Source of the DNA: a virus
DNA: 64,000 nucleotides
Direction: 5' to 3' (one strand)
IMG/VR virus record: IMGVR_UViG_3300003322_000128
Coordinates: 1 to 64,000 of that record
The number at the start of each line of letters is the position of its first letter. Position 1 is the stretch's first letter. Shown here piece by piece: positions 1 to 64,000 of the stretch. The notes beneath the pieces were generated by a model that ran no database searches, had not been told where the DNA came from, and was given only the letters and a program-made list of their open reading frames with translations. The position numbers were made by a program, and so were the translations under genes.

Positions 1-116
1 ATATCTCAAAGTCTATCATTATCAACAAGGAAAAGACACCGTTTGACAAGTACGCATATAAGGTGTTTAATCAGGACTGTGATTCAGTAATCGATGAAGT
101 TTTGGAGTCTCTGTGA
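1..116 (+). CDS. C-terminal fragment of an unknown protein
   Basis: An open frame enters from the left edge and stops at 114-116. The visible 37 residues are charged and end in an acidic tail (VIDEVLESL). The gene is truncated by the window, so its family cannot be judged. The next small gene starts inside its stop codon (GTGA overlap), as in a translationally coupled operon. Confidence 0.65.
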   Translation, partial: ISKSIIINKEKTPFDKYAYKVFNQDCDSVIDEVLESL

Positions 117-229
117 GAATTTATAAGGTCCATAAGAGTTTGCCATGTTCTATAAGATTTAGCCGTAGACCTTCAGGACATGTTGAAATCTGTATTTTTC
201 GGTATGTCATTACAACAGAGCCTAAGTGA
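113..229 (+). CDS. Small basic hypothetical protein, 38 aa
   Basis: A GTG start overlaps the upstream stop as GTGA, with GGAG about 8 nt upstream. The product is short and basic, with RFSRRP in the middle. It ends just before the macro-domain gene. I do not recognise the family; overlap and ribosome binding site are the only support. Confidence 0.5.
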   Translation: MRIYKVHKSLPCSIRFSRRPSGHVEICIFRYVITTEPK

Positions 230-237
230 GGTAAGAT

Positions 238-705
238 ATGGTAAAGTATGTCAAGGGTGACGCAACGAAGCCACAGGGTGATGGTAAGAAGATTATCGCT
301 CATGTGTGCAATGATAAGGGTGGCTGGGGAGCTGGATTTGTTCTTGCTTTGAATAAGCTTTCCATGAAGCCACAGAAGTTGTATCGGAATATGTATGAGC
401 GTAGGCGTGATTACTTCCTGCCTCTTGGCGCGACCCAGACTGTTTACTTGTCTGATGACCTGTACGTCTTGAATATGATTGCTCAACATGGTACAGTGAG
501 CAAGTTGAATCCGCAGCCTCTTTGCTATGATGCCCTTGAGATTGCTCTTGAGCAACTTGCTGAGCTTGCAATTGAGCTTGGTGCGACTGTTCATATGCCT
601 CGTATTGGTTGCGGTCTTGCGGGGGGTTCGTGGGATGTGGTAGAATCGATTATCAACCGAACGCTAACGCTGAGGGATGTCGATGTCACAGTCTATGACC
701 TTTGA
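238..705 (+). CDS. Macro domain protein (ADP-ribose binding or hydrolysing)
   Basis: The 155-residue protein is essentially one macro domain. GDAT at residues 7-10 and the glycine-rich HVCNDKGGWGAGF loop from 22 match the adenine/ribose-contacting segments, and PRIGCGLAGG near 119-128 matches the diphosphate-binding loop. The sequence is closest to the Poa1p/ALC1-like type that hydrolyses ADP-ribose-1''-phosphate or removes ADP-ribose from macromolecules; which reaction it performs is inference. GAGG lies just upstream of the ATG. A NADAR protein encoded at 16.4 kb also points to ADP-ribose chemistry. Confidence 0.9.
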   Translation: MVKYVKGDATKPQGDGKKIIAHVCNDKGGWGAGFVLALNKLSMKPQKLYRNMYERRRDYFLPLGATQTVYLSDDLYVLNMIAQHGTVSKLNPQPLCYDALEIALEQLAELAIELGATVHMPRIGCGLAGGSWDVVESIINRTLTLRDVDVTVYDL

Positions 706-919
706 ACAACTTCATTTGTTTGATATTGATATCATTCCGTGGGGTTATTGCTATGATTGCTACACCAAGACGGAGTGGAAGGTTGAGTGGTCTAGGCCAT
801 GGTGCGATGTTTGTAAGAAGCATATAACACCACATAATTGGTCTATGCAAAAGAAGTTTAAGGAGCTTGCCGTAAAGAATAGGTTCCTTAACAAGACTGT
901 TAAAATTGTAGAATGGTAG
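683..919 (+). CDS. Zinc-ribbon-like small protein, 78 aa
   Basis: Two Cys-x-x-Cys pairs (CYDC and CDVCKKH), about 18 residues apart, indicate a zinc ribbon. The C-terminus is basic. The start at 683 is preferred because GAGGG lies 7 nt upstream; an ATG at 677 is possible but has no spacing. It overlaps the end of the macro gene by 23 nt. Function unknown; nucleic-acid or protein binding is the usual role of such ribbons. Confidence 0.7.
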   Translation: MSQSMTFEQLHLFDIDIIPWGYCYDCYTKTEWKVEWSRPWCDVCKKHITPHNWSMQKKFKELAVKNRFLNKTVKIVEW

Positions 920-922
920 ACA

Positions 923-1117
923 ATGCGAGATTTCGTAAATGGTGACAAGGTGGAAGTACTGTCACCACGTGAGGAAAAGGGTGCCCAGGGAATTGTAACT
1001 GAGGTTACTTCTAAGGGATGCACTGTAAGAATTACTAGTTCTGGCCCTAGTTTTAAGATGACCAAGAAGATTGGTGAAGAAATCGGATATCTTAAGAGAA
1101 ATCTTAGGAGAATTTGA
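923..1117 (+). CDS. Small SH3/KOW-like beta protein, 64 aa
   Basis: The sequence starts FVNGDKVEVLSP and continues GAQGIVTEV, the alternating pattern of a KOW/SH3-like barrel. It starts 4 nt after the previous gene and ends with a basic tail. No enzyme motif is visible. It is the last gene before a stem-loop/AAGCTT element. Confidence 0.7.
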   Translation: MRDFVNGDKVEVLSPREEKGAQGIVTEVTSKGCTVRITSSGPSFKMTKKIGEEIGYLKRNLRRI

Positions 1118-1122
1118 TTTTG

Positions 1123-1146
1123 GCGGGGATTCGTCCCCGCAAGCTT
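1123..1146 (+). promoter_or_regulatory. Stem-loop/AAGCTT intergenic element 1
   Basis: Arms GCGGGG (1123-1128) and CCCCGC (1135-1140), 6-nt loop, AAGCTT at 1141-1146. It lies between a stop codon and the rIIA-like gene's ribosome binding site. There is no T tract, so it is not a normal terminator. Confidence 0.85.
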
Positions 1147-1174
1147 TCATTGGTACAACAAAAGGAGATAACCA

Positions 1175-3094
1175 ATGCGACCAAATTCGGCCGTAGCTAC
1201 TCGAATTGGTGACCTTGGTGGAGAAAAGGTTGCCATGTCGTTTGACCAGAACAGTCTTGCTCATATCATGTCTGTTCTGACGGACTTGTATTCTGACCCG
1301 GAGCTTGCTATTGTACGAGAGTACAGCACCAATGCTTGGGATGCACAAGTTCGGGCGGGTGTTACTAGTCCCATTGAAGTTTATACACCAAATTCTCTAA
1401 GCCCTATGTTTAAGGTTAAGGATAATGGTGTTGGAATGAATGCGGATGATATCCGCAAGGTTTATTCTCAGTATGGTGCTTCTACTAAGCGTGATTCTGA
1501 TGAGTTTACAGGAATGCTTGGTCTTGGTTGTAAGGCAGCACTTACTTACACGAATCAGTTCATGGTTAATTCTGTGAAGGATGGAATTCGTACTCAGGTT
1601 GTTGTTTCCCGGACCGAAGATGGTTCTGGTATTATGGAGATTCTTTCTGAGACGGAAACTGATGACAGCAATGGTGTTGAAATCACTGTTCCTGTTAAGA
1701 AGAATAACCTTTTTCACCGCAAGTCTACGGAGTTCTTCAGGTTTTGGCATGAGGGCACTGTCCTTCTTAATGGAGCTGAGCCAGAAAAGATTCAGGGGCG
1801 TAAGCTTACTGATGACCTAATTCTTGTTCCGAACCTTGAGAATGACTTTGTTGTTATGGGTCATGTTGCTTATCCGATTGATAGTGAGCATGCAATTCAT
1901 CGGCGGGACTGGCGTTCCCGTTTTGGTGTTATTGCCAAGGTTCAGATTGGTGATGTAACCTTTACACCATCACGAGAGGCTTTGCAGTATACTATTCGTA
2001 CAGAAAAGACTCTTGATGGGCTGAGGGATAAGTTCGCTCAGAATCTAACTGCGGCGGCGCAGCGCGATATTGACGCCTGTGATAATCACATGGATGCTGC
2101 AAAGGCTTTCTGTGACTGGTCTAAGATTCTTTATGGGCACATTCAGCGTGGACATAAGTTCACTTACATGGATGAGTCTATTCCCACTGAGATTAATATC
2201 AAGGGTGGAATGAATTTCAGACTTCATTATAGTCGCGGTGCTGTTGATGAAGCCCGCTATGAGTCTATTGATTCTCTGACGAATCGTGTGGTAATCTATA
2301 ATTACACGAACGTTGATATCAAGAGTCATAATCGTGAGAAGATTAGGCTGTGGCTTAGTCAGAGTTCCGTTCCTCAAACAAATGTAATTCTTGTTGTGGA
2401 TGAACTTCCTGAGATTTTTGGTAAGTGGGTTAGTGATGAACACACATACGATTGGGAAGATGTAAAGAAGGTTAAGGCTGCTCGACAGACTGTTGAGAGG
2501 ACTGAGCCAACTTATGATGTCTATACTTCTGCGGGATTCCGGTCAATGACACTCAGTACCATTGGTGATGAAAAGGTCAAGGCTATGATTTCTTCAGCTA
2601 AGTTGAAGGAGCTTGACCGAAACTTCATTAGTTGGCTGCGCAAGGAATTTCCAGACATGCACGTTGTGCGACTTGCCAGCAATCGATGGGATAAGTTGCG
2701 GCGGGAACGAAAGAACGTCACCACGGTTCATGAGGTTCTTGTGAAGCACTACAAGAATGTGGTAGACTCTCTTACAGAGGACGACAAGATTTACATGATG
2801 TTGGATTACAACTCAAAGTACATCCTGCCGAATTTGGACGAGTCTGAAGTTCATGACCCCATGCTTGCTAAGATGATTAGGGCTAGCAAGACGCTGGTTG
2901 AATCTGATAATGTTAAGAAGTATCAGGCTGCCAGGACTATGGTGCTGCAATTTGAGTACCTTGATGAAGTTGACCTTGGCGAGATTTATCAGCCATTTGA
3001 AAAGTATCCGCTTCTTAACGCCTTGAATCGTCATGACTACGAAACGTCACGCAATCATGCAATTCAGTATGTGAACATGGTTTACGCGATGTAA
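1175..3094 (+). CDS. rIIA: rIIA-like protein (GHKL ATPase fold)
   Basis: The 639-residue protein has a GHKL ATP-binding N-terminus: REYSTNAWDA near 48-57 (N box), DNGVGM at 83-88 (G1) and GLGCKA at 116-121 (G2). This is the arrangement in T4 rIIA and its relatives. rIIA proteins associate with the membrane or genome and counter host exclusion systems such as RexAB; here the role is inferred from homology. AAAGGAG precedes the ATG. An rIIB-like gene follows after another stem-loop element, as in T4. Confidence 0.88.
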   Translation: MRPNSAVATRIGDLGGEKVAMSFDQNSLAHIMSVLTDLYSDPELAIVREYSTNAWDAQVRAGVTSPIEVYTPNSLSPMFKVKDNGVGMNADDIRKVYSQYGASTKRDSDEFTGMLGLGCKAALTYTNQFMVNSVKDGIRTQVVVSRTEDGSGIMEILSETETDDSNGVEITVPVKKNNLFHRKSTEFFRFWHEGTVLLNGAEPEKIQGRKLTDDLILVPNLENDFVVMGHVAYPIDSEHAIHRRDWRSRFGVIAKVQIGDVTFTPSREALQYTIRTEKTLDGLRDKFAQNLTAAAQRDIDACDNHMDAAKAFCDWSKILYGHIQRGHKFTYMDESIPTEINIKGGMNFRLHYSRGAVDEARYESIDSLTNRVVIYNYTNVDIKSHNREKIRLWLSQSSVPQTNVILVVDELPEIFGKWVSDEHTYDWEDVKKVKAARQTVERTEPTYDVYTSAGFRSMTLSTIGDEKVKAMISSAKLKELDRNFISWLRKEFPDMHVVRLASNRWDKLRRERKNVTTVHEVLVKHYKNVVDSLTEDDKIYMMLDYNSKYILPNLDESEVHDPMLAKMIRASKTLVESDNVKKYQAARTMVLQFEYLDEVDLGEIYQPFEKYPLLNALNRHDYETSRNHAIQYVNMVYAM

Positions 3095-3099
3095 TCGCG

Positions 3100-3122
3100 G
3101 CGGGCTTTATGCCCGCAAGCTT
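3100..3122 (+). promoter_or_regulatory. Stem-loop/AAGCTT intergenic element 2
   Basis: Arms GCGGGC (3100-3105) and GCCCGC (3111-3116), AAGCTT at 3117-3122, followed by CCTAAGAT and an AAGGAG. It separates the rIIA-like and rIIB-like genes. Confidence 0.85.
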
Positions 3123-3149
3123 CCTAAGATATCTAATAAGGAGTAATAA

Positions 3150-4109
3150 ATGAGTTTTCCATTTAGCATCTTCCGTTTCTCTGAGTCCGATGAAGTTAAT
3201 CTGACTGCATTCATTGATGGAGAGATGTATTCTTGCACAAGCGGTCATGACAATTATGACCGCATTAAGGAAATGTGCGAAGCGGGCGATGCTTCTGTTG
3301 TTGCCCTGTTCGATGTTTCTGCTGCTGAAGAGCGTTTTCGGCGGCTTTCTGAGCGGGTTTCCATCAGTGGTGGCGTTATCTACTTTGATGGTGAGCCAGT
3401 AAACAATGCTCTAACCGAGCAGGTTGTTCGATTCATTAATGAGGGTGTTGAAGACTTCAATCCTCTGATTCTCTTTTTCGAGAAGGTTCAGACGAATCCA
3501 AATCCTCACAGCCGTGAGCAGCTTTACCGTTGGCTTAACGACAGGTCTTTCACGATTAACCCGGACGGCAACATTCTTGCTTACAAGGGCGTCCGGAAGG
3601 TTGGCGATGCTTATGAGAGCATTCACCACGGTCGTGCTGTTGTAGATGGTGAGGTTCACAATGGTGCCATTCCTAACCCGATTGGCGCGGTTATTGAGAT
3701 GCCTCGCGGAGAAGTTCAGCATGACCCGTCTCGCGGGTGCCATACTGGTCTTCACGCCGGTACGTGGAATTACGCAAGTGGATTTGCTGAGGGTGCAGTT
3801 CTGACTGTCGAGATTAATCCACGGGACGTAGTTTCCGTACCAACGGACTGTCAGGACCAAAAGATGCGCGTTTGCCGGTACACTGTTGTTGAGGTTGTAG
3901 ACCAGGAGCTTCCTGGTGCTCTTCATGGTACGGTTGACACGCCGGATGTTGATGAGTATGATGAAGAGTCTACTGAAGAGGAACTTGGACCAAAGTTTGA
4001 CAACATTCGGAATGTCCAGACGTATCAGCCGGTAGGACATCTGTACACCGTTCCTTATCCTTATGATGAAGATGATGATGACGAGTACGATGCACCCTGG
4101 AATCAGTAA
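3150..4109 (+). CDS. rIIB: rIIB-like protein
   Basis: The 319-residue protein matches the rIIB pattern: a segment with ENP-like QTNPNPHSREQLYRWL, then FTINPDGNILAYKGVRK, then the conserved block with MPRGEV, DPSRGCHTGLHAGTWNYA. The tail is strongly acidic (EDDDDEYD). It directly follows the rIIA-like gene, the order seen in T4-type phages, and presumably acts with it against host exclusion. Confidence 0.85.
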   Translation: MSFPFSIFRFSESDEVNLTAFIDGEMYSCTSGHDNYDRIKEMCEAGDASVVALFDVSAAEERFRRLSERVSISGGVIYFDGEPVNNALTEQVVRFINEGVEDFNPLILFFEKVQTNPNPHSREQLYRWLNDRSFTINPDGNILAYKGVRKVGDAYESIHHGRAVVDGEVHNGAIPNPIGAVIEMPRGEVQHDPSRGCHTGLHAGTWNYASGFAEGAVLTVEINPRDVVSVPTDCQDQKMRVCRYTVVEVVDQELPGALHGTVDTPDVDEYDEESTEEELGPKFDNIRNVQTYQPVGHLYTVPYPYDEDDDDEYDAPWNQ

Positions 4110-4117
4110 TTGATTCC

Positions 4118-4141
4118 GCCCCCTGAATTGGGGGCAAGCTT
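4118..4141 (+). promoter_or_regulatory. Stem-loop/AAGCTT intergenic element 3
   Basis: Arms GCCCCC (4118-4123) and GGGGGC (4130-4135), AAGCTT at 4136-4141, then TCTAATAAAGGAG. It lies just after the rIIB-like stop. Confidence 0.85.
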
Positions 4142-4160
4142 TCTAATAAAGGAGAAGGAA

Positions 4161-4343
4161 ATGCTATTCTACATTCAAGAACGTTCGACTGGAAAGCCTT
4201 GCCGACTCGACAGGGATGATAATATTGTTCCATGCGATGACTTTGCCGATATGGTAATCATTCGTGATATGGAATACGCAAGAGGTCTTGTGGCAAACGA
4301 CTACAGGTTTTGTGCAAGGGTATTCTTCGGGCAGATTATCTAA
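4161..4343 (+). CDS. Hypothetical protein, 60 aa
   Basis: A compact mixed-charge protein beginning MLFYIQERSTGKPCR. The ATG at 4161 is chosen because AAAGGAGAAGGAA precedes it; upstream in-frame codons run through the stem-loop. No family recognised. Confidence 0.7.
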   Translation: MLFYIQERSTGKPCRLDRDDNIVPCDDFADMVIIRDMEYARGLVANDYRFCARVFFGQII

Positions 4344-4355
4344 GGAGGTATATTT

Positions 4356-4517
4356 ATGCGAGAATTTGTACGCAAGCTGATGGATAGGGATTGGTACCCT
4401 GAAGACGATGTTCCAGAATTTTCTACGATTGAAGAAGAGGACTTCTGGAAGCCGGGCGGATGGATTGATAATAGGTCACACTGGCAACAGTATGACGAAA
4501 TGCCATGGAATGGATGA
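4356..4517 (+). CDS. Acidic Trp-rich hypothetical protein, 53 aa
   Basis: An ATG follows AAGGAGG with good spacing. The product is acidic and carries six tryptophans (DWYPEDD, EEDFWKPGGW, HWQQ, MPWNG). It stops 3 nt before the metallophosphoesterase start, consistent with coupled translation. Family unknown. Confidence 0.65.
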   Translation: MREFVRKLMDRDWYPEDDVPEFSTIEEEDFWKPGGWIDNRSHWQQYDEMPWNG

Positions 4518-4520
4518 GTA

Positions 4521-5294
4521 ATGAAGGTTATGGTCCTTGGGGACACACATGGTGAGACTCAGTGGCTGAAGAATATGGTTAATAAGGCCAAGCGAATGGG
4601 TTGTGACCGAATTCTTCAGGTTGGCGATTTTGGTATTTGGACTCACGAAGCAGAGGGTCACCGCTTTCTTGATACTGCAAATGAGGAACTACGACGAAAT
4701 GGTTTGAAGTTGTATTTTCTCGGCGGGAATCATGAAAACTGGGACCACCTCAATTGGTGGGAAAAGAACAACGCGAAGTCTTATCACGGACACGTATATG
4801 TTAGGTCTCACATTCTTTATACCGGGCGAGTTAATCGTTGGGTATGGGGAGAAAAGGGTTCTGAGAAAGTTTTTCAGGTTGTAGGTGGTGCTGTTTCTGT
4901 AGACAAGAATCATCGTACAGTTGGAAAGACTCTGTGGCTTGATGAGGAAATTCCTGAGCGGGTTGTTTATGGACTTGAGAAGGCTAACCGTCCATGTGAT
5001 TATCTGTTCACACACGATGCACCTACCTGTGTTCCGATGAGCAATTTGAAGCCTGACATTGATTCTGCTAGGCATCGTGGATATATGGACCGAATTGGGC
5101 GGGCTACCCGGCCGAACCTTTGGTTCCATGGCCACTATCATAAGTGGATGGAATATTCCTTTATGCACCAGCAGGGCTATTCATTTGTTTATGGGCTTGA
5201 CCGCGATTTCCAATTTTACAGTTATGTGATTTTGGACACAGATTCTGATAGCGTAAAGATGGCAACTGGCAAGGTTATCGAGCACGGGAATTGA
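4521..5294 (+). CDS. Calcineurin-like metallophosphoesterase, 257 aa
   Basis: The metal-binding motifs occur in order: GDTHG (7-11), GDFG (36-39), GGNHE (68-72), a THDAP segment and a C-terminal HGHYH. This is the binuclear-metal phosphoesterase fold. The substrate cannot be told; phage relatives act on nucleic acid ends, nucleotides or phosphoproteins. A second metallophosphoesterase of a different subtype is encoded at 28641. Confidence 0.9.
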   Translation: MKVMVLGDTHGETQWLKNMVNKAKRMGCDRILQVGDFGIWTHEAEGHRFLDTANEELRRNGLKLYFLGGNHENWDHLNWWEKNNAKSYHGHVYVRSHILYTGRVNRWVWGEKGSEKVFQVVGGAVSVDKNHRTVGKTLWLDEEIPERVVYGLEKANRPCDYLFTHDAPTCVPMSNLKPDIDSARHRGYMDRIGRATRPNLWFHGHYHKWMEYSFMHQQGYSFVYGLDRDFQFYSYVILDTDSDSVKMATGKVIEHGN

Positions 5295-5299
5295 GTCAT

Positions 5300-5328
5300 T
5301 TGCCATTTGAAAATAAACCTTCTATAAT
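5300..5328 (+). promoter_or_regulatory. Sigma70-type promoter
   Basis: TTGCCA (5300-5305), a 17-bp spacer and a perfect TATAAT (5323-5328). A small GGAGG/CCTCC hairpin sits in the 5' leader before an AAGGAGGTG ribosome binding site. It drives the gene at 5382. Confidence 0.8.
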
Positions 5329-5381
5329 TGACTTTATGGAGGTTGAAGCCTCCGAAAGTTTGAAGGAGGTGTAACATTCAA

Positions 5382-5819
5382 ATGGCAAATGATGAAAAGG
5401 CTCCAGAGTCACGTATCCTTTCTAAGGAAGAGCGTGCTGAGGCACTAAAGGCTTCTGATGCTAAGGCTGCAAAGCAGGAGTACAAGCCTTACACGTCAGT
5501 TGACGCCGTTGAACCACATGGTCCACATGGTGTTGAGGAGGCTGCCGCTAAGCGTGCTAAGGATGCTGGTGTGACTGACCCTGCCTTCGTTAATTACGAA
5601 GAGGCTCTAGAGAATTACCAGGCCCGTCCTGACGTTGAGCCACTAAATGAGCGTCGTGCTCGTGAGGGTGGTCGTGATTTCAACGCAGCTTCATTCCGTC
5701 GTGAGGTTGGAGGAACGGACAATGCAGGAGTAACCACTTCTGAGGACGTTTCTACAGATTCTGATGACGACAAGACAGCAAACAAGACTTCCGCTGTTCG
5801 TAAGCCTGCATCTAAGTAA
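5382..5819 (+). CDS. Disordered, highly charged hypothetical protein, 145 aa
   Basis: The protein lacks hydrophobic segments. It is rich in Ala, Glu, Lys and Asp and ends in a low-complexity Ser/Thr/Asp/Lys tail (VSTDSDDDK). It has its own strong promoter and a very strong AAGGAGGTG ribosome binding site, which suggests high expression. No domain recognised; an internal virion or DNA-associated protein is possible but not shown. Confidence 0.75.
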   Translation: MANDEKAPESRILSKEERAEALKASDAKAAKQEYKPYTSVDAVEPHGPHGVEEAAAKRAKDAGVTDPAFVNYEEALENYQARPDVEPLNERRAREGGRDFNAASFRREVGGTDNAGVTTSEDVSTDSDDDKTANKTSAVRKPASK

Positions 5820-5837
5820 GTCTAAGAAGTTTGGTGA

Positions 5838-5877
5838 AAACCCGGTGTTGACAAAGCGCCGGGTTTTTGCTTATACT
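5838..5877 (+). promoter_or_regulatory. Overlapping terminator and promoter
   Basis: AAACCCGG (5838-5845) pairs with CCGGGTTT (5859-5866), followed by Ts: an intrinsic terminator for the gene at 5382. Its loop holds TTGACA (5848-5853), the -35 of a promoter with TATACT at 5872-5877 (18-bp spacer). The downstream unit is thus started from inside the upstream terminator. Confidence 0.75.
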
Positions 5878-5895
5878 AGAAAGCCAGGAGGGAAA

Positions 5896-5946
5896 ATGAA
5901 CTGGTGGTGTAAGAACTGTCATCTATGTGGAAGGCCAAAGGAATGA
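5896..5946 (+). CDS. 16-aa Cys-rich leader peptide
   Basis: An ATG preceded by CAGGAGG encodes MNWWCKNCHLCGRPKE, with three cysteines spaced like a zinc knuckle. Its stop overlaps the next ATG as ATGA, so it probably feeds ribosomes into the downstream gene. It could be a regulatory leader; a similar 15-aa peptide is at 34333. Confidence 0.5.
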   Translation: MNWWCKNCHLCGRPKE

Positions 5947-6227
5947 AGTACCAAGAGGCTGTCAGAGTTTGGGGAGCAAAGAGACTTTCAACAGACAAGA
6001 GGCATGTTAACCCTGATGATGTCATGGTATTCATGGACTTTGATGAAGGATTCGCGTGTTGCGGTGGAACCCAAGAAGGCTGTTATTGTTCTTATGCATA
6101 TGGTCCTTCAGCAAATGTGGTAATTTCTGCCGGGAATTTGAGGGAGACCATCAATGTAGAAGACTTCAACTTTGTTGAAGTTGTAGGAGAAATTGTCAAG
6201 GCTGCCGATGGCATCTTGACAGACTAG
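5943..6227 (+). CDS. Hypothetical protein with Cys cluster, 94 aa
   Basis: The start is the ATG overlapping the leader-peptide stop; an upstream ATG at 5925 is less likely. A cysteine cluster (CCGGTQEGCYC) near residues 39-49 suggests metal binding. It ends 13 bp before a tRNA gene, so its mRNA is probably cleaved there by tRNA processing. Confidence 0.7.
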   Translation: MKYQEAVRVWGAKRLSTDKRHVNPDDVMVFMDFDEGFACCGGTQEGCYCSYAYGPSANVVISAGNLRETINVEDFNFVEVVGEIVKAADGILTD

Positions 6228-6240
6228 GGCTTAGGCCCAT

Positions 6241-6315
6241 AACCCGGTAGCTCAGTTGGTTTAGAGCAGCTTCCTTTTAAGTTGCAGGTCGTGGGTTCAA
6301 GTCCCACTCGGGTTA
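6241..6315 (+). tRNA. tRNA-Lys (TTT)
   Basis: Acceptor AACCCGG/TCGGGTT, D stem GCTC/GAGC, anticodon loop CTTTTAA and T arm GTGGG/CCCAC with TTCAAGT. The 75 bases plus U33 and position fix the anticodon TTT. The anticodon stem (GCTTC/GTTGC) has two T-T mismatches. No CCA is encoded. Confidence 0.88.
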
Positions 6316-6318
6316 CTC

Positions 6319-6348
6319 TTGACACAGACGTGTCAACTTTGTTAAAAT
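6319..6348 (+). promoter_or_regulatory. Promoter with a palindromic -35 region
   Basis: TTGACA (6319-6324), 18-bp spacer, TAAAAT (6343-6348). The -35 lies in an inverted repeat TTGACAC/GTGTCAA (6319-6336) with a 4-bp centre, which looks like an operator. It serves the WhiB operon. Confidence 0.7.
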
Positions 6349-6385
6349 ACTTGTATGATGCAAATTGAACGAAAGGTAAAGACCT

Positions 6386-6619
6386 ATGCCTAATCTTGGT
6401 TACAAGGCGGCACACCGATTTGTCCGTGAGCAGCGTTCGCTTGGAAACAACGTTCGTTGGGATGGATGGGATATGGTGTTTTGGAAGCCAACGCGCCATG
6501 GCTTCAACAGTGTTAACGGAGCATTTCTTAACGGCCGATGGGGCGTTGAGAGCAGGATTTCCGTTGATACTGACGGTGTGTGGAAGGTCCCTAATAAGAA
6601 TGTCAAGTCTTCTCGATGA
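6386..6619 (+). CDS. Hypothetical protein, 77 aa
   Basis: A basic, Trp-containing protein (NNVRWDGWDMVFWKP) behind a GAAAGG ribosome binding site, about 30 nt from the promoter. Its 3' end overlaps the WhiB gene by 20 nt. I do not recognise it; it may be translated to feed the WhiB start. Confidence 0.65.
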   Translation: MPNLGYKAAHRFVREQRSLGNNVRWDGWDMVFWKPTRHGFNSVNGAFLNGRWGVESRISVDTDGVWKVPNKNVKSSR

Positions 6620-6914
6620 ATTTGGACTAGACCCTGACGATTTTGAATGGCAAGACTTGGCCTTGTGTGCTAATATGCCTACATCATTCTTTTACGATAA
6701 ATATGAGACTGATGAAGAAACGGCAAAGGCAACTGACCAAGTCTGCCTTCATTGTCCAGTAATGAAACGGTGTTTCTTTGCAGGTGCAGACGGAGAGCAC
6801 GGTGTTTGGGGCGGGGTTTATTGGAATGGTGCTGGAAATCCAGAAAAGAATAGAAACTCTCACAAAACCCAAGAAATTTGGGATGAGATTCAAAGTGTGG
6901 TGAAAAACACATGA
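6600..6914 (+). CDS. whiB: WhiB-like [4Fe-4S] transcription factor, 104 aa
   Basis: The WhiB signature is complete: Cys23 (LCANM), then CLHCPVMKRC giving Cys49, Cys52 and Cys58, then the GVWGG turn at 68-72. WhiB proteins bind a redox/NO-sensitive [4Fe-4S] cluster and act with region 4 of the principal sigma factor. They are confined to actinobacteria and their phages, where they alter host division and transcription. An upstream start near 6396 would overlap the previous gene fully, so the ATG at 6600 is preferred. Confidence 0.92.
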   Translation: MSSLLDEFGLDPDDFEWQDLALCANMPTSFFYDKYETDEETAKATDQVCLHCPVMKRCFFAGADGEHGVWGGVYWNGAGNPEKNRNSHKTQEIWDEIQSVVKNT

Positions 6915-7165
6915 CAAAATACACCACTGAGATTCAGAGAATCTTCAAGGGTTTTAAGCCACCTTATCCAAATTTTATTGTAGATATTGTTGAATTCAAT
7001 GATTATCTCTCTTTGAGAGTGTATAAAGACAACATTGAGTCATTTAGTGAGTCGCAGAAAGTAGCACTTGCAGAATATCTCTACAGGGTTAGAGATGCTA
7101 TTAGGTCCGAAGTCAACTGCCACATTGAGGGAGTTACCAATGCACCACCTTCTAGAAGAAACTGA
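6911..7165 (+). CDS. Hypothetical protein, 84 aa
   Basis: Starts with an ATGA overlap on the WhiB stop, so it is in the same operon. The sequence is amphipathic with a helical C-terminal half. No family recognised. Confidence 0.7.
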   Translation: MTKYTTEIQRIFKGFKPPYPNFIVDIVEFNDYLSLRVYKDNIESFSESQKVALAEYLYRVRDAIRSEVNCHIEGVTNAPPSRRN

Positions 7166-7334
7166 CCGAATGACCCGGATTCATATGATTGATGAGAATG
7201 TTCCGGGTTGGCTTATCCAAGAGAACGCATTTTTTTCGCGGGTCGCGTATGACTACCTTGGACACCATTATGAAATTGACGTTCTCAATGATGATTACAT
7301 TGTTGTAGAACAGATTGGATATGAAAGCGATTGA
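7140..7334 (+). CDS. Acidic hypothetical protein, 64 aa
   Basis: The ATG at 7140 has GAGGGAG 7 nt upstream; farther upstream in-frame starts lie deep in the previous gene. It overlaps the preceding gene by 26 nt. The C-terminal half (HHYEIDVLNDDYIVVEQIG) is beta-like. Function unknown. Confidence 0.65.
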   Translation: MHHLLEETDRMTRIHMIDENVPGWLIQENAFFSRVAYDYLGHHYEIDVLNDDYIVVEQIGYESD

Positions 7335-7570
7335 GCGAAGTAGTATGCTACTGTTGTGGGGAGCAGCGCCATGAACTACGTGCGCACAAATCAAAACTTA
7401 TTGCCGACAAAAAGTATATGTTCTGTTCTAAGTGTAAGGCTGCTGGTCATGAGCCTCGCTATGTTCTGATTCTTGTGGCCAGGGCGGAAGGAACAAATTC
7501 TGTTGCAGAATTTATTAGAGGCGGAAAGTATTGTGGGCAGGCTATTCTTGGGCGCGAGATGATTCCCTGA
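7331..7570 (+). CDS. Zinc-ribbon protein, 79 aa
   Basis: The start is TTG in a TTGA overlap with the previous stop. CYCCGE near the N-terminus and FCSKC 25 residues later form a zinc ribbon. It closes the operon that begins at 6386. The role is unknown; zinc ribbons are very common among this phage's small proteins. Confidence 0.65.
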   Translation: MSEVVCYCCGEQRHELRAHKSKLIADKKYMFCSKCKAAGHEPRYVLILVARAEGTNSVAEFIRGGKYCGQAILGREMIP

Positions 7571-7601
7571 CAATTGAAAAACGGGCGGGTTTTCCCGTCA
7601 A

Positions 7602-7678
7602 CCCCGGTTAGCTTAACTGGCAAAAGCGGCGTAGTTATAATACGTTGGTTGTGGGTTCGAATCCCGCACTGGGGACCA
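7602..7678 (+). tRNA. tRNA-Ile (TAT), CCA encoded
   Basis: Acceptor CCCCGGT/ACTGGGG, D stem GCTT/AAGC, anticodon stem GCGTA/TACGT with loop GTTATAA, T arm with TTCGAAT. The anticodon is TAT, which would read ATA, a very rare codon in Streptomyces. The 3' CCA (7676-7678) is encoded. Confidence 0.88.
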
Positions 7679-7692
7679 TAATAAATACGTAA

Positions 7693-7722
7693 TTGGACAT
7701 TTAAGTATTGCCAAGTTATACT
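7693..7722 (+). promoter_or_regulatory. Promoter for a leaderless gene
   Basis: TTGGAC (7693-7698), 18-bp spacer, TATACT (7717-7722). The next gene's ATG begins 7 nt after the -10, where transcription would start, and no ribosome binding site is present. Confidence 0.65.
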
Positions 7723-7728
7723 TTTAAT

Positions 7729-8157
7729 ATGTCCAGACTAGTGAAATACGCTAGGAGTGTGTCCGAAAAACCGACAGAAGCTATCGAAGCAATTGTTGCT
7801 TTGGCTGTATTTTTGGCGGGGCTTTGGTTCCTTACTCCATATTATAAGCCATCTTCGTCTGTTCAGTCTCAGATTTGGGAAAGCGCACATATTCCTCAAT
7901 ATACTGGTGCTGTACAGATGGTTGTAGCAGGTCTTTTGCTATTTGCTCTGGTCAGAAAAGGTTGGGCAAGAAGGCAAATGATTCGTCGTCAGGCGACATT
8001 TGCCATTTTCATTCTCTATCTCTTCTACGGACTTTCCTCAACTATGATTCTAGGTTTGGGGAGGGTTTCATGGATTGCTACATTTGCACTGGCACTCATT
8101 TCAGGCGTGGCACATCTAAGGTTGAAGTGGGAGGAGGGTAATCATGCCAGAGATTAG
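7729..8157 (+). CDS. Membrane protein with four predicted TM segments, 142 aa
   Basis: Hydrophobic segments lie near residues 18-38, 62-80, 88-107 and 115-130, separated by basic loops (RKGWARRQMIRRQ). Placement before a one-TM coiled-coil protein recalls holin or lysis cassettes, but no endolysin is near. The protein at 57241 has a similar size and topology. The ATG at 7729 sits at the expected transcription start, so translation is probably leaderless. Confidence 0.75.
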   Translation: MSRLVKYARSVSEKPTEAIEAIVALAVFLAGLWFLTPYYKPSSSVQSQIWESAHIPQYTGAVQMVVAGLLLFALVRKGWARRQMIRRQATFAIFILYLFYGLSSTMILGLGRVSWIATFALALISGVAHLRLKWEEGNHARD

Positions 8158-8443
8158 TCAGGCGTGGCTTGCCCTGCTTGGGGCTTTGCTAGGTGGTTCA
8201 GGACTTAAGTTTATTGAGCATTGGCTTAGCCGTTCAAAGATTCGTGATGATGCTGCCGCGCAAATGAGGACTGAGCTTCGTGAAGAAATTAAGGGGCTTA
8301 GGGAAGAATTGCGCACAGTTGAAGATGAACTTGATAAGTGGCGAGGCAAGTACTATGAACTTATGGACGAATTCATGAAGGCAAAGGGAGACCTTGCCGA
8401 GGCTTTGCGCAATGCACAGAACAAGGCGAATGGACAACCTTGA
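8144..8443 (+). CDS. One-TM plus coiled-coil protein, 99 aa
   Basis: A short hydrophobic N-terminus (WLALLGALLGGSGLKFI) is followed by a long charged heptad region from about residue 30 to the end. It overlaps the four-TM gene by 14 nt. Proteins of this form occur beside holins in actinophages and may be a second holin-like or membrane-tethered component; that is inference. Confidence 0.72.
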   Translation: MPEISQAWLALLGALLGGSGLKFIEHWLSRSKIRDDAAAQMRTELREEIKGLREELRTVEDELDKWRGKYYELMDEFMKAKGDLAEALRNAQNKANGQP

Positions 8444-8499
8444 CCAGTGCAAGCGAGCGGAGCGCTATATCTCCGCATCTAAGAAGGGAGGTGTAAGTT

Positions 8500-8775
8500 T
8501 TGGCATATTATCAGATTTCCGGGTTTTACTATGATGATGATACAGACAATGTCTTTATCTATATCACTAAGCCTGTAGAAGTAGGATATGAGCATGCATT
8601 TGATGCACAGCCCGTCGATATTTATGAGGCTCAGATTTTCCTAGATGGTAACTCCACGCTTATTCAGAAGTGGCGTCCACCATCTGTTGATGGTGAGGTT
8701 CCGGGTGGTATCTATGGAAGAGAGGCAGACCCAAGCGGTAACGTAATTCTTCCGCTTGAAGATGCACCTGAGTGA
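8500..8775 (+). CDS. Hypothetical beta-rich protein, 91 aa
   Basis: The TTG start at 8500 is supported by AAGAAGGGAGGTG just upstream. The protein alternates aromatic and acidic residues (GFYYDDDTDNVFIYI) and has no membrane segment. A short GCGGAG/CTCCGC hairpin lies in the gap before it. Family unknown. Confidence 0.65.
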   Translation: MAYYQISGFYYDDDTDNVFIYITKPVEVGYEHAFDAQPVDIYEAQIFLDGNSTLIQKWRPPSVDGEVPGGIYGREADPSGNVILPLEDAPE

Positions 8776-8778
8776 CGC

Positions 8779-8807
8779 TTGACAGACCATAATGGTTTTG
8801 CTAAGAT
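8779..8807 (+). promoter_or_regulatory. Promoter of the tRNA-Glu unit
   Basis: TTGACA (8779-8784), 17-bp spacer, TAAGAT (8802-8807). The - strand promoter of the tRNA-Thr cluster (47492-47520) uses the same -10. Confidence 0.8.
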
Positions 8808-8922
8808 AGAACATGCGAGAGGGAGAAAGACCCTCAACGTCTGTCAGTAGGCGGAGGCACTAGACAAGAGCTAGTCGCTTAAGATATACTGAATGGAGAA
8901 GAACCGCCACAAAGGGTTCTAT
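8808..8922 (+). other. Untranslated tRNA leader
   Basis: These 115 bases hold two small hairpins (GAGGG/CCCTC; ACTAG/CTAGT) and no convincing reading frame. They are probably the precursor leader removed from tRNA-Glu. Confidence 0.5.
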
Positions 8923-8994
8923 GCCGCCATCGTATAACGGCTAGTACGTTGGGTTCTCAGTCCAGAAGTCGGGGTTCGATTCCCCGTGGCGGTA
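8923..8994 (+). tRNA. tRNA-Glu (CTC)
   Basis: Acceptor GCCGCCA/TGGCGGT, anticodon stem TTGGG/TCCAG with loop TTCTCAG, T arm CGGGG/CCCCG with TTCGATT. The anticodon is CTC (codon GAG). Confidence 0.9.
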
Positions 8995-8995
8995 C

Positions 8996-9154
8996 ATGGC
9001 TAAGGATAAGTACAAAGTTGGAGATTCTGTCCGTGTTGGTTATGAAGGTAAGCGATATGGTGCTAGAGTCATGAAGATTACCGGCAATAAGGCAAGAGTT
9101 AAGCTTAATGAAGGTCCTCACGCCGGAAAAGAATTTGATGTAAACATTGATTAA
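8996..9154 (+). CDS. Small KOW-like protein, 52 aa
   Basis: The frame opens one base after the tRNA-Glu body and closes before the next tRNA. It begins MAKDKYKVGDSVRVGYEGKRYGA, typical of a KOW/SH3-like barrel and akin to the gene at 923. No clear ribosome binding site other than GGCGG in the tRNA acceptor is seen, so translation must use RNA overlapping the tRNA end. Confidence 0.6.
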   Translation: MAKDKYKVGDSVRVGYEGKRYGARVMKITGNKARVKLNEGPHAGKEFDVNID

Positions 9155-9171
9155 CCGCCCGTAAGGGCAAT

Positions 9172-9243
9172 GCCCCCATCGTCTATGGGTTAGGATTAGA
9201 GGCTTTCAATCTTTAGGAGCGGGTTCGAGTCCCGCTGGGGGTA
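9172..9243 (+). tRNA. tRNA-Glu (TTC)
   Basis: Acceptor GCCCCCA/TGGGGGT, D stem GTCT/GGAT, anticodon loop CTTTCAA (anticodon TTC, codon GAA), T arm GCGGG/CCCGC with TTCGAGT. Together with the CTC gene it covers both Glu codons. Confidence 0.9.
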
Positions 9244-9319
9244 CTTTGCAAGGTCATGTCTGACGCGCATGTTAAATACTGTCGAATTGGAGCTAGCCCA
9301 ATTGAAAGTGCCTTGTTAT

Positions 9320-9392
9320 TCCGTAGTGGTGTAATGGCTGCACGTCTCCTTGCCAAGGAGAAGGCTTGCGAGTTCGATTCTCGTCTACGGGA
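9320..9392 (+). tRNA. tRNA-Gly (GCC)
   Basis: Acceptor TCCGTAG/CTACGGG, D stem GTGT/GCAC, perfect anticodon stem TCTCC/GGAGA with loop TTGCCAA (anticodon GCC), T arm GCGAG/CTCGT. The gap before it (9244-9319) holds only an AATTGG/CCAATT hairpin. Confidence 0.88.
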
Positions 9393-9399
9393 CTTTCCG

Positions 9400-9430
9400 G
9401 CCGGATTCATAAAGAGTCCGGCATTTTTAT
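9400..9430 (+). terminator. Intrinsic terminator after the tRNA-Gly gene
   Basis: GCCGGA (9400-9405) pairs with TCCGGC (9417-9422), followed by ATTTTTAT. It ends the tRNA unit that starts at 8779. Confidence 0.7.
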
Positions 9431-9441
9431 TGGAGTAAATT

Positions 9442-9645
9442 ATGATGCAGGTCACTCTTTGGAAGAAGGATAACGAACAGAGCGGTGTCTCTCTTTCGTA
9501 TGTTGGTGATGAAGTTGTTCTAGAATTTGACTATACTGGAAAGCCCACAGCTCATTACTTCGATACGAAGGCGGAAGCTATTGGGTTTATTATCAAGCAG
9601 GCTTATGCTCTGCTTTCTCTTGGATATGAGGTTTTTGCGGAATGA
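9442..9645 (+). CDS. Hypothetical protein, 67 aa
   Basis: GGAG lies 7 nt before the ATG. The N-terminal half is beta-like (VSLSYVGDEVVLEFDY) and the C-terminal half helical. It overlaps the next gene by ATGA. Family unknown. Confidence 0.68.
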   Translation: MMQVTLWKKDNEQSGVSLSYVGDEVVLEFDYTGKPTAHYFDTKAEAIGFIIKQAYALLSLGYEVFAE

Positions 9646-10205
9646 TTGTTAAGGGTTCTAAGGTTAAGATTAAGGACAATTACAGTGGTAACCTTTCCGA
9701 TGTTATTGGAAAGGTCGGAACTGTGATTGATGTTGAGACTCCTAGTGATGAAGCAATTGAGCGGCGTTTCCTTCTTGATATTGAGGGTGGCTATGTTCAT
9801 GAGGCCAGTTACTACCCTGGTGGCAAGAGGTACTACACTGCTAAGGCCATTGTTCATCGTAGTGAGATTGAGGAATACTCTTATGAGATGAAGGATTGCA
9901 AGGGTGTTCTTCTTGAGATTGGTGACAAGGTGGTGTATAGTGGTAACCGCCCCGGAATCATTGAGGGTGAGGTTGTTGACTTCAAGGACACTGAACACTC
10001 ATGGTACAGTGGCACCCGTCAGGTCAATAAGGTTCAACTGAAGATTACTGGCAGTAATCGTCATAGTGATGGTGTTCGATACTTTGACAGTGAGACTTCT
10101 CGTCTTCAGTGGTTTGAGAACACTGACCGAATGATGATTGTCCAGAAGGCTATTAAGCCGGGTGATGTTTTTGATATGCGCAATCTTCGTGTGCTAGACT
10201 GCTGA
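9642..10205 (+). CDS. Hypothetical protein with two SH3-like segments, 187 aa
   Basis: The start overlaps the previous stop. The sequence shows two similar beta segments: IVKGSKVKIKDNY with GKVGTVIDV near the N-terminus, and LEIGDKVVYSG with GEVVDF near residue 95. Such KOW-like modules occur repeatedly in this phage. No catalytic motif. Confidence 0.7.
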   Translation: MIVKGSKVKIKDNYSGNLSDVIGKVGTVIDVETPSDEAIERRFLLDIEGGYVHEASYYPGGKRYYTAKAIVHRSEIEEYSYEMKDCKGVLLEIGDKVVYSGNRPGIIEGEVVDFKDTEHSWYSGTRQVNKVQLKITGSNRHSDGVRYFDSETSRLQWFENTDRMMIVQKAIKPGDVFDMRNLRVLDC

Positions 10206-10206
10206 T

Positions 10207-10395
10207 ATGAAGAAAAAGCCAAAGCCAATCGGTGGCGGACACTACACAGTATGTCGAGAATGCAGAGGAACAGGCAAACGTCTTCTGACTAAGAAGGCAA
10301 ATAATCGACGTGGGCAGGCCATTGTTGCTGAAGATTGCCCAGATTGCCGGGACGGGACTGGAAGCAGTCGTGGATGGATTGCAGTCCCGCGTTGA
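10207..10395 (+). CDS. DnaJ-type zinc-finger protein, 62 aa
   Basis: CRECRGTGKR and CPDCRDGTG match the CxxCxGxG repeats of DnaJ-type zinc fingers, here a single two-half site. It has no J domain and is basic. It may bind zinc and protein or RNA partners. It starts 1 nt after the previous stop. Confidence 0.72.
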   Translation: MKKKPKPIGGGHYTVCRECRGTGKRLLTKKANNRRGQAIVAEDCPDCRDGTGSSRGWIAVPR

Positions 10396-10420
10396 CACTC
10401 CTGGTTGCCTGTGGTAGTAT
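10392..10420 (+). promoter_or_regulatory. Promoter of a short structured RNA
   Basis: TTGACA (10392-10397), 17-bp spacer, TAGTAT (10415-10420). The predicted start falls on the first strand of a long hairpin. Confidence 0.75.
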
Positions 10421-10424
10421 TTAA

Positions 10425-10500
10425 GTGTGGGTCGAAGAAGAACGGTTATCAAACTAATTATGGGTAAACACATCGTTCTTCGCTTTTATATCCACACATG
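10425..10500 (+). ncRNA. Candidate small structured RNA
   Basis: GTGTGG (10425-10430) pairs with CCACAC (10492-10497), and inside it GAAGAACG (10437-10444) pairs with CGTTCTTC (10474-10481). The element begins at the predicted start site, has no credible reading frame and ends before the next promoter. It may be a small RNA or an attenuating hairpin. Confidence 0.5.
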
Positions 10501-10542
10501 ACTTCTAGTATATTTGACATTAGAAGTCAAGCTTGTTATAAT
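10500..10542 (+). promoter_or_regulatory. Stem-loop/AAGCTT element that is a promoter
   Basis: GACTTCTA (10500-10507) pairs with TAGAAGTC (10521-10528), followed by AAGCTT (10529-10534). TTGACA (10514-10519) sits in the loop and TATAAT is at 10537-10542 (17-bp spacer). This is the full form of the family: stem, -35 in loop, AAGCTT, -10. Confidence 0.8.
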
Positions 10543-10548
10543 TCATCT

Positions 10549-10983
10549 ATGGATACGAAGTATTGCCCAAAGTGCAGGGACACAAAAGCTACAGATGAAT
10601 TTGCAAGGAATAAGGCAAGACCCGACGGACTTGCTGCAAGTTGTAAAAAGTGCAACAGTGATTATAAGAAGTTGCATTATGCGGTAAATAAAGATAAGGT
10701 CGTAGCTAAGGTAAAGGCTAGGAAACAAGAACTTATCGATAAGTGTTGGAAGTACAAAAGTGAGCATGCATGTGCTGATTGTGGATTGGTAGACCCTGTA
10801 GTAATGGAGTTTGACCACATCAGTGACAAAACGATGGGAATTGCCGAGATGGTCCAGCAAGGATATTCTTGGGACAATGTTCTTAAAGAAATCGAAAAAT
10901 GTGAACTTGTTTGTGCCAACTGTCACAGAAGAAGAACCCATACTAGAGCAGGATGGGTTAGAAACATAAACATTGTAGTTTAA
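10549..10983 (+). CDS. HNH endonuclease, 144 aa
   Basis: The N-terminus has a zinc pair (YCPKCRDTK and CKKC) of the type common in free-standing phage HNH enzymes. The core follows: CADCGLVDPVVMEFDHI and CELVCANCHRRRTH, with the DHI and NCH residues of an HNH/EndoVII-like site. The ATG is 6 nt after the -10, so the mRNA is likely leaderless. It may be a homing-type nuclease; it sits next to tRNA-Gly. Confidence 0.88.
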   Translation: MDTKYCPKCRDTKATDEFARNKARPDGLAASCKKCNSDYKKLHYAVNKDKVVAKVKARKQELIDKCWKYKSEHACADCGLVDPVVMEFDHISDKTMGIAEMVQQGYSWDNVLKEIEKCELVCANCHRRRTHTRAGWVRNINIVV

Positions 10984-11054
10984 GCGCTATTAGCTCAACA
11001 GTAGAGCGCCAGTCTTCCAAACTGGATACGCGGGGGCGGCACCCGCATAGCGCT
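10984..11054 (+). tRNA. tRNA-Gly (TCC), aberrant T loop
   Basis: Acceptor GCGCTAT/ATAGCGC with discriminator T, D stem GCTC/GAGC, anticodon stem CCAGT/ACTGG with loop CTTCCAA (anticodon TCC). The T stem GCGGG/CCCGC is intact but its loop is GGCGGCA instead of TTCRANY. It starts directly after the HNH stop codon. Confidence 0.8.
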
Positions 11055-11059
11055 CTTTA

Positions 11060-11087
11060 GCCCCGGAAAAGTTCCGGGGCATTTTCA
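11060..11087 (+). terminator. Intrinsic terminator
   Basis: GCCCCGGAA pairs with TTCCGGGGC (11060-11080), followed by ATTTTC. It closes the HNH/tRNA-Gly unit. Confidence 0.75.
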
Positions 11088-11100
11088 TTTAGGAGAAGAA

Positions 11101-11682
11101 ATGGCCACTGGTTATACAAGCAAGCTTCATGATGGCGAGCAGTCATTCAGCGATTTCGTTCTTGATTGTGCTCGGGCTTTTGGTGCATATGTTCATCTTC
11201 GTGACAACCTGAATACAGTAACTCTTCAAATTGAAGACCGCACATCTACATATGCTGGTTATGTTGATAAGTCTCAGACTGCTTATGACAATTTCACTGC
11301 CCTTACCGAAGATGAGCAGCGGCAGCAGTACAACAAGTATGTTGCTGATATGACAAAGTATTACTCTGACCAGAAGGTTAAGGATGCTGAACTTGCTAAG
11401 CGGTATGGCGAAATGCTTGGTAGGGTTATTGCATGGAATGTTCCTAAGGAGCTTAACAACCTTAAGGAATTCATGAAGGAGCAGCTTGAGCGCAGCATTG
11501 AATTTGATTGCAAGACATATAATTTCAATGCGCCTACATTTGAAGAGTGGCTTGATGATAAGGTTAGCTATCTCGAAAGGTCACTCAGAAATGATGTAGA
11601 AAGTCTAGAGAAGGAAAAGAAGAGGATTACAGAAGCACGTGCTTGGCATGAGGCTCTTCTGAAGGCTGCTCAGCAGTTCTGA
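11101..11682 (+). CDS. Helical hypothetical protein, 193 aa
   Basis: AGGAGAAGAA precedes the ATG. The sequence is mostly helical with charged heptads, strongest in the C-terminal 50 residues (SLEKEKKRITEA). No catalytic motif or membrane segment is seen. It stands alone between a terminator and a promoter. Confidence 0.75.
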   Translation: MATGYTSKLHDGEQSFSDFVLDCARAFGAYVHLRDNLNTVTLQIEDRTSTYAGYVDKSQTAYDNFTALTEDEQRQQYNKYVADMTKYYSDQKVKDAELAKRYGEMLGRVIAWNVPKELNNLKEFMKEQLERSIEFDCKTYNFNAPTFEEWLDDKVSYLERSLRNDVESLEKEKKRITEARAWHEALLKAAQQF

Positions 11683-11696
11683 AAAATCCGGGCGGG

Positions 11697-11725
11697 TTGG
11701 CTTGACTCGCCTAAGCTGCTATAAT
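11697..11725 (+). promoter_or_regulatory. Promoter for a leaderless gene
   Basis: TTGGCT (11697-11702), 17-bp spacer ending in AAGCTGC, TATAAT (11720-11725). The ATG follows 6 nt later. The AAGCT just before the -10 links it to the stem-loop/AAGCTT family. Confidence 0.7.
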
Positions 11726-11731
11726 ATACTC

Positions 11732-11929
11732 ATGGAAGAAACAGTTTCATACAGCTTTGCTGTACAAATCTATCGTAATGACGCAGGCACCTACACATAT
11801 GGTGTCTTTCAGGAAATTGAATCTGAAGAAGAGGACGACCTACAGTTGCTAGAAGTTGGTGAAGCTGATACAATCAACGAAGCAGCAGAGATGGTTGGAA
11901 AAAGTTTGAAGACTCTATTTCCTGCGTGA
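11732..11929 (+). CDS. Acidic hypothetical protein, 65 aa
   Basis: The ATG lies at the expected transcription start, so the message is probably leaderless. The product is acidic, with a run EIESEEEDD in the middle and a helical end. Family unknown. Confidence 0.68.
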   Translation: MEETVSYSFAVQIYRNDAGTYTYGVFQEIESEEEDDLQLLEVGEADTINEAAEMVGKSLKTLFPA

Positions 11930-11934
11930 TTTTT

Positions 11935-11953
11935 GACCCTTTCGTAAAGGGTC
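11935..11953 (+). promoter_or_regulatory. CTTTCGTAAAG hairpin
   Basis: GACCCTTT pairs with AAAGGGTC across a CGT loop, just before tRNA-Gln. The same loop and inner stem recur at 14144-14156, 18719-18731, 21470 and 21511. Here it may end the upstream mRNA or guide tRNA processing. Confidence 0.55.
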
Positions 11954-11955
11954 TT

Positions 11956-12027
11956 TCCCCTATGGTCTAATGGCAGTGACGCGGGTTTTTGGTGCCTGAG
12001 GTGTTAGTTCGAGTCTAGCTGGGGGAG
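11956..12027 (+). tRNA. tRNA-Gln (TTG)
   Basis: Acceptor TCCCCTA/TGGGGGA with discriminator G, D stem GTC/GAC, anticodon stem CGGGT/GCCTG with loop TTTTGGT (anticodon TTG), T arm TTAGT-type pairing with TTCGAGT. The G discriminator agrees with Gln identity. Confidence 0.87.
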
Positions 12028-12048
12028 CTGTCTAAAAAGGAGAAAATA

Positions 12049-12270
12049 ATGCCTGATTGGGTAGTTACGGTAACAATCATCTACTATCTTGTGGCAGCCA
12101 TTATGATGTTTATGCTCTTGTGTGGTATTGACAAGTATGATGGATTTATACCGAGGTACGGTATGTACCGAGGAGCTACATTGGAAATTGCAGTAAGACT
12201 TCTTATTGCGGCATTTTGGCTTCCATATGCTCTGTTCTTTTACATTCGCGGTCTGATTAGAGGAGACTGA
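12049..12270 (+). CDS. Two-TM membrane protein, 73 aa
   Basis: Hydrophobic stretches lie at about residues 5-25 and 46-66, with a basic end (IRGLIRGD). AAAGGAGAAAATA precedes the ATG. It is the first of six consecutive small membrane proteins, probably one operon. Function unknown. Confidence 0.72.
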   Translation: MPDWVVTVTIIYYLVAAIMMFMLLCGIDKYDGFIPRYGMYRGATLEIAVRLLIAAFWLPYALFFYIRGLIRGD

Positions 12271-12271
12271 A

Positions 12272-12469
12272 ATGCTTTGGCTGCTTATCGTTTTTTTGGC
12301 CGGGTTTGCTATTATGATGGCTGCAATGGGTCCATGGATTTACCGAGCATTTAGGGAAAGCATCCATGACGGATTGCTGATTCTACTGTTTGCAATTATT
12401 CTTGGAACGCTCTTTGTTCCTCTGTCTGTTTTTGGCATCATTGCCATGATGTTCCCTAAGAAGGATTAA
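12272..12469 (+). CDS. Two-TM membrane protein, 65 aa
   Basis: Hydrophobic segments at 2-22 and 33-60 are joined by a charged loop (RAFRESIHD). It starts 1 nt after the previous stop. A gene pair with the previous protein is likely; no family is recognised. Confidence 0.7.
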   Translation: MLWLLIVFLAGFAIMMAAMGPWIYRAFRESIHDGLLILLFAIILGTLFVPLSVFGIIAMMFPKKD

Positions 12470-12470
12470 G

Positions 12471-12734
12471 ATGGAAATTCTGTTCTGGGTTTGGGTTATT
12501 CCTGCCGCTGTATTTGCGATTATCCTTTCACTCATGGTGTTTTGCTTTGCTATGATGAATAGTCAGTCTGGTGACCAAGTTGGAGCATTTCTGACTCTTC
12601 TGCTGATTCCTGTTGTTATTGCTGGTTCATCAATTTGGCCGGTTTCCTTCCCGATTGTTTCTTATCTTGGATATCGAGATGAGAAGCGTATTAAGAAGGT
12701 TAATGCTGAATGGCAGGCTAAGCACGGTCTATGA
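12471..12734 (+). CDS. Two-TM membrane protein, 87 aa
   Basis: Two long hydrophobic regions (about 3-28 and 38-66) are followed by a basic cytoplasmic-type tail (RDEKRIKKVNAEW). It begins 1 nt after the preceding stop. Function unknown. Confidence 0.72.
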   Translation: MEILFWVWVIPAAVFAIILSLMVFCFAMMNSQSGDQVGAFLTLLLIPVVIAGSSIWPVSFPIVSYLGYRDEKRIKKVNAEWQAKHGL

Positions 12735-12741
12735 ACAACCC

Positions 12742-12761
12742 GCCCGGAAACGGGCAAGCTT
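12742..12761 (+). promoter_or_regulatory. Stem-loop/AAGCTT intergenic element
   Basis: Arms GCCCG and CGGGC around a GAAA tetraloop (12742-12755), AAGCTT at 12756-12761, then GAAGGGAG. Confidence 0.85.
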
Positions 12762-12776
12762 TGAAGGGAGATTGTT

Positions 12777-13073
12777 ATGGGATGGGTGTTGCTGGTTGTC
12801 GTCTTGGTTGCACTGTGGTACCGTAGCAACTACAAAGGCGCAATAAAAATGTATGAGCATGAGAAAATGCTCAACAAACTAGCCCAAGGTGAAAATTACC
12901 GAAGGCTTGTGGGATTTACTCATAACGGTAGGAAGTATAAGGCCAGGGTTAGGCGCTGGGATGTTGACGAAGCCGGGCCGGATATGGCAGAGTTGTGGTG
13001 TATTGAAGGTTCTAATCCAGACGGATGGACCGAATATTTTTTGTGGAATAAGAAGGACTTGAAGTTCCTATGA
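12777..13073 (+). CDS. One-TM membrane protein, 98 aa
   Basis: An N-terminal anchor (WVLLVVVLVALWY) is followed by a soluble domain of about 80 residues with basic and aromatic residues. It overlaps the next gene by ATGA. No family recognised. Confidence 0.72.
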   Translation: MGWVLLVVVLVALWYRSNYKGAIKMYEHEKMLNKLAQGENYRRLVGFTHNGRKYKARVRRWDVDEAGPDMAELWCIEGSNPDGWTEYFLWNKKDLKFL

Positions 13074-13267
13074 TATTCTTTATCATTGCATATACAGTGG
13101 TTGGAATGTATGCAACTCTCCTTGCATGGGGTCTTGCGACTATTGATATCCGGAAGCGAGACATTTCTTTGCTTGGGGCAATTCGTTCTATTGCCATAGG
13201 AATTTTCTGGCTTCCTTGTTTGATAATCTGTCTAATTTGGGTTGGATGGGAATATCATACAAAGTAA
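13070..13267 (+). CDS. Two-TM membrane protein, 65 aa
   Basis: Hydrophobic segments near 2-22 and 38-58 flank a charged turn (DIRKRD). It is coupled to the previous gene by a 4-nt overlap. It resembles the 12049 product in layout (a TM pair ending in W and basic residues). Confidence 0.7.
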   Translation: MIFFIIAYTVVGMYATLLAWGLATIDIRKRDISLLGAIRSIAIGIFWLPCLIICLIWVGWEYHTK

Positions 13268-13273
13268 TAAACT

Positions 13274-13291
13274 GCCCGAAAGGGCAAGCTT
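13274..13291 (+). promoter_or_regulatory. Stem-loop/AAGCTT intergenic element
   Basis: GCCC/GGGC stem with GAAA tetraloop (13274-13285), AAGCTT at 13286-13291. Confidence 0.82.
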
Positions 13292-13311
13292 TCATAACAG
13301 GAAGGTTGACA

Positions 13312-13509
13312 ATGGACATCCTTTTTAGCTTCTATATGGTTGGCGCAATTGTAATGCTCTGCTTTGTAATTCTATGTATGTTCCTTGCCGTAATGGGTGG
13401 GGAAATTCCATGGAATTGGTTTGTGCAGGCTGTTCTTATCGCAGCAACTTGGCCAATCATGATTGCATGGGGATTGGCTGCTGTTGTCTGGAATAAGATT
13501 AGGAAGTAA
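13312..13509 (+). CDS. Two-TM membrane protein, 65 aa
   Basis: The ATG at 13312 follows CAGGAAGG; an upstream in-frame TTG would run through the stem-loop. Hydrophobic segments at about 4-27 and 36-58 end in a basic tail (NKIRK). It abuts the next gene, which starts right after its stop. Confidence 0.7.
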   Translation: MDILFSFYMVGAIVMLCFVILCMFLAVMGGEIPWNWFVQAVLIAATWPIMIAWGLAAVVWNKIRK

Positions 13510-14124
13510 ATGGATTTTAAAACTCTGCATGAATCAATTCCCTATGCAACTGGGGATAAACTTCATGTAATGGAAATGAAGCCTTATCCCAATATTACAT
13601 TGTCAATGCCTGGACGGCATCAAAACGATACTGACCCTAAGGGCGGAGATTTTGTTGTCATGGTTGATGATGTAAATAAGGGTTGGGTGAAGCATCAGTT
13701 TACTCATGGTGACCTTTGGCATGACCTTGAAAAGAAGCTCTGGGCTCATGGTCCGGAGGCTAAGGAATTGATGAGAGATTATGCCAAGGTTGTCCGTGGT
13801 GCAGACCCTGAGTCTACTGGTTGGGATTTTGAGAACGGTCTTATTTCTGAGACGCTAGAGGAGTGGTGGGGGCATACGCTGTTGCCTCAGACATTTTTGT
13901 ACGCTGTTCAGTGCCTAGCTGTGGCTGAACACCGCCGCTATTGGCCTCATGAGTGCAAGGGTGGCGGAAGGTACTTGCCAGCACGCTTCTCAATGGGTAT
14001 CATCGAAGGAAAGTGGTCCGCCGAAGATGCTGAGAAGTTTCAATATCGTGGCAGACAGGGACTTGAGAATCTGATTAAGGAGAAGGGCAGGCCCACTCCG
14101 CTTAAGAAGTTCGCCGAAAGCTAA
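13510..14124 (+). CDS. Hypothetical soluble protein, 204 aa
   Basis: A globular protein with conserved-looking His and Trp residues (HQFTHGDLWHDLEKKLWAHG; EEWWGHTLLPQTF). It starts immediately after the previous stop. No known fold can be named from the sequence. Confidence 0.75.
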   Translation: MDFKTLHESIPYATGDKLHVMEMKPYPNITLSMPGRHQNDTDPKGGDFVVMVDDVNKGWVKHQFTHGDLWHDLEKKLWAHGPEAKELMRDYAKVVRGADPESTGWDFENGLISETLEEWWGHTLLPQTFLYAVQCLAVAEHRRYWPHECKGGGRYLPARFSMGIIEGKWSAEDAEKFQYRGRQGLENLIKEKGRPTPLKKFAES

Positions 14125-14139
14125 TTTTGGCGGGTTTAC

Positions 14140-14167
14140 GGGACCTTTCGTAAAGGGCCCGAAGCTG
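14140..14167 (+). promoter_or_regulatory. Stem-loop/AAGCTG intergenic element
   Basis: GGG-A-CCTTT pairs with AAAGG-G-CCC across a CGT loop (14140-14160), then G and AAGCTG (14162-14167). TACAAT (14169-14174) follows as a possible -10. Confidence 0.7.
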
Positions 14168-14172
14168 ATACA

Positions 14173-14382
14173 ATGAAAGGCATGATGACACAGAATCCAA
14201 AGGCTACTGAGAAAACAGTTACCTTGACACTGAAGATTAAAGCGGATAACATGGCTGAGGTTTACGGCCGGATTGCAGAGATTGTAAAGTCTGCTGAGAA
14301 TTCCGCAGATGTTGTTTCAGTAGATGTAAGGGACGCAACCCCTAAGATTACTATTGGGGCAACGCGTGAAGCAACTTTCTGA
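14173..14382 (+). CDS. Small helical/beta hypothetical protein, 69 aa
   Basis: The first ATG at 14173 overlaps the possible TACAAT -10, so translation may instead begin at the ATG at 14182, which lies where a transcript would start. The sequence EKTVTLTLKIKADNMAEVYGRIAEIV suggests an alpha/beta fold. Function unknown. Confidence 0.62.
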   Translation: MKGMMTQNPKATEKTVTLTLKIKADNMAEVYGRIAEIVKSAENSADVVSVDVRDATPKITIGATREATF

Positions 14383-14623
14383 AGAATTGGCCACCCACTT
14401 CCTTGCTAAAGATTATAAGTGGAAGTTCGATTATGGCTATGCCAATCCCGACGCTGATGACATTGAAAAGGCTCTTCAGAAAGCCGTGCTAATGTTGACA
14501 GAACACGATGACAATACTCAACTTGAGGTTGGGCATCTGCTGTTTAAAAAGCGGACAGGTGTTATTGACGTGTTTGTTCATGCAGGAACAATTGGAGAAA
14601 ATAATGAAGACAGCAACGTTTGA
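14366..14623 (+). CDS. Hypothetical protein, 85 aa
   Basis: GTG at 14366 is preferred, with GGGG 6-9 nt upstream; it overlaps the previous gene by 17 nt. The protein is helical at its N-terminus and ends in a beta-like VIDVFVHAG. Family unknown. Confidence 0.65.
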   Translation: MKQLSEELATHFLAKDYKWKFDYGYANPDADDIEKALQKAVLMLTEHDDNTQLEVGHLLFKKRTGVIDVFVHAGTIGENNEDSNV

Positions 14624-15047
14624 GTATACTGATAAGACCGACGTTGATAGCAGTCTTGCCACGACTGTATATTACAATTCTGGCAATGAGACGATGGCCA
14701 TTGAGTTTCACAATGGCGGGTCTGCAATTTACGGCAGCGTGCCCGAGGGATTTTACAAGGGATTTGTAACCCTTGAAAGCATCGGCGGAACGTACAACAG
14801 TTTCGTTAAGAAGACTTTCCCTAATGTAAGTGATGGGACTGTTTACGATGTAAACTATGTTGACGTCAATTCTAAGAAGCCAACTCATCGCTATATGGTG
14901 AAGGGTTATGTACGCCACTTCGGTACATTTACGGCCGGAAGTGATGAAGAGGCACGTCAGCAGTTCCTTGACAGCCTTCATGATGATGGCTATGATGGTG
15001 CCGACCTTGCGGTAACGGAGGTGTACATTCTTGAGTCAGGTTCATAA
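14604..15047 (+). CDS. KTSC-domain protein, 147 aa
   Basis: Residues 12-65 fit the KTSC domain: SSLATTVYYNSGNETMAIEF, GSAIYGSVPEGFY and a SIGGTYNSFVKK segment like the Lys-Thr-Ser-Cys region at the end of lysyl-tRNA synthetases. The remainder (RYMVKGYVRHFGTF, EARQQFLDSL) is a second small domain. GGAGAAAATA precedes the ATG. Role unknown. Confidence 0.75.
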   Translation: MKTATFEYTDKTDVDSSLATTVYYNSGNETMAIEFHNGGSAIYGSVPEGFYKGFVTLESIGGTYNSFVKKTFPNVSDGTVYDVNYVDVNSKKPTHRYMVKGYVRHFGTFTAGSDEEARQQFLDSLHDDGYDGADLAVTEVYILESGS

Positions 15048-15342
15048 TGCTCGGTCTATTGCTGAGCTAACGGAACTGATGAACAACAATGATGAACTTG
15101 TTGTTGATTTCAGTAAGTCAGTTGGTTGTGTTTACTGTACTAGGCTGAAGCCTCATTTTGAAAAGGCAGCCGCGAAGTCTGATAAGACTTTTGTGGTTGT
15201 TGACCTTCTTGAGGTTCCTGATGCCATTAATGCATATGGTATTCAGTCAGTCCCTACTGTTCTGCACTTTAAGGTAGGGGAACAGACTGCTGTTATTACT
15301 GGCCGAACATCCGTCACAATCCTCAGGGAGCTTGGCGAATAA
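15031..15342 (+). CDS. Thioredoxin-like protein, 103 aa
   Basis: The redox motif is GCVYC at residues 32-36 within a VVDFSKSVGCVYCTRLKP strand-loop-helix, and SVPT supplies the cis-proline. The TTG start is supported by GGAGGTG upstream. It probably reduces a phage or host enzyme; the class II ribonucleotide reductase encoded at 50449 needs such a partner. Confidence 0.88.
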   Translation: MSQVHNARSIAELTELMNNNDELVVDFSKSVGCVYCTRLKPHFEKAAAKSDKTFVVVDLLEVPDAINAYGIQSVPTVLHFKVGEQTAVITGRTSVTILRELGE

Positions 15343-15348
15343 TTCGGG

Positions 15349-15372
15349 GCGGGTGTAAAAACCCGCAAGCTT
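15349..15372 (+). promoter_or_regulatory. Stem-loop/AAGCTT intergenic element
   Basis: Arms GCGGGT (15349-15354) and ACCCGC (15361-15366), AAGCTT at 15367-15372, then an AT-rich stretch and AAAGGAG. Confidence 0.85.
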
Positions 15373-15400
15373 TCAATTTTAAAATTTAAAGGAGAATCAG

Positions 15401-15676
15401 ATGCTTAAGGATTTGGACCTTCCTGCTCTTCCTGAGAATATGCGATGGAATTTTCGGCGGGTTGAGCTTGATTATGTACTTCCAGTACTTTCAATTCAAT
15501 ATCTTAAGAAGCCCCGCTTTGGTAAGGCTAGGTGGGAAGACCTTGATTCAGTTGCTCCTAGCAAGTCATTTGCCAATTACTCAACTGAGAATGCTATCCT
15601 TAAGGCAGCAAAGGTTCTCGTTGAACGAAATGGCCTTGACAAGGAATTCTTCAAGTACTTCGGCACCAAGCCCTAG
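15401..15676 (+). CDS. Hypothetical protein, 91 aa (tandem paralogue 1)
   Basis: Begins MLKDLDLPALPENMRW and shares this opening with the next gene (MLSDIDLPKLPHGYRW), so the two arose by tandem duplication. The C-terminus is helical and basic. Function unknown. Confidence 0.72.
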   Translation: MLKDLDLPALPENMRWNFRRVELDYVLPVLSIQYLKKPRFGKARWEDLDSVAPSKSFANYSTENAILKAAKVLVERNGLDKEFFKYFGTKP

Positions 15677-15688
15677 AGTGGAGACAGA

Positions 15689-15958
15689 ATGCTAAGTGAT
15701 ATTGACCTTCCTAAGCTTCCTCATGGATATCGATGGAGGCTGTGCAATAAGTATAATCCAACACTTTATCTTGAAGCCCACGTTGCATTCGGTCTATACA
15801 ATTTTGTAGATTCTGAACTTCTTGACAAGAGTCTTGAAGATGATGATGAAATTCGAAAGAATATTCTGAGTGCGGCAGAAAAGATAAAGTCTGATATGCA
15901 TGGCTTGCTGTATCCGACAAAGAACAAGAAGTATTATAAGTACGAAGGGACTATTTAA
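15689..15958 (+). CDS. Hypothetical protein, 89 aa (tandem paralogue 2)
   Basis: Similar to the preceding protein in its first 20 residues and overall layout; the remainder has diverged. It ends TAATG, sharing an A with the next start. Function unknown. Confidence 0.72.
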   Translation: MLSDIDLPKLPHGYRWRLCNKYNPTLYLEAHVAFGLYNFVDSELLDKSLEDDDEIRKNILSAAEKIKSDMHGLLYPTKNKKYYKYEGTI

Positions 15959-16146
15959 TGGGCAACTATGATTTGGTAATTGCTAAGGCTAAGGCTTTTC
16001 GCGGAGAGACCTATGTGGGTCTTTTGAGAGAGATTGCCGATTTTGCAGAGGCTGTCAGTCACCGGGTGATTCTTGGTATAAATATCGAGGCGAATGCGGA
16101 AGATGATGAGTTTCCTCTGACAGCATATGTGATGTATGAAGATTGA
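15958..16146 (+). CDS. Hypothetical protein, 62 aa
   Basis: The ATG overlaps the previous stop by one base. The sequence is helical at first, then beta-like (VILGINIEA), and acidic at the end. It is the last gene before a terminator. Confidence 0.68.
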   Translation: MGNYDLVIAKAKAFRGETYVGLLREIADFAEAVSHRVILGINIEANAEDDEFPLTAYVMYED

Positions 16147-16153
16147 TACAATT

Positions 16154-16183
16154 GGGCTAGGGAGAAATCCCTGGCCCTTTTTG
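16154..16183 (+). terminator. Intrinsic terminator
   Basis: GGGCTAGGGA (16154-16163) pairs with TCCCTGGCCC (16168-16177) around a GAAA loop, followed by TTTTTGT. Confidence 0.85.
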
Positions 16184-16200
16184 TATTTGAAAGGAAATTA

Positions 16201-16380
16201 ATGAAGACGATTCATTACTACTATGACAAGCTGGGATTTGAGGAAACTCATGAAGGCTCTGCACATAGTTGTATGATGAAGGGATGTGTGCGTGAGCGCA
16301 AGTATTATGCTAGCGTCCCCACAATAGACCCCGGACCGGATGTACCGGACCCGTGGATGTTCAACCGATATGCGGAGTAA
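16201..16380 (+). CDS. Hypothetical protein, 59 aa
   Basis: GAAAGGAAATTA precedes the ATG. The product is Tyr- and Pro-rich (HYYYDKLG; IDPGPDVPDP) with two cysteines. It stops 3 nt before the NADAR gene. Family unknown. Confidence 0.6.
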   Translation: MKTIHYYYDKLGFEETHEGSAHSCMMKGCVRERKYYASVPTIDPGPDVPDPWMFNRYAE

Positions 16381-16383
16381 AAA

Positions 16384-16878
16384 ATGCATGTAGTACCTAG
16401 ATTTGATGGAGAGTACTTTTTCCTCAGCAACTTTTTTGAGGCTCCCACAATTTTTTCTATGAATGGTGAGGAGGTGTCCATGCCTACAGGAGAGCATGCC
16501 TTCCAGGCCGCCAAGTGTCACGCCATGCTTGACACAGCCAAGAGGAGGGAGTATGTTCTTTCGGTAGCCAACGCACCATCACCCGGTAAGGCAAAGTATC
16601 TTGGTCGTTCTGTCAAGATTGACACCCGTAAGTGGGATGATATCAAGGTCGAATGTATGCGAGAGGTTGTCTGGCAAAAGTTTTATCAGCACACTGACCT
16701 TCGCGGGGAACTATGTATGACTGATGATGCAATGCTTGTGGAAGGAAATGACTGGGGCGATACTTTTTGGGGTCGCGTAGGTGGCAAGGGTTATAATAAG
16801 CTCGGTGTCATTTTGATGGAAGTGCGTGGATTCTGGCTTTGGCAGGGTAGGCGCAATCAATTGGAGATGGGTTCATGA
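16384..16878 (+). CDS. NADAR-family (YbiA-like) N-glycosidase, 164 aa
   Basis: All family blocks are present: YFFLSNFFEAP (11-21), GEHAFQAAKC (37-46), the KWDDIKVECM region, LVEGNDWGDTFWG (about 118-130) and GYNKLGVILMEVR. NADAR enzymes cleave N-glycosidic bonds of ADP-ribose-type substrates, including riboflavin intermediates and ADP-ribosylated guanine. In a phage the likely job is reversing host ADP-ribosylation or salvaging NAD derivatives; this is inference, strengthened by the macro domain at 238. Confidence 0.9.
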   Translation: MHVVPRFDGEYFFLSNFFEAPTIFSMNGEEVSMPTGEHAFQAAKCHAMLDTAKRREYVLSVANAPSPGKAKYLGRSVKIDTRKWDDIKVECMREVVWQKFYQHTDLRGELCMTDDAMLVEGNDWGDTFWGRVGGKGYNKLGVILMEVRGFWLWQGRRNQLEMGS

Positions 16879-17069
16879 GTGACTTAAAGTTTTCAAGAGG
16901 GCAATTCGTTCAGCTTGGTGATATTTCAATGATGAGAGGTAGAATCATTGAAGCAAAGCCGGGCAGGAAGAGAAATAAGTACAAGGTAAGAATGATTTAT
17001 CAAACTGGTCCTATTAGAACATACTGGGAAAGTCAATTGAAGTTGTGTAAGGAACAGAGATGGCTTTGA
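16875..17069 (+). CDS. Small basic KOW-like protein, 64 aa
   Basis: Starts as an ATGA overlap on the NADAR stop. FSRGQFVQLGDI and RGRIIEAKPGRKRNKYKV form a basic SH3-like barrel. Probably binds nucleic acid; not shown. Confidence 0.66.
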   Translation: MSDLKFSRGQFVQLGDISMMRGRIIEAKPGRKRNKYKVRMIYQTGPIRTYWESQLKLCKEQRWL

Positions 17070-17185
17070 GGTATCGTAAGGCACAGCGTCTTATTGCATC
17101 CCGCCGTTATTCGCGGCGGGTCCGTAATAGATGGCGTAAGTACGGTTGTTCTTGTAACAACCACAACATGAGAGGTGATAAATGA
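17060..17185 (+). CDS. Arginine-rich peptide, 41 aa
   Basis: The ATG overlaps the previous gene by 10 nt and follows TAAGGAACAGAG. About a third of the residues are Arg or Lys (ASRRYSRRVRNRWRKYG), and it ends in CSCNNHN, a possible metal site. The stop overlaps the next ATG. It could bind RNA or DNA. Confidence 0.58.
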   Translation: MALRYRKAQRLIASRRYSRRVRNRWRKYGCSCNNHNMRGDK

Positions 17186-17349
17186 GTAATCGACAGCCTA
17201 ACTTCAAGAATAATGAATGGGTCGAGTATAATGGTAGGCAAGGACAGATTACAAAGGTCTGGACTACTGACCCTAGGGCACCAAAGTACACTGTTAAGTT
17301 TTCTGATGGGAATCGCATTCTTAGTGAAGGACAGCTAAAGCGAGCATGA
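17182..17349 (+). CDS. Small KOW-like protein, 55 aa
   Basis: The ATG overlaps the previous stop (ATGA). The sequence NNEWVEYNGRQGQITKVW is a KOW/SH3-like opening followed by KYTVKFSDG. A similar plan is seen at 923, 8996 and 16875. Confidence 0.62.
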   Translation: MSNRQPNFKNNEWVEYNGRQGQITKVWTTDPRAPKYTVKFSDGNRILSEGQLKRA

Positions 17350-17534
17350 AGTATAACGTAATTGTACAGACGGATGGAAAGCACGATACATACAAGGTAT
17401 ATTCTCACAGACTTGAGAATTACTGTCTTGTTCTGAATTTCGGCAGGCTTGAGAAATCAAAGGCTCCGGAAGAGATTGCTATTCCTGTTTTTACGTTTGA
17501 TTTGTTCTACACTGAAGATATTGATGAAGCCTAA
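17346..17534 (+). CDS. Hypothetical protein, 62 aa
   Basis: Coupled to the previous gene by ATGA. Mostly beta (YNVIVQTDG; CLVLNFGRL) with an acidic end. Family unknown. Confidence 0.66.
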   Translation: MKYNVIVQTDGKHDTYKVYSHRLENYCLVLNFGRLEKSKAPEEIAIPVFTFDLFYTEDIDEA

Positions 17535-17679
17535 GTACAAAAAGGGCCAGATTGTAACAGGTCCAGGTAACATTTCTGCAACAATTATTAACATTCTGTC
17601 AGATGCGGCGGGATTTAAGTATATCGTAAAGCCAGATGGCAAAAATCCTGTCATCTGGAGAGAGCACGATATCAAATAG
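17524..17679 (+). CDS. Small KOW-like protein, 51 aa
   Basis: The ATG at 17524 overlaps the previous gene by 11 nt. KPKYKKGQIVTGPGNISATI resembles the other short SH3-like proteins. It is the last gene before a promoter. Confidence 0.6.
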   Translation: MKPKYKKGQIVTGPGNISATIINILSDAAGFKYIVKPDGKNPVIWREHDIK

Positions 17680-17686
17680 TTACCAA

Positions 17687-17723
17687 GAGAGGGGTTGACA
17701 GCTCCTCTCAAGCTAGTTAGAAT
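17687..17723 (+). promoter_or_regulatory. Stem-loop/AAGCTA element that is a promoter
   Basis: GAGAGG (17687-17692) and CCTCTC (17704-17709) flank TTGACA (17695-17700). AAGCTA (17710-17715) and TAGAAT (17718-17723) follow, with a 17-bp spacer. A 60-nt leader separates it from the next gene. Confidence 0.82.
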
Positions 17724-17783
17724 AGAAAAAGAATAAAACAACTTATAGCAAAGATATAGAATCAAAGAGAATAGATAATAATT

Positions 17784-17972
17784 ATGACTATTTCGCTAGT
17801 GGTTCTCTTCGGCATCGCCCTTGTGGTGTGTATTCTGAAGGACAATATGGGTAAGCTCCACGCGTTCATCGCTGTGATGTTCGGGCTTTACCTTGGTTCT
17901 ACTGGAGTTGGACCTTCTCTCAAGGAGGGGACTGAGAATTTCCTCCATTGGCTGAGTCAGATTCAATTCTGA
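17784..17972 (+). CDS. Small membrane protein, 62 aa
   Basis: A hydrophobic N-terminus (ISLVVLFGIALVVCIL), then HAFIAVMFGLYLGSTGVGPSL. The layout resembles short membrane proteins of Streptomyces plasmids and phages whose second segment ends in LGSTG. No strong ribosome binding site is seen. Function unknown. Confidence 0.7.
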   Translation: MTISLVVLFGIALVVCILKDNMGKLHAFIAVMFGLYLGSTGVGPSLKEGTENFLHWLSQIQF

Positions 17973-17978
17973 TTTGGC

Positions 17979-18005
17979 GGGGTTTCGTAAAGAGACCCCA
18001 AGCTT
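17979..18005 (+). promoter_or_regulatory. Stem-loop/AAGCTT intergenic element
   Basis: GGGGT (17979-17983) pairs with ACCCC (17995-17999); the loop contains TTCGTAAAG. AAGCTT at 18000-18005, then an AAGGAG. Confidence 0.82.
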
Positions 18006-18027
18006 TGTCTACATAAGGAGAGATATA

Positions 18028-18681
18028 ATGCGCGAGTACCCTAAGATTGATAATCTGTACAAGCGTAATCCTGAGAAGAAGTCAGAGCTTCTTGTCGGTA
18101 CATATACCCGGCCGGAATTTTCTCTGATTGATGCTTGGGATGTTACGGAGAAGGTTGACGGTACAAACGTTCAGCTGAAGTTCCACAGGGTTTTTAACGG
18201 CTCGTTTGATATTAATGGGCGTACCGAGCGCGCGCAGTTTACCATTGGCCAGGAGAATTTTCTTGAGGAGCTTGGTGACAGCATTCGCGGTAAGGTTCTT
18301 CACACCATTAATGCATTCAACCTTGATACGCTGACCATCTATGGTGAGCTATATGGCCCAAGGATTCAGTCTGGTGGGAATTATTCTACTGAGCTTGGAT
18401 TCCGGGCATTTGACATGATGGTGAATGACAAGGTATGGTTGGCACCTGAGGATGTTCGTAAGAACGCCGAGTACTTTGGTGTTGAGCAGGTTCCTAACCT
18501 GGGGACAATGACTACTGAGAGTATCTTTCTGATGGTTGCCGGGGGATTTAAGTCCACCTTTGCAATCAATGAAGATTATGATGCAGAAGGTGTTATTGCA
18601 AAGCCGCCGTGGAATCTGTATGACCAGCGTGGAGAGCGGGTTATGTTTAAGCTCAAGACGTGCGATTTGAAGCATCTGTAA
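18028..18681 (+). CDS. RNA ligase, T4 Rnl2-like, 217 aa
   Basis: Nucleotidyltransferase motif I is EKVDGTN with the adenylated lysine at residue 42. Motif III-like GELYG, IIIa-like FRAFDMMV, motif IV EGVIAKP and motif V FKLKT follow. The length suits a minimal Rnl2-type adenylyltransferase domain. It would seal 3'-OH/5'-phosphate RNA nicks, for example in tRNAs cut by host nucleases. The ATG at 18028 follows AAGGAGAGATATA. Confidence 0.9.
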   Translation: MREYPKIDNLYKRNPEKKSELLVGTYTRPEFSLIDAWDVTEKVDGTNVQLKFHRVFNGSFDINGRTERAQFTIGQENFLEELGDSIRGKVLHTINAFNLDTLTIYGELYGPRIQSGGNYSTELGFRAFDMMVNDKVWLAPEDVRKNAEYFGVEQVPNLGTMTTESIFLMVAGGFKSTFAINEDYDAEGVIAKPPWNLYDQRGERVMFKLKTCDLKHL

Positions 18682-18687
18682 AGATGC

Positions 18688-18713
18688 GGCCAGATGAAAA
18701 TCTGGCCAAGCTT
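18688..18713 (+). promoter_or_regulatory. Stem-loop/AAGCTT intergenic element
   Basis: GGCCAGAT and ATCTGGCC around a GAAA tetraloop (18688-18707), AAGCTT at 18708-18713. Confidence 0.87.
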
Positions 18714-18718
18714 TTTCC

Positions 18719-18731
18719 CCTTTCGTAAAGG
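18719..18731 (+). promoter_or_regulatory. Hairpin sequestering a ribosome binding site
   Basis: CCTTT (18719-18723) pairs with AAAGG (18727-18731) across CGT. The AAAGGA half is the only Shine-Dalgarno sequence for the ATG at 18739, so the hairpin would mask it. Confidence 0.55.
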
Positions 18732-18738
18732 ACATATA

Positions 18739-19506
18739 ATGACAAGAATTCTTATTGGTTCTCAGGCAATGAAGTTCTGGTTTGGGGAGCATTTCCCAAG
18801 AACGCCTAGCGATACAGATTGCTTTTCGGATGAATTTATTCCAAATGTTGAGTCATTCTGGCATCCGAAGCTTTCTGAATATGAATGGAAGTTTGGGATT
18901 GTTGCTTCCATTGAAGAGCTATACACCATCAAAGTTTCCCATGCTTTTTGGTTTCATGGTGACCGCAAGTGGTGGAAGCATATGTACGATGTGAAGTTCC
19001 TTCAGGACAAGGGGTACGACCATCTTGTTCCTGAGCTGTATGATATTCTGTATAGTATTTGGGTTGAGCGTCATGGAAAGAAGAAGGCGTTTCTTAACGT
19101 ACCCGCCGATGAATTTTTCAATCCAAATGTGGACCGGATTTATGAGCATGACAGCATTCATCAGTCTATTGCCTATTATGATGAACCGCTATTCAGCAGA
19201 ATTTTGCGGGACGGGCATGAAGTTATGGTAGATGAATCAAAGTTCTGGTCTCTCTCACAAGAGGATAGGTTCAAGCTTGTCCGTGAAGAGGTGTACGCAA
19301 CGGCTCTAGAACGAATTCTCATCCCCAGCAATTATGTGAAGAGTCCTAGAGGCGCCTACAATTGGGCAATGCGGAAGACAATTACTGACTTCTCAAAGGG
19401 TTGGTTTCCCAAGTTCATCGTGCTACACTGGAATGAGCTGTACCGGCCGGATGTTGATTACTTGAAGATTCATCTGAATAATAAGGATAAGTTGATAACG
19501 CTATGA
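18739..19506 (+). CDS. Nucleotidyltransferase-fold-like protein, 255 aa
   Basis: The N-terminus reads ILIGSQAMKFWF then RTPSDTDCFSD, the GSxxxx...DxD arrangement of minimal nucleotidyltransferases of the polymerase-beta type. The rest is a helical domain typical of phage proteins in this group. It directly follows the RNA ligase, which suggests a joint role in RNA end repair; that is inference and the substrate is unknown. Confidence 0.65.
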   Translation: MTRILIGSQAMKFWFGEHFPRTPSDTDCFSDEFIPNVESFWHPKLSEYEWKFGIVASIEELYTIKVSHAFWFHGDRKWWKHMYDVKFLQDKGYDHLVPELYDILYSIWVERHGKKKAFLNVPADEFFNPNVDRIYEHDSIHQSIAYYDEPLFSRILRDGHEVMVDESKFWSLSQEDRFKLVREEVYATALERILIPSNYVKSPRGAYNWAMRKTITDFSKGWFPKFIVLHWNELYRPDVDYLKIHLNNKDKLITL

Positions 19507-19838
19507 ATGATTTTGTAACTGAATTTGAACAGTATCTTGCCAAGAATTGGGAGTTTAAGTTCAGGTATGGTACCTTCCATGGAACCTTTGGATTTTATCA
19601 GGTTCTTTGGTCCGGTGATGCTATTGAGCTGAATACCCTATATGGTAAGGCTAAGGTTGTTGAGCGTTCTACTGACTATGCAGATGGTCAGGAAGAACGA
19701 ACCATGGTTGTTAAGATTGGTGACCGATTCGTAAAGAAGGTTGGTTACTACGACTCATGGGACAGTTCAGATTGGGATGGCTCTATTACTGAGGTAAAGC
19801 CTGTAGACAGGATTGTCACGGTTTATGAGCCAGTCTGA
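19503..19838 (+). CDS. Repeated family member 1, 111 aa
   Basis: The C-terminal half (VVKIGDRFVKKVGYYDSWDSSDW-DGSITEVKPV) aligns with the ends of the next two proteins, so these three genes form a family. It overlaps the previous gene by ATGA. The domain has alternating beta pattern and conserved Trp and Asp. Function unknown. Confidence 0.75.
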   Translation: MNDFVTEFEQYLAKNWEFKFRYGTFHGTFGFYQVLWSGDAIELNTLYGKAKVVERSTDYADGQEERTMVVKIGDRFVKKVGYYDSWDSSDWDGSITEVKPVDRIVTVYEPV

Positions 19839-19844
19839 TATCCC

Positions 19845-19864
19845 GCCCCGAAAGGGGCAAGCTT
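19845..19864 (+). promoter_or_regulatory. Stem-loop/AAGCTT intergenic element
   Basis: GCCCC/GGGGC with GAAA tetraloop (19845-19858), AAGCTT at 19859-19864. Confidence 0.85.
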
Positions 19865-19881
19865 TCTGATTGGAGAATAAC

Positions 19882-20196
19882 ATGACTAAGTTCAGTGCTG
19901 CTCAGGTTGAGGCGGCTATTGAGGAAGAGTTTGACGGTTATCCCGAAGAATTCTATGGTGAGGTTGGCACGGATGGCTACGAATTGACCATGCTTGATGG
20001 TGCAGTGGCTTATGGTGTTGCCCGTGAAGGTGGTTATGAAGGCGGCGGGGATTACATGGATGTAGTCTTTCGAATTGGACAACAGTTTTTCCGTAAGCAG
20101 GGAACACACAACTCTTGGGATGCTAGCTATTGGGATGGCACTCTCGAAGAGGTTGAGCCTTATCAAGAGACTGTTACAAAGTACCGGGCGGTTTAA
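19882..20196 (+). CDS. Repeated family member 2, 104 aa
   Basis: Carries the same C-terminal module (FRIGQQFFRKQGTHNSWDAS, then EEVEPY). The N-terminus is acidic and different from member 1. TTGGAGAATAAC precedes the ATG. Function unknown. Confidence 0.75.
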   Translation: MTKFSAAQVEAAIEEEFDGYPEEFYGEVGTDGYELTMLDGAVAYGVAREGGYEGGGDYMDVVFRIGQQFFRKQGTHNSWDASYWDGTLEEVEPYQETVTKYRAV

Positions 20197-20495
20197 TGTA
20201 TACTAAGAATCAAATTCAAGATGCAATTCTTGAAGACTATGATGGCGATTGGTCAGAGTTCCTTTACATGGTGAATGACAGTCATGATGAAGAGGCAGAG
20301 CTTCCGTCACTTGGTGTAAAGGCAATTGGTGTTGAAAATGGCGGAGAAAAGTATCTCTGGGAAGTTTTCAAGGTTGGTGACCAGTATTTCCGCATGAACG
20401 GCACTCATGATTCTTATGAGGGTTCTATGTGGGATGGAGAGCTTGAAGAGGTTGAGCCCTTCAAGAAGACTGTGGTAGACTATCGTTCTAAGTGA
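20196..20495 (+). CDS. Repeated family member 3, 99 aa
   Basis: The ATG shares a base with the previous stop. The shared C-terminal module reads FKVGDQYFRMNGTHDSYEGS then EEVEPF. Members 2 and 3 are closer to each other than to member 1, which suggests two successive duplications. Confidence 0.75.
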   Translation: MYTKNQIQDAILEDYDGDWSEFLYMVNDSHDEEAELPSLGVKAIGVENGGEKYLWEVFKVGDQYFRMNGTHDSYEGSMWDGELEEVEPFKKTVVDYRSK

Positions 20496-20502
20496 CGGTG
20501 CT

Positions 20503-20522
20503 GCGGGGCAACCCGCAAGCTT
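20503..20522 (+). promoter_or_regulatory. Stem-loop/AAGCTT intergenic element
   Basis: GCGGG/CCCGC with GCAA tetraloop (20503-20516), AAGCTT at 20517-20522, immediately followed by GGAGG. Confidence 0.85.
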
Positions 20523-20531
20523 GGAGGTATT

Positions 20532-20726
20532 ATGAAGTTCAAGTATAGAATTTGGGTTACAGAGCGTGAGCGCGGTTGGGGTGAATCTTGCTGGACTGAA
20601 GACTTTGATACACCAGAAGAGGCCCAGGAAAGAATTAACAAAATTAATGAACGTAATAAGCCTGGTCCTGTTCCAGATTACTATATTCAGGCAGACAATG
20701 AAATTCGCGCTGTTCGAGTAGCTTGA
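20532..20726 (+). CDS. Hypothetical protein, 64 aa
   Basis: Starts KFKYRIWVTERERGWGESCWTEDFDTPEEAQ, an alpha/beta pattern also seen in the short proteins at 20759, 28344 and 28493 (beta strand, then PEEA/SEKA helix). Ribosome binding site GGAGG. Function unknown. Confidence 0.68.
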   Translation: MKFKYRIWVTERERGWGESCWTEDFDTPEEAQERINKINERNKPGPVPDYYIQADNEIRAVRVA

Positions 20727-20752
20727 CATCTGATATGAAGGGTTGGTAATAT
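20723..20752 (+). promoter_or_regulatory. Promoter for a leaderless gene
   Basis: TTGACA (20723-20728), 18-bp spacer, TAATAT (20747-20752). The ATG begins 6 nt later and has no ribosome binding site. Confidence 0.72.
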
Positions 20753-20758
20753 CTGACC

Positions 20759-20935
20759 ATGAGATATGAAGTTCGAGAAGATGTAGACCGATACAACAAG
20801 CCTACGGGACAGTGGGCTATTTGGGATACACATGAAGGCAAGGCGACAGCCCGGTTTAGTGAAAAGGCCAGGGCTGAAGAGATTGTCGATAAGTACTATG
20901 CCGCACAATTCGCGGCTGAATCTGCTGCGGAGTAA
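20759..20935 (+). CDS. Hypothetical protein, 58 aa
   Basis: Begins MRYEVREDVDRYNKPTGQWAIW; the helix FSEKARAEEIVDKYYAAQ follows. The ATG is at the expected transcription start. It immediately precedes the SsgA-like gene and probably shares its message. Confidence 0.66.
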   Translation: MRYEVREDVDRYNKPTGQWAIWDTHEGKATARFSEKARAEEIVDKYYAAQFAAESAAE

Positions 20936-20937
20936 AC

Positions 20938-21324
20938 GTGTCTGTTGAGTTTAACACCTTTTGTGCTGTTGGGGATAAGGAAATTCCTGCTAAGCTTTTC
21001 TATAGCAGTGATGACCCTGCTGTACTTGAATTCACATTCTATAATACTGGTAAGACCACAACATCCGCCCGGTGGATTTTTGCCCGGGATTTGATTCATG
21101 ATGCATTCAATTCAGAATGCGGAGAATCAGGGATTGGTGATATCAGGGTAGAAGCAGACAATGAATCCGTTTTGTTCTGGATTACCTCAAATGACGGAGA
21201 TGCTTTGGCTACATTTGAGCGGGCGGTCATTGATGAGTTTATGGAATGTGTATATGATGAAGTTCCCGAAGGAGAAGACCACTACGAAATCCCGGATGAA
21301 TTTCCTGAGGAATGGCTAGTGTAA
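20938..21324 (+). CDS. SsgA-like (SALP) protein, 128 aa
   Basis: The sequence follows the SsgA/SsgB plan through its length: a DDPAVLEFTF strand (25-34), the signature RWIFARDLI (45-53), GIGDIRV (65-71), an LFWITSNDGDALATFER strand-helix, and a C-terminal EVPEGEDH like the VPxGxE of SALPs. Host SALPs localise FtsZ and control septation and sporulation in mycelial actinomycetes. A phage copy could modulate host cell division or spore formation; that is inference. The GTG start lies 2 nt after the previous stop. Confidence 0.85.
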   Translation: MSVEFNTFCAVGDKEIPAKLFYSSDDPAVLEFTFYNTGKTTTSARWIFARDLIHDAFNSECGESGIGDIRVEADNESVLFWITSNDGDALATFERAVIDEFMECVYDEVPEGEDHYEIPDEFPEEWLV

Positions 21325-21357
21325 AACTCTTGAGGTACAATAGACTCAGGAGGCAAT

Positions 21358-21510
21358 ATGGAAGGTGAGCTAATTTCCGTGGACCAGGTATGGTTTGGAA
21401 TTCGAGAACCAGAATGGTGGCCGGAAGACGAAGAAGATTTTGAAGAAAGACTTTTTGTGCCAAAAAAGGTGACCTTTCGTAAAGAGCTAAAAATTCGGCG
21501 CAAAAATTAG
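21358..21510 (+). CDS. Acidic then basic hypothetical protein, 50 aa
   Basis: AGGAGG precedes the ATG. The middle is acidic and Trp-rich (EPEWWPEDEEDFEE) and the end is basic (RKELKIRRKN). A CTTTCGTAAAG hairpin is embedded in its 3' coding end, with a second copy just downstream. Function unknown. Confidence 0.6.
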   Translation: MEGELISVDQVWFGIREPEWWPEDEEDFEERLFVPKKVTFRKELKIRRKN

Positions 21511-21532
21511 ACCTTTCGTAAAGGGCCTATTT

Positions 21533-21553
21533 GCCCCATTCAGGGGCAAGCTT
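21533..21553 (+). promoter_or_regulatory. Stem-loop/AAGCTT intergenic element
   Basis: GCCCC/GGGGC (21533-21547), AAGCTT at 21548-21553. A perfect 12-bp palindrome CACGCATGCGTG (21569-21580) follows, possibly an operator. Confidence 0.82.
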
Positions 21554-21610
21554 GAATGTATATATGAACACGCATGCGTGATACCATACTTCGGTTGAGG
21601 AATCAAGAGG

Positions 21611-21639
21611 TTGACATCTTCCCTCTGCTCCCGTAGTGT
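21611..21639 (+). promoter_or_regulatory. Promoter, distal of a tandem pair
   Basis: TTGACA (21611-21616), 17-bp spacer, TAGTGT (21634-21639). Confidence 0.65.
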
Positions 21640-21676
21640 CTGACCCATCGAAGCAACCCGCCCAAAAAATTGGGGG

Positions 21677-21705
21677 TTGACAGCAAGAGACAAGACAGCT
21701 AAAGT
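21677..21705 (+). promoter_or_regulatory. Promoter, proximal of a tandem pair
   Basis: TTGACA (21677-21682), 17-bp spacer, TAAAGT (21700-21705), 30 nt before the gene at 21735. Confidence 0.75.
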
Positions 21706-21734
21706 AGGACTCAAGAAACCAACAGGAGGTCAAA

Positions 21735-22088
21735 ATGAAGGTGTCCGTTCGATTCAACAAGAGCACGGTTAAGAAGACCTCTCGCTCTAAGGTTGGCGGG
21801 ATTGTTGTCAAGCGTCTCGGCAAGGTTCGTGACACCCACGTTGCCGGAACTGTTGTGCTTAAGAAGGTGCATTTTGGCCGGACTCTCCTTGGTGAGGTGA
21901 TTGAGGAGACCGACAACATCTTGACCCCCCGTGCTGAGGATGGTATGTTTTCTCGTGCGGTGAAGAACTGGAATCGTGCTCGGTTCATCGGCTCTCTTGG
22001 TGGATACTACAACACCAGGACTGGTGAGCGTGTGATGGATGCCGAGTATGTTTACATGGCTGGTTCTGACATTTACTACACTGACTGA
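21735..22088 (+). CDS. Basic hypothetical protein, 117 aa
   Basis: The N-terminal 30 residues are strongly basic (RFNKSTVKKTSRSKVGG), the rest beta-rich with conserved-looking aromatic residues. Tandem promoters and an AGGAGG site suggest high expression together with the Lsr2-like gene. It may bind DNA. Confidence 0.75.
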   Translation: MKVSVRFNKSTVKKTSRSKVGGIVVKRLGKVRDTHVAGTVVLKKVHFGRTLLGEVIEETDNILTPRAEDGMFSRAVKNWNRARFIGSLGGYYNTRTGERVMDAEYVYMAGSDIYYTD

Positions 22089-22102
22089 AAAGGAATAGTT
22101 AA

Positions 22103-22684
22103 ATGGCTACGGAGCGTGAATACCTTATTAGCATCGGTCTCGCTAAGGAAGGACGCGGGCGGTTTTCTTCTGAAGCTAAGGCTGCTTTGGAAAAGGCTAA
22201 GTCTGAGGGTATGGTTTTTGACCTGACCCCGGCTGAAATTGCTAAGCTGGAAAGGCAGAATAGGACAAAGAGGGTCAAGGAAGTTTCTCCTAAGCCTGTG
22301 AGTGTCCGTCGCCCCACTCAGGATGAATACGACGTCAAGGCTGTTCGTGCATGGGGTGAGCAGACTGGGGCTATCGAAAAGGGAAAGCGCGGTAAGCTTT
22401 CTACAGCTCTTATCAACGCCTACCTTGCATCTAACAAGGTTGAAAAGAAGGTGGCCGTTAAGAAGTCTGCTGTAAAGAGGTCTATTGTCAGGTCTGAGAC
22501 GGTTGGTTATACTTTTGCCAAGCGTAAGGATACTGACCCGGCATTCATTTCGGAGCCGCTGGTTGCCGTGATGACTTGCGGGAAGTGCTCTCGTGGGGTA
22601 TCCTACTGTGGATGCCAGGATGGTCCGGTTGCCCCAAGTTATCTTGGTGGTCAGCCTCTGATGTTGACCCGCCCGGTTAAGTAG
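22103..22684 (+). CDS. Lsr2-like DNA-binding protein with zinc motif, 193 aa
   Basis: Residues 76-105 (VRAWGEQTGAIEKGKRGKLS then LINAYLASNK) match the Lsr2 C-terminal DNA-binding module, in which an RGR-type turn inserts into the AT minor groove. An N-terminal segment (YLISIGLAKEGRGRFSSEAKAAL) repeats the same helix-turn-helix pattern. A Cys cluster (TCGKCSRGVSYCGC) follows near 172-185. Phage Lsr2-like proteins may silence or protect AT-rich DNA in a GC-rich host. Confidence 0.75.
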   Translation: MATEREYLISIGLAKEGRGRFSSEAKAALEKAKSEGMVFDLTPAEIAKLERQNRTKRVKEVSPKPVSVRRPTQDEYDVKAVRAWGEQTGAIEKGKRGKLSTALINAYLASNKVEKKVAVKKSAVKRSIVRSETVGYTFAKRKDTDPAFISEPLVAVMTCGKCSRGVSYCGCQDGPVAPSYLGGQPLMLTRPVK

Positions 22685-22693
22685 GGTAACGTT

Positions 22694-22718
22694 GTTGGGG
22701 AGGATAAACCTCCCCAAC
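22694..22718 (+). promoter_or_regulatory. Intergenic hairpin without AAGCTT
   Basis: GTTGGGGAGG (22694-22703) pairs with CCTCCCCAAC (22709-22718). It occupies the usual place of the stem-loop family but lacks AAGCTT and a T tract. Confidence 0.65.
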
Positions 22719-22730
22719 TGAGAGGAAAAA

Positions 22731-23057
22731 ATGTACGGAGACAATTCATATCGGCCGGATTATCCTGGTGCTAGGCTGACGAATCACCAGCACCGTGGAA
22801 ATAGGCGCGATAATGCTGCGATTAACAAGCTTCTTGACTCCATTACCAATGTGGATAGCAATGTCATTCAGTTGGCTAATGCTATGGTAAATACTGCTAG
22901 TCCAGGAGTTCGCGGTAGGCTTATGGATTTGGCAATTGCCATTATCTTTGCCGAAGCAGATGCATACGTTTATCAGAATGATGATTCTGATGGACCGAAG
23001 AACGCCATGGTTTTGGTTGACACTATGAACCAGTTTGGCATCCAACTGAAGCCTTGA
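22731..23057 (+). CDS. Hypothetical protein, 108 aa
   Basis: The N-terminus is Asn/Arg/Tyr-rich and probably flexible; residues 28-105 are helical (INKLLDSITNVDSNVIQLA...). GAGAGG precedes the ATG. Function unknown. Confidence 0.72.
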   Translation: MYGDNSYRPDYPGARLTNHQHRGNRRDNAAINKLLDSITNVDSNVIQLANAMVNTASPGVRGRLMDLAIAIIFAEADAYVYQNDDSDGPKNAMVLVDTMNQFGIQLKP

Positions 23058-23082
23058 CAGGCACCGAAGCACCTGCTAGTCT
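23054..23082 (+). promoter_or_regulatory. Promoter
   Basis: TTGACA (23054-23059) overlaps the upstream stop; 17-bp spacer, TAGTCT (23077-23082). It drives the DUF932 gene. Confidence 0.75.
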
Positions 23083-23120
23083 TTAATCAATCAAGCAAGA
23101 CAAACCGAGGAGAAAAAATC

Positions 23121-24134
23121 ATGGTTGCTGCTGTTGAGACCTACAAGGATATGGCTGCATTTGCTTCCCTCCGTGAGGAAGCTTGGCATGGACTTGGTAC
23201 GGTGTTTGACAAGCCGGTCACCACGTCTGAGATGTTGGACCTTGCTCACCTTTCTAACTGGAATCTTCGTATGGTTCCACTGGACATCGATGGTGAGTAT
23301 TCTGACCGTATCGAGTACAAGATTCTTCGCGACAATCCGTTCATGAAGCGCGTTGACCGTCTTGGAATTGTTGGGCGGCGCTATAAGCTTTTCCCGAACG
23401 AAGAGCTTTTCGCCTTCGGTGACAATCTGACCAATCAGAGGCGCCGGTGGGAAACGGCTGGTAGCCTTGATGGTGGCCGAACGGTATTTGCAACTCTTGC
23501 CGATACGGAAGACATTGTTCTTGACCCGAATGGCGCAGGAGATATCATTAAGAAGTATCTTCTTCTGAAGTCTTCTCACGATGGTTCTGGCAAGATTGTT
23601 GCCAAGCGTATCAACACCCGTGTTGTTTGCAAGAATACTCTGAACATTGGTCTGAAGGAGAATGGCGCGGAATTCAGCATTCGTCACACTCAGAAGCTGG
23701 AAGGCCGTCTTGCTGAGGCTAAGTTGGCTCTAGGGTTTGCTGAGGATTACGATGAAGAGTTTGAGGCTGCCATGCAGACTCTTTACGCCAAGGATATGAC
23801 CATGGTGGAATTCGAGCGGATTGTTCTGGCCGAATTCCCTGAGCCGGATGCCGAAAAGGCTGGGGCTTACACTCGGTGGGAAAACAAGATTGATACTATT
23901 CTGGATGTCTGGGGAGACTCTACCAAGTCTGTCACTGACCTTCCGAATAACGCCTACCGTGGTCTTCAGGTTCTGACTGAGCACAACCAGTGGTTCCGTA
24001 ACCTGCGAAATGAAGAGGGAACGGATACTCCGAATCTGGAGAACTTCCATGCTGCTGGAATGGGTATGGAGGCAAAGACGAATGAGTTCCGGACCCGGGT
24101 CTTCGGCCGGATGATGGAATTCGCAACTGCCTAA
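23121..24134 (+). CDS. DUF932 / phage-plasmid-like protein, 337 aa
   Basis: The family (TIGR03299-like) signature is seen: EEAWHGLGTVF near the N-terminus, then RRYKLFPNEELFAF, the VKRINTRVVCKNTL segment (KRINTRVVCKNTLN) and a late WGDSTK. Members are common on actinobacterial plasmids and phages, where their role is unknown. It has its own promoter and GAGGAG site, which points to a major early product. Confidence 0.87.
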   Translation: MVAAVETYKDMAAFASLREEAWHGLGTVFDKPVTTSEMLDLAHLSNWNLRMVPLDIDGEYSDRIEYKILRDNPFMKRVDRLGIVGRRYKLFPNEELFAFGDNLTNQRRRWETAGSLDGGRTVFATLADTEDIVLDPNGAGDIIKKYLLLKSSHDGSGKIVAKRINTRVVCKNTLNIGLKENGAEFSIRHTQKLEGRLAEAKLALGFAEDYDEEFEAAMQTLYAKDMTMVEFERIVLAEFPEPDAEKAGAYTRWENKIDTILDVWGDSTKSVTDLPNNAYRGLQVLTEHNQWFRNLRNEEGTDTPNLENFHAAGMGMEAKTNEFRTRVFGRMMEFATA

Positions 24135-24144
24135 TCTGTGAATA

Positions 24145-24182
24145 GAGGGGCTATCTCATAAACGGGATAGCCCCTCAAGCTT
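24145..24182 (+). promoter_or_regulatory. Stem-loop/AAGCTT intergenic element
   Basis: An 11-bp stem GAGGGGCTATC/GATAGCCCCTC (24145-24176), AAGCTT at 24177-24182. TATAAT lies at 24191-24196 but no -35 is at the right distance. Confidence 0.87.
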
Positions 24183-24210
24183 TTGTATTGTATAATGAGG
24201 AGATAAAGCG

Positions 24211-24375
24211 ATGGCAGAGTTTCTGCTTTCTGTAGTTGGGAGTGCAGTAATTGCCGGGGTTATTGAGGCAATTGCATTCATGACTGGCCATGACCCGAAT
24301 TACTTCGTTGTCTGGCTTTTTGTATTCCTTGCATGGTGGGGTATCTTCCTGATTGATGCAGACCTTGACTTTTAG
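24211..24375 (+). CDS. Two-TM membrane protein, 54 aa
   Basis: Hydrophobic segments at 4-24 and 33-49 around a polar loop (TGHDPNY). GAGGAGATAAAGCG precedes the ATG. Function unknown. Confidence 0.66.
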   Translation: MAEFLLSVVGSAVIAGVIEAIAFMTGHDPNYFVVWLFVFLAWWGIFLIDADLDF

Positions 24376-24383
24376 GAATACAT

Positions 24384-24405
24384 GGGGAAGTAATTCCCCA
24401 AGCTT
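24384..24405 (+). promoter_or_regulatory. Stem-loop/AAGCTT intergenic element
   Basis: GGGGAA/TTCCCC with GTAA loop (24384-24399), AAGCTT at 24400-24405, then GAAGGAGG. Confidence 0.85.
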
Positions 24406-24414
24406 GAAGGAGGA

Positions 24415-24753
24415 ATGAAATTGAAACTGCCAATGTTCACCAAAGCTTTGGAGACAAAGGTAATCGAAGAAAGGGTATTCGTTGACCTAGAGCATCTAGT
24501 TCAGCTATTGTTTGATATCTCGAATGAAACATCTATTGCAGCAACTAAGAACAGGGACCCGGCATTGGGTGCCATGACTCTTGGTGTGACGACCATCGGA
24601 CAGGCTCTAGATGGGGCTCTGACAGCCCACAAGGAAGCCAACGGACTTACGGAGCAACCGAAGCCTTGTGGAGTCTCACGGCCACACCCTAGCCATTTGA
24701 GGATGCTGGACCGTAAGAGGGTTCGTTGTCCTGGTGTTGACCAGCCTGATTAA
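24415..24753 (+). CDS. Hypothetical protein, 112 aa
   Basis: Helical centre (EHLVQLLFDISNETSIAATK) and a basic, Cys/His-containing tail (CGVSRPHPSHL, RKRVRCPG). The ATG at 24415 follows GAAGGAGG. The next promoter's -35 lies within its 3' end. Confidence 0.72.
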   Translation: MKLKLPMFTKALETKVIEERVFVDLEHLVQLLFDISNETSIAATKNRDPALGAMTLGVTTIGQALDGALTAHKEANGLTEQPKPCGVSRPHPSHLRMLDRKRVRCPGVDQPD

Positions 24754-24765
24754 ACATGCTACACT
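24737..24765 (+). promoter_or_regulatory. Promoter of a structured leader
   Basis: TTGACC (24737-24742), 17-bp spacer, TACACT (24760-24765). The transcript would begin near 24772 and carry about 145 untranslated bases. Confidence 0.75.
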
Positions 24766-24810
24766 AGATACATTCGTTAGGTTGAATAACCAACGCCTTT
24801 CTTTCAAATA

Positions 24811-24879
24811 GATTCCGGTACTCCTATCAGTCTAATCAGGCAAGGAGCTAAGCAACAAGTCGGCTGTTGTGCCGGAATC
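24811..24879 (+). ncRNA. Three-way-junction RNA leader
   Basis: GATTCCGG (24811-24818) closes with CCGGAATC (24872-24879). Inside are two further stems: CTCCT/AGGAG and CAACA/TGTTG. An upstream hairpin (AGGTTG/ACCAAC-type) precedes it. The fold sits between a good promoter and an AAGGAGG site, as a riboswitch or protein-binding leader would. No known class is recognised. Confidence 0.55.
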
Positions 24880-24915
24880 TCTTCATATCAGCAAACATAA
24901 ACAAGGAGGATTAAC

Positions 24916-25041
24916 ATGCCTACGGTTTACGATTACGATGACGAGACTGGTGACTTCAAGGTCATTGATGAGCCAGAGCAGCGTACTTTTGTTGATTCTA
25001 GCTTTGATTTTGACCCTTATAGTTACATTGAGAACAAGTAA
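24916..25041 (+). CDS. Acidic peptide, 41 aa
   Basis: Asp/Tyr-rich (YDYDDETGDFKV; FDFDPYSY), no basic or membrane segment. AAGGAGGATTAAC precedes the ATG. It lies under the structured leader, so it may be the regulated product. Function unknown; DNA mimicry would fit the composition but is speculation. Confidence 0.62.
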   Translation: MPTVYDYDDETGDFKVIDEPEQRTFVDSSFDFDPYSYIENK

Positions 25042-25052
25042 AAGGAAATACA

Positions 25053-25277
25053 TTGGCTATTGTTAAGGTAAGCACCACTCAGCGGAATGCGTCTGTTGTT
25101 AATGTTCAGGCTTGTGTGTTTGGTGTAGAGTCTGAAATTCTTCAAGCAACTGACCCTAAGAATATCATTATTGAATTGATGGGTGCTCCGGAAAAGATTG
25201 CTCAAATTGTTGGCCGAACGGGTTCCCGAATTGTGGCACAGGTTGACCGTATGCCACGGGACATGAACGCAGAGTAA
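25053..25277 (+). CDS. Hypothetical protein, 74 aa
   Basis: TTG start with AAAAGGAAATACA upstream. Alpha/beta pattern (VNVQACVFGVE; NIIIELMGAPEKIAQIVGR). It is followed by a promoter-type stem-loop. Family unknown. Confidence 0.66.
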   Translation: MAIVKVSTTQRNASVVNVQACVFGVESEILQATDPKNIIIELMGAPEKIAQIVGRTGSRIVAQVDRMPRDMNAE

Positions 25278-25283
25278 TCTTCT

Positions 25284-25320
25284 GGTGGGGCTTGACAGCC
25301 TCACCAAGCTTAGGTAGGGT
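25284..25320 (+). promoter_or_regulatory. Stem-loop/AAGCTT element that is a promoter
   Basis: GGTGGGGC/GCCTCACC (25284-25305) with TTGACA in the loop (25292-25297), AAGCTT (25306-25311), TAGGGT (25315-25320) at 17 bp. Confidence 0.82.
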
Positions 25321-25354
25321 TCTCTCAAGAAGCCCGGAAGAAAGGCAAGGAAAA

Positions 25355-26020
25355 ATGGCTGACCCTAACTCACTTGATGGAGTGTTCGAGAGCTGGAAGG
25401 GAATCTGCTGGATTTGCGATAAGCGAGTCAAGCGAACTGTAGCCAGTCGGGACCACATCATTCCAAAGTCTCATGGTGGACCTAACCATGCGGCCAACTA
25501 CGCTCTTGCTCACAAGATTTGCAATGAGCGGCGGGGTAATGATACACACCTTCCTAGTGTTACTGAGGCACTTCGCATTCTGAACATTTGCCAGAATGAC
25601 ATTTGTGGCCGGTGTGGAATTGAAAAGCAGAACTGTGGTATGATTCTGTTGGTTCAGAAGGGAACATCCCGCTGGATTTTGACAGCAGTGTGCCTGATGT
25701 GTAAGCTTATGGACCAGACAGCTTCGGATGAAGAGCGATTTTCATCTATTCCATTTCAAAAGAAGAGGATTGAGAGAGTTTCTATGGATGACATGTCTGT
25801 TGTTGACACCCTGACTCCTGCTCAGCTTGAAGAGGGCGACTATGTTCTTTTCCGGGCCGGAAAGAAGGAGCACATGGGAGTCGTATCCAGTCTTCCCACC
25901 GATAATGGGACTTTCTTTTCTGTGGAAATTCATGATGATGAGCGTGACGAGAAGGTTGTTTACAATCTGAGTGTTGACGCTGAAATTAGCCTTCTGATGT
26001 ATACTCAGATGGCTGTTTGA
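25355..26020 (+). CDS. HNH endonuclease with C-terminal domain, 221 aa
   Basis: The HNH core is CWICDKRV, SRDHIIPKSHGGPNHAANY and AHKICNERRGN, in the order of McrA-type HNH enzymes. A second Cys set (CGRCGIEKQNC, CLMC) follows, then a beta-rich C-terminal domain (EEGDYVLFRAGKKEHMGVV). Such enzymes may cut host DNA or act in phage DNA processing. It has its own promoter. Confidence 0.87.
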   Translation: MADPNSLDGVFESWKGICWICDKRVKRTVASRDHIIPKSHGGPNHAANYALAHKICNERRGNDTHLPSVTEALRILNICQNDICGRCGIEKQNCGMILLVQKGTSRWILTAVCLMCKLMDQTASDEERFSSIPFQKKRIERVSMDDMSVVDTLTPAQLEEGDYVLFRAGKKEHMGVVSSLPTDNGTFFSVEIHDDERDEKVVYNLSVDAEISLLMYTQMAV

Positions 26021-26026
26021 TAAATT

Positions 26027-26059
26027 GGGCCGGGTTGCAAATCAACCCGGCCCAAGCTT
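26027..26059 (+). promoter_or_regulatory. Stem-loop/AAGCTT intergenic element
   Basis: A 10-bp stem GGGCCGGGTT/AACCCGGCCC (26027-26053), AAGCTT at 26054-26059, then TTTAAGGAG. Confidence 0.87.
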
Positions 26060-26074
26060 ATTTAAGGAGATGCA

Positions 26075-26182
26075 ATGCGAATCATTGAATGGCTTTTCAA
26101 GCTGGTAATTTACACCACCTGTGGTGTTCTTGGCGGCGTGGTAGGTTTCTGGGGTTCAGTGTGGATTGTGTCACACATGTGA
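26075..26182 (+). CDS. One-TM peptide, 35 aa
   Basis: A single hydrophobic segment (LVIYTTCGVLGGVVGFWGSVWIV). AAGGAGATGCA precedes the ATG. Size and layout fit a small membrane modulator; function unknown. Confidence 0.6.
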   Translation: MRIIEWLFKLVIYTTCGVLGGVVGFWGSVWIVSHM

Positions 26183-26191
26183 CCACATCAC

Positions 26192-26224
26192 GGGGTTGAC
26201 GTTCAACCCCAAGCTTGTTAGACT
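26192..26224 (+). promoter_or_regulatory. Stem-loop/AAGCTT element that is a promoter
   Basis: GGGGTT/AACCCC (26192-26210), TTGACG (26196-26201) overlapping the left arm, AAGCTT (26211-26216), TAGACT (26219-26224) at 17 bp. Confidence 0.82.
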
Positions 26225-26247
26225 TGCACCAACGAATGGAGGTAAAG

Positions 26248-26667
26248 ATGGAATCCACTAATGGAATGAAGCTTATTTTTACACGGCATGCAGAGGAGCA
26301 GATTCAGGCTAAGGGATTCGACAAGGATTTGATTGTCTCTGAATTCCCGAATGTGACCGAAGACAAGATTTCTCCGAATAAGAAGTTTGAGGGGCAGTTC
26401 CGAGTAGTTGTGGGAGATGTCTGCCTTGTCGGTGCTCCAATGTACGGCATGTTTAGGGTGTTTACTTTGTATGAGGATGGTGTGATGACACCCCCTCGCC
26501 CTGACCAACTCAATACTATTGAGGGCCAGCGGTATGCTCACCTGTATGAGAAGATGCAGCGTGAGAAGAATCGTACGGCAAACAATGGGAATATGAAGCG
26601 GAAGAATGAATACTGGCCGCGAGTTCATGAGCGTCGTAGTGAGATTGGTCACAGGCTCATAAAGTAA
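26248..26667 (+). CDS. DUF4258/RelE-like N-terminus protein, 139 aa
   Basis: The opening MKLIFTRHAEEQIQAKGFDKDLI matches the TrHAxxRixxRgi start of DUF4258-type RelE/BrnT-fold proteins, followed by beta strands (FRVVVGDVCLVG, FRVFTLYEDGVM). A basic helical tail extends it. A nuclease function is possible, but no antitoxin is evident. GGAGGTAAAG precedes the ATG. Confidence 0.66.
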   Translation: MESTNGMKLIFTRHAEEQIQAKGFDKDLIVSEFPNVTEDKISPNKKFEGQFRVVVGDVCLVGAPMYGMFRVFTLYEDGVMTPPRPDQLNTIEGQRYAHLYEKMQREKNRTANNGNMKRKNEYWPRVHERRSEIGHRLIK

Positions 26668-26695
26668 TTGTAAGTATGGTACCCTAGTGAAATCC

Positions 26696-26717
26696 GTTAC
26701 CCCAGAAATGGGGTAAC
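26696..26717 (+). promoter_or_regulatory. Intergenic hairpin without AAGCTT
   Basis: GTTACCCC (26696-26703) pairs with GGGGTAAC (26710-26717), 28 nt before the NlpC/P60 gene. Confidence 0.65.
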
Positions 26718-26745
26718 GCGCACTAAACTTAGGAGATATTTTAAT

Positions 26746-27213
26746 ATGTATAAGAAGACTGCGGTAGTCGGAAGTCTGATTGCCTCAACACTGGTAATGG
26801 CTGTTCCGGGAAATGCGGAAGCCGCCACAATTCAGAGTAAGGCAGTAACCGTTGCAAAGGGCAAGATTGGTTCCCCATATAAGTGGGGTGCTAAGGGCCC
26901 AAGCAAGTTCGATTGCTCAGGTCTGACATGGTATTCCTTCAAGCAGGCTGGTAAGAATTGGAAGTATAAGCCTACTAACGGAATGCGAAAGTATCAGACA
27001 AAGGATATTACAGTCAATGAACGTAAGCCTGGTGACCTTATCTTTTTCAGGCGCAAGGGTTCATCTGATTGGAGCCATGTTGGAATCTACGTTGGTAGTG
27101 GATACATGGTGAATGCGGTAAATGGTAACACGTATAAGGGTGTTCGCAAGGGTAAGGTAAAGGATGGCTATTGGAACAAGTATTACGTCATCGATTACCG
27201 CCGCGTAAAGTAA
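26746..27213 (+). CDS. Secreted NlpC/P60 peptidase, 155 aa
   Basis: A signal peptide (KKTAVVGSLIASTLVMAVPGNAEAA, cut near residue 27) precedes a minimal NlpC/P60 domain. The catalytic cysteine is in FDCSGL, the histidine in WSHVGIYVG, with a following VNAV strand. It should cleave peptidoglycan stem peptides outside the membrane. Because it is exported by Sec during infection and lies far from the endolysin, it may act in wall remodelling or superinfection control. Confidence 0.9.
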   Translation: MYKKTAVVGSLIASTLVMAVPGNAEAATIQSKAVTVAKGKIGSPYKWGAKGPSKFDCSGLTWYSFKQAGKNWKYKPTNGMRKYQTKDITVNERKPGDLIFFRRKGSSDWSHVGIYVGSGYMVNAVNGNTYKGVRKGKVKDGYWNKYYVIDYRRVK

Positions 27214-27233
27214 GACCTCAAAATCAGAAATAC

Positions 27234-27266
27234 GCGGGGTGTTTTCCCTTGACACCCCGCAAGCTA
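27234..27266 (+). promoter_or_regulatory. Stem-loop/AAGCTA intergenic element
   Basis: GCGGGGTGT/ACACCCCGC (27234-27260) with TTGACA overlapping the right arm, AAGCTA at 27261-27266. The next ATG overlaps the last base. Confidence 0.78.
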
Positions 27267-27445
27267 TGAACAACCTAATTATTGCAGGAATCGCATCCTT
27301 TGTCATGGCATTTGTTTGCCTGATGGCTTCTACAATTCTAGAGGGGTTCGAAATGTTTGCTGCCGGATTTTTTGCGGCGGCTGTGTATTGGATACTTGCA
27401 GGCATGTTGCCCGATGGTGTTGACAGCCCCGAAGCAAGCGAGTAG
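27266..27445 (+). CDS. Two-TM membrane protein, 59 aa
   Basis: Hydrophobic segments at about 3-22 and 30-48, acidic end. ATG at 27266 is preferred though it lacks a ribosome binding site; a GTG at 27239 inside the hairpin is the alternative. Function unknown. Confidence 0.58.
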   Translation: MNNLIIAGIASFVMAFVCLMASTILEGFEMFAAGFFAAAVYWILAGMLPDGVDSPEASE

Positions 27446-27464
27446 GGTAGTAACCAGAAAGCTT
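27420..27464 (+). promoter_or_regulatory. Promoter plus AAGCTT
   Basis: TTGACA (27420-27425), 17-bp spacer, TAGGGT (27443-27448), the same -10 as at 25315. AAGCTT (27459-27464) follows without a stem. Confidence 0.72.
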
Positions 27465-27481
27465 CAATTTGAGGAGAAAAA

Positions 27482-27724
27482 ATGTATCACAAGATTGCCG
27501 CTAGGAAGTCACTCGCTGCACTGGCTAACTTCTTTATCTGTGCGGTAAATGCCTCACTTGCATGGGTTTCCTACAATGCAGGAAGCTCATTGTATGGAGT
27601 GAACATCATTTTCAGCATCTTCAGCGCAATTCTTGCCCTTGGTAACTTTTTCGGTTACCTTGATGCCAAGGATAGGGCGAATGCCGAAGACATGTACAAT
27701 GAGGTTTACGGACGTCGTCGTTAG
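27482..27724 (+). CDS. Two-TM membrane protein, 80 aa
   Basis: Hydrophobic segments at about 10-32 and 38-58, then a charged C-terminus (DAKDRANAEDMYNEVYGRRR). GAGGAGAAAA precedes the ATG. Function unknown. Confidence 0.72.
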   Translation: MYHKIAARKSLAALANFFICAVNASLAWVSYNAGSSLYGVNIIFSIFSAILALGNFFGYLDAKDRANAEDMYNEVYGRRR

Positions 27725-27731
27725 CAATACC

Positions 27732-27751
27732 GGCCCGAAAGGGCCAAGCTT
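27732..27751 (+). promoter_or_regulatory. Stem-loop/AAGCTT intergenic element
   Basis: GGCCC/GGGCC with GAAA tetraloop (27732-27745), AAGCTT at 27746-27751. Confidence 0.85.
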
Positions 27752-27768
27752 TCTGAATAGGAGAAGAA

Positions 27769-27996
27769 ATGCCTAAGGAAACTGTCAAGTACGAAGTCGA
27801 GCGGATTCCTAATGGAATGTACCGCAGTTCTATCACTCGTAAGCTAGATGGTGAGTGGAAGGAAATGCATCGCGAGATTACCCACACAATGTGGGGCGGA
27901 AAGTCTCATTGTAAGCGCTGGATTAAGAAGTGGGCTAACGGAAACTACCGGCAGCACAGCTATATGAACCTTGTGACTGTTGACCGTAAGTGGTAA
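27769..27996 (+). CDS. Basic hypothetical protein, 75 aa
   Basis: Basic and Trp-rich (MWGGKSHCKRWIKKWANGNYRQHSY) with an N-terminal beta part. AGGAGAAGAA precedes the ATG. It may bind nucleic acid; family unknown. Confidence 0.7.
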   Translation: MPKETVKYEVERIPNGMYRSSITRKLDGEWKEMHREITHTMWGGKSHCKRWIKKWANGNYRQHSYMNLVTVDRKW

Positions 27997-28008
27997 ACTG
28001 GCAACATC

Positions 28009-28030
28009 GCCCCAGAGATGGGGCAAGCTT
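28009..28030 (+). promoter_or_regulatory. Stem-loop/AAGCTT intergenic element
   Basis: GCCCC/GGGGC (28009-28024), 6-nt loop, AAGCTT at 28025-28030. Confidence 0.85.
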
Positions 28031-28053
28031 TCATAGAGACCAAGGAGAATGAA

Positions 28054-28272
28054 ATGTTTATTAATGACCCAAGCATTTTTCTCAAGGACGCTGAAGATGA
28101 AACTTACGTTGGAGTTGATAGGCAGTCTGGTGGATATCCTTACAGGGCTACTACCCTTAAGGAAGTGGAATTCTTTCCAACAGTGGAAGAGGCTGAAGAG
28201 TACGCTAACCACTGGCCTGGTAGATTCACCATTCATCGCCTTACCTCAATGAATTCAGAGCGGGTCAAGTAA
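28054..28272 (+). CDS. Hypothetical protein, 72 aa
   Basis: The ATG at 28054 follows CAAGGAGAATGAA. An alpha/beta protein with EVEFFPTVEEAEEYANHW, the strand-helix pattern shared with several other short proteins here. Function unknown. Confidence 0.68.
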   Translation: MFINDPSIFLKDAEDETYVGVDRQSGGYPYRATTLKEVEFFPTVEEAEEYANHWPGRFTIHRLTSMNSERVK

Positions 28273-28278
28273 AAATCC

Positions 28279-28301
28279 GCCCGGCTATGTCGGGCAAGCT
28301 T
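28279..28301 (+). promoter_or_regulatory. Stem-loop/AAGCTT intergenic element
   Basis: GCCCG/CGGGC (28279-28295), 7-nt loop, AAGCTT at 28296-28301. Confidence 0.85.
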
Positions 28302-28343
28302 TCCTTCTAGATGATAATTGGATATCAATACTAGGAGGACAAA

Positions 28344-28496
28344 ATGAAGATATGGGTTATTACGACAGAGTGCGCTTGTGGATGGTACTCTGGAGAAGAA
28401 ATCGCTGGAGCCTACAGCACTGAAGAAAAGGCTAAGGAAGCCTTGAAGGAATTCAACGGAGAATTCTATTACATCAGTGAACTGGAGGTAAAGTGA
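28344..28496 (+). CDS. Short alpha/beta protein, 50 aa (paralogue pair)
   Basis: AGGAGGACAAA precedes the ATG. KIWVITTECACGWY then AYSTEEKAKEALKEF; the next gene has the same pattern (KVWLVSEGNCNCCMY, FSTEEKAKAYET), so the two are tandem duplicates with a Cys cluster. Function unknown. Confidence 0.66.
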   Translation: MKIWVITTECACGWYSGEEIAGAYSTEEKAKEALKEFNGEFYYISELEVK

Positions 28497-28639
28497 AGGT
28501 TTGGCTGGTAAGTGAAGGTAATTGCAACTGCTGCATGTATGTTGCGGCTGTCTTTTCAACAGAAGAGAAGGCTAAGGCTTACGAAACTGACAGCGAATTC
28601 GTAGAAATTAACTTTCACATTGTAGATGAAGGGGAATAA
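28493..28639 (+). CDS. Short alpha/beta protein, 48 aa (paralogue pair)
   Basis: GTG start overlapping the previous stop (GTGA). Clearly related to the preceding 50-aa protein, with a CNCC cluster and the same STEEKAKA helix. It ends 1 nt before the phosphoesterase gene. Confidence 0.65.
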   Translation: MKVWLVSEGNCNCCMYVAAVFSTEEKAKAYETDSEFVEINFHIVDEGE

Positions 28640-28640
28640 A

Positions 28641-29222
28641 ATGGCTAGGTTCTTTACCAGCGATACGCATTTTGGCCATCAGCGTATTATAGAGCTGTGC
28701 AATCGCCCATTCAGTTCTGTTGAGGAAATGAATGAGGCTATGATTGAGCGGTGGAATGCAGTTGTGCGACCGACTGATACCGTTTACCATATGGGTGATG
28801 TTGCCATGGGTAGAATTGCAGAATCTCTGCCACTTGTTGGCAGGCTGAATGGTCGTAAGAAGCTGGTTCCTGGTAATCATGACCGGATTTTCTCTGGAGA
28901 AAAGGCAAAGCAGCGAGAGCGTTTTACTCCAGAGTATGAGAAGGTGTTTCAGGAGATTCTTCCTGAGCAGGTTGCTCTGAATCTGGATGGTCGTTGGGAT
29001 GGCGTCTTTCCTATTCTGTGCCATTTCCCATACAGTGGTGATTCTCATGGGGAAGACCGTTATGCTGATAAGCGCCCCATTGATGTCGGCACCCCGCTGA
29101 TTCACGGTCATGTTCATGATTCATGGCAGTTTAACGGCCGGATGTTTAATGTAGGTGTTGATGTAAACAACTTCACTCCTGTTCATGAAGATGTGGTCAG
29201 GGATTGGATTAAGGCTCTGTAA
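28641..29222 (+). CDS. Metallophosphoesterase, 193 aa
   Basis: Motifs in order: SDTHFGH (7-13), HMGDVA, VPGNHD, CHFPYSGD and HGHVHDSW. This is the small phage/bacterial calcineurin-like type, different from the 257-aa enzyme at 4521. Candidate substrates are nucleic-acid ends or cyclic phosphates. AAGGGGAATAAA precedes the ATG. Confidence 0.9.
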   Translation: MARFFTSDTHFGHQRIIELCNRPFSSVEEMNEAMIERWNAVVRPTDTVYHMGDVAMGRIAESLPLVGRLNGRKKLVPGNHDRIFSGEKAKQRERFTPEYEKVFQEILPEQVALNLDGRWDGVFPILCHFPYSGDSHGEDRYADKRPIDVGTPLIHGHVHDSWQFNGRMFNVGVDVNNFTPVHEDVVRDWIKAL

Positions 29223-29225
29223 TAT

Positions 29226-29253
29226 GATGGGGTGGAAACACCCCATCAAGCTT
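29226..29253 (+). promoter_or_regulatory. Stem-loop/AAGCTT intergenic element
   Basis: GATGGGGTG/CACCCCATC with GAAA tetraloop (29226-29247), AAGCTT at 29248-29253. Confidence 0.88.
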
Positions 29254-29270
29254 TCAACAAAGGAGACGAA

Positions 29271-29567
29271 ATGTTTTACGACTGGTCATTGCTGGACCTG
29301 ATTCCACTGCCATTGTTTATTTTGGCCGTCCGGGCGCTGATTTTCAAGCGGGTTGCCGGACAAACATCGAATAAGGAATGCGAAGGATACATGGCCCTGC
29401 ATAGCCTGGTTTATCTTGTGATAGACATTATTCGTCATTGGAATGGTCACGCTGTGCTTGATTCAGCATTCTTGGCTTATTGGGCATATTCGTGGTGGAA
29501 TTCTGGTGGTGGAGACTCTGTTAAGAACTTCATTCGGAGTTTTGGATTGAAGCCCGCAGTGAATTGA
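29271..29567 (+). CDS. Membrane protein, 98 aa
   Basis: Hydrophobic stretches at 6-24 and about 40-70 with a Trp/Tyr-rich region (FLAYWAYSWWNSGGG). AAAGGAGACGAA precedes the ATG at 29271. Function unknown. Confidence 0.7.
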   Translation: MFYDWSLLDLIPLPLFILAVRALIFKRVAGQTSNKECEGYMALHSLVYLVIDIIRHWNGHAVLDSAFLAYWAYSWWNSGGGDSVKNFIRSFGLKPAVN

Positions 29568-29573
29568 AATACC

Positions 29574-29597
29574 GCCCGATGAAAATCGGGCAAGCTT
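29574..29597 (+). promoter_or_regulatory. Stem-loop/AAGCTT intergenic element
   Basis: GCCCGAT/ATCGGGC with GAAA tetraloop (29574-29591), AAGCTT at 29592-29597. Confidence 0.88.
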
Positions 29598-29647
29598 GCT
29601 ACAACACACAGTACAAAGATTGGCTGTGTTGCTTTCTAGGAGGATAG

Positions 29648-29830
29648 ATGAACGTGGCTAGGGAGTTGCGCCGGAAGGAACATTCTAGGCCCGGACACAA
29701 GCTGAGGGACACTACGGATGAGGTGACTAGGAAGAACGTTGACACCGTAACCCGCCGCTTTCATCGCTGTTCGTGTGGTTGGTTCGGATGGTTGACAGCC
29801 GAGACGGAAGCAACTAAGGTCAAGCCATGA
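29648..29830 (+). CDS. Basic hypothetical protein, 60 aa
   Basis: Arg/Lys/His-rich N-terminus (ARELRRKEHSRPGHKLR) with a CSCGWFGW motif near residue 42. It overlaps the cREC-like gene by ATGA. Family unknown. Confidence 0.66.
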   Translation: MNVARELRRKEHSRPGHKLRDTTDEVTRKNVDTVTRRFHRCSCGWFGWLTAETEATKVKP

Positions 29831-30135
29831 AGATTTGGCTTGATGACGAGAGAGACCCGCAAGGTCGGGTGGATAACCCAAAGTCGTGGTTTTGGGTCAA
29901 GAACAGCTATGATGCAATTGAGCTTCTTGACGACATTCGTCGCAAGGGTAATTCAATTGATGTCATGTCCTTTGACCATGACTTGGGTGGTGACGACACA
30001 TCCCGCCGTGTGGTATTGTGGATGTGCGAAAATGATTTCTGGCCGGATGAGTGTCGAGTGCACAGCATGAACAATGTTGGCCGTGAATGGTTGACCGGAA
30101 TGATTGACAGATATGGACCGGGAGTTTCCAAGTGA
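29827..30135 (+). CDS. cREC-type receiver-like protein, 102 aa
   Basis: The sequence KIWLDDERDPQG opens the protein, followed by VMSFDHDLGGDDTS, the two acidic blocks of the cyclic-phosphate-processing receiver (cREC) family, and VHSMNNVGREWL with the conserved H-S-x-N and G. The family is predicted from gene neighbourhoods to process cyclic-phosphate RNA ends. It would fit with the RNA ligase and phosphoesterases in this phage. Confidence 0.8.
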   Translation: MKIWLDDERDPQGRVDNPKSWFWVKNSYDAIELLDDIRRKGNSIDVMSFDHDLGGDDTSRRVVLWMCENDFWPDECRVHSMNNVGREWLTGMIDRYGPGVSK

Positions 30136-30332
30136 GACCTGATGATAGTTATGAGCGCCTGATTTCTGACCCAACCCTGTTTGAGGGTGCTTTGGGTCAT
30201 GCTATTGACAATGAAGGCTTGACACATGGTGAGGCTCTTGCTATGCTGCTGCTTGTCAGAGGAGACCGTGCGTGGAATAATAATCCTGGTGTATTCGCTG
30301 GAATGGAGCCGATTGATGATTCAGCACTTTAA
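30132..30332 (+). CDS. Hypothetical protein, 66 aa
   Basis: GTG start overlapping the previous stop (GTGA). Mostly helical and acidic. It overlaps the next gene by 17 nt. Family unknown. Confidence 0.66.
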   Translation: MRPDDSYERLISDPTLFEGALGHAIDNEGLTHGEALAMLLLVRGDRAWNNNPGVFAGMEPIDDSAL

Positions 30333-30684
30333 GCAAATCTGCAAGTGTGGTATCGTTGATTTCGAATGCAAGTGTTCCGCCCCAAATAAGCGGATTGACA
30401 CGCTTATGACGTGCTCTCATGAGTGGTGGGAAGACATCATCACTGAGCTTGATGAGCAGTATGATATTGCCGCTTATTGGGATAAGCGTCACAGGTATCT
30501 GGAAATTGACCTTCCGGCTTCCCGGCACAGCCTTGAGGTTTCGCTGACCAATGTTTATGGTTTCGTTATCTCACTGGTGATTACCAACGAAACCGGCGGG
30601 GTCATGAAGGACATAACCATATTTTCTTGCGTCAATCGAAAGAACCTTGCCACCGACATTCACAGCGTGTACAATAGCTACTGA
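30316..30684 (+). CDS. Hypothetical protein with N-terminal Cys cluster, 122 aa
   Basis: The ATG at 30316 lies in the end of the previous gene. ICKCGIVDFECKC at 8-20 suggests a metal site; the rest is alpha/beta (HSLEVSLTNVYGFVISLVI). Function unknown. Confidence 0.68.
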   Translation: MIQHFKQICKCGIVDFECKCSAPNKRIDTLMTCSHEWWEDIITELDEQYDIAAYWDKRHRYLEIDLPASRHSLEVSLTNVYGFVISLVITNETGGVMKDITIFSCVNRKNLATDIHSVYNSY

Positions 30685-30693
30685 AGAGGGATT

Positions 30694-30885
30694 ATGACAC
30701 ACGATACAGAATTCCCATCTAATTGGGATATGATGACCAGTGCTGAAAGGACTGCTTGGTTAGCTAAGTGGTTCGATGCTAACGTAAGTAAGCATCAGAA
30801 CATTGGGAACATGAAGCGTGCAAAGGCAGAACGTGAATGGAGGGCTTACCGCACTAAGAACGGTAGGGGTAAGCGCAGGAAGTAG
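30694..30885 (+). CDS. Basic helical protein, 63 aa
   Basis: Helical, with a very basic C-terminus (KRAKAEREWRAYRTKNGRGK). GAGGG precedes the ATG. Its stop overlaps the GTG of a zinc-ribbon gene. Confidence 0.66.
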   Translation: MTHDTEFPSNWDMMTSAERTAWLAKWFDANVSKHQNIGNMKRAKAEREWRAYRTKNGRGKRRK

Positions 30886-30998
30886 TGCCAAGTTGTCCAA
30901 GATGCAGGAAAAGCGATAAGGTACAAAAATCAAAGTCTAGGTCCATTTTAATCAAATTCATCTGTAAGAGATGCAATCACGAATTTGAGGCGCCTTGA
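30885..30998 (+). CDS. Zinc-ribbon peptide, 37 aa
   Basis: GTG start sharing a base with the previous stop (TAGTG); AGGAAG precedes it. CPRC and CKRC pairs 24 residues apart are joined by basic residues and followed by NHEF. It is a minimal zinc ribbon, probably nucleic-acid binding. Confidence 0.62.
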   Translation: MPSCPRCRKSDKVQKSKSRSILIKFICKRCNHEFEAP

Positions 30999-31004
30999 TT
31001 TTGC

Positions 31005-31031
31005 GGGGGTGGGCTTTCCACCCCCAAGCTT
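31005..31031 (+). promoter_or_regulatory. Stem-loop/AAGCTT intergenic element
   Basis: GGGGGTGG/CCACCCCC (31005-31025), 5-nt loop, AAGCTT at 31026-31031. Confidence 0.87.
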
Positions 31032-31049
31032 GTCTACATAGGAGAAAAA

Positions 31050-31241
31050 ATGATTTCCCGTAATGGATGTATTGCTTTTGCATGTGGAGCTTTTCTACTT
31101 GCCTTCGTGAATTTTATCGCGGGATTGGGTGCTGTTGTTACTCATGACCCGTTGTGGCTTGTGGGAGTAAAGTTTGCAAGTGCAGCGATTTGGTTTGCAT
31201 GTTGTGCGGTGTGGGTTGTTGGAGCCATTACCCGCGAGTAA
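31050..31241 (+). CDS. Two-TM membrane protein, 63 aa
   Basis: Hydrophobic segments at 7-29 and 36-60 with several cysteines. AGGAGAAAAA precedes the ATG. Function unknown. Confidence 0.7.
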   Translation: MISRNGCIAFACGAFLLAFVNFIAGLGAVVTHDPLWLVGVKFASAAIWFACCAVWVVGAITRE

Positions 31242-31251
31242 CCTATTGACA

Positions 31252-31275
31252 GGCAGATGAAAGTCTGCCAAGCTA
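31252..31275 (+). promoter_or_regulatory. Stem-loop/AAGCTA intergenic element
   Basis: GGCAGA/TCTGCC (31252-31269), AAGCTA at 31270-31275. TTGACA (31246-31251) abuts it but no -10 stands at the right distance. Confidence 0.75.
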
Positions 31276-31302
31276 GCACTACCAACAGCAAGGAGGTAGG
31301 AG

Positions 31303-31743
31303 ATGCTGAACCAATATATTTGCCTAAATTGTTACAATGGCAATTGCGACGAGTGTGCTGATAAGCACAAGGTTTTCCCTGATTGTCAGCATGAATGTAA
31401 CAGGCAGAAGGAAGAGGCTCGGAAGATGAACGTCCACAAGCTTGACGTAGTTGCCGAGAATGGTGTACCGTTCCGAGTGGTGGTGCTGGTTGACGGGAAG
31501 TCTGAGAATTTCAACACGGCTTCCTTGAGCAATAAGAGTCTGGTAGAGTTCTATGACAGGCGCTATGACTTCACCCCTGATGGTCAGTTTACCGGTCATC
31601 GTATCTACCTTGACACTGCTCTTGAAGCCTCTGTGTACACCATGAGCTTTGACCAGCCTTCTTGGCAGATGGACTCTCGTACTTCCCGAACGGTTCGCGA
31701 TTGGTTGCACTTCCTGGTTGACAGGGAATCGGTTCGGGTGTAA
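31303..31743 (+). CDS. Protein with N-terminal Cys/His cluster, 146 aa
   Basis: Residues 7-32 carry CLNCYNGNCDECADKH and CQHEC, a probable zinc site. The remainder is alpha/beta (FRVVVLVDGKSENF; TSRTVRDWLHFLV). Overlapping its 3' end is the -35 of the next promoter. Family unknown. Confidence 0.72.
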   Translation: MLNQYICLNCYNGNCDECADKHKVFPDCQHECNRQKEEARKMNVHKLDVVAENGVPFRVVVLVDGKSENFNTASLSNKSLVEFYDRRYDFTPDGQFTGHRIYLDTALEASVYTMSFDQPSWQMDSRTSRTVRDWLHFLVDRESVRV

Positions 31744-31746
31744 GGT
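31718..31746 (+). promoter_or_regulatory. Promoter of the long untranslated RNA unit
   Basis: TTGACA (31718-31723), 17-bp spacer, TAAGGT (31741-31746). The transcript would start near 31753 and run to the terminator at 32116-32190. Confidence 0.72.
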
Positions 31747-31849
31747 AGTAACACGTAAAACGGTGGGGCAAGGTGAGATAAGTTCCCCAAACTCCACCAA
31801 GCTTTCTAAACTGCCGATGACCCCGGAATGAAAATTCCGGGCGAGGACA

Positions 31850-31924
31850 GCCCCAATAGCATAATCCCGGCGAATGCGCCTTTAGAATAGTAGGAGATAG
31901 CAGGTTCAAATCCTGCTGGGGTTG
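31850..31924 (+). tRNA. tRNA-like element, anticodon not assignable
   Basis: AGCCCCA pairs with TGGGGTT as an acceptor, GCAT/ATGC as a D stem, and GCAGG-TTCAAAT-CCTGC is a perfect T arm. The anticodon arm region (CCT...AGG) gives at best a 6-nt loop with a mismatch and no U33. It may be a degenerate tRNA or a tRNA mimic. Confidence 0.5.
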
Positions 31925-32115
31925 CTAGGACAAATCTTCTGTTAGATTGTGTCCTAAGTAAAATGACCGGCTAGCTCGTGTGCAGGAACGCTAAGGGTGC
32001 TTTCGCGGGGATTCAGTTAGAATCCCACCGAACGTTTAAAGGTCCTGTTCCTGTACTAGGCGAGGGTTAATGGGCTTAGTAGGAAATCCCCGAAAAGTCA
32101 CTGATAACAATTACC

Positions 32116-32190
32116 GGGTAGCCCAGTTAAATAGCGAGGTGGAGACGAAAGTCGTAGAAGCCAATGACCTATTTAACTGGGCTTTTTGTT
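32116..32190 (+). terminator. Long-stem terminator of the RNA unit
   Basis: AGCCCAGTTAAATA pairs with TATTTAACTGGGCT (14 bp) across a structured loop that contains an ACG/CGT-type inner hairpin, followed by TTTTTG. Confidence 0.78.
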
Positions 32191-32221
32191 TGACCAAAAT
32201 CGTCTGAAGGAGACAGTAAAC

Positions 32222-32410
32222 ATGATGATTCCCGCTCCCCGTGTTGCTGAGCCTACCGTATTGAAGTGCCGTGAGGATGGCTGTGAAGGCACTTATGAGC
32301 CGTACCGAGATGGTTCGCTGTCCTGTTACTGCGGCAGCCGCTCTAACCTCACTGTGGACGATGTAGAGATTCTGAACATGACCATTGTGTATGAGCGTAG
32401 CGACTGCTAA
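32222..32410 (+). CDS. Zinc-ribbon protein, 62 aa
   Basis: CREDGCEG and CYCG about 18 residues apart form a zinc ribbon, followed by a beta/acidic part. AAGGAGACAGTAAAC precedes the ATG pair. Function unknown. Confidence 0.68.
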   Translation: MMIPAPRVAEPTVLKCREDGCEGTYEPYRDGSLSCYCGSRSNLTVDDVEILNMTIVYERSDC

Positions 32411-32417
32411 GATTTAT

Positions 32418-32445
32418 GCTGGGGATGAAAATCTCCAGCAAGCTT
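32418..32445 (+). promoter_or_regulatory. Stem-loop/AAGCTT intergenic element
   Basis: GCTGGGGAT/ATCTCCAGC with GAAA tetraloop and one G-T pair (32418-32439), AAGCTT at 32440-32445. Confidence 0.87.
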
Positions 32446-32476
32446 GCAACATCGACATTCTAATTAAGGAAACAAA

Positions 32477-32689
32477 ATGGTGTTTTTCGTTCTGCTCCTG
32501 GTTCTCGGTTCGGCTTGGGTTATTTCTGCCTGGTCTTTCATGCTGTTCGTTGGTATGGTTCATCATGACATTCTTCCGGCCGTGATTCCCATTTCGTATC
32601 AGACTTCTCTTCAGATTACTGGTGTGATGCTTGCGTTCACCTTTGGCTTTGCTCTTCTTTCTGGAATTCTTCGAGAGGCTGCAAAGTAG
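32477..32689 (+). CDS. Two-TM membrane protein, 70 aa
   Basis: Hydrophobic segments at 2-26 and 42-64. A weak TAAGGAAACAAA site precedes the ATG. Function unknown. Confidence 0.7.
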   Translation: MVFFVLLLVLGSAWVISAWSFMLFVGMVHHDILPAVIPISYQTSLQITGVMLAFTFGFALLSGILREAAK

Positions 32690-32695
32690 TAATCC

Positions 32696-32720
32696 GGCCG
32701 GATTTATTCCGGCCAAGCTT
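32696..32720 (+). promoter_or_regulatory. Stem-loop/AAGCTT intergenic element
   Basis: GGCCGGA/TCCGGCC (32696-32714), 5-nt loop, AAGCTT at 32715-32720. Confidence 0.87.
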
Positions 32721-32746
32721 TCAACAACAAATGTGAGGTAAATTAA

Positions 32747-33121
32747 ATGCTATTCAGTGATGCACAGAGCCTCAATGAGGGCGACGAGATGTTCGTTACC
32801 GATGGTGTTGGTCGTGCTACTCATCAGGTGGTTACCAAGCTGAGTGGCCCATACTACAATGGATTCTCAAGCCACGGTGTCCTTGTTGTCAGGGATGAGA
32901 GCAACCAGGTTCGGGTCTACAACCTTGGTGACCTAGTGATAAAGCCTGCTGTGCCTGTTGAGGGACAAACGTGGGTTCGTAAGACTGATGGTAAGAGCCG
33001 ATATGTTGCTGGTGTGACAGACAATTTTGTCATCGTAAAGCAGAGTGCCGGGGCTTCTAATGCCAGGGCATATGTGGTTGAGATGAGCCTGTTTCTGACT
33101 ACGTATCGTAAGTACAGTTAG
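32747..33121 (+). CDS. Beta-rich hypothetical protein, 124 aa
   Basis: Two similar beta segments (GDEMFVTDGVGRATHQVV; GQTWVRKTDGKSRYVAGV) suggest duplicated SH3-like modules. GTGAGGTAAATTAA precedes the ATG. Function unknown. Confidence 0.72.
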   Translation: MLFSDAQSLNEGDEMFVTDGVGRATHQVVTKLSGPYYNGFSSHGVLVVRDESNQVRVYNLGDLVIKPAVPVEGQTWVRKTDGKSRYVAGVTDNFVIVKQSAGASNARAYVVEMSLFLTTYRKYS

Positions 33122-33128
33122 GATTGTC

Positions 33129-33602
33129 ATGATTGGCTGTGTTGAGGATGCCGAATTCATTGCAGAATGGGATTTTCGGCATCCTCTTCCAGATGGGTGG
33201 AGTTTTGCCGGTGAAGGCGCAACACGTGTTGCAGTGATAAGCCCGGATGGAATTGTCTATAAGGTAGAGCTTAGTCCAGATGGTTCTAATTCAAACGAAT
33301 ATATGAACATTCAGAGGATTAAAAAGCTGCCTCCCATTAAGGGATGGGAAATTGCGGATGCCTCCCTTTACATTCTAGATAACTTCAAATCAGTCATTGC
33401 TATGGAATACATTGAAGGCAGTGATGATATTGAATGCGGTTCGTATCTTGGACCAGAGTTTAAATGCACATGTAAAATGAAGCCTTGTGTGGCTTATGTG
33501 TGGGAGGTCACCGCTAGACTGTGGGGTGTGTGGGACCTTACAAGTGATAACATCAGAGTGCAGCCTGATGGTACTCGGATTGTCATCGATGCAGTGTCTT
33601 GA
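33129..33602 (+). CDS. Kinase-fold-like protein, 157 aa
   Basis: The pattern recalls a compact protein-kinase/APH fold: GEGATRVAVI as a nucleotide loop, IVYKVEL with a candidate lysine, VIAMEYIEG as hinge, and WDLTSDNIRV with RIVIDAVS where the catalytic D-x-x-x-x-N and metal-binding D occur. It is much shorter than normal kinases, so it may be a pseudokinase or have a different use. Confidence 0.6.
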   Translation: MIGCVEDAEFIAEWDFRHPLPDGWSFAGEGATRVAVISPDGIVYKVELSPDGSNSNEYMNIQRIKKLPPIKGWEIADASLYILDNFKSVIAMEYIEGSDDIECGSYLGPEFKCTCKMKPCVAYVWEVTARLWGVWDLTSDNIRVQPDGTRIVIDAVS

Positions 33603-33609
33603 CTGACCA

Positions 33610-33637
33610 GCCCAGTCTTGATAGACTGGGCAAGCTT
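33610..33637 (+). promoter_or_regulatory. Stem-loop/AAGCTT intergenic element
   Basis: GCCCAGTC/GACTGGGC (33610-33631), 6-nt loop, AAGCTT at 33632-33637. Confidence 0.87.
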
Positions 33638-33669
33638 CAGAAGGAACCATATCCTTTAAGGAAGAGAGT

Positions 33670-33909
33670 ATGGGAACGAAGATTCGGCACGTGACGGTAA
33701 TGATTGGTAAGGTTGAGTCCGTACCATTGACCCGTTTTGCCAAGCGAATTTGTCCGGCATGCAAGACTGAGCGTTTCATTACTCAGCGCAGTAAGTTTCT
33801 CAAGCACAATAATGGCGAAAAGGAATGCCGTGCTGTTGGCCTGACAATTGACCAGTACAATAAGCTTAACGAAGAGCTGATTGCAGCTCGTAAGGCAACT
33901 TTCAAGTAA
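33670..33909 (+). CDS. Basic zinc-finger-like protein, 79 aa
   Basis: CPACKTERF, later a lone His and ECR give one possible zinc site (CxxC...H...C). The protein is basic and helical at its end. AAGGAAGAGAGT precedes the ATG. Possibly nucleic-acid binding. Confidence 0.7.
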   Translation: MGTKIRHVTVMIGKVESVPLTRFAKRICPACKTERFITQRSKFLKHNNGEKECRAVGLTIDQYNKLNEELIAARKATFK

Positions 33910-33919
33910 GGATATGCAT

Positions 33920-34066
33920 ATGGCTAAGGTTGTTCGTCGTCAGCAGACCCGCAAGATTCAGACTCCTCGGAGTAAGAAGACTCGGGACTATCGCAACGGC
34001 AATGACTTTTCCAATTTCAAGGGTCCTAGGTATTCTCGTAAGGATAAGTATCCTGTAGCGTACTGA
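33920..34066 (+). CDS. Very basic peptide, 48 aa
   Basis: About one third Arg/Lys (KVVRRQQTRKIQTPRSKKTRDYR). TAAGGATATGCAT precedes the ATG at 33920; an ATG at 33914 is possible. A nucleic-acid-binding role is likely from composition only. Confidence 0.6.
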   Translation: MAKVVRRQQTRKIQTPRSKKTRDYRNGNDFSNFKGPRYSRKDKYPVAY

Positions 34067-34074
34067 CTAATTCG

Positions 34075-34105
34075 CCCGGCTGTGATAACATGGCCGGGTA
34101 AGCTT
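34075..34105 (+). promoter_or_regulatory. Stem-loop/AAGCTT intergenic element
   Basis: CCCGGC/GCCGGG (34075-34098), 12-nt loop, then TAAGCTT (AAGCTT at 34100-34105). Confidence 0.78.
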
Positions 34106-34128
34106 CCAACAAACAATGGAGAATAAAA

Positions 34129-34278
34129 ATGAGTGAGTTTGACAAGAGTGTGGATGAGCTTTTCGACACTGCTGCTCGATGGAGTAAGGGAATTGTAGTA
34201 GCGTCTGTCGTTCTGGCCCTGGGGGTCCTGAGCGTTGTTCTTTGGGCCATTATTTCTCTGGTCCTTCACTTCACGTGA
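34129..34278 (+). CDS. One-TM protein, 49 aa
   Basis: An acidic N-terminus (SEFDKSVDELFD) is followed by one long hydrophobic segment (22-47). GGAGAATAAAA precedes the ATG. Function unknown. Confidence 0.64.
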   Translation: MSEFDKSVDELFDTAARWSKGIVVASVVLALGVLSVVLWAIISLVLHFT

Positions 34279-34284
34279 AATTTC

Positions 34285-34310
34285 GGCGGGTTGAAAAATC
34301 CGCCAAGCTT
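34285..34310 (+). promoter_or_regulatory. Stem-loop/AAGCTT intergenic element
   Basis: GGCGGGTT/AATCCGCC with GAAA tetraloop (34285-34304), AAGCTT at 34305-34310. Confidence 0.87.
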
Positions 34311-34332
34311 TAGCACCATCGTAAGGAGAGAA

Positions 34333-34380
34333 ATGTATTGTCGCTGTGGTAGACCTTACCCCTGCTTTGAACATCAGTGA
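34333..34380 (+). CDS. 15-aa Cys-rich leader peptide
   Basis: TAAGGAGAGAA precedes the ATG of MYCRCGRPYPCFEHQ, a zinc-knuckle-like peptide. Its stop lies 10 nt before the GTG of the next gene, so it probably acts by translational coupling. Compare the 16-aa peptide at 5896. Confidence 0.5.
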   Translation: MYCRCGRPYPCFEHQ

Positions 34381-34390
34381 AGGAACCAAA

Positions 34391-34750
34391 GTGAAGCTGT
34401 TCAAGACAAAGGAAATTCCCTCCGCTCGTAAGCCTGATTATGATTTCATCAGTAAGGCTGAGAAGGAATTCCGAATTGATGATGAGGGTTTCAATGAGAG
34501 GTTTGATGAAGCTCTCATTAATGATTACAAGGCCCGGAAGAATGCATCAAACTGGACTACAGAGGAACGGCTGAGGGAAGTCGAGAGGCTTTCTTCTCAG
34601 CTGACATCTTTCAGGTGGAAGATGGTTGCTGTCAATCAGACTGTCCGAATTGAAAGTCAGTTGCGTGATGAACGCCATGGCCCTGGCTTTGATGCAGCAT
34701 GCAAGGCACTGCGTAGTCGAATGATGTTGCCCCGAAGCATCAACAGATAA
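34391..34750 (+). CDS. Helical charged hypothetical protein, 119 aa
   Basis: The GTG at 34391 with GAAGGA upstream is preferred; a GTG at 34346 would overlap the leader peptide. The protein is helical and charged (EERLREVERLSSQL) with basic C-terminus. Function unknown. Confidence 0.66.
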   Translation: MKLFKTKEIPSARKPDYDFISKAEKEFRIDDEGFNERFDEALINDYKARKNASNWTTEERLREVERLSSQLTSFRWKMVAVNQTVRIESQLRDERHGPGFDAACKALRSRMMLPRSINR

Positions 34751-34756
34751 AATTGC

Positions 34757-34784
34757 GGCGGGTTAGAAATAACCCGCCAAGCTG
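34757..34784 (+). promoter_or_regulatory. Stem-loop/AAGCTG intergenic element
   Basis: GGCGGGTTA/TAACCCGCC with GAAA tetraloop (34757-34778), AAGCTG at 34779-34784. Confidence 0.86.
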
Positions 34785-34821
34785 CAACACCAAAATAAAT
34801 AATAAACCGTTAGGAATAAAA

Positions 34822-35196
34822 ATGAACCGTCGTATTACGGCTGCTGTTGTCTCTGCTGTTGCTGTCTCTGTGGTGGCTACGGGTTGTTCTGCCTCTGCTG
34901 GTCACTCTGTCAGCCGCGCGGGAATTGTGGTGGACCGCGATATTGAAGGGCATGGCTATGAACTGGAGACTAAGAACAGTTCTGGCAAGCACGAGTTTAG
35001 TGTGAGCGCCAAGGTTTATCACGATTGTCAGAAGCGCGAGTACTACCCCTCTTGCATTAAGAGCAGCAAGAAGGACAGCGATAACCGCAAGAGCTACAAG
35101 AAGTCCAAGAAGAAGCGCTCTTGGTCTTGGACTAAGAAGAACAAGTCTAAGAAGTCTTCTAAGGGATTTAGCTTTAAGCGGAGTAAGAGGCGCTAA
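34822..35196 (+). CDS. Putative lipoprotein with Lys-rich tail, 124 aa
   Basis: A signal peptide with lipobox VATGC (cysteine 22) precedes a short beta domain with two cysteines, then a Lys/Ser-rich tail (KKSKKKRSWSWTKK). It would be anchored outside the membrane. Phage lipoproteins often block superinfection; here that is inference. TAGGAATAAAA precedes the ATG. Confidence 0.78.
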   Translation: MNRRITAAVVSAVAVSVVATGCSASAGHSVSRAGIVVDRDIEGHGYELETKNSSGKHEFSVSAKVYHDCQKREYYPSCIKSSKKDSDNRKSYKKSKKKRSWSWTKKNKSKKSSKGFSFKRSKRR

Positions 35197-35205
35197 GTAA
35201 AACCC

Positions 35206-35231
35206 GGGCGAAAGAAATTTCGCCCAAGCTT
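35206..35231 (+). promoter_or_regulatory. Stem-loop/AAGCTT intergenic element
   Basis: GGGCGAAA/TTTCGCCC with GAAA tetraloop (35206-35225), AAGCTT at 35226-35231. It is the last clear + strand copy before the family disappears. Confidence 0.87.
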
Positions 35232-35527
35232 GCAATTTTGCCAAAAATTATGACCATCGTAACAGCAAATTCTGTGGCAGTTTTTTGGACCATCGTAAAG
35301 GGGTTCCCGGCGAGTCGGGAATGTCGGACATGCCCCGCTTCGCGGGGCTTAGCCCGTGTTTGTACCAATTTGATAGTGTTTGTACAAATATGTACCAGAA
35401 TGTCCGATTTGCCCAAGGCTAGTCGGCAAGGTGGGAAACTTTACCAAACCGTGACCAAAAAACCTTCCGTGACGTGCTATCGCGCGATAGGATGGCGCTA
35501 CGCGCCACCCAAACAGGAGGTACCAAA
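35232..35527 (+). promoter_or_regulatory. Repeat-rich control region
   Basis: No gene. It holds two GACCATCGTAA repeats, a GCCCCG/CGGGGC hairpin, two copies of GTGTTTGTAC spaced exactly 20 bp (35356, 35376), the palindrome TTTGTACAAA, the 14-bp palindrome CTATCGCGCGATAG (35477-35490) and a TGGCGC/GCGCCA hairpin. The layout suggests operators for a DNA-binding protein. Confidence 0.6.
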
Positions 35528-35782
35528 ATGGCCAGGATTACGAACAACAAGCACGTTATGCACTGGAGCGGCGAGACTGTCACCATTACCCGTCGGTTTC
35601 TCAAGTCGGGCGCCGTGCGCGTTCGTGTTGTTGTGGCTGAATCATTCAATGGTACGGAGCGTTTGAACGAATACCGCGATTACGTTGACATGCACAAGGG
35701 TGATGCTGTATATGCTCGACACATCAAAAAGTTTGAGCGTGCAATTGAGTCAGCCGCTCGCGAAGCTTGGAACGCTCGTTAG
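35528..35782 (+). CDS. Basic hypothetical protein, 84 aa
   Basis: AGGAGGTACCAAA precedes the ATG. The N-terminal half is beta and basic (ITRRFLKSGAVRVRVVV), the C-terminal half helical. It is the only gene between the two control regions and could be the DNA-binding protein that uses the upstream palindromes; that is inference. Confidence 0.7.
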   Translation: MARITNNKHVMHWSGETVTITRRFLKSGAVRVRVVVAESFNGTERLNEYRDYVDMHKGDAVYARHIKKFERAIESAAREAWNAR

Positions 35783-35795
35783 GCATACCTAACCA

Positions 35796-35822
35796 GGGAG
35801 CCGGACAACCGGCTCCCTTTTC
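35796..35822 (+). terminator. Intrinsic terminator
   Basis: GGGAGCCGG/CCGGCTCCC with ACAA loop (35796-35817), followed by TTTTCT. Confidence 0.88.
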
Positions 35823-35849
35823 TATGCCTGCTAAAAGGTTGAATTCTGT

Positions 35850-35881
35850 ACATCCACAGCTGTGGATAAACCTGTGGATAA
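35850..35881. promoter_or_regulatory. DnaA-box cluster
   Basis: Two perfect TGTGGATAA sequences (35861-35869, 35873-35881; complement TTATCCACA) lie 3 bp apart, with a third near-match in the opposite orientation (35850-35858). A further perfect copy is at 36126-36134. Confidence 0.6.
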
Positions 35882-36176
35882 CTTCGCTACTCTCTGCAAT
35901 GTTACTTTACAGTATGTGAGAAAAGCTCTGTACGCCCTTCTAAGAGCCTCCCAGGGATGCCAATAGGCGACCACCCCAGGACACCCGCGAAAGGCCGTTA
36001 GACGCGATTTTCACGTTGTGTAGTATCTGATGGAGTGTCAGAGAACCAACGAAAGCGCAGGTCAGACACTGTTTTTCAATCTGACAGCGTGTCAGGTTAC
36101 CGGCCAGTGGTCACAGACTGCTGACTGTGGATAACTTTCTTTACCTAAACGTTACGAAGACACGCCGACATAGGGG

Positions 36177-36206
36177 TTGACAATCTTTAAAAAATTTGCA
36201 TAGGGG
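36177..36206 (+). promoter_or_regulatory. Candidate promoter
   Basis: TTGACA (36177-36182), 18-bp AT-rich spacer, TAGGGG (36201-36206). The nearest + strand gene is 700 bp away, so it may drive an untranslated RNA. Confidence 0.5.
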
Positions 36207-36255
36207 GAAAAGCCGGCCACTTAGGTAAAATTTTGGTAAAGAAAATCAGAAATGG

Positions 36256-36284
36256 TTGACACAGACTGAGAGTGCCTGTATTTC
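36256..36284 (+). promoter_or_regulatory. Candidate promoter
   Basis: TTGACA (36256-36261), 17-bp spacer, TATTTC (36279-36284); a weak -10. Confidence 0.4.
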
Positions 36285-36905
36285 GCGCACACTCACACAC
36301 TCGCCGCATGTTGGGAGCGGCTAGGTTACTCGCGAGTTAACTAACGATGTGACGCACGTCACACAAATAGCATGGGAAAGGTTAGGCATGCTAAACATGG
36401 CCTCTGACCTGCGAAAACTCACAAAACCGCAGGTCAGAGCATAGGCTAGTGTTTACCTCAGAACGAACGGCCCGGAGGAAAGCCCCGCAAGGGGCGAGTA
36501 CAAAGGAAGTCGCGGTTACTTGAGAACTAAATAGCGGGATTCAGAAACACATTACGCACAAGGAAACTCGCGGGTCACTGCCTAGAGGTCTAGCTAGGAA
36601 ATCACCCCTTACATTCTGCGAGTTGAATTGACATTCTCGGCACTTTGCCAGGATTAGCGAACGGGCGGTTCTTCCCTTTCCGATATGCCAGGAAATATCG
36701 ACCGTCGAATATAGTGCGATTCCTTTTGGGATAGCGGTAGATATCCAATGCCACTAAAGGGATTCAAGTAGCGAAATCCAGCGGGTGTTTTGTTTGTCAG
36801 TCGAAAGTGCGCCGTGTCCCGATTATCTAGGGACTGTGGCTTTAGACGCTTACCCTTTCGAGCGTCTAGTGTCCACAAAGGAATTAGGGAAGAAAGTGAG
36901 TCATC

Positions 36906-37235
36906 ATGACGACTGCCGCTCCTGCCAAGAAGACTGCCGCCCCGCGCAAGCGGGCGACTAAGAAGGCTGTCAGCACTCCTCAGACGGCCGAACAGACGAC
37001 GACTGTGTCTGTTGTTGACCCGGACGTCTACGTGCCCCCTACGGGGCTTGCAGAGGGTTTCCAGAGTGATGGGTCCGGCCCGCTGTTGGATGACCGTCTG
37101 ACTCCGCGTGCGCTGGAGAACCTGACAGAGCTTGCCACGGACGGAAACACGAACACGGCCCGAAAGTACTGGATTGCCGTGCTGGCAAAGTACGGCGTCA
37201 CGGTTCCTTTTGTGCCGGTTGACGAAAGCGAGTAA
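36906..37235 (+). CDS. Protein with histone-like tail, 109 aa
   Basis: The first 21 residues (APAKKTAAPRKRATKKA) resemble Ala/Lys/Pro-rich DNA-binding tails; the rest is acidic and helical. It is the first gene of a higher-G+C block. A DNA-associated role is likely from the tail only. Confidence 0.7.
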   Translation: MTTAAPAKKTAAPRKRATKKAVSTPQTAEQTTTVSVVDPDVYVPPTGLAEGFQSDGSGPLLDDRLTPRALENLTELATDGNTNTARKYWIAVLAKYGVTVPFVPVDESE

Positions 37236-37322
37236 AACCGCCGCGCAAAACAACTGAATAGCAATTCCCAAACAAACAACCCCCTAATTCCTCTGCGGAC
37301 ACTAGAAACCGGAGGAAAAGTA

Positions 37323-37724
37323 ATGGACGCAATGACCGCAAAGGTTGCTCTCCGCATTCTCAAGAAATTGAAGCAGCGTGAGGCGGAATACTGGGAGGCT
37401 CGCCGCTATTGGTATGAAAGCGGTGATGGACGTCCGTCCGATTGGCGAGTTGACCCGGAAACGGGTCGGCACTGGAATGCAGGCGGTAAGGGTTGGACCT
37501 ATCCGGAATGCATTCATGGCACTTCCCGTTGGACGGATTATGACAACATTTGTGGCGGGTGTGAGGATGGATATTCCATCTATCAACTCGCCATTTGGGA
37601 GGCCCAAGAAAAGGTCGCTCAATTCAAGGAACGTGCCGAATGGGTTGGGGCAATGCCTAGTTCCTTTAGGCACACGGAAATGTATCATGACGTGCTCGAT
37701 TGGGTTTTCGAGACCGTCCGGTAA
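37323..37724 (+). CDS. Trp-rich hypothetical protein with Cys pair, 133 aa
   Basis: Helical N-terminus (LRILKKLKQREAEYWEAR), a central Trp/Gly part with CIHG and ICGGCEDG, and a helical end. GGAGGAAAAGTA precedes the ATG. Function unknown. Confidence 0.72.
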   Translation: MDAMTAKVALRILKKLKQREAEYWEARRYWYESGDGRPSDWRVDPETGRHWNAGGKGWTYPECIHGTSRWTDYDNICGGCEDGYSIYQLAIWEAQEKVAQFKERAEWVGAMPSSFRHTEMYHDVLDWVFETVR

Positions 37725-37798
37725 TTCCAAGCTGTAGGGATTTGGGGGCGTTATCCGAAAGGATGACGTTCCCCATGTCCACACAGAGGGGAAACGCA

Positions 37799-38272
37799 AT
37801 GCAGCACTACAACCCGACCAAACCGCTTACGTTGGACAACTATGCTATTCAGGTTGACTATTACCTGAATGGTGAAAGCGGCGAAAAGTGCGCGCGGTTC
37901 GGTTCGGCAAAGGAATTTGCCGAATGGATGGACTCATTCGACTACAGTTCGGGTGACATTACTGGCTGGACTGGCGACAGTGCGACCATGCAGGCGGTAA
38001 ACAGTTACCGCAATGACAGGCCATACCGCGCAATTCCGGAGTTCATCACGGAATTCAACACGAACGATGGTAGTTCGGAAATCGTTGGGGCAGACCAATT
38101 CCACAATTTGCGTCGCATGTTTACCCGCGACCGCGATAACTACCGCGTTTACCGGCATTACGCCGATGACGCAAAGGTCTACTCGGTAATGTACGTCGGA
38201 AAGGGGGATGCCCGACTTTCTTCCTACGTCTGGCATGTTCCTTTTGGAGCGGATGAAATTCCGATTTCCTGA
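37799..38272 (+). CDS. Hypothetical protein, 157 aa
   Basis: Begins MQHYNPTKPLTLDNYAIQVDYYL; later RDRDNYRVYRHYADDAKVYS. The ATG at 37799 follows AGAGGGGAAACGCA. Upstream lies a GNRA-loop hairpin GGGGGCGTTATCC with GAAA. An alpha/beta protein of unknown role. Confidence 0.74.
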   Translation: MQHYNPTKPLTLDNYAIQVDYYLNGESGEKCARFGSAKEFAEWMDSFDYSSGDITGWTGDSATMQAVNSYRNDRPYRAIPEFITEFNTNDGSSEIVGADQFHNLRRMFTRDRDNYRVYRHYADDAKVYSVMYVGKGDARLSSYVWHVPFGADEIPIS

Positions 38273-38420
38273 AAAGGAACGTGCGAGAATGAAAGGGGGT
38301 GGTTTCCTTGCGACGTAGGCGCAAGCGCAAATTACCCGGGTAAAAACCCAAGCTAATTGATTTGGCCCCGGGCATTCTTCGGAATGTTCGGGGAGCATGT
38401 CCATTAGAAGGGTGAAGCAA

Positions 38421-38834
38421 ATGGTGGATGAGTGGCATTACTATTCTGACCAATTCGATGCCCGCGAGACTGGGGAGCATGGTTGGCGGAAATCAAATGT
38501 GAAGCCACGGGAAAGCATCCTGCGTAGGGATTCAACACACCGCGCGGGAAGTCGTTGCGGAAAGCTGTGCGTTGACGGGCTGTGGCCTATTCCTAGGGAA
38601 TTGACGAGTGTCAAGCCTCCCCAGGGTCCGGGCCCATTCGGATTCACTTCCAATGAATTCGCGTGTGCTTGGTATGTGACGCAAAACGGCCGGATTTTCA
38701 AGCTCATTCGCCACCACGGGAACAATCACAATCTCGTGGTGGAAATTGCTTGGCAGATTCATCAGCCGTATTCATGGATTCCGAATTACCCCCGGACGCA
38801 AGTTTGGGATTGGGTCGGAGTTCAGAGCATCTAG
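38421..38834 (+). CDS. Hypothetical protein, 137 aa
   Basis: The ATG at 38421 with AGAAGGG upstream is preferred to 38397. The central part (CGKLCVDGLWPIPREL) and the AWYVTQNGRIFKLIRHHGNNH segment suggest a small mixed fold. A short GGGT/ACCC hairpin with AAGCTA lies at 38338-38355. Family unknown. Confidence 0.68.
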   Translation: MVDEWHYYSDQFDARETGEHGWRKSNVKPRESILRRDSTHRAGSRCGKLCVDGLWPIPRELTSVKPPQGPGPFGFTSNEFACAWYVTQNGRIFKLIRHHGNNHNLVVEIAWQIHQPYSWIPNYPRTQVWDWVGVQSI

Positions 38835-38922
38835 TGACATTTAGTGTGTCAGGGGACGCACAAGCCTTTCCGGTTGTGCTTTCCCCTAATGCATTGAAAG
38901 TCAATGCATGAAAGGGGTCAAA

Positions 38923-39102
38923 ATGCGTACCTGCACCGTGAACGGCCGGACGGGCATCATCACTGCACAGAACGGTAAGAGTGGCGTTCCCGCCACTCAG
39001 GTTTTCGTTCTGTTCGATGACAACCGTCCGACCGAATCGGATGCTGCATGGTTCGACGTGTCCGCCGTTCTGCCCACGGGCATGGTGACTGTCACGTTCT
39101 GA
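38923..39102 (+). CDS. Small beta protein, 59 aa
   Basis: ATG at 38923 with AAAGGGG upstream. CTVNGRTGIITAQNG and VFVLFDDNRP suggest an SH3/KOW-like barrel. An ATGCATTG/CAATGCAT hairpin precedes it. Confidence 0.66.
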   Translation: MRTCTVNGRTGIITAQNGKSGVPATQVFVLFDDNRPTESDAAWFDVSAVLPTGMVTVTF

Positions 39103-39111
39103 GTGTCTGGG

Positions 39112-39141
39112 GACCGTTCTAAGCGACTCGGAACGGTCCCC
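39112..39141 (+). promoter_or_regulatory. Intergenic hairpin of the second type
   Basis: GGGGACCGTTC pairs perfectly with GAACGGTCCCC around a short loop after the 38923 gene. It has no T tract and no AAGCTT. Similar long-stem hairpins follow most genes of this block. Confidence 0.65.
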
Positions 39142-39205
39142 CGGCCCGGTTGTCCAACCAAGCCACGAACGGCCGTTAGAACGGCACAGAGAGGTTTTTT
39201 GTACC

Positions 39206-39430
39206 ATGGCACGTACCAAGTGGGAAATCCTGACTGCCCGACTCGAAAAGGCACGGCAGGAAGTTGCCGAACTGGAAAGCATTATGCGGGGGATGGAAAA
39301 CACCCCGGATAACGTTGCATGCTCCGGTTGCGGTGAACAGTTCCGAGTGAATGCCGATTTCGCGCGGCATTTCAAGATTCCGAATGAGCAATTGCTCAAC
39401 ACGGGATATTGCCCCAACAATCCGCGATAG
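39206..39430 (+). CDS. Coiled coil plus zinc finger protein, 74 aa
   Basis: Residues 5-28 form a helix (EILTARLEKARQEVAELES); CSGCGEQF with a following ARHF and a late CP suggest a zinc finger. No strong ribosome binding site besides GAGAGG. Function unknown. Confidence 0.66.
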   Translation: MARTKWEILTARLEKARQEVAELESIMRGMENTPDNVACSGCGEQFRVNADFARHFKIPNEQLLNTGYCPNNPR

Positions 39431-39439
39431 GGGCGAGAA

Positions 39440-39685
39440 ATGGAAAACGCGGAAAACTGCAAGGATTGTCGGACTCCTATCACCTTTGCTTATCGCGAAT
39501 GGTGGGATGAGAACGACGACAATACATGTCCCAAGGGTGGAACGCATTTCCCGTATTTCAAGACGGAACTTGCGCCTACTCCGGTTTTTTCGACTTCCGG
39601 GCCGATAGCGAAGAATCGCGAAAAGCGTTTCGTTCCGCTCCGGGCCCAAAGGGCACAAAGAAGGGGTTTGGTTACTGACGCTTAG
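39440..39685 (+). CDS. Cys-containing hypothetical protein, 81 aa
   Basis: CKDCRTPITFAYREWWD and TCPKG give a CxxC...C site, followed by a basic, Arg-rich tail. GGGGCGAGAA precedes the ATG. Function unknown. Confidence 0.64.
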   Translation: MENAENCKDCRTPITFAYREWWDENDDNTCPKGGTHFPYFKTELAPTPVFSTSGPIAKNREKRFVPLRAQRAQRRGLVTDA

Positions 39686-39761
39686 TTGTCTTGGGATTGC
39701 CATTCTTTCGGGAATGGCATTGCCCAAAATGTCTAAGGGTTAGGCATTAGAAGGGGCTGCA

Positions 39762-40094
39762 ATGCTTATTCAGATTCTCGACATTCTCTCTCGCCAGATG
39801 CGGGGTCAGTCACTTACGACTGGTCTTGAAACGGCGCGAGAAATTGAGGCCCTGGTTAGGGAGACTTCCCCTAAGTCTCCCGTTCGTTCGAATCACTCGG
39901 ACGAGATTCCGCTTTCGGTCGATATGATTCGCGCGACTGCATGGGCCGAGCGGGCTTTCAATTCCGATGATTTGACGAATTACAAGATTCGTGCAATCAA
40001 GGAAATCCGCACGAATTGGAATTTGGGCCTTAAGCAGGCTAAGGACATTGCCGATAACGTTTACGGTTCGGCGCCTAAGTCCTATTGGGACTAG
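39762..40094 (+). CDS. Protein with L7/L12-like C-terminal motif, 110 aa
   Basis: The C-terminus (KIRAIKEIRTNWNLGLKQAKDIADNV) matches the IKxIRxxTxLGLKEAKxLV helix-turn-helix of ribosomal L7/L12 C-terminal domains. The N-terminal 55 residues are helical and then flexible. It might contact translation factors; this is inference. Confidence 0.7.
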   Translation: MLIQILDILSRQMRGQSLTTGLETAREIEALVRETSPKSPVRSNHSDEIPLSVDMIRATAWAERAFNSDDLTNYKIRAIKEIRTNWNLGLKQAKDIADNVYGSAPKSYWD

Positions 40095-40186
40095 CTCTCT
40101 GCGCTTTATGGTGGTGGCCATTTCGGGCGGGTTTTGAAATGGCCATTCGCCAAATGCGTTAAGGGTTAACGCAGGAAAGGGAATCA

Positions 40187-40549
40187 ATGCGTACGGAAAT
40201 GGTTCACCTCACCAATGCGTTTGTCCGTTACTGCGCTTCCGCTCGGAAGCTTGGTTACGACACTACGGGTTGGGGGCTTACGGTCGGTTCTAAGACCCAA
40301 GGGAACCCCTACAAGGTTGGGGTGAAGGGTGAATGCGGTAAGAGTCTTCCTGGCATGGGAGATGGAGATATCGGCCGGACCCGTGGCGAGGCTTACGACA
40401 GGTTGGTTACCGCCGCGAACGTGCTTGACGACGTGTGCAAGCATCTTTACGGATGTTCCGGAGACGGCTATGCGAGTGAAATGCCGCATGACACTTTCGT
40501 TCGGGAATCTCTGCACGTTTCCGGATTTCATCAGTACTGCAATAACTGA
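40187..40549 (+). CDS. Hypothetical protein, 120 aa
   Basis: Gly-rich centre with several Cys and His (GECGKSLPGMGDGD; CKHLYGCSGDG). GCAGGAAAGGGAATCA precedes the ATG. Hairpins with long stems lie in the gap before it. Function unknown. Confidence 0.7.
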   Translation: MRTEMVHLTNAFVRYCASARKLGYDTTGWGLTVGSKTQGNPYKVGVKGECGKSLPGMGDGDIGRTRGEAYDRLVTAANVLDDVCKHLYGCSGDGYASEMPHDTFVRESLHVSGFHQYCNN

Positions 40550-40568
40550 ATAGAAAGGAAAAGACATC

Positions 40569-40760
40569 ATGCGAATTCAGCCGCGCCAAAGTGTTCAGAC
40601 TACTTGGAATCGAGCTATCAACGATTCGTTTTTCCGGTTTGAGCATTACGTTATTCCGGGCAAGGAATCCGCCACTTACGTTTATCGGCGGGTTTTCGAT
40701 TCGTGGACTCCCGATGGACGTTGGGAGCTGGAAAAGCTCATTCGGCTCTATGCTGAATAG
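40569..40760 (+). CDS. Basic hypothetical protein, 63 aa
   Basis: GAAAGGAAAAGACATC precedes the ATG. Short mixed protein with aromatic residues (FFRFEHYVIPG) and a helical end. Family unknown. Confidence 0.66.
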   Translation: MRIQPRQSVQTTWNRAINDSFFRFEHYVIPGKESATYVYRRVFDSWTPDGRWELEKLIRLYAE

Positions 40761-40829
40761 CTGAATGTCCGGGGCACAATGTGTCCCGTGGCATTGTCTA
40801 TTCAGAGTGAGTAGGCAGGAAAGGGCATC

Positions 40830-40910
40830 ATGCGGAAGATTCTTGGTGACATTGCGCTTACGGTCGTTGTCTTTGTGGGCGTTACTGTTGTCTGGAATTG
40901 GCTTTTCTGA
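40830..40910 (+). CDS. One-TM peptide, 26 aa
   Basis: CAGGAAAGGGCATC precedes the ATG. Nearly the whole peptide is one hydrophobic segment (LTVVVFVGVTVVWNWLF). Very short, but spacing and ribosome binding site match its neighbours. Confidence 0.5.
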   Translation: MRKILGDIALTVVVFVGVTVVWNWLF

Positions 40911-40974
40911 GTAGCTGAATGCGGCGGGTATGCCTTTATGGATATCCGTTCGCATTGTCTACTTAGGAGGAGCA

Positions 40975-41130
40975 ATGCGGGAAGTTGCCAGTATCTATCT
41001 TTCCAGCAATGGAAAGGAATTCCTGATTTATGACAGAAACGAGCAATTGGTTTCTGTCAAGGCAATTAGCGACCTTGCCGATTTGGGAGAGACGGTTGTC
41101 AATACTGTCTCGGAAGCTATTGAGGAGTAG
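40975..41130 (+). CDS. Hypothetical protein, 51 aa
   Basis: AGGAGGAGCA precedes the ATG at 40975. Beta hairpin (ASIYLSSNGKEFLIYDRNEQ) then an acidic helix. It ends 2 nt before the next gene. Function unknown. Confidence 0.66.
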   Translation: MREVASIYLSSNGKEFLIYDRNEQLVSVKAISDLADLGETVVNTVSEAIEE

Positions 41131-41132
41131 AA

Positions 41133-41471
41133 ATGCCCTACGGAACGATTTCGCCGGAAGTCAAGAATTTCGTCGAAATGCGTGCAAGGCAGGGGAACGT
41201 TTTCGGGCGCTTCGAACTTGAGCCGCAAACGTGTGAATTTCCCGATGACTGCGAAAAGGCGGAAAACTGCATCTGCTTTGTTCCGGGCCTTTCGCGAATC
41301 TCCATTATCGTCGAAGGTGCCCTAGACGAAGAATTCGAAATCCGGGGTGGCGGCTTTGAGGTCAACATTGCCGACTGGATTTCAGAATTCATGTTCTGTG
41401 AGAACGTCGGCAATTACTGGATTATGGTTTCCGACAGTGAGGGAAACCTGACTTACTCGGTAGAGGGGTGA
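41133..41471 (+). CDS. Acidic hypothetical protein, 112 aa
   Basis: Four central cysteines (CEFPDDCEKAENCIC) suggest a metal or disulfide site; the rest is beta-rich and acidic. Coupled to its neighbours by short gaps. Function unknown. Confidence 0.7.
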   Translation: MPYGTISPEVKNFVEMRARQGNVFGRFELEPQTCEFPDDCEKAENCICFVPGLSRISIIVEGALDEEFEIRGGGFEVNIADWISEFMFCENVGNYWIMVSDSEGNLTYSVEG

Positions 41472-41477
41472 CCAGCA

Positions 41478-41837
41478 ATGGCATGGGTTGAATTCACGCC
41501 GGGTGTTCCGGACATTGTCCGCGAATACCAAAGCAAGGTTGAGGACACAGAAAATGGAATCACCCTTTATGAAAACATCGGGTTGATTTCGGCAATTCGA
41601 AAGTCCGGGGACCGCTACTGGATTTACGAAACGGATTTCCGGGAAATGCTGGAAATTGACGTCACGGAATTGCAGCCGGGTGATGTTATCTGGCATTGCT
41701 TGGATGACGGCCCGGTTAAGAGTCACGAACCGTATTCGTCATATCCGACTGAGGAATTGGTTTCTTTTCGGTCTGGCACAGCTGAACGGTTCGGCAAGCC
41801 GCAAAAGTTGGGTGTTTTGAGGGGTGGGCAGTTTTAG
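41478..41837 (+). CDS. Acidic hypothetical protein, 119 aa
   Basis: Beta-rich with the segment ELQPGDVIWH and a basic tail. It starts 6 nt after the previous stop. No family recognised. Confidence 0.7.
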   Translation: MAWVEFTPGVPDIVREYQSKVEDTENGITLYENIGLISAIRKSGDRYWIYETDFREMLEIDVTELQPGDVIWHCLDDGPVKSHEPYSSYPTEELVSFRSGTAERFGKPQKLGVLRGGQF

Positions 41838-41937
41838 GCAGTAGATTGGTACATAGCTTGCTACAAAAAGGGGCTGTGTGCCTTTCTAGGGCCCCGGACA
41901 ATCGAGCCGGGGTCATTGCCTAGGGGAGGTCCTGAAA

Positions 41938-42294
41938 ATGGCTTACAGCGCAACTGAGTGCAAGGGTGACGGCATGGGGGACTACGGGCGTCCCTGCAAC
42001 GGATACGCGCGTACCGAATCGCCGTGTGCGGTATGCCTGCTGGCACACAAGCTCTATTCCACTGAAGAGAATTCGGCCGGGTTTGTTGAGGTAGAAGAGA
42101 CAGATAACTTCCCCATTACAGTAATTGCCTATAGAGGAATAAACACAGTAACAGTGAAGGGTATTCGCTGTGACTCAATCAGTACTCAGGTAGACAAGCG
42201 GGGCAATGCCCATCTGTCCTTTGAGTTCTACGAGAATGCAAACCGAATCGGTTACATTCCTTGCGTCGATTGGTACGAGACGGTATGCGAGTAA
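41938..42294 (+). CDS. Cys-containing hypothetical protein, 118 aa
   Basis: GRPCNGYARTESPCAVC near residues 18-34 looks like a small metal site. The remainder is beta (ITVIAYRGINTVTVKGIRC). GGGGAGGTCCTGAAA precedes the ATG. Codon use drops back towards AT-rich within this gene. Confidence 0.7.
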   Translation: MAYSATECKGDGMGDYGRPCNGYARTESPCAVCLLAHKLYSTEENSAGFVEVEETDNFPITVIAYRGINTVTVKGIRCDSISTQVDKRGNAHLSFEFYENANRIGYIPCVDWYETVCE

Positions 42295-42449
42295 AGGTAT
42301 GCAGGAAGTGTGCCCATGACATACCCCATCCTTTGGCACATTGGCATGTGTGGTGCCGTTACTGCCATAGGGTAAGGGTATTCAGGGGACCTAGCTGTAA
42401 GGTCTGTTACAGGAAGGCTAGGGCCCTTGTAGCAGACCTGTTCAAATAG
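42285..42449 (+). CDS. Zinc-ribbon protein, 54 aa
   Basis: Three Cys-x-x-Cys motifs (CRKC, CRYC, CKVC) and several His residues in a basic protein. The ATG at 42285 overlaps the previous gene by 10 nt. Probably nucleic-acid binding. Confidence 0.68.
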   Translation: MRVKVCRKCAHDIPHPLAHWHVWCRYCHRVRVFRGPSCKVCYRKARALVADLFK

Positions 42450-42576
42450 GAACTACCCACTATCTTTTGGAAAGCACTAACTAAAAGTTAGTGTAAATGT
42501 AGGGTATTTGTGCGGCTATCTAGGCGCAATTAAGCCGCATTTCTGCCTGAATTCGGGCAAAAACAAGGGAAAAAGC
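42450..42576 (+). other. Intergenic gap with a perfect hairpin
   Basis: CACTAACT/AGTTAGTG (42475-42493) is a perfect 8-bp hairpin; a GCGGC/GCCGC pair lies downstream near 42512-42537. No T tract. I see no gene. Confidence 0.5.
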
Positions 42577-42663
42577 ATGTATTCGCTTGCATTTCTTGCA
42601 ATTACGGCCCTTTTCCTGATTGCCGCCTACTTTGCCGGGGTATTGCCGGGCGGTATTCAGTAG
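42577..42663 (+). CDS. One-TM peptide, 28 aa
   Basis: CAAGGGAAAAAGC precedes the ATG. The peptide is one hydrophobic segment (FLAITALFLIAAYFAGVL) with a short polar end. Comparable to the 26-aa peptide at 40830. Confidence 0.5.
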   Translation: MYSLAFLAITALFLIAAYFAGVLPGGIQ

Positions 42664-42683
42664 ATACAGAAAGGTAAATACAC

Positions 42684-42971
42684 ATGCCTATTGCTATTCA
42701 GTATATGGATAGGCCCAATTCTCCTAATGGTGCATACTATGGGGGGTATTGTGTGAATGATGGTAGCAATACCGTATTCATAGAAACCCGGGCTGCAAAT
42801 AATCTCTTGCCTGTATATGCATGGCTAGGTAATGGAGATAGGGCTATTGGCAGGGAGGTCTATAAGACAGCTCTAGTTATGCCTAGCGTTACTCTCAATG
42901 CCAAGCAGTACAATACCTTGGTATGTTCTATTCCTACTCATGAGCAGAGGGCATATAGCAAAGGAGATTGA
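42684..42971 (+). CDS. Hypothetical protein, 95 aa
   Basis: GAAAGGTAAATACAC precedes the ATG. Asn/Gly/Tyr-rich N-terminus, then beta and helical parts. Function unknown. Confidence 0.68.
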   Translation: MPIAIQYMDRPNSPNGAYYGGYCVNDGSNTVFIETRAANNLLPVYAWLGNGDRAIGREVYKTALVMPSVTLNAKQYNTLVCSIPTHEQRAYSKGD

Positions 42972-43149
42972 GACAGAAATTCCCCCGAATTCTCCTGAAA
43001 TCAATAGGGGAAAGGCAATTGCAGCTAGTTCTATAACTGTAGTTGTGGGAAGTGGCTTTTCTGCCTTGGTCATCATTGCAGTCTCGTTTATCCTGGTCAC
43101 AATTCTTTGTGTCCTATGGGGCGTAGGGATTGCTATTTCGGCAGTATAG
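42940..43149 (+). CDS. Membrane protein with one or two TM segments, 69 aa
   Basis: A hydrophilic N-terminus is followed by about 40 hydrophobic residues (SSITVVVGSGFSALVIIAVSF and on). The start is uncertain: ATG at 42940 lies inside the previous gene, and AAGGAG at 42963 has no good start after it. Confidence 0.5.
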   Translation: MSRGHIAKEIETEIPPNSPEINRGKAIAASSITVVVGSGFSALVIIAVSFILVTILCVLWGVGIAISAV

Positions 43150-43374
43150 GAATTCTTTAGTGGGACCCCCGAGATAATTTCAAATGGGTCCCCCGAATTC
43201 TTTTTGAATTCAATATGCATTTGCTTTTATGGGCGCACTAATTGCAAGTGCGAATTCTATTTGCCGGCCTATATCATACATCTACAAAATTTTTTAACAT
43301 TTTGAATCTGGAAATTAGGTTACTTTGAGTTGATTGTAGCTAACTGAGAGTAATGGTCTGTAAACATAGAAAAT

Positions 43375-43399
43375 CCCCACACCCTTTTTGGGTGTGGGG
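43375..43399. terminator. Bidirectional terminator between convergent operons
   Basis: CCCCACACCC (43375-43384) and GGGTGTGGGG (43390-43399) around a T5 loop, with A/T-rich flanks. It separates the + strand block from the - strand operon. A GGGACCC/GGGTCCC inverted repeat lies upstream at about 43162-43189. No gene is seen from 43150 to 43406. Confidence 0.85.
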
Positions 43400-43406
43400 A
43401 AGTCTT

Positions 43407-43556
43407 TCATGAATAAATCTGTGCATGCTTCTTACACATCATTCTCAAAACGCCTCTGAAGAAAACTTTTTGAAATGGTTTATTTTGACATCTTGCCATG
43501 AAGCATTTGTTGTCGTTTCCTGACCTGTCTTCTCTCTTTGGTCCGCTATGTCCCAT
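43407..43556 (-). CDS. Zinc-binding peptide, 49 aa
   Basis: CFMARC followed 16 residues later by MCKKH gives a C-x4-C...C-x2-H site. The downstream-placed start overlaps the stop of the related 42-aa gene, and ACTATGG is the start context. It is the last gene of the - strand operon. Confidence 0.58.
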   Translation of the reverse strand: MGHSGPKREDRSGNDNKCFMARCQNKPFQKVFFRGVLRMMCKKHAQIYS

Positions 43557-43674
43557 AGTATTCCTTACTATGTTTTTTACATAGGAGGAGTGTTCTTCCT
43601 CTTACTTTTGTCTTATAAACCCGGCCGGATTTCTTACATAGGAAACACTTGCCAGTTAACTTCTCTTCGCTCAT
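43546..43674 (-). CDS. Zinc-binding peptide, 42 aa
   Basis: CFLCKKS and LLLCKKH form a CxxC...CxxH ribbon. The ATG overlaps the previous stop (ATGA) and GGAGGAA precedes it. It is similar to the next peptide (CFMARC...CKKH), so the two are probably duplicates. Confidence 0.62.
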   Translation of the reverse strand: MSEEKLTGKCFLCKKSGRVYKTKVRGRTLLLCKKHSKEYYGT

Positions 43675-43877
43675 TCTTCCTCCATAGAAAATGCGGGATT
43701 AGGGGTAAAGGTCAATCCCTTCTCATGCATATCCGCCAATTGTGTAGCCTTAACAGGGTCATGTACAGACAACAAAGCAAGGTTGATATCATACAGTCTC
43801 ATAAGCATAATCAAGAGTACTGTTTGAAAATTTTCCGGGTCAAAAGCGAAGCCCGGCTGGATTTCTTCCTCACTCAT
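43671..43877 (-). CDS. Acidic hypothetical protein, 68 aa
   Basis: Begins MSEEEIQPGFAFDPENF; central helix with Met and Leu (TVLLIMLMRLYDINLALL), acidic end. Linked to both neighbours by ATGA overlaps. Function unknown. Confidence 0.68.
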   Translation of the reverse strand: MSEEEIQPGFAFDPENFQTVLLIMLMRLYDINLALLSVHDPVKATQLADMHEKGLTFTPNPAFSMEEE

Positions 43878-44041
43878 TGAATAAACAACAACTTATCATT
43901 ACGGTCTAGAACACACTTCAAATGCCCCACGAAAATATAGTTGGCGCCCTCTACTGTATTGGCACCAATCTTCTTTGCATACTTAATAATGTCCTTCTTG
44001 TTCTTACAACGAAGAAGGAGCTTTGCATTTGGTTCACTCAC
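43874..44041 (-). CDS. Basic hypothetical protein, 55 aa
   Basis: GTG start with GAAGG upstream, overlapping the preceding gene's end. The sequence LLLRCKNKKDIIKYAKKIGANTV is an alpha/beta, basic motif. Function unknown. Confidence 0.62.
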   Translation of the reverse strand: MSEPNAKLLLRCKNKKDIIKYAKKIGANTVEGANYIFVGHLKCVLDRNDKLLFIQ

Positions 44042-44249
44042 TGTATTCCTTCAATCTTTCAATCAAATCATGTAGAGCTTGATTTGCCAGGGCTGTGGCG
44101 GATGTAAGAGGTGGATACATTACCTTGTCTGACATATGAAGCCCGGCGTTTGCCTCGCTTTGTATTTGCAGATACTTTGTAACCTTCTCAAACACGCCCT
44201 CAACCTTTTCTAGCTCTCTAATCAAATCTTCGTTTTTCAAATTCTTCAC
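44034..44249 (-). CDS. Helical hypothetical protein, 71 aa
   Basis: Charged helices at both ends (DLIRELEKVEGVFEKV; LHDLIERLKEY) with a polar centre. It overlaps the methyltransferase gene end by 32 nt. Function unknown. Confidence 0.68.
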   Translation of the reverse strand: MKNLKNEDLIRELEKVEGVFEKVTKYLQIQSEANAGLHMSDKVMYPPLTSATALANQALHDLIERLKEYSE

Positions 44250-44871
44250 CTATATATCTTGTATATGCTGGAGGAATGGCTTCGTTGATTTCTTTTGTAA
44301 TCATCCAGTCAATTCCCATAGCTGCCCTCTTTGCCGCGATAGGAGCATTTCCTCCGCCTGTTACCTGAACGAACATATCATCAGTCAATGGCCGTCCAAA
44401 ATGATGCTTTCGTTTATCGAATGTATATACGAGTGCTGTGTGCTTTGGATGGTCTGGTTGTTTCAGAGACCAATTAGTCTCAAATAGTCTATGCCTGTAG
44501 ACTCTAAGCCCCTTGAACATCCCGCCGCAAAGCATCACCGGCTGCTCCAATGGAGCAGTATCTACATTCTCAATAACGTAAGGCAATCCAGAGTCCTGTA
44601 GCATTTCCCTCACAGGTTTAATTAGGTCTGGATATTCCTTGCCTGTTCGTTTTTGCAAGTCGCTGTATTTTTGGCAGGGAGGCGATGCGTGTACAAGGTC
44701 GAATCGACCAGACATCATCATACGCCAACCTACAGAAAGAGCGTCACCCAATACGAAATTGAAAGGGTAACGCACTTGAAAACGATTGTCAACACCGACA
44801 ACCTCAAATCCAGCTTGGTGATAGCCCATTGCACTACCACCAGCTCCGCTAAACAAATCCAATACTCTCAC
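44218..44871 (-). CDS. DNA (cytosine-5) methyltransferase, 217 aa
   Basis: Motif I DLFSGAGGSAMGY (5-17), motif II-like VGVDN, motif IV ASPPCQ with the catalytic cysteine, and motif VI VIENV. The protein is short, with a reduced target-recognition region, as in several phage enzymes. It likely protects phage DNA from host restriction. No cognate nuclease is adjacent. Confidence 0.9.
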   Translation of the reverse strand: MRVLDLFSGAGGSAMGYHQAGFEVVGVDNRFQVRYPFNFVLGDALSVGWRMMMSGRFDLVHASPPCQKYSDLQKRTGKEYPDLIKPVREMLQDSGLPYVIENVDTAPLEQPVMLCGGMFKGLRVYRHRLFETNWSLKQPDHPKHTALVYTFDKRKHHFGRPLTDDMFVQVTGGGNAPIAAKRAAMGIDWMITKEINEAIPPAYTRYIGEEFEKRRFD

Positions 44872-45110
44872 GAATCAATTTTATCAGATTCTGCGGGCTT
44901 TGTCTCTGTCCATTCGAAGAAATTCTTTACATAAATCACTAGATAAACTACACATACTATAATAAACGGATATTGCTTAGTAAAGTATGCGTAAAGAATC
45001 CATAGGATTTGGTAAAGCGCTCCGATGGCCCATCCCCATCTGTTCTTCTTGCCAGCGATGTAGACACCAATGATGCCTACAGCCGCCAAAATCCAGCTAA
45101 AAAGTTCCAT
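44868..45110 (-). CDS. PnuC-like small membrane protein, 80 aa
   Basis: Three hydrophobic segments; the motif AGKKNRWGWAIGALYQILWILYAY resembles the K-x-x-x-GW...Q...W...Y signature of PnuC-type nicotinamide riboside/NMN transporters, in a truncated form. Overlaps the methyltransferase start by ATGA. A role in NAD precursor supply would match the NADAR and macro proteins, but transport is not shown. Confidence 0.65.
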   Translation of the reverse strand: MELFSWILAAVGIIGVYIAGKKNRWGWAIGALYQILWILYAYFTKQYPFIIVCVVYLVIYVKNFFEWTETKPAESDKIDS

Positions 45111-45304
45111 CAGCTAAGCTGCTTCACTACATGCTCAGCTACTGAAATAATTGTTCCTTGAGTGTCCTCACTCTGGTAAATCTTTACAAGAGCGTTACCC
45201 CTCATATAATTTGAGGCAGCAAGGAATTCCCTTATTTCAGAAAGAGTGACTTCTCCATTGCGACCAACGTTCATTTCTACTTTCGTCTTTACAATGCTTG
45301 ACAT
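45110..45304 (-). CDS. Hypothetical protein, 64 aa
   Basis: Alpha/beta: VKTKVEMNVGRNGEVTLSEIREFLAASN, then ALVKIYQSEDTQGTIISV. It abuts ThyX. Function unknown. Confidence 0.68.
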   Translation of the reverse strand: MSSIVKTKVEMNVGRNGEVTLSEIREFLAASNYMRGNALVKIYQSEDTQGTIISVAEHVVKQLS

Positions 45305-46071
45305 TACTTGTCCTTAATAGTTTCCATACATACAGGGAAGTGTTCGTGTGTCAACTCCCACACTCCCTTGGCGTAATCCTGAATTTCCTTCTGAGCATCA
45401 TGCTCAAGTCTCTGGTGAAGGAAATGAGTTAGAGCGCCAAGAGAGCAAGTCCAGCGCCAACGGACATAAAGTCCATAAGCGGGGAGAAATAGTCTTGCTT
45501 GCTCAGCACAAACACCATTAGCCATGGCGGAGTCATAAAGGTCAACGCTCTTACGGACAAGCTCTGTAAGCTCGTCTGACCAGAAGTTTCCGTACTCCTC
45601 AGCAAAATCGTCCCTAACATCAAGTGAATAGTCGTTGTATCGCCAAGCACCCCACTCAACATCATCAAGTGACTTGAGAGGTTCGCTTGAACCCTGCTTC
45701 TTGTTCTCTGGAGCAGAGCGCCACTCATTTGGTGCAGGAACATAAAATTCTGGGATTTCAGTTACATAACGACGACTCGACTCATTCCAACCATTCTGGT
45801 CCTCAAGATGAGTGGACGCTACTGCGTACTTCCACCACTGTCTTGCAACGAAGAGTGGTGCATAAACCTCAAAAGTGAGAGCGGAATGACGGAACACTGA
45901 GGAGTGCTCTTCACGTTGAAGAAAGGCGAGAAGTCGTGCCTCTCTATCTCCAAACTCTGCTGACTCCTTGGCAAAGGAAACTTTTGCTGAGTTCACTGGG
46001 TCCAAATCGTCACCCATGTGCTTAATGTATCTTACATAGCCCTTGTCAAGGACTTCAATCTTATCTATCAT
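45304..46071 (-). CDS. thyX: FAD-dependent thymidylate synthase ThyX, 255 aa
   Basis: FRHSALTFEVYAPLFVARQWW (60-80) and WNESSRRY (95-102) place the dUMP/FAD site. It converts dUMP to dTMP using methylenetetrahydrofolate and NADPH. The canonical RHR of the ThyX signature after the ARQWW is replaced by KYA (81-83), as in a divergent phage-type group. With class II ribonucleotide reductase it supplies DNA precursors. Confidence 0.9.
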   Translation of the reverse strand: MIDKIEVLDKGYVRYIKHMGDDLDPVNSAKVSFAKESAEFGDREARLLAFLQREEHSSVFRHSALTFEVYAPLFVARQWWKYAVASTHLEDQNGWNESSRRYVTEIPEFYVPAPNEWRSAPENKKQGSSEPLKSLDDVEWGAWRYNDYSLDVRDDFAEEYGNFWSDELTELVRKSVDLYDSAMANGVCAEQARLFLPAYGLYVRWRWTCSLGALTHFLHQRLEHDAQKEIQDYAKGVWELTHEHFPVCMETIKDK

Positions 46072-46282
46072 ATGTATTTCCCAAAACGTGTCTCATAAGT
46101 GCTTCGTGCTTGTTTGTCATTTCGTACTTTCGGCGGGCTTCGTCATAACCCGCCATAATTGCATTAGCGAACCAGCCATGCATCATGTCTTCATCAATTT
46201 GCAGATTGCCATCTTCAACAACCTTCATAAATTCTTCTGCCCAAGCAAGCGCGTCGGTGTTTGATGTATCGAAGTGAGTCAT
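46061..46282 (-). CDS. Acidic helical hypothetical protein, 73 aa
   Basis: Helical with acidic N-terminus (ALAWAEEFMKVVEDG) and basic C-terminal part. It overlaps ThyX by 11 nt. Function unknown. Confidence 0.68.
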   Translation of the reverse strand: MTHFDTSNTDALAWAEEFMKVVEDGNLQIDEDMMHGWFANAIMAGYDEARRKYEMTNKHEALMRHVLGNTYDR

Positions 46283-46434
46283 TGAATCTTATTCAAGTCA
46301 TTCTGAAGTTTCTTGATTTTATTCTCAGCGCGCTTGGCACCAACTTCATTGCCCTCACGCTTATGCTGCTCAAGAATAGCCTTCTGATGATTAATCAGAT
46401 TCGTCAGCCTCAGTGCCTCTAGCATCGAGCCCAT
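46279..46434 (-). CDS. Short coiled-coil protein, 51 aa
   Basis: GGAGGTTGTAA precedes the ATG. Charged helix throughout (QKAILEQHKREGNEVGAKRAENK). The motif REGNEVGAKRA resembles NSGDELGMRRA in the 55-aa protein at 46721, so the two are related. Its stop overlaps the next start. Confidence 0.64.
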   Translation of the reverse strand: MGSMLEALRLTNLINHQKAILEQHKREGNEVGAKRAENKIKKLQNDLNKIQ

Positions 46435-46549
46435 TTACAACCTCCTCAAACTTCTTAGAGTCATTGACCTTTTCCTGAGTGACGTAGAAAGCTCCATCGT
46501 CGTCCTGTTCGAATGGAATTCCGTCTGCGCCAATAACGACGTTTCCCAC
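46391..46549 (-). CDS. Acidic hypothetical protein, 52 aa
   Basis: GTG start with AAAAGGAGACAAA upstream. Acidic, beginning VGNVVIGADGIPFEQDDDGAF. It overlaps the coiled-coil gene by 44 nt in another frame. Function unknown. Confidence 0.58.
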   Translation of the reverse strand: MGNVVIGADGIPFEQDDDGAFYVTQEKVNDSKKFEEVVNGLDARGTEADESD

Positions 46550-46718
46550 TTTGTCTCCTTTTCATAACAATCCAGCCCTTTTCTTGACATTGCCAGCAGG
46601 GTTGGAATACGTAGTTATCCATGTCCAGAACAGACTTTCGAATCTGACAAACTGGACATGCGTAATCATGTTGTGCAAACAGGCCATCGGTTAGAATCTT
46701 TGGCTTATGCATCTTCAT
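46461..46718 (-). CDS. Zinc-ribbon protein, 85 aa
   Basis: CPVC and CWQC, 18 residues apart, form a clear zinc ribbon. After residue 50 the frame continues as an Arg-rich tail that overlaps the 46391 gene by 89 nt. The tail may be real or the overlap may mean the smaller gene is not translated. Confidence 0.6.
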   Translation of the reverse strand: MKMHKPKILTDGLFAQHDYACPVCQIRKSVLDMDNYVFQPCWQCQEKGWIVMKRRQSGKRRYWRRRNSIRTGRRWSFLRHSGKGQ

Positions 46719-46720
46719 TG

Positions 46721-46888
46721 CTACTTCCTTTCTCGGAAGAGCCTTACAATTTCCTTATTGATTTTCTCAATTGCTTCGCGTGCCCTGCGCATACCAAGTT
46801 CATCGCCTGAATTTCTTGCGGCCTCATACTTGGTTGCCTGGACTACCTTATCTTGCTTGAGATTTTGAAGTGTTTTCTTTCTGGACAT
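46721..46888 (-). CDS. Basic coiled-coil protein, 55 aa
   Basis: A basic helix (SRKKTLQNLKQDKVVQATKYE) and a second one (RAREAIEKINKEIVRLFRERK). No strong ribosome binding site. It is the first gene after the tRNA-Thr cluster. Related to the 51-aa protein at 46279. Confidence 0.62.
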   Translation of the reverse strand: MSRKKTLQNLKQDKVVQATKYEAARNSGDELGMRRAREAIEKINKEIVRLFRERK

Positions 46889-46937
46889 AAAAATGCCGCT
46901 GTGAATACAGCGGCGGGTCTCCTTTTCTATTCACAAG

Positions 46938-47010
46938 AGCCTAGTGTGAGAATCGAACTCACGACCTCTTCCGTACCAAGGAAGCGTTCTTCCACTGCAA
47001 CTAACTAGGC
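46938..47010 (-). tRNA. tRNA-Thr (GGT)
   Basis: Acceptor GCCTAGT/ACTAGGC, D stem GTT/AAC, perfect anticodon stem CTTCC/GGAAG with loop TTGGTAC (anticodon GGT), T arm GTGAG/CTCAC with TTCGATT. Confidence 0.9.
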
Positions 47011-47061
47011 AAGTATAAGCTTGCCGGTATCAAGAAAGGAGAATAAAAAGATACCGACCAG

Positions 47062-47133
47062 AGCCAAATAACGGATTCGAACCGTTTTCTCATCTTTACG
47101 AGAGATGCGTTTTTCCTATTAAACTAAGCTGGC
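47062..47133 (-). tRNA. tRNA-Thr (CGT)
   Basis: Acceptor GCCAGCT/ATTTGGC (one mismatch and one G-T), D stem GTTT/AAAC, anticodon stem CATCT/AGATG with loop CTCGTAA (anticodon CGT), T arm AACGG/CCGTT with TTCGAAT. Confidence 0.88.
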
Positions 47134-47138
47134 AAGAG

Positions 47139-47210
47139 AGCCGCCTGGGGATTCCGAGACCCCGACCTGTGCTTTACAAGAGCACTGCTCTGCCTCTGAG
47201 CTAAGGCGGC
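47139..47210 (-). tRNA. tRNA-Thr (TGT)
   Basis: Acceptor GCCGCCT/AGGCGGC, D stem GCTC/GAGC, anticodon stem GTGCT/AGCAC with loop CTTGTAA (anticodon TGT). The T arm is GGGG/CCCC with the loop TCTCGGAAT, so the last stem pair is T-T and the loop is unusual. Confidence 0.87.
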
Positions 47211-47491
47211 AACGCCAGTATATCACATAGCTTCCCCTCAGGGCAAGATTTCTGTCGCATTCAGTCCTCTTGGTAACATACTGGTAAGTTGGTTCCGTTA
47301 ACAACGACCAACGGTTTCCGAAATGTCTCGTGCGCCCCTAGAGACTTAAACTCCAGACTACCAGCGTATCAGGCATGGCGTGCAATCGTAACACTAGAGC
47401 GCATGCGGTCAGTTTCTATTTCAACTATTTCATCAATCTGACCAAGCTTGGGATGCTTTGTTCGAAGCCCCATCCCTAGGCCAGTTACTAC
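47211..47491 (-). other. Untranslated leader of the tRNA-Thr unit
   Basis: About 280 bases between promoter and first tRNA, without a credible gene. On the - strand a GGTCAG/CTGACC hairpin (arms at 47438-47443 and 47407-47412) follows the stem-loop/AAGCTT element. The rest shows no fold I can name. Confidence 0.5.
47444..47476 (-). promoter_or_regulatory. Stem-loop/AAGCTT element on the - strand
   Basis: Read on the - strand: GGGATG (47476-47471), loop, CATCCC (47455-47450), AAGCTT (47449-47444). It is the only clear copy on this strand and lies just downstream of the tRNA-Thr promoter. Confidence 0.75.
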
Positions 47492-47520
47492 ATCTTAGCA
47501 TAACGGATTATGCGTGTCAA
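47492..47520 (-). promoter_or_regulatory. Promoter of the tRNA-Thr/ThyX operon
   Basis: On the - strand: TTGACA (47520-47515), 17-bp spacer, TAAGAT (47497-47492). The spacer is an inverted repeat GCATAA/TTATGC, a possible operator. Confidence 0.8.
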
Positions 47521-47523
47521 GAA

Positions 47524-48177
47524 TCAGTAGCCGCAACGTGGGGCTGTAACCCAGTTGCCTGCTCCCCTTCCATTATTCCACAACTTCCAGAATGCCGCAT
47601 CCTGTTGTGCAGGTGAGTAATTCATGGCCTTTCCTGAAAGTCCGGTCACTGTGTGCCAAGTGGCATCCATGAACTGATAAGCTCCTGATGCTCCAGAGCT
47701 AGGGTTTAGCGCTCTGTAGTTTCCACCTGACTCATACTTCCGGATACACGCGGCAATTCCTCCTGGGGCCGCGTAATTATTCTTTGGTTGAGTTGCCCTA
47801 TGCTTATATACTCGTGGCTTAGAATTTAGCTGACGCTGCTTCCTGGCCTTTTCAGCAGCAGCCGCTAGGGCTGCCTTTCGGGCTGCTTCTTCACGAGCCT
47901 TCTTTTCTTCGGCCCGCTTCTTTGCTTCTGCAATATCCCTTAGGCGCTTCTCTTCAATTGCCTTCTGGTTATTGCGTTTATCAATTGCCATTTGTTCAAC
48001 TTCTGAAACAAGTGGCTGCCGCGTTTCACTTCGTGATGTCCTATGGTCATCTTCTCTGCTATCCGACTGGCTGTCGGCTGCTACGACAGGTCTTTCTGTA
48101 TTACTCTCCACAACTACAAAAGATGTAGTTCCTCCGACTGCAAGGATTGTGGCTAGTGTTGCGATTGTTCTCTTCAT
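47524..48177 (-). CDS. Secreted Rpf/transglycosylase-like protein, 217 aa
   Basis: A signal peptide (KRTIATLATILAVGGTTSFVV) and a long Lys/Glu/Ala coiled region (about 60-115) precede a C-terminal lysozyme-like domain: IRKYESGGNYRALNPSSGASGAYQFM with the catalytic Glu, then a WN..GAGNW end. This is the resuscitation-promoting-factor/SLT fold. It may cut glycan strands outside the membrane during infection or be a virion-associated lysin. Confidence 0.87.
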   Translation of the reverse strand: MKRTIATLATILAVGGTTSFVVVESNTERPVVAADSQSDSREDDHRTSRSETRQPLVSEVEQMAIDKRNNQKAIEEKRLRDIAEAKKRAEEKKAREEAARKAALAAAAEKARKQRQLNSKPRVYKHRATQPKNNYAAPGGIAACIRKYESGGNYRALNPSSGASGAYQFMDATWHTVTGLSGKAMNYSPAQQDAAFWKLWNNGRGAGNWVTAPRCGY

Positions 48178-48207
48178 GAGACCTCCTTTGTCAGCAACGA
48201 TTCATCT

Positions 48208-48236
48208 AATGTATCAGAACTGTAACAGCAATGCAA
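48208..48236 (-). promoter_or_regulatory. Promoter of the Rpf-like gene
   Basis: On the - strand: TTGCAT (48236-48231), 17-bp spacer, TACATT (48213-48208), followed by AAAGGAGG and ATG. Confidence 0.68.
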
Positions 48237-48270
48237 GTACGATATTGGAAAAATTGCCGGGGTTTACTAC

Positions 48271-48300
48271 TTGACAGACAAAGGAAGGTGTTGGTAGAGT
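48271..48300 (+). promoter_or_regulatory. Promoter of the glycosyltransferase pair
   Basis: TTGACA (48271-48276), 18-bp spacer, TAGAGT (48295-48300). It diverges from the Rpf-like promoter 35 bp away, so both could share a regulator. Confidence 0.68.
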
Positions 48301-48341
48301 ATTAATTATACTAGAAACAAAGGAAAGAAGAGTATCTACAA

Positions 48342-49346
48342 TTGAAAATAAGTTTTTATACAGTTAGAGGAGATATTAGAGAAGATAATGGATTCGGTTA
48401 CGCTGGTAATAGCATTCGTAACAGCCTTCAGAATCTTGGTCATGATGTCTCCCTTTTTGATGACCAAGCAGACGTTCAACTGAGCTTTTGTCATCCAACA
48501 TATTACGAGCCCAACCATCAGTATCAGATTGGTTACTCTCCATGGGAGTCCTCAGCCTTGCCAGAAGGATGGCTTGAAGGATTTAATTCTATGGATGAGG
48601 TATGGACTACATCTCGTAAGTGTCAAGAATGGTTTCATGATGCTGGCGTAGAGAAGCCTATTTATGTTTATGAACATGGTGTAGACTCTATTTGGACTCC
48701 TAAGCATCGAAAGCCTCAGCAGAAGATTAGATTTCTTCATATTGGCGAACCCGCCCCAAGAAAGGGTGGACAGCTTGCTTTTGAGGCATTTATTGAAGCC
48801 TTTGGAGCAAGACAGGATGTTCATTTGACTATCAAGGCTAATGGTCATAATACAACCAGAGCATACGTTCCCGGCCAAATTCGGCGGGGTGGTCCAAGGA
48901 ACATTCTTGGATTGCCACATCAAGTTTATAGAAATGTTACATTGATTGAAGACTCCCTGTCTCTTGAAGAACTTGTTGCACTGTACCATAGCCATGATGT
49001 GTTGGTCTACCCATCCTGGGGAGAAGGTTTCGGACTCATTCCATTGCAAGCTTTGGCTACAGGAATGCCAACGATTTGTACAGCCGAATGGGCTTCTTAC
49101 GATAGATTTCTTGGTAATCTCGCCCTTGATTCGCATGAAGTCTCATCGCCATGGCCAGATATTCATCCTGGCATGATGTCAGAACCAGATAGACATCATC
49201 TAGTTGAGCTATACAGATATTCATATGAAAACTTTGACGCCTTGTCAAGGACTCATTTTGATAACGCTGAGGATGTTCATAGCCAATATAATTGGAATGA
49301 ACTTACTAAAAATGCATTTACATATTTGGAGAATAAGATTAAGTGA
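48342..49346 (+). CDS. GT4-family glycosyltransferase 1, 334 aa
   Basis: TTG start behind AGGAAAGAAGAG. The GT-B C-terminal nucleotide-sugar site is clear: FLHIGEPAPRKGG, LYHSHDVLVYPSWGEGFGLIPLQALATGMP with the E-x7-E-type EGFGLIPLQA. The N-terminus is typical of phage GT4 enzymes. It may glycosylate DNA bases or virion proteins; the acceptor is unknown. Confidence 0.87.
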   Translation: MKISFYTVRGDIREDNGFGYAGNSIRNSLQNLGHDVSLFDDQADVQLSFCHPTYYEPNHQYQIGYSPWESSALPEGWLEGFNSMDEVWTTSRKCQEWFHDAGVEKPIYVYEHGVDSIWTPKHRKPQQKIRFLHIGEPAPRKGGQLAFEAFIEAFGARQDVHLTIKANGHNTTRAYVPGQIRRGGPRNILGLPHQVYRNVTLIEDSLSLEELVALYHSHDVLVYPSWGEGFGLIPLQALATGMPTICTAEWASYDRFLGNLALDSHEVSSPWPDIHPGMMSEPDRHHLVELYRYSYENFDALSRTHFDNAEDVHSQYNWNELTKNAFTYLENKIK

Positions 49347-50338
49347 AAATTTCATTTCACACTGTAAAAGACAATCTGGATACAACACGTGGATACGGTA
49401 ATGCTGGAATGCATGTTGTCAAGTCATTGCAATCTCTAGGTCATGAAGTTCCTTTTGACGACCCTACAGCTCCTGTTCAGATTTCCTTCTGCCCGCCGCA
49501 TTGGTACAACTTCCATGAGGGGCAGTACAAGATTGGATATACTCCTTGGGAATCTACTGAATTGCCTAGTGGTTGGGCTGAAATCATGAATGAATGTGAT
49601 GAGGTATGGGCTACATCACAGTGGGTTGCCGATGTTTATAAAAATGCTGGAGTGACAAAGCCAATCTACGTTTATCACCATGGCCTTGACCACAAGTGGA
49701 AGCCAAAGAAGCGTGAGAGAGGAGACGTAGTCAAGTTTCTTCATATGGGTGAGCCTGCTTTGCGCAAGGGTGGTCAGATGACTGTTGATGCATTTCGGGC
49801 GGTCTTTGGAGATAGAACAGATGTTCATCTGACAATCAAGGCTTATCATCAGCATTTTTTGCGGGTCTGGCATAACGGTAAGGTAATTGAACCGGATGAT
49901 GCATACAATAATGTAACAGTAATCAAGGATTCTATTCCTGAGAATGAATTGTTGCAACTGTATTACGACCACGACGTTCTTGTTTATCCTTCATATGGTG
50001 AAGGCTTTGGTCTTATTCCATTGCAAGCACTTGGAACTGGAATGCCCGTGATTTGTACAGATGAATGGGCACCATACAGAAATTACACACAAATGCTATC
50101 AATTGGCGGCCGGTGGGATAGAAGTATTTGGGCTCTTCACCCTGGTGATGTTTTCTATCCTGACTACGAATGGTTGAAGTCTAAGATGGAACGTCTTGTT
50201 GACGACGAACCAAACCTACTGGATAAGATGTTCAAGTACTATTTTGACCAGGCTGACCACATCCATAAGCAATTTGATTGGGATTTCCAAACTGAATATG
50301 CCTTCCGTCATATTGTTGAGAAGTTTACAGAAACGTGA
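49343..50338 (+). CDS. GT4-family glycosyltransferase 2, 331 aa
   Basis: GTG start overlapping the previous stop (GTGA). It is a paralogue of the upstream enzyme along its whole length (KISFHTVKDN, HMGEPALRKGG, YPSYGEGFGLIPLQALGTGMP). Two diverged copies suggest sequential addition of two sugars. Confidence 0.87.
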   Translation: MKISFHTVKDNLDTTRGYGNAGMHVVKSLQSLGHEVPFDDPTAPVQISFCPPHWYNFHEGQYKIGYTPWESTELPSGWAEIMNECDEVWATSQWVADVYKNAGVTKPIYVYHHGLDHKWKPKKRERGDVVKFLHMGEPALRKGGQMTVDAFRAVFGDRTDVHLTIKAYHQHFLRVWHNGKVIEPDDAYNNVTVIKDSIPENELLQLYYDHDVLVYPSYGEGFGLIPLQALGTGMPVICTDEWAPYRNYTQMLSIGGRWDRSIWALHPGDVFYPDYEWLKSKMERLVDDEPNLLDKMFKYYFDQADHIHKQFDWDFQTEYAFRHIVEKFTET

Positions 50339-50353
50339 CCTAAAAACTCCTGA

Positions 50354-50388
50354 AACACCCCTGTCTTCTAAAGATGGGGGTGTTATCA
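50354..50388 (+). terminator. Intrinsic terminator
   Basis: AACACCCC (50354-50361) pairs with GGGGTGTT (50377-50384), with an inner TCTT/AAGA pairing. The T tract is short. Confidence 0.65.
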
Positions 50389-50448
50389 TAGAAGAACCAC
50401 AACATATTGTATATAGGCCCGGAAGGGTCAGAAGGAGTTTTGTTTTTT

Positions 50449-52395
50449 ATGGATTTCATCGACGCTTCGGGCCGGATTACCGACCCTTATCGTAACTTTA
50501 TTCACTTGTCTCGCTACTCAAGATGGCTAGAAGACAAGGAACGCAGAGAGACTTGGGTTGAGACAGTTGACCGTTATGTCAGTTTTATGCTTGACCATCT
50601 GAACAAGAACAATGGATATACACCACCTGAGCATGATGTTCAGCTTGTTCGCACTTTTATTCTTGAGCACATGGCACTTCCATCAATGCGTGCTCTTATG
50701 ACAGCAGGACCCGCCCTTGAGCGCAATAACATTGCAGGATATAACTGCTCCTATGTAGTTTTGGATAATCCAACAGCATTCGATGAGATTCTTTACATTC
50801 TTATGAATGGAACAGGTGTTGGGTTCTCTTGCGAAGAGCGATATGTCTCTCAGCTTCCTGTTATTCCTCAACTTCATGATTCAGAAAATACGATTGTAGT
50901 TGAGGATTCCAAGGAAGGATGGGCAAATGCTTACAAGGAGCTTGTTGCAGGTCTTTACAACGGAGTCATTCAGGGTTGGGATGTTAGCAAGGTTCGACCA
51001 GCAGGCGCAAGACTTATGACTTTTGGTGGTCGCGCTTCCGGTCCAGCACCACTTGTTGAGCTATTTGAGTTCACTATTGACACGTTTCTTCGTGCTCAGG
51101 GTCGTAAGCTGACTGACCTTGAAGCGCATGACATCGTGTGTGAAATTGCAAGCGTTGTAGTTGTTGGTGGCGTTCGGCGCTCCGCTCTTATTTCTCTGGG
51201 AGACCTAGATTCCTCTGGGCACCGTACAGCAAAGTCAGGTGCATGGTGGGAGAAGGACGGACAGCGCGCTCTTGCTAATAACTCAGCAGTATTCGATGAG
51301 AAGCCTTCCCGTGAGCGTTTTGATGAAGAATGGCAGTCATTGATTGATTCTGGTTCTGGTGAGCGTGGTATTTTCAGCCGGGTTGCTTCTCAGAAGCAGG
51401 CATCAAAGTTTGGTCGTAGGAGTCCAGATATTGAATATGGAACGAATCCATGCTCGGAAATTATTCTTCGTCCTAATCAGTTCTGTAACCTGACAACAGT
51501 TGTTGTTTCTGGCGACGACGATTATCTGATTTTGTCAAAGAAGGTTGAAGCCGCAACCATTCTTGGAACATGGCAATCAACTTTGACAAACTTTAAGTAT
51601 CTTCGTCCAATCTGGAAGCAGAACACTGAAGAGGAAAGACTTCTTGGAGTTTCAATGACAGGCCCGTTCGGTAACAAGTTGCTGAATGGCTCTCTTGGAA
51701 TGAGGAAGACAGAAGAGGTTCTTTATGCTCTCCGCGCACATGCTGTAAAGGTTAACAAGATTGTTGCTGAGCAGATTGGAATTCCTCAGGCGTCGGCGGT
51801 TACGTGTGTAAAGCCAGAGGGAACATCTTCACAATTGACCCTTACTTCATCTGGATTGCATGCTTGGCATAAGGAGAAGTACATTCGTACAGTAAGAATG
51901 GACCGAAAGGACCCACTTGCCCAGTATATGATGGACGCGGGCTTCCCATGGGAGCCTGATGTTATGAATCCAGAGAATACCGCAGTGTTCTCATTCCCTA
52001 TTGCAGCTCCAGAGGGCGCATTGACAAGGAATGACCTTACTGCGATTGAGCACCTTGAGCTTTGGATGACATATCAGAGAATGTGGTGTGAGCACAAGCC
52101 TTCGGTTACTATTTATGTGAAGCCTGAAGAGTGGGAGGAGGTTGGAAATTGGGTTTATGACAATTTTGATGAAGTTTCTGGAATCTCATTCCTTCCTCAT
52201 TCAGAGCACACATACCAGCAGGCTCCATATCAGGATATTACTGATGCCGAATATGATGAGTGGATTGCTAGAATGCCTAAGGATGTTGATTGGGATATGC
52301 TTTCTTCTTATGAGTTGGAAGACACAACTACTGGAACGCAGGAGCTTGCTTGCGTTGCGGGTTCTTGTGAAGTCGTAGATACTGTTACTAGTTAA
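50449..52395 (+). CDS. nrdJ: Class II (B12-dependent) ribonucleotide reductase, 648 aa
   Basis: NCSYVV (Cys100), MNGTGVGFS, NPCSEI with the N-x-C-x-E of the thiyl-radical site, PEGTSSQLTLTSSGLH and a C-terminal CVAGSC redox pair. This set and the monomeric length match the adenosylcobalamin-dependent RTPR/NrdJ type. It reduces ribonucleotides to deoxyribonucleotides without oxygen-dependent radical generation and needs a thioredoxin-like partner (15031). ATG at 50449 is chosen; AAGGAG is 11 nt upstream. Confidence 0.88.
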   Translation: MDFIDASGRITDPYRNFIHLSRYSRWLEDKERRETWVETVDRYVSFMLDHLNKNNGYTPPEHDVQLVRTFILEHMALPSMRALMTAGPALERNNIAGYNCSYVVLDNPTAFDEILYILMNGTGVGFSCEERYVSQLPVIPQLHDSENTIVVEDSKEGWANAYKELVAGLYNGVIQGWDVSKVRPAGARLMTFGGRASGPAPLVELFEFTIDTFLRAQGRKLTDLEAHDIVCEIASVVVVGGVRRSALISLGDLDSSGHRTAKSGAWWEKDGQRALANNSAVFDEKPSRERFDEEWQSLIDSGSGERGIFSRVASQKQASKFGRRSPDIEYGTNPCSEIILRPNQFCNLTTVVVSGDDDYLILSKKVEAATILGTWQSTLTNFKYLRPIWKQNTEEERLLGVSMTGPFGNKLLNGSLGMRKTEEVLYALRAHAVKVNKIVAEQIGIPQASAVTCVKPEGTSSQLTLTSSGLHAWHKEKYIRTVRMDRKDPLAQYMMDAGFPWEPDVMNPENTAVFSFPIAAPEGALTRNDLTAIEHLELWMTYQRMWCEHKPSVTIYVKPEEWEEVGNWVYDNFDEVSGISFLPHSEHTYQQAPYQDITDAEYDEWIARMPKDVDWDMLSSYELEDTTTGTQELACVAGSCEVVDTVTS

Positions 52396-52407
52396 GAATA
52401 CTCTTAG

Positions 52408-52436
52408 AACCCCGCCTTTTTGGCGGGGTTTCTTTG
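52408..52436 (+). terminator. Intrinsic terminator
   Basis: AACCCCGCC/GGCGGGGTT (52408-52430) with a T loop, followed by TTTCTTTG. Confidence 0.88.
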
Positions 52437-52462
52437 TATTCACACATCTTTCAATGTATAAT
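52434..52462 (+). promoter_or_regulatory. Promoter of the endolysin gene
   Basis: TTGTAT (52434-52439), 17-bp spacer, TATAAT (52457-52462), then AAGGAGGTG. Confidence 0.7.
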
Positions 52463-52488
52463 ATGTAAAGGAGGTGAAGAAATAAGAT

Positions 52489-53373
52489 ATGGCAACACCA
52501 ATGACATCCTCACAGATTGTAGCTCAGCTAAAGAAGTGGGGAATTAAGTACAAGGAAGTAAAGTCATGGGAGACCCACAACCGTAATTCCAAGGGAGCTT
52601 GGGGCGGTATGAATGGTTTCATTTGGCACCACACCGGAGCTGATGTTTCGGCGGCTAATGCAGCATCATATGCTGGTTCTACTCTTTATAATGGGCTAAG
52701 TACATTGCCAGGACCGCTTTGCCACTTTGGTCTAGCGCCTGATGGAACAGTTTATCTAGTAGGTTGGGGTAGAGCAAACCATGCTGGTGGTGGAGACCCA
52801 GTAGTTTTGAATCATGTCATTAATGAAGATTATTCCGGTCAGCTAAAGCCAACTAAGGGTAATGCTGATGGTACAGATGGTAATGCTCACTTTTATGGTG
52901 TAGAAATTATGTATTCAGGAAGCCATAAGATGACTGATGCTCAGTATCAGGCAGCTCTAAAGCTTTCTGCTGCTATTCTCGATTTCCACAAGTGGACAGA
53001 GAAGTCTGTAATTGGTCATGGAGAGTGGTCTAACGATAAGTGGGACCCAGGTTATGCTTCTGGAAAGATTATGGATATGTCTGCTGTACGTAAGGATGTT
53101 CTAGCGACATTGAAGGCTGGACCTAATACAACACCAGCAAAGCCAAGTACCCCTTCAACGGGAGGTGGAACTGTGACAACACCAGCAAAGGATGCAACGT
53201 ATAAGTCAGTATGGGACCTTGATGTGGCTACTCCACCAAAGGGGCACGAGACTACTGAGAATCCAAAGTGGGCGCCAATGAGTCTTCTTAAGGGAATTTA
53301 TGAAAATCTGGATGTTCTTTCAAAGAAGGTCGATGAACTTTCTAAGAAGATTGACGCTCTAGAATCAAAGTGA
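52489..53373 (+). CDS. Endolysin, N-acetylmuramoyl-L-alanine amidase, 294 aa
   Basis: Amidase_2/PGRP-type domain: GFIWHHTGADV with the first zinc His, VGWGRANHAG, FYGVEIMYSG and IGHGEWSNDKWDPG with the second His and Asp/Cys-type ligand. A Thr/Pro linker (about 208-232) leads to a C-terminal segment KSVWDLDVATPP then a heptad coil (LSKKVDELSKKIDAL), common in actinophage lysins. No holin is adjacent. Confidence 0.92.
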   Translation: MATPMTSSQIVAQLKKWGIKYKEVKSWETHNRNSKGAWGGMNGFIWHHTGADVSAANAASYAGSTLYNGLSTLPGPLCHFGLAPDGTVYLVGWGRANHAGGGDPVVLNHVINEDYSGQLKPTKGNADGTDGNAHFYGVEIMYSGSHKMTDAQYQAALKLSAAILDFHKWTEKSVIGHGEWSNDKWDPGYASGKIMDMSAVRKDVLATLKAGPNTTPAKPSTPSTGGGTVTTPAKDATYKSVWDLDVATPPKGHETTENPKWAPMSLLKGIYENLDVLSKKVDELSKKIDALESK

Positions 53374-53379
53374 TATAAT
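53351..53379 (+). promoter_or_regulatory. Strong promoter of a short RNA
   Basis: TTGACG (53351-53356), 17-bp spacer, extended -10 TGATATAAT (TATAAT 53374-53379). It lies in the end of the endolysin gene. Confidence 0.82.
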
Positions 53380-53385
53380 CTAAGT

Positions 53386-53490
53386 ACAGCCTATGGAAAT
53401 GAGTCCGGGTTGTCTATGGCGCTAAGTGCAGCGCTACTTAGGTGGTTATACTTACCGACATACCCCGTCTTTGGACGGGGTTTTGTCGTT
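53386..53490 (+). ncRNA. Short terminated RNA, possible attenuator or sRNA
   Basis: About 100 nt from a strong promoter to a strong terminator, with no gene. CTAAGTA (53380-53386) can pair with TACTTAG (53435-53441), while an internal CTAAGT (near 53422) can pair with the same ACTTAG. GGGTTGTC (near 53407-53414) can pair with GACATACCC (53457-53465), which overlaps the terminator's left arm. These exclusive pairings are typical of a switch. No known class recognised. Confidence 0.6.
53463..53490 (+). terminator. Intrinsic terminator of the short RNA
   Basis: ACCCCGTC and GACGGGGT around TTTG, followed by TTTGTCGTTT. Confidence 0.85.
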
Positions 53491-53511
53491 TAATCTCCAT
53501 AGTGATATACT
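53483..53511 (+). promoter_or_regulatory. Promoter of the LamG tail gene
   Basis: TTGTCG (53483-53488), 17-bp spacer, extended -10 TGATATACT (TATACT 53506-53511). The ATG follows 9 nt later without a ribosome binding site. Confidence 0.68.
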
Positions 53512-53520
53512 TTAATTACA

Positions 53521-55239
53521 ATGACTTATGTATATAGTGTATTGAGAGACGGACCTATTGGATTGTGGTCTTTTGATTCTCTACCACTTAATGATTCTAC
53601 TGGATATGGTAACAATGCCACTTATTCAGGTACTCCACAAACAACCCGCCCAATTGTGGCGGGCGGTGTTGCTGCTCAGTATCTAAGCTCAGACGACACA
53701 GTAAATTATCCAGTGTCCTCAATTATGATTGCTGGTCGAGAGTCCAGGGCATTTTCTCTGGAGGCGTGGATTAAGCCTCAAAGCGGTACAGCAGCAATCT
53801 TGGCAAGAGACAATAGCGGACTCTTCCTTGACGGATTGACCCTTAGATTCTCGATGGACTTTTCTTCACTGGTTAGTGTTATTTATGAACACTTGCAGGC
53901 TGGTGAAATCTATCATGTTGTAGCTGTCTATGATGGCAAGTCAATGGTTTTGTATGTTAACGGGGAAACTGTTGCCAGTTCTGATATTGACGACTCAGAG
54001 ATTTTGGCCGGGATTTCAGATACAACCACCAATCTTAAGACTACAATGACAACAACTATGGTTATGGATACTCCAGCAGTATATAACTATGGACTAGATT
54101 ACGTTCGTGTAAGCAGACATTACAACACTGGAATAAAGTACCCGCAAGTTGTCAATCTTTCAGCGAATAATTCTGGCAAGTATTATCTGTTCTCAGATGC
54201 ATACAGTTCGGTATATGACACAGTTTCATTTGGTGAAACTGATGACTGGAATTCAGGAATTTTCGCGGGTAATGTAACGTCAGTAGACGATGAGCTTGTC
54301 AATCTATTTGATGAAACAACAGGAGAGTGGCTTACTGGAACATGGACATACCAATATTCTGTAGCAGGAGACGAAGGTTCCGGTATTACACTCAATGGCT
54401 CAAGAATCACATGGGACTCGCTTGACACAATCACTGTAGAAACATCAACAGACAATGTAACGTGGACTCCAGTAACAAATGGCAGTTCAATTGTTGGAAC
54501 TCAGAGTCTGTCTTCTGGATGGGCTATTGCTGTCAGAGTAACTATTCCAACAACAACTGACCATCAATCCACTGTTAGCAACCTGAAGGTTGTATTTTAC
54601 ACAGACAAGCATATTAAGGGTTCCGACGAGTCTCTTGTTGCTTCATTTAATGCACCACTGACAGTCACATTGGCAGATATGGCATATCCACCAGCAAGTT
54701 TCAATGATAACGCCGGGGTTTTGTTGCCAGCATCCAATGGGATTTCAATTCCAGCAGACACAGACTTTGACCCTTATTCTGTAGTGGAGATGACTGTTAA
54801 ATTCGATACCAGCACAGCGAGTAAGACGGTCCTTGCCCTAGGTTCTGCTTCAATTACATCAAATGGTTCGGGCCAGTGGGTTTCTACAGGACTCACCGCT
54901 TTGTACGTTGATGGAGTATCGGTTTCATCACCATTTTCTATTGCTGCGGGAAAGTGGCACCATGTGTTGGCTGTATTTCCGGCAACAACAGATATTGTTT
55001 ATATTGGAAATAGTTCAGCAGGTTCTGCGGGCTACCCAATGAGGGTCGGATATGTTGCCTTGTATCCAGACACTATCACATCAGGCACAGCAACTGCAAT
55101 TTATGATGCTTGGGTTGGGGTAGCAGCAGTTCAGATGGAAGATGAGAATACATCGAACATTTCTGAGCATATTTTTTCAGATACTTCGTCACCATTCAGG
55201 GGATATTCATTCGATTGGTCTATTACGGGCGCCGGATAA
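53521..55239 (+). CDS. LamG-domain tail or receptor-binding protein, 572 aa
   Basis: Two concanavalin/LamG-like jelly-roll domains: residues 10-175 (IGLWSFDSLPLNDSTGYGNNATY, FSLEAWIKP, YHVVAVYDGKSMVLYVNG) and about 390-545 (VEMTVKFDT, WHHVLAVFP). A beta-rich linker lies between. Such domains bind glycans; the protein is likely displayed on the tail or capsid. It stands before the portal operon. Confidence 0.83.
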   Translation: MTYVYSVLRDGPIGLWSFDSLPLNDSTGYGNNATYSGTPQTTRPIVAGGVAAQYLSSDDTVNYPVSSIMIAGRESRAFSLEAWIKPQSGTAAILARDNSGLFLDGLTLRFSMDFSSLVSVIYEHLQAGEIYHVVAVYDGKSMVLYVNGETVASSDIDDSEILAGISDTTTNLKTTMTTTMVMDTPAVYNYGLDYVRVSRHYNTGIKYPQVVNLSANNSGKYYLFSDAYSSVYDTVSFGETDDWNSGIFAGNVTSVDDELVNLFDETTGEWLTGTWTYQYSVAGDEGSGITLNGSRITWDSLDTITVETSTDNVTWTPVTNGSSIVGTQSLSSGWAIAVRVTIPTTTDHQSTVSNLKVVFYTDKHIKGSDESLVASFNAPLTVTLADMAYPPASFNDNAGVLLPASNGISIPADTDFDPYSVVEMTVKFDTSTASKTVLALGSASITSNGSGQWVSTGLTALYVDGVSVSSPFSIAAGKWHHVLAVFPATTDIVYIGNSSAGSAGYPMRVGYVALYPDTITSGTATAIYDAWVGVAAVQMEDENTSNISEHIFSDTSSPFRGYSFDWSITGAG

Positions 55240-55252
55240 CCAACTTATGGAC

Positions 55253-55327
55253 AAAACTTGCCTCTAAAGCTGAATTTTGACGCAAAACTTGCCTAAATTT
55301 GCTCATAGGCAAGGATAAAGGTATAAT
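55253..55327 (+). promoter_or_regulatory. Promoter with repeated operator
   Basis: AAAACTTGCCT occurs twice (55253-55263, 55284-55294; 31 bp apart) and AGGCAAG in inverse (55307-55313). The promoter TTGCTC (55299-55304), 17-bp spacer, TATAAT (55322-55327) lies between the second copy and the inverse one. It controls the head operon. Confidence 0.7.
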
Positions 55328-55334
55328 TTCTGAT

Positions 55335-55652
55335 ATGAAGACTACACGAAAGCAAATTGTAGAAGAGGTCCCCTGGGGTGTTTATGTCTGGGAAATGCCT
55401 GATGGTCGCTGGATTGGCGACGATGAAGGCAATTTCTTGAGTATTGCATCCATGAAGGGTGATAAGAAGCGAATGCAGCAGCTAAAGGACTCTGTTCGCT
55501 CATATGGTGTTACCGAGGGTAAGCCATTCTTCCTTTCTGGTCACAGAAAGGTCTCAGATGAAGAGTTCGAAAATCAGAAGCGACGCATGGAATTCGGTTT
55601 GATTCCAGATGAGCTTGATATTGCAGCGTTTAGAGAGGGTCAGGTTAGCTAA
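55335..55652 (+). CDS. Conserved phage protein upstream of portal, 105 aa
   Basis: The ATG is 7 nt after the -10, so the message is probably leaderless. VPWGVYVWEMPDGRWIGDDEGNFLSI is characteristic of a short protein found before portal genes in actinophages. It may help portal assembly; function is unproven. Confidence 0.75.
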   Translation: MKTTRKQIVEEVPWGVYVWEMPDGRWIGDDEGNFLSIASMKGDKKRMQQLKDSVRSYGVTEGKPFFLSGHRKVSDEEFENQKRRMEFGLIPDELDIAAFREGQVS

Positions 55653-57235
55653 TGGCAAATAAGGTTGTATCAGCAGAGGAAGAGTCAAGGGAAATTGAGG
55701 TTAAGGTAGGCTCAATCGTAGAATATTCGGCATCTTCTTCTGAAATTGATGTATTCTCAAAGTCAGCAGATGAAGTCCGTAAGATGGATGGAATCACTCC
55801 TGCCCTTAAGAGGAAGACGACTCGTGAAATCCAGAAGTTCCAACGTGGAACTGGTGGAGCAAAGACCAAGCGTGAAGAGCGAGACGAGATTACGGGGTAC
55901 AACCTATTTGAAGTAGTTATGCCACCCTATAATCTTGATTATCTAGCAGCTCTATACGAGAAGTCTTCTCCACATGCGGCAGCTGTTAAGGCTAAGGTCA
56001 AGAATATCGCCGGGTTGGGTTATCAGTTTGTAGAATCAGAGGCAACGAAGGAACTTCTAGACAGAGCAGAAGGAAATGAGTCTAAGCTTTCTCAGCTACG
56101 TAGGAGACTGTCCCGTGGTCGTATCCAGCTCAACGAGTGGCTTGACTCATGTAATGAAGAGGATGAATTCGATGAGACTCTAGGGAAGCTGTGGACAGAT
56201 TATGAAACCACCGGAAACGCTTACCTTGAGATTGGTAGAAAGAACACTGGAGAAATCGGATATCTTGGACATATTCCTGCAACTACATTGAGAATCCGTA
56301 AGCAGCGTGATGGATTTGTTCAGATTATCTCAAATCGGGCGGTTTTCTTTAGGAACTTTGGTGACAAGGAAACAACCGACCCAATTGGTCATGACCCACG
56401 TCCTAATGAGATTATCCACTTCAAGAAGTACACTCCTACACATGGATATTACGGTGTTCCTGATATCATTTCTGCAATGACGGCGGTTACTGGTAATGAG
56501 TTCTCCGCTCGATTTAATCTTGATTATTTTGAGAACAAGGCAGTTCCTCGTTATGTTATCGTTATCAAGGGTGGCAACCTTTCTGCTCGTTCAGAGCAGC
56601 AGATTCTAGAATTCTTCCAGGCTTCTTTGAAGGGTAAGAATCACAGGACTCTGTATGTTCCACTTCCAGCAGATGAGGAAGGCAAGAAGGTTTCGTTCGA
56701 AATGAAGCCTGTTGAAACTGGAACGCAGGATTCTTCGTTCAATAATTACCGAAAGGGCAATCTGAACGAAATTCTGATGGCTCATGGAGTCCCTATCTCA
56801 AAGGTGTCTCTTGGTGAGGGAGTTTCTTTGGCGGCGGCTAGAGATGCAGACAAGACGTTCAAGGAACAAGTATGTAGGCCAGACCAGAGAATTCTTGAAA
56901 AGAAGTTGAACAAGATTGTCAAGGAACTCACACAAGTATTTGTGTTGAAGTTGAATGAGCTTTCTTTGACTGATGAAGATACTCAGTCAAAGATTGATGA
57001 GCGTTACCTACGTCTTGGTACCTATTTGCCAAATGAGGTTCGTGCTCGTAAGGGTATGCCTGGCATTAAGGGCGGAGACAAGCCTGTAGAACTTAAGCCA
57101 CAGCAGGCGGCAGAGCAAAAGACTCAGGCTTCCGGTAATAGAAAGAGGGACCAGGAGCGTCAGGGTAATTCGACAGATTCCGCTTCCTCAAATAACACAA
57201 GAAATCCGCAAGGGGAAGGAAGACAGACCGCCTAA
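55652..57235 (+). CDS. Portal protein, 527 aa
   Basis: Fits the HK97-type phage portal family: YNLDYLAALYEKSSPHAAAV early, DYETTGNAYLEI (wing/stem start), HFKKYTPTHGYYGVPDI, and the long helix ARFNLDYFENKAVP. The C-terminal tail is disordered and Gln/Ser/Asn-rich. It forms the dodecameric DNA entry channel. It starts on the last base of the previous gene. Confidence 0.9.
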   Translation: MANKVVSAEEESREIEVKVGSIVEYSASSSEIDVFSKSADEVRKMDGITPALKRKTTREIQKFQRGTGGAKTKREERDEITGYNLFEVVMPPYNLDYLAALYEKSSPHAAAVKAKVKNIAGLGYQFVESEATKELLDRAEGNESKLSQLRRRLSRGRIQLNEWLDSCNEEDEFDETLGKLWTDYETTGNAYLEIGRKNTGEIGYLGHIPATTLRIRKQRDGFVQIISNRAVFFRNFGDKETTDPIGHDPRPNEIIHFKKYTPTHGYYGVPDIISAMTAVTGNEFSARFNLDYFENKAVPRYVIVIKGGNLSARSEQQILEFFQASLKGKNHRTLYVPLPADEEGKKVSFEMKPVETGTQDSSFNNYRKGNLNEILMAHGVPISKVSLGEGVSLAAARDADKTFKEQVCRPDQRILEKKLNKIVKELTQVFVLKLNELSLTDEDTQSKIDERYLRLGTYLPNEVRARKGMPGIKGGDKPVELKPQQAAEQKTQASGNRKRDQERQGNSTDSASSNNTRNPQGEGRQTA

Positions 57236-57240
57236 TTTAA

Positions 57241-57675
57241 ATGGTTAAGATTCTAAGAAGGGCTTGGGAGAGCCTAGCCACAGCTTTGGCTAGGCCAATC
57301 AATAAAGTAGCCGCAGTAGTTTTGTCAGTTTATACATTTCTCTGGGGGTTCTGGATTGCCAACCCCTTCTGGGATGTTTTTGGAAATGCACATGTATATG
57401 ATTGGCTATCTAGTGTAGCCCCAGAAGAATATTGGGGTAGTATGGCAATGGCTGTTGGCGCAATCATGACTTATGGGGTAATTCGCGGCTCCAGAAAATC
57501 CTTGACGATTGGAGCATTTGTCGGTTTTATTCATTGGCTAATCATTGCCATGGGATATTTTGCGGGTGACTGGAGAAATACCGGTGGAATTACATCAAGC
57601 GCAATGGCACTTTATTGTGCAGCTATCTATCTAAACATCAGATACCTTCATTTTAAAGAAACACATCCCGAATAA
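57241..57675 (+). CDS. Four-TM membrane protein, 144 aa
   Basis: Hydrophobic segments near 23-42, 68-82, 88-108 and 115-132; basic N-terminus. Its layout parallels the protein at 7729 (same length, four segments, a Trp/Pro-rich first loop). Placed between portal and protease, it could be a holin-like or head-associated protein; function unknown. Confidence 0.75.
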   Translation: MVKILRRAWESLATALARPINKVAAVVLSVYTFLWGFWIANPFWDVFGNAHVYDWLSSVAPEEYWGSMAMAVGAIMTYGVIRGSRKSLTIGAFVGFIHWLIIAMGYFAGDWRNTGGITSSAMALYCAAIYLNIRYLHFKETHPE

Positions 57676-57711
57676 TTTGCCTTTTTAAAAGGCGGCTGAT
57701 AATATACAACT

Positions 57712-59025
57712 ATGGAGATTAAGAAGGCTCAGTGGGCTTCAGATGGCGAAAGTATTCGTCTGACGATGCCACTTTCTAAGGTTGATAAGGAGAACCGCCT
57801 AGTTTCAGGGTGGGCCTCTCTTGACAACGCTGATAGCCAAGGAGATGTAGTTCTCAAGGAGGCCAACCAGCGTGCATTCAGCCGTTTCCGTGGAAACATC
57901 CGAGAGATGCATCAGCCAATTGCTGTTGGTCGCATGGTTGATTTCAAGGAAGACTCCTACTTCGACCAGGAGACGCAGAAGTTCTATAATGGAATTTTTG
58001 TTACAGTATATGTTTCCAAGGGTGCGCAGGATACTTGGGAGAAGGTTCTAGACGGAACGCTCCAGGGATTTTCTATCGGCGGTGCGATTAAGGATGCTGA
58101 GACTCAGTGGGTAAAGGAAGCAAATGCAGCCATCCGCTTTGTTAAGGACTATGACCTAGTTGAACTAAGCTTGGTAGATTCTCCAGCTAACCAGCTTGCA
58201 AATATCTTCTCTATTACAAAGTCATCTGATGGTGAGGTTGTAATGAAGGGAATTGTAGCAGATACTCATTCAGAGAATGTCTACTACTGTGAGCAGGATG
58301 GTATTGCTAAGACTTCCACTGATGAGTCAGCAGAATGCGGTAACTGCGGTTCCGCAATGCAAAACATTGGATGGTTTGAGTACGGCAGCGATGAAGAGAA
58401 GGCGGAAAAGGTTTCGTCACTAGTTGCTGCACGTAATTCTTCTAACACGAGCGGTTCAGAGGAACCAATCGCTAAGCAGGATACTGCACAAAACGAAGGA
58501 GGTGTAATCGTGGCAGAAGAGAACAAGAATTCTGAGACTGAGGTTCCGGCCGGTTCTACTTCAACTGAGGTTAACGAAGTTGCAGAAGAAGGAAAGGCTG
58601 AGACTGAAGTTGAGTCAAGCACAGAGACAGTAGCAGAAGAGGCAAAGAAGGAAGAGGAGACCGCCGACAATTCGGAGGTTGCTCCAGAGCCAGACATTGC
58701 AAAGATGTTTGGTGACCTACAGACTGCTATTTCGTCTGGCCTTGAGAAGAATGCAAAGGCGGCTGAGGAAGCAATTGCTAAGGCAGCAGAAGCATTCGAG
58801 ACCAAGGTAGGAGAACTTGTAGAGAAGCACGAAGAGCTTGTAAATAAGTTTGAGTCTCTAAAGACTGACATCGGTGGCGTTGAAAAGCGTCTTGAGGGTG
58901 TAGAGTCTGAGACTGCTATGAAGAAGTCCGGAGACCTAGGCGGGTCAACGGAGGATACCCTAAAGAAGAGTAAGGGTTCAACGTGGGGCGGGCGCTTCCT
59001 CGGCCTTTCCGACCTACAAAACTAA
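57712..59025 (+). CDS. Prohead protease fused to scaffold, 437 aa
   Basis: Residues 1-170 match the HK97/XkdF-type prohead serine protease: VSGWASLDNADSQGD, the catalytic-type His in REMHQP, GFSIGGAI and LVELSLVDSPAN. Then a zinc-type segment (CEQDG...CGNCG). The C-terminal 170 residues are acidic then coiled coil, the pattern of a scaffold. The protease would cleave scaffold and capsid during maturation. Confidence 0.87.
   Translation: MEIKKAQWASDGESIRLTMPLSKVDKENRLVSGWASLDNADSQGDVVLKEANQRAFSRFRGNIREMHQPIAVGRMVDFKEDSYFDQETQKFYNGIFVTVYVSKGAQDTWEKVLDGTLQGFSIGGAIKDAETQWVKEANAAIRFVKDYDLVELSLVDSPANQLANIFSITKSSDGEVVMKGIVADTHSENVYYCEQDGIAKTSTDESAECGNCGSAMQNIGWFEYGSDEEKAEKVSSLVAARNSSNTSGSEEPIAKQDTAQNEGGVIVAEENKNSETEVPAGSTSTEVNEVAEEGKAETEVESSTETVAEEAKKEEETADNSEVAPEPDIAKMFGDLQTAISSGLEKNAKAAEEAIAKAAEAFETKVGELVEKHEELVNKFESLKTDIGGVEKRLEGVESETAMKKSGDLGGSTEDTLKKSKGSTWGGRFLGLSDLQN
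58510..59025 (+). CDS. Nested scaffold protein, 171 aa (internal start)
   Basis: Inside and in frame with the protease gene, AAGGAGGTG (58496-58504) is followed by a GTG at 58510. This is one of the best ribosome binding sites in the window and is out of place within a coding region. It would give the scaffold domain alone, as in lambda C/Nu3. Confidence 0.65.
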   Translation: MAEENKNSETEVPAGSTSTEVNEVAEEGKAETEVESSTETVAEEAKKEEETADNSEVAPEPDIAKMFGDLQTAISSGLEKNAKAAEEAIAKAAEAFETKVGELVEKHEELVNKFESLKTDIGGVEKRLEGVESETAMKKSGDLGGSTEDTLKKSKGSTWGGRFLGLSDLQN

Positions 59026-59056
59026 TTTCTAGGAAATATGGAGGTGACACAAACAG

Positions 59057-60055
59057 ATGAGTAATACAGAACTACTAGAGAAGGTTATCCGTACTACCGA
59101 GGTTGGTTCCGGTGGTGGTGGTCTTCTTAACGCAGAGCAGGCAGACCGTTTCATTGATTACATGTGGGATGCAACTGTACTTGGTTCACAGGTACGTACA
59201 ATCCGCATGCGTGCAACGGAGCAGGACATCGACAAGATTGGTGTTGGAGAGCGTCTAATGCGTGTTGCAACTGAGGCTGTTGACGACGGTGTCAACGCTG
59301 GTGCGACATTCACCAAGATTTCTCTAACTACAAAGAAGTTGCGTCTTGACTGGGAGCTTTCAACCGAGTCTCTTGAGGACAACATTGAAGGTGACGCTCT
59401 TGAGGACCACATTGCGCGCCTTATGGCAACGCAGGCGGGTAACGACATTGAGGATGTTGCTATTAACGGTAACACCGCTCTTACTTCAGACCCGCTGATG
59501 AAGGCATTTGACGGTTGGCGTAAGCTAGCCCTTGCAGGTGGACACGTTGTTGACCACGCTGGACAGCCACTTAACCGTGCTGCTGCCAACAAGGCTCTTA
59601 AGGCAATGCCACGTAAGTACATGCAGCGACGTAACGGTCTTAAGTTCTTCACCGGTTCAAACCTAATTCAGGATTACCTATACGGTCTAACACAGACTGC
59701 TTCTGGCCTAATCAGCCTTGAGCAGGTTGCGCAGAACGTAACCCAGAACGGTGTTCGTACTGAGGGTCCTGCTGGATTTACCAGTCAGGCAATCTTCGGT
59801 GTTCCAGTTCAGGAGGTTCCACTATTCCTTGAGACAGTGGATGGTGACTACTCAGGTGCTACAGGTGACCATGGTGACCTATGGCTAACATTCCCACAGA
59901 ACATGCTTTGGGGTGTAAAGCGTGAGATTCAGGTTTACCGTGAGTTCAAGCCAAAGAAGGACACAATCGAGTACACAATGTACTGCCGTGTTGGTACACA
60001 GATTGAGAATGCAGACGCTTTCGTTGTTGTAAAGAACGTTAAGGTCTCAGCCTAA
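59057..60055 (+). CDS. Major capsid protein, HK97 fold, 332 aa
   Basis: The length, position after protease/scaffold and pattern fit HK97-fold capsid proteins: an N-terminal helix (LLNAEQADRFIDYMWDATVL), the E-loop/P-domain region with LRLDWELSTESLEDNIEG, and the end VPLFLETVDGDYSG then YCRVGTQIENADAFVVVKNV. GGAGGTGACACAAACAG precedes the ATG. Codon use is strongly biased, as for a highly expressed gene. Confidence 0.92.
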   Translation: MSNTELLEKVIRTTEVGSGGGGLLNAEQADRFIDYMWDATVLGSQVRTIRMRATEQDIDKIGVGERLMRVATEAVDDGVNAGATFTKISLTTKKLRLDWELSTESLEDNIEGDALEDHIARLMATQAGNDIEDVAINGNTALTSDPLMKAFDGWRKLALAGGHVVDHAGQPLNRAAANKALKAMPRKYMQRRNGLKFFTGSNLIQDYLYGLTQTASGLISLEQVAQNVTQNGVRTEGPAGFTSQAIFGVPVQEVPLFLETVDGDYSGATGDHGDLWLTFPQNMLWGVKREIQVYREFKPKKDTIEYTMYCRVGTQIENADAFVVVKNVKVSA

Positions 60056-60069
60056 AATTCTGTTTGACG

Positions 60070-60098
60070 AACCCCGCCCAAAAGGGCGGGGTTTCGTG
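60070..60098 (+). terminator. Intrinsic terminator after the capsid gene
   Basis: AACCCCGCCC/GGGCGGGGTT with AAAA loop (60070-60093), then TTCGTGTTTT. An AAGCTT (60107-60112) and TATAAT (60117-60122) follow, so a promoter may overlap; no good -35 is seen. Confidence 0.87.
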
Positions 60099-60147
60099 TT
60101 TTACACAAGCTTCTGCTATAATGAAATCAACATGGAGGATATGATTA

Positions 60148-60537
60148 ATGAGTTTTGAGACACTAAAGAAGGAAGACCTTCTGAAGATTGCCGATGATTA
60201 CGGCGTAGAAACAAAGCCAACCGACACTAAGGCGGTCATTATTGCTGCGCTTGCTGAGGATGGCGTTAATTGGGAAGATGTTGCTAAGATGGACAAGACT
60301 GTTGCAGAACAGGATGCTGTTCTAAAGGAAGAGGCTGCTGAAAAGAAGTCTAATGGACCTAAGCAGCTTCTTAAGATGCTTCGTGCGAATGGAACATACG
60401 AAATTCGCGGGATTAAGTTCACCAAGGAACACCCATTTGCTCTTGTACCAGAAGATGATGCTGAGTATATCGTAGAAAGCGATGCTCAGGGATTCCGTTA
60501 CGCAACTCCAAAGGAGGCTGCGGAATATTATGGCTGA
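60148..60537 (+). CDS. HeH/LEM-domain head protein, 129 aa
   Basis: The N-terminal 40 residues (KKEDLLKIADDYGVETKPTDTKAVIIAALAEDG) form a HeH/LEM helix-extended-loop-helix. The C-terminal half is beta-like (GTYEIRGIKFTKEHPFALV). Similar proteins sit after capsid genes in actinophages and may be capsid decoration or head-completion factors. Confidence 0.75.
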   Translation: MSFETLKKEDLLKIADDYGVETKPTDTKAVIIAALAEDGVNWEDVAKMDKTVAEQDAVLKEEAAEKKSNGPKQLLKMLRANGTYEIRGIKFTKEHPFALVPEDDAEYIVESDAQGFRYATPKEAAEYYG

Positions 60538-60916
60538 TATTGTCTTCCCAGGAATGGCAGCGGGGGGTCCTATTGGACAGGACTATCTTCCTGCCAATTA
60601 TGACCTTGTGCTGTATAAGGGAGACTATCTACCATTTACAGTAACTCTTAAGGACAGCCAGGGTAATGCGATTGACCTAACGGGTCATACAGCAAAGTGC
60701 AGTCTAAGGACGTCCTTTGATGCAGTAGAATCTTTTGACGCAGATTGCACAATTACTCCGTCAGAGGGAACAATTGATATTGTATTTCCATCATCGTTGA
60801 CATCAACTTTGACAGCAAGTTCCTACATTTGGGATTTTCAGGTAACTGATGAAGATGGAAATAACAGAACGTATTTTGCTGGTGACGTCACAGTATACTC
60901 AGAGGTAACAAGGTGA
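60530..60916 (+). CDS. Ig-like head or tail protein, 128 aa
   Basis: ATG at 60530 overlaps the previous stop. After a flexible start, the segment [27 protein letters not shown] resembles the BppU/Ig-like N-terminal modules of phage tail and fibre proteins. It may attach the downstream fibre proteins. Confidence 0.7.
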
Positions 60917-61467
60917 CAACCCCATCAGGGCCAATTAATATTGAAATTGTGCAGGCGGAGTCCCCAATGGTATCTATTACCAGGACTCCGCCACCTGGTG
61001 TTTCTGTTTCAGGTTCTGGGCCAAGAGGTCCGCAGGGAATTCAGGGACCTACAGGGGCTACCGGAGCGACAGGGCCCAAAGGAGATAAAGGCGACACTGG
61101 TAATACTGGTGCAACAGGAGCCACGGGCGCAACTGGTCCTGCCGGAAATAATGGTACAGATGGTGCACAATGGTTGAATGGAACAGTAAATCCAACAAGT
61201 GGCCAGGGTGTTGTTGGAGACTGGTTTATTAATACAACAAGTCAGGATGTATTTAAGAAGACTAATTCAACCACATGGACATTGCAAGTCAATATTAAGG
61301 GTGCCACTGGTGCTACTGGAAGTACAGGTGCGCAAGGTGTCAAGGGCGATACTGGAGCAGCCGGACCAAATAATTTGGTTATTGTTACGGCTGGAACTGC
61401 ACTACCAACCGACCCAACAGAACTAGCTGCTCTTGAAGGCAAGTTGTGGGTGGAGTACACGCCATGA
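60913..61467 (+). CDS. Collagen-like tail fibre protein, 184 aa
   Basis: GTG start overlapping the previous stop (GTGA). Residues 34-88 and 127-150 are Gly-X-Y repeats ([16 protein letters not shown]), forming a collagen-like triple helix, interrupted by a globular piece with W. It is probably a fibre shaft followed by the LamG tip protein. Confidence 0.87.
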
Positions 61468-62246
61468 CAGGAGTTCTACTTGGTGAGTGGGGATTTCTCG
61501 ATAATCTGAATGATACATCTGGTCATGGTCATACAGCTACTGTAAATTACACTCCAACGTATGTAAATGGACCTCATGCTGGTTCACGGGGGATTACATT
61601 TTCGGCAGACGGACAGACTATTACTTATGGCCGAACAGGTCTAGAACCAGTCGCATCAGACGGGGGTGTTTGTATGATGGCTTGGGTTAAACTTTCGGCA
61701 TCATCAACCGGATATCTTGGAGTTATCCATAAGCACAGAGACCCAAGCTCATTGTCTACTAGAGCAGGCTGTGACATGATTGGGAACAAGTTCAGACCAT
61801 TTGCGAGATGGCGTGACCAGCTAGCTTTTGCAGATGGAATTGGCCCGGATTTGAACGATAACACTTGGCATCATCTTGCTGTAGTAGATGCAGATGACAG
61901 ATATGAATGGTATGTCGATGGAACAAGTGTTCAGTCTGCAAGTAGAACGGGAACGGGAAGTGTAACTTGGGAGCCTTATCCATGGTTTAGTGGTTTTACT
62001 GCGGACATGCATTCAAGCTCTCTGCTTTCAATTTCTGGAGTGAGGATTTTTTCCGGGTCACTGACAACAACTGAAGTAAATACATGGAAGAACACTGCTA
62101 TTACATCTGCTCAGCCGGGAAATATTATTGTGGGCGGTATTAAGAAGCCGGTTTCTTCAAAGTCTGCCATTGTCGGCGGGGTTAAGAAGTCAGTTTCAGG
62201 TGCATATGTTATTGTAGGTGGAGTAAAGAAGCCTGCAAACCTATAA
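61464..62246 (+). CDS. LamG-domain fibre protein with C-terminal repeats, 260 aa
   Basis: The ATG overlaps the previous stop. A LamG-like domain ([40 protein letters not shown]) fills residues 4-210. The tail has three short repeats, [36 protein letters not shown]. Likely receptor or surface-glycan binding. Confidence 0.82.
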
Positions 62247-62276
62247 CTCAATTTTAGGTTTTATATATTCAAATGT

Positions 62277-62284
62277 GATATACT
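62277..62284 (+). promoter_or_regulatory. Extended -10 promoter for a leaderless gene
   Basis: TGATATACT (-10 TATACT 62279-62284), the same extended form as at 53374 and 53506. No good -35 is seen. The ATG follows 6 nt after the -10. Confidence 0.55.
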
Positions 62285-62290
62285 GACGAC

Positions 62291-63211
62291 ATGGAAATCT
62301 ATAGAAATGAACTAGCAAATATTGACCTGAAGGTGCCTGTCACTGCGGTCAGTGGAACCTTTGAGGTAGCTGCCTATGAAGGTAACACACTGCTGTACAC
62401 GTTCGCAACTGTATCACAGATTTCTGGTGGCTATAGAGTCGTGCTTCCATTCAGCCTTGTTCAGTCAGATAAGACTATCCAGATTAGATGGAAGTTCAAT
62501 TATGTTGAAAATTCTGTAACCAAGACATACAACTACACTACTGTTGTTGATGTTGTGACTCCGTATGTGACTTTGGATGAAATTAAGGAAGCTATTCCTG
62601 AAGTTTTGACCATGTTCGATACCACTGACAAGATGGACCTTGAGCTGAAGAGGCTTGAGAGAAGGATTCGCGGCATTATTGATAATTATACCGGGCAGTC
62701 ATTTGGCAGGTATGTTGGAACACGTGAGGTGATTGGTTCTGGTGATGAAGAGCTTAAGCTTTCTGATAGGCTGGTTTCTCTAGAAAACATTGCTGGAGCG
62801 AATATTATTTACTCAAGTGACGGCATTTCTTCTCCTGGCCTTTACACTTCTAGAGGAGACGGATGGTACATTGGATTTTCCGCCCCAACTCCTACAGGTG
62901 ATTATGTGTTTGAGAATGTTATCAGAGACCCGGACAGTGTTTATTCGCGCGGGTTTAGGGATAATTTTGTCTATACAATTACTGGAGTATGGGGATGGGA
63001 CGATGTTCCTGCCGAAGTTAAAGAAGCAGCCCTGTCACTTTGTGAAGATGAATTGTGTCCACAAGCAGAATATAGAGACAGATACTTGAAGAGCATTTCT
63101 GGAGATGGCTGGAGATACGAGTACAATCCAAATGCTTACTATGGAACAGGAAGTGTGATTGTAGACCAGCTTCTTGAGCCTTTCCGACGTAGCACTATGG
63201 TTGTGATTTAA
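62291..63211 (+). CDS. Head-tail connector with N-terminal beta domain, 306 aa
   Basis: Residues 1-95 are a beta domain like the BppU/Ig module. From 95 the pattern DEIKEAIPEVLTMFD, LKRLERRIRGIIDNYTGQSFG and VPAEVKEAALSLCEDEL matches gp6-type head-tail adaptor proteins that bind the portal. The fusion is unusual. The mRNA is probably leaderless. Confidence 0.75.
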   Translation: MEIYRNELANIDLKVPVTAVSGTFEVAAYEGNTLLYTFATVSQISGGYRVVLPFSLVQSDKTIQIRWKFNYVENSVTKTYNYTTVVDVVTPYVTLDEIKEAIPEVLTMFDTTDKMDLELKRLERRIRGIIDNYTGQSFGRYVGTREVIGSGDEELKLSDRLVSLENIAGANIIYSSDGISSPGLYTSRGDGWYIGFSAPTPTGDYVFENVIRDPDSVYSRGFRDNFVYTITGVWGWDDVPAEVKEAALSLCEDELCPQAEYRDRYLKSISGDGWRYEYNPNAYYGTGSVIVDQLLEPFRRSTMVVI

Positions 63212-63700
63212 TTGATTAGATGTCTAGCAAGTGCGAAGTTCAGTATGCTGGCAGACATTGTGAAGCCTGATGCTGCACCAGATGATTCTTCATCATCAAC
63301 AGGTCATTGGGAATGGGTTCAGGACCCTGATTCCTGGGCTTTCATTCAGGTTTGGGTAACAGATGACCCAAATACCCCGGATGTGGAAGGTCATGTTGTC
63401 ACAGTTAAGTGTCGTGCTAAGGCTGCAATGACCGGAAGCATCCGAGCAGCAGAACAGTTTGGCTCAGAGTATTTGAATGAGGAGTGGGTTAAGCTCGAAC
63501 TACCATTTAATGCCGATATTACTCTGAGAGACAGAGTAGCCAATATCAGGACTCTCAAGGGACAGACTCTTTGGTCTGAAGAGGAATCTGATGGCAATCC
63601 ACCAACTACATTCGATGTATTCAGGGTTTCTCCTGAAATCGACGGGTTTGGAATGCTTATTGGCAAAATTGCTCTAGTCAAGAGGGCGGTTGTTCAATAA
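63212..63700 (+). CDS. Head-tail joining or neck protein, 162 aa
   Basis: TTG start directly after the previous stop; ATG at 63249 is an alternative. The sequence has a flexible Ser-rich part, then a beta-rich domain (WAFIQVWVTDD; ITLRDRVANIRTLKGQTLW) of the type found in head-closure proteins. Assignment rests on position as well as pattern. Confidence 0.66.
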   Translation: MIRCLASAKFSMLADIVKPDAAPDDSSSSTGHWEWVQDPDSWAFIQVWVTDDPNTPDVEGHVVTVKCRAKAAMTGSIRAAEQFGSEYLNEEWVKLELPFNADITLRDRVANIRTLKGQTLWSEEESDGNPPTTFDVFRVSPEIDGFGMLIGKIALVKRAVVQ

Positions 63701-64000
63701 TGGCTAAAAAGTACATTGGTTTCAATGTTGACATTGCTGAGTCAGCCGCCCTCACCGGATTTTTGCAAGAGCTTTCTATGGGTATTAAGACATCTAGACA
63801 TATTGGTCCAGTCCTTAAGTATACCCATGTGATTATGTCACAAGCATTTACTGATTATATGTCAGTAGTTGGTCCAGCGCAGCCTTCAAGGTTCCATCAT
63901 GTCTATGAATGGGGGCAGATTGGAGACCCTACAGCTAAATTGTGGGACGATAAGCTTTTGGGAAGCGGTGCTACAAGGACAGCGACATTTTCTTGGCGGG
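63700..64000 (+). CDS. Neck/tail protein, N-terminal fragment
   Basis: The ATG shares a base with the previous stop and the frame runs off the window after 100 codons. IAESAALTGFLQELSMGIKTSRH, then GPAQPSRFHHVYEWGQIGDP, is the form of minor tail or tail-completion (gp10/HK97 gp10-like) proteins. Truncated by the window edge. Confidence 0.65.
   Translation, partial: MAKKYIGFNVDIAESAALTGFLQELSMGIKTSRHIGPVLKYTHVIMSQAFTDYMSVVGPAQPSRFHHVYEWGQIGDPTAKLWDDKLLGSGATRTATFSWR

What the first reader, a model, noticed from the sequence alone, without database searches (positions are those of the whole stretch)
31753..32190. A 435-nt untranslated, heavily structured RNA with a tRNA-like domain
A promoter (31718-31746) and a 14-bp-stem terminator (32116-32190) bracket a stretch without genes. 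It contains a tRNA-like part with perfect acceptor and T arms but no usable anticodon loop, and a 190-nt second half with nested stems (CAGGAAC/GTTCCTG around GGGATTC/GAATCCC; AGGACA/TGTCCT). Possibilities: a permuted or degenerate tmRNA-like RNA, a tRNA decoy for host nucleases, or a new phage ncRNA.
Basis: partly seen in the sequence, partly recalled or inferred. Interest (0 to 1): 0.8.

Follow-up and report, generated by a model that had tools for sequence, protein, structure and literature searches.

The report
Phage RNA with a tRNA-mimic core
A group of Streptomyces viruses carries a folded, non-coding RNA whose core looks like a transfer RNA that cannot read codons, perhaps so that it can occupy cell proteins that normally handle transfer RNAs.

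Summary
Window 31744-32221 holds no convincing gene; it carries a TTGACA-N17-TAAGGT promoter, a tRNA-like structure (TLS, 31848-31924), further covarying stems and a 15-bp terminator-like hairpin. BLAST finds the element in all 38 listed phage records with a capsid protein at least 86% identical to the window's (29 phages, Loccivirinae-like) and in none of the other 98. Its core is a kink-turn-like arm one nucleotide 5' of a tRNA elbow: 8-bp acceptor (30 of 30 loci), G.U at the third pair (28 of 30), D-loop GG, canonical T loop, but an anticodon arm that is absent, shrunken or variable. Compensatory changes support the fold. A model built without the window's type finds the window's copy (45.5 bits; background at most 31.3). 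It is not the phages' tmRNA, nor YrlA, GOLLD or ROOL, nor an ordinary tRNA. Near-identical phages carry different TLS interiors. Most likely it is a trans-acting RNA that mimics tRNA at elbow and acceptor, perhaps a decoy for a tRNA-targeting factor. Transcription, processing, charging and function are untested.

The parts
31718..31746 (+). promoter-like TTGACA-N17-TAAGGT at the 3' end of the upstream ORF
   Evidence: TTGAC-N17-TA match upstream of the element in 23 of 30 loci, no shuffle control; not called by the strict scanner
31762..31804 (+). 5' hairpin GGTGGGG/CTCCACC followed by CAAGCTT; generic intergenic element, probably not specific to this RNA
31811..31847 (+). kink-turn-like arm: C-helix CC/GG, 3-nt bulge GAU, tandem GA/GA, 8-bp stem with GAAA tetraloop (type I arm)
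   Evidence: the equivalent arm of types II/III covaries
31848..31924 (+). tRNA-like structure: acceptor CAGCCCCA/TGGGGTTG (8 bp, G.U at third pair), D arm GCAT..ATGC with GG, variable region 31878-31899 instead of an anticodon arm, T arm GCAGG-TTCAAAT-CCTGC
31926..31956 (+). hairpin TAGGACA-AATCT / AGATT-G-TGTCCTA just 3' of the TLS; in relatives absent, or replaced by a putative pseudoknot (type II) or a terminator-like hairpin (type III)
31965..32068 (+). module D: outer GACC/GGTT, CAGGAAC/GTTCCTG and GGGATTC/GAATCCC stems; shared with TunaTartare, Faust, IMG37510, Moab, Patelgo
32120..32192 (+). 15-bp inverted repeat, 34-nt loop, T-rich tail: terminator-like end of the unit
   Evidence: not called by the simple scanner

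Best explanation
This is a phage-encoded structured non-coding RNA whose core is a tRNA mimic. Shown by sequence: a kink-turn-like arm is followed after one nucleotide by a tRNA-like domain that keeps the parts of tRNA read by elbow- and acceptor-binding proteins (D-loop GG, T loop, 8-bp acceptor and 5-bp T stem), while the decoding part is lost or free to vary. Inferred: the transcript acts in trans, in most of these phages starts at its own promoter, folds into a compact unit and is bound, possibly also trimmed at its ends, by tRNA-handling proteins. Inferred and less certain: its use is competition, that is, it occupies a host factor that attacks or limits tRNAs during infection, which would explain why its interior is exchanged between near-identical phages.
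For: Element matched by BLAST in 38 of 38 listed records with capsid identity of at least 86% (29 phages). In 30 loci read, the acceptor pairs 8 of 8 in 30 and the T stem 5 of 5 in 28 (the search was anchored on the 5' acceptor strand and a T loop, so the pairing of the 3' strands is the test). Over 20 distinct TLS the acceptor is 100% paired, 0 of 1000 shuffles reach this, and 5 of 8 acceptor pairs change on both sides. Arm plus TLS of types II/III: 97.3% of cells paired, 12 of 35 pairs with double changes, 0 of 500 shuffles on four of five measures. Spacing GAGG-N-acceptor in 30 of 30. Model R1 from types II/III finds type I copies as top hits of their records at 45.5-55.1 bits. Promoter-like site in 23 of 30 loci. 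What follows the element differs between groups, for example a DNA methylase gene in the annotated Wakanda-type records and other small genes elsewhere, which favours action in trans. TLS interior swapped: BillNye/Circinus flanks 98-100%, interior 62%; Muntaha/Wakanda arm 99%, downstream 99-100%, interior 69%. [quoted passage not shown]
Against: No expression, binding or phenotype data. Seven loci (Wakanda-type) have a full anticodon arm with GCA or GTA, and four of them are annotated tRNA-Cys, so some copies could be odd tRNAs; ARAGORN also calls Sham's a tRNA-Phe. In 7 of 30 loci my promoter pattern found nothing, although TunaTartare and Sham have a near match by eye. The number of double-change pairs in acceptor and T stem taken alone does not exceed column shuffles (608 and 830 of 1000), nor does the number of pair types (498 of 500 shuffles as high). 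Type I alone is too uniform to test. R2, built from type I, gave no match in G002 and G004 at E<=1e-4. The family sits in one phage clade, so distribution says little about function. Muntaha and Wakanda also differ upstream of the arm (47%), so that swap is clean on one side only.
Confidence: 0.45

Rival explanations
1. Processing signal: the TLS is cut by RNase P and a 3' tRNA nuclease to free the flanking RNA modules (hairpin, D, E) or to make the 3' end of the upstream piece, as the tRNA-like element does for MALAT1 (recalled).
For: Elbow and acceptor kept, decoding lost; modules on either side are exchanged and reordered.
Against: The arm is always one nucleotide from the acceptor (30 of 30), which suggests that arm and TLS work as one unit; an ordinary tRNA would serve as well and the phages have many (PMC5764925, listing).
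Confidence: 0.2
2. Aminoacylated tRNA mimic: the G.U third from the end of the acceptor is an alanyl-tRNA synthetase determinant (recalled), so the RNA is charged with alanine, as tmRNA is, and used outside normal decoding.
For: G.U in 28 of 30 loci while pairs 1, 2, 5, 7 and 8 change on both sides or wobble.
Against: The base after the acceptor is C or U, not the A usual for alanine tRNAs (recalled); pairs 4 and 6 are just as invariant; the stack is 13 bp. CCA is not encoded, which is uninformative, since only 1 of the 10 window tRNAs printed shows it.
Confidence: 0.1
3. A real but odd tRNA gene (Cys-like in Wakanda-type phages) inside a leader, decayed in other genera.
For: Rfam tRNA 31.7 bits; full anticodon arms in 7 of 30 loci, with tRNA-Cys or tRNA-Tyr calls by ARAGORN there.
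Against: C instead of U before the anticodon; anticodon differs between relatives (GCA, GTA); 8-bp acceptor in 30 of 30; where the anticodon arm is gone, acceptor and T stem still pair fully, which decay would not preserve.
Confidence: 0.12
4. RNA scaffold that self-assembles through palindromic hairpin loops, like ROOL or GOLLD.
For: UUGCAA and UCGCGA or UCUAGA hexamers in all 12 distinct type II/III arms.
Against: Shuffled arms have two or more palindromic hexamers in 38% of trials; type I arms, the window's included, end in a GAAA tetraloop instead.
Confidence: 0.08

Closest known systems
Bacterial Y RNA YrlA (RF02553)
   Same: Non-coding RNA with a tRNA-like domain; the phages encode a Ro60 (TROVE) protein in 9 of 12 records searched, 7 of 10 Loccivirinae
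   Different: No YrlA match reaches 69 bits in 8 records (best 37.8, near 66 kb in Annadreamy, not at the element); D arm precedes T arm, in YrlA the order is permuted (recalled); Annadreamy and BillNye have the element without a TROVE match
tmRNA (RF00023)
   Same: tRNA-like acceptor and T arm without usable anticodon; G.U third in the acceptor (tmRNA feature recalled)
   Different: These phages have a separate tmRNA; full D stem and 8-bp acceptor here; no tmRNA call at the element
tRNA (RF00005), including unusual 8/5 tRNAs such as bacterial tRNA-Sec (recalled)
   Same: Acceptor, D arm, T arm; score just over the gathering cut-off in the window
   Different: Anticodon arm missing, shrunken or variable; C33 in the Wakanda-type loops; fused to a kink-turn-like arm; inside a longer structured non-coding stretch
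GOLLD and ROOL phage RNAs
   Same: Ornate phage RNAs of unknown function, often near tRNAs (PMC12286853, passages)
   Different: No Rfam match; smaller, modular, tens of kb from the tmRNA region
Plant-virus tRNA-like structures and mascRNA (recalled)
   Same: tRNA mimicry by a non-tRNA RNA with altered anticodon arm
   Different: dsDNA bacteriophage, internal in a longer stretch, kink-turn-like arm attached

Membership tests
tRNA | anticodon stem with 7-nt loop and U33 | tested here: not met
   window 31878-31899 has at most 3 bp and a 10-nt loop (by eye); the 7 Wakanda-type loci have 7-nt loops with C33
tRNA | 7-bp acceptor stem | tested here: not met
   8 of 8 paired in 30 of 30 loci
tRNA | D-loop GG and T loop TTCRANT | tested here: met
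   20 of 20 distinct TLS; the scripts looked for these features, and no locus failed
tmRNA | Rfam RF00023 match at this locus | tested here: not met
   the over-cut-off matches lie elsewhere and none of the listed weaker matches is at the element; no ARAGORN tmRNA
tmRNA | tag reading frame ending in a stop inside the RNA | tested here: inconclusive
   no tmRNA model match; short mechanical ORFs of 30-45 aa exist
YrlA Y RNA | RF02553 at or over 69 bits | tested here: not met
   0 of 8 records over the cut-off; no listed match at the element
YrlA Y RNA | Ro60 binding | not testable with these tools
   TROVE gene in 9 of 12 records, no match in Annadreamy and BillNye, which have the element
Kink-turn | 3-nt bulge, tandem G.A and A.G, flanking C and NC helices | tested here: met
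   sequence level only: GAGG on the 3' strand in 30 of 30; TGA on the 5' strand in 24 of 30 by script, the other 6 (type I, excluded by my distance filter) seen; helices; the motif rules are recalled
Kink-turn | kinked geometry or L7Ae-type binding | not testable with these tools
   no structure determined
GOLLD / ROOL | match to the Rfam family | tested here: not met
   no match

The most novel reading that the evidence does not exclude
A new class of phage counter-defence RNA: a tRNA mimic without a decoding end, locked onto a kink-turn arm, in which the mimic is an exchangeable cassette that phages swap to match the tRNA-targeting toxins of their hosts.
Probability: 0.25. Interest if true: 0.9.

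Novelty: new variant of a known kind. Interest (0 to 1): 0.72.

Why it matters
A whole phage group keeps one copy of a tRNA mimic while leaving its anticodon part free; I recall few such cases in dsDNA phages. Automatic annotation hides it: in the records read it appears as tRNA-Leu, tRNA-Cys, tRNA-OTHER or as nothing. If it is a decoy, it would make the question of how phages blunt tRNA-targeting immunity testable in laboratory Streptomyces with defined natural alleles.

Tried and rejected
tmRNA: rejected, a separate tmRNA exists. YrlA: best match 37.8 bits against 69, elsewhere in the genome. Arthrobacter phage Seahorse match: only T-arm similarity, ordinary-looking tRNA with an 8-nt anticodon loop by eye. 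Homologue in the sister-group phages (capsid about 78-82%): best 31.3 bits; model R1 stretches over it full length (E 5.7e-8 in a 3.8-kb search), but ARAGORN calls it an ordinary tRNA-Ile(UAU) and I see no arm. Bacterial genomes: type II core pattern 0 matches; type I pattern 7 matches, best R2 score there 14.7 bits. Viral contigs: 21 stretches hold GGGCGAGGACAGCCCC; R2 supports 3 (L008, L009, L010). Of 12 stretches with TGATGACCCCCGGATT, 8 lack the rest of the element (read). RNA ligase PF09414: over the cut-off in 18 of 18 Loccivirinae-like records and 0 of 10 sister-group records, but also in two more distant records without the element (G018, G019) and weakly in G017, so it is clade-level context only. 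RtcB: 0 of 12 records. Palindromic loops as proof of dimers: not above chance. An antiterminator for the window's last hairpin: not supported by the fold. Single-sequence folds of the arms often differ from the covarying fold.

Literature: nine searches. No listed title or abstract start describes this RNA. Lists were capped (25 of 43, 12 of 17, 10 of 148 and, for the noisy, 15 of 2,905), and the library lacks most subscription journals.

Full report
What is there. The window is part of an IMG/VR virus record of 98,783 bases, identical by eye over the element to IMGVR_UViG_3300003320_000087 and related to Streptomyces phages of Stanwilliamsviridae, Loccivirinae. Between the ORF ending at 31743 and the ATG at 32222 lie a promoter-like TTGACA-N17-TAAGGT (31718-31746, overlapping the upstream ORF), a hairpin with CAAGCTT, a kink-turn-like arm, a tRNA-like structure (TLS), a hairpin, module D and a terminator-like hairpin. 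The 441-nt stretch folds better than all 100 shuffles (z -3.89).

The first hairpin is not special. The window holds 38 CAAGCTT or CCAAGCTA sites, 34 of them in the first 36 kb; 31 of these 34 follow a hairpin with at least 5 outer pairs. From base composition 3.5 CAAGCTT would be expected in 64 kb (no shuffle control for the hairpins). The specific part begins at 31811.

The TLS family. BLAST with a type I query matches 9 phage records of this group over arm and TLS; a type II query matches 29 others, in the Wakanda-type ones over the arm and the first bases of the TLS only. Together these are the 38 listed records (29 phage names) whose capsid protein is at least 86% identical to the window's; none of the other 98 of 136 capsid-bearing records appears in either list (one search listed 60 of the 136). 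Records whose taxonomy I read are Loccivirinae, except that Francob, Byblos, Ankus and DekoNeimoidia state no subfamily. I read the TLS in 30 loci: 27 isolates, the window and two IMG/VR contigs; Forrest and Jada were not read. In all 30 the acceptor forms 8 of 8 pairs; the T stem forms 5 of 5 in 28 (exceptions DekoNeimoidia and IMG7790); the third acceptor pair is G.U in 28 (exceptions Phredrick and Emma1919, where an HNH endonuclease gene begins two bases after the acceptor). The search was anchored on the 5' acceptor strand and a T loop. All 20 distinct TLS have GG in the D loop and a T loop TTCRANT.

The anticodon region is what varies: no real arm in Annadreamy, Beuffert and TunaTartare, 3 bp in the window, a mini-hairpin CUC-GUAA/GGAA-GAG in Gilson and Comrade, 5-bp stems with 6- to 8-nt loops in Megan, Faust and Blueeyedbeauty (all by eye), and a full arm with C33 and GCA or GTA in the 7 Wakanda-type loci. 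ARAGORN calls a tRNA in some loci and not in others, and the records say tRNA-Leu, tRNA-Cys, tRNA-OTHER or nothing.

Structure support. Over 20 distinct TLS the acceptor is 100% paired and no shuffle of 1000 reaches this (mean 80%); the T stem is 98% paired, again 0 of 1000. The number of pairs with double changes alone does not exceed the shuffles (608 and 830 of 1000), so the signal is in the matching of letters, not in the number of variants. For arm plus TLS of types II/III (14 sequences, 35 pairs): 97.3% of cells paired, 12 pairs with double changes, covariation score 0.334 against 0.177, 0 of 500 shuffles on these and on cells with double changes; the fifth measure, further pair types, is not raised (498 of 500 as high). 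Sliding the partners by 1-3 columns drops pairing to 32-48%. RNAalifold, left to itself, predicts the arm's C-helix, main stem and two hairpins, 22 pairs, 8 with double changes. Type I (6 sequences) is too uniform to test well: 2 pairs with double changes, 281 of 500 shuffles as high.

One family. Model R1, built from types II/III only, finds the type I copies in Sham, TunaTartare, Annadreamy, the window's genome and G001 at 55.1, 53.1, 47.8, 45.5 and 45.5 bits. In the 22 records searched, apart from three type II/III copies of its own kind (151-167 bits), the best other match is 31.3 bits, an ordinary tRNA-Ile. The reverse test is weaker: R2 from type I finds BillNye's record (G005, 51.8 bits) but not G002 and G004 at E<=1e-4.

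Kink-turn-like arm. The 5' strand carries NNU-GA and the 3' strand GA-GG in 30 of 30 loci (5' strand: 24 by script, 6 by eye; 3' strand), with one nucleotide between GAGG and the acceptor. This matches the kink-turn sequence rules as I recall them; bending was not tested.

Modules. Module D (31965-32068) was seen in 6 of the 30 loci; RNAalifold predicts 32 pairs, 12 with double changes (no shuffle control). A second module E (AGGTCGAATTGCC..GGCTAACCT), not found in the window, matched a pattern in 21 of the 30 loci, lies before the TLS in some phages and after it in others, and its outer stem is extended by 2-6 further pairs in 11 different forms. Downstream of the TLS come a hairpin (four of the seven type I loci read), a putative H-type pseudoknot (type II, except the two HNH-bearing phages) or a terminator-like hairpin with a short T tract (type III). 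At the element no Rfam family other than tRNA reaches its cut-off, and only 2 of 9 sources gave even the tRNA match at E<=1.

Cassette swap. BillNye and Circinus are 98% identical in 400 nt upstream, 100% in the arm and 100% downstream, but 62% in the TLS interior. Muntaha and Wakanda: arm 99%, interior 69%, downstream 99-100% (upstream 47%). Gilson and Megan share the arm (100%) with a 35% interior; other pairs tested show less contrast, and Byblos/DekoNeimoidia the reverse (arm 81%, interior 95%) (10 pairs). The BillNye-like and Circinus-like interiors each occur in both genera Wilnyevirus and Wakandavirus. This looks like exchange of alleles under selection for difference, or conversion; I cannot tell which.

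What it is not. A tmRNA over the Rfam cut-off lies elsewhere in 12 of 13 records; in the 8 Loccivirinae records among them it is 34-41 kb from the element. YrlA matches are below the cut-off in 8 of 8 records and not at the element. Ro60 (TROVE) genes are in 9 of 12 records, but the element is present without one in Annadreamy and BillNye. In the sister-group records searched with R1 no element was found; they also lack the RNA ligase that 18 of 18 Loccivirinae-like records carry (0 of 10). Two distant records without the element carry a ligase, so this is context, not proof.

How it probably works. The kept parts are those that elbow- and acceptor-binding proteins read; the lost part is the one the ribosome reads. 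Promoter-like sites in 23 of 30 loci, different downstream genes, and terminator-like hairpins in the window and type III speak for a trans-acting RNA. A decoy for a tRNA-attacking factor is my preferred use, because of the swapped interiors, because others proposed the same for YrlA's tRNA-like domain (PMC7790460, passages), and because phages are reported to use whole tRNAs to escape tRNA-cutting defences (PMC11555353, abstract). Processing, charging and assembly remain possible and are listed as rivals.

Print status. In nine searches of the held library (several lists capped) no listed title or abstract start describes this RNA; the BE-phage papers listed speak of tRNAs and one tmRNA (PMC5764925 and others, listing only; PMC10690885, passages).

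Noticed in passing
window 1140-35225, e.g. 31025, 31268, 31798, 32439, 32714: Recurrent intergenic element: short hairpin followed at once by CAAGCTT (or CCAAGCTA); 34 sites in the first 36 kb, 31 with a hairpin of at least 5 outer pairs; 3.5 CAAGCTT expected in 64 kb.
   Followed up: partly
L051/L057 and L050/L058, TLS: TLS interiors differ strongly between phages with near-identical neighbouring sequence; two allele types cross genera.
   Followed up: partly
L055 1657-2091, L056 1657-2091: HNH endonuclease gene begins at the acceptor end of the TLS; the usual downstream pseudoknot and the G.U pair are missing there.
   Followed up: partly
L001 3360-3450, L034 1490-1590, L031 1497-1590: Module E, a mobile RNA domain with a covarying outer stem and possible pseudoknot, before or after the TLS; no Rfam match.
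   Followed up: partly
L011 1045-1150 and L060 1365-1450: Another shared upstream module (ACCGTGAGGTCCG...GGGTAGCCAAAACCGTG) seen by eye.
   Followed up: no
L148 1-1500 (about 82-83.5 kb of the genome G001): tRNA-array region holds further odd, structured-looking non-coding stretches between tRNAs and the tmRNA.
   Followed up: no
window 17974-18681: RNA ligase (PF09414; KVDGTN motif by eye), over the cut-off in 18 of 18 Loccivirinae-like and 0 of 10 sister-group records searched.
   Followed up: partly
about 68-82 kb in relatives, 43 kb in G002 (e.g. L013, L014): Ro60 (TROVE) gene of 539-568 aa in 9 of 12 records.
   Followed up: no
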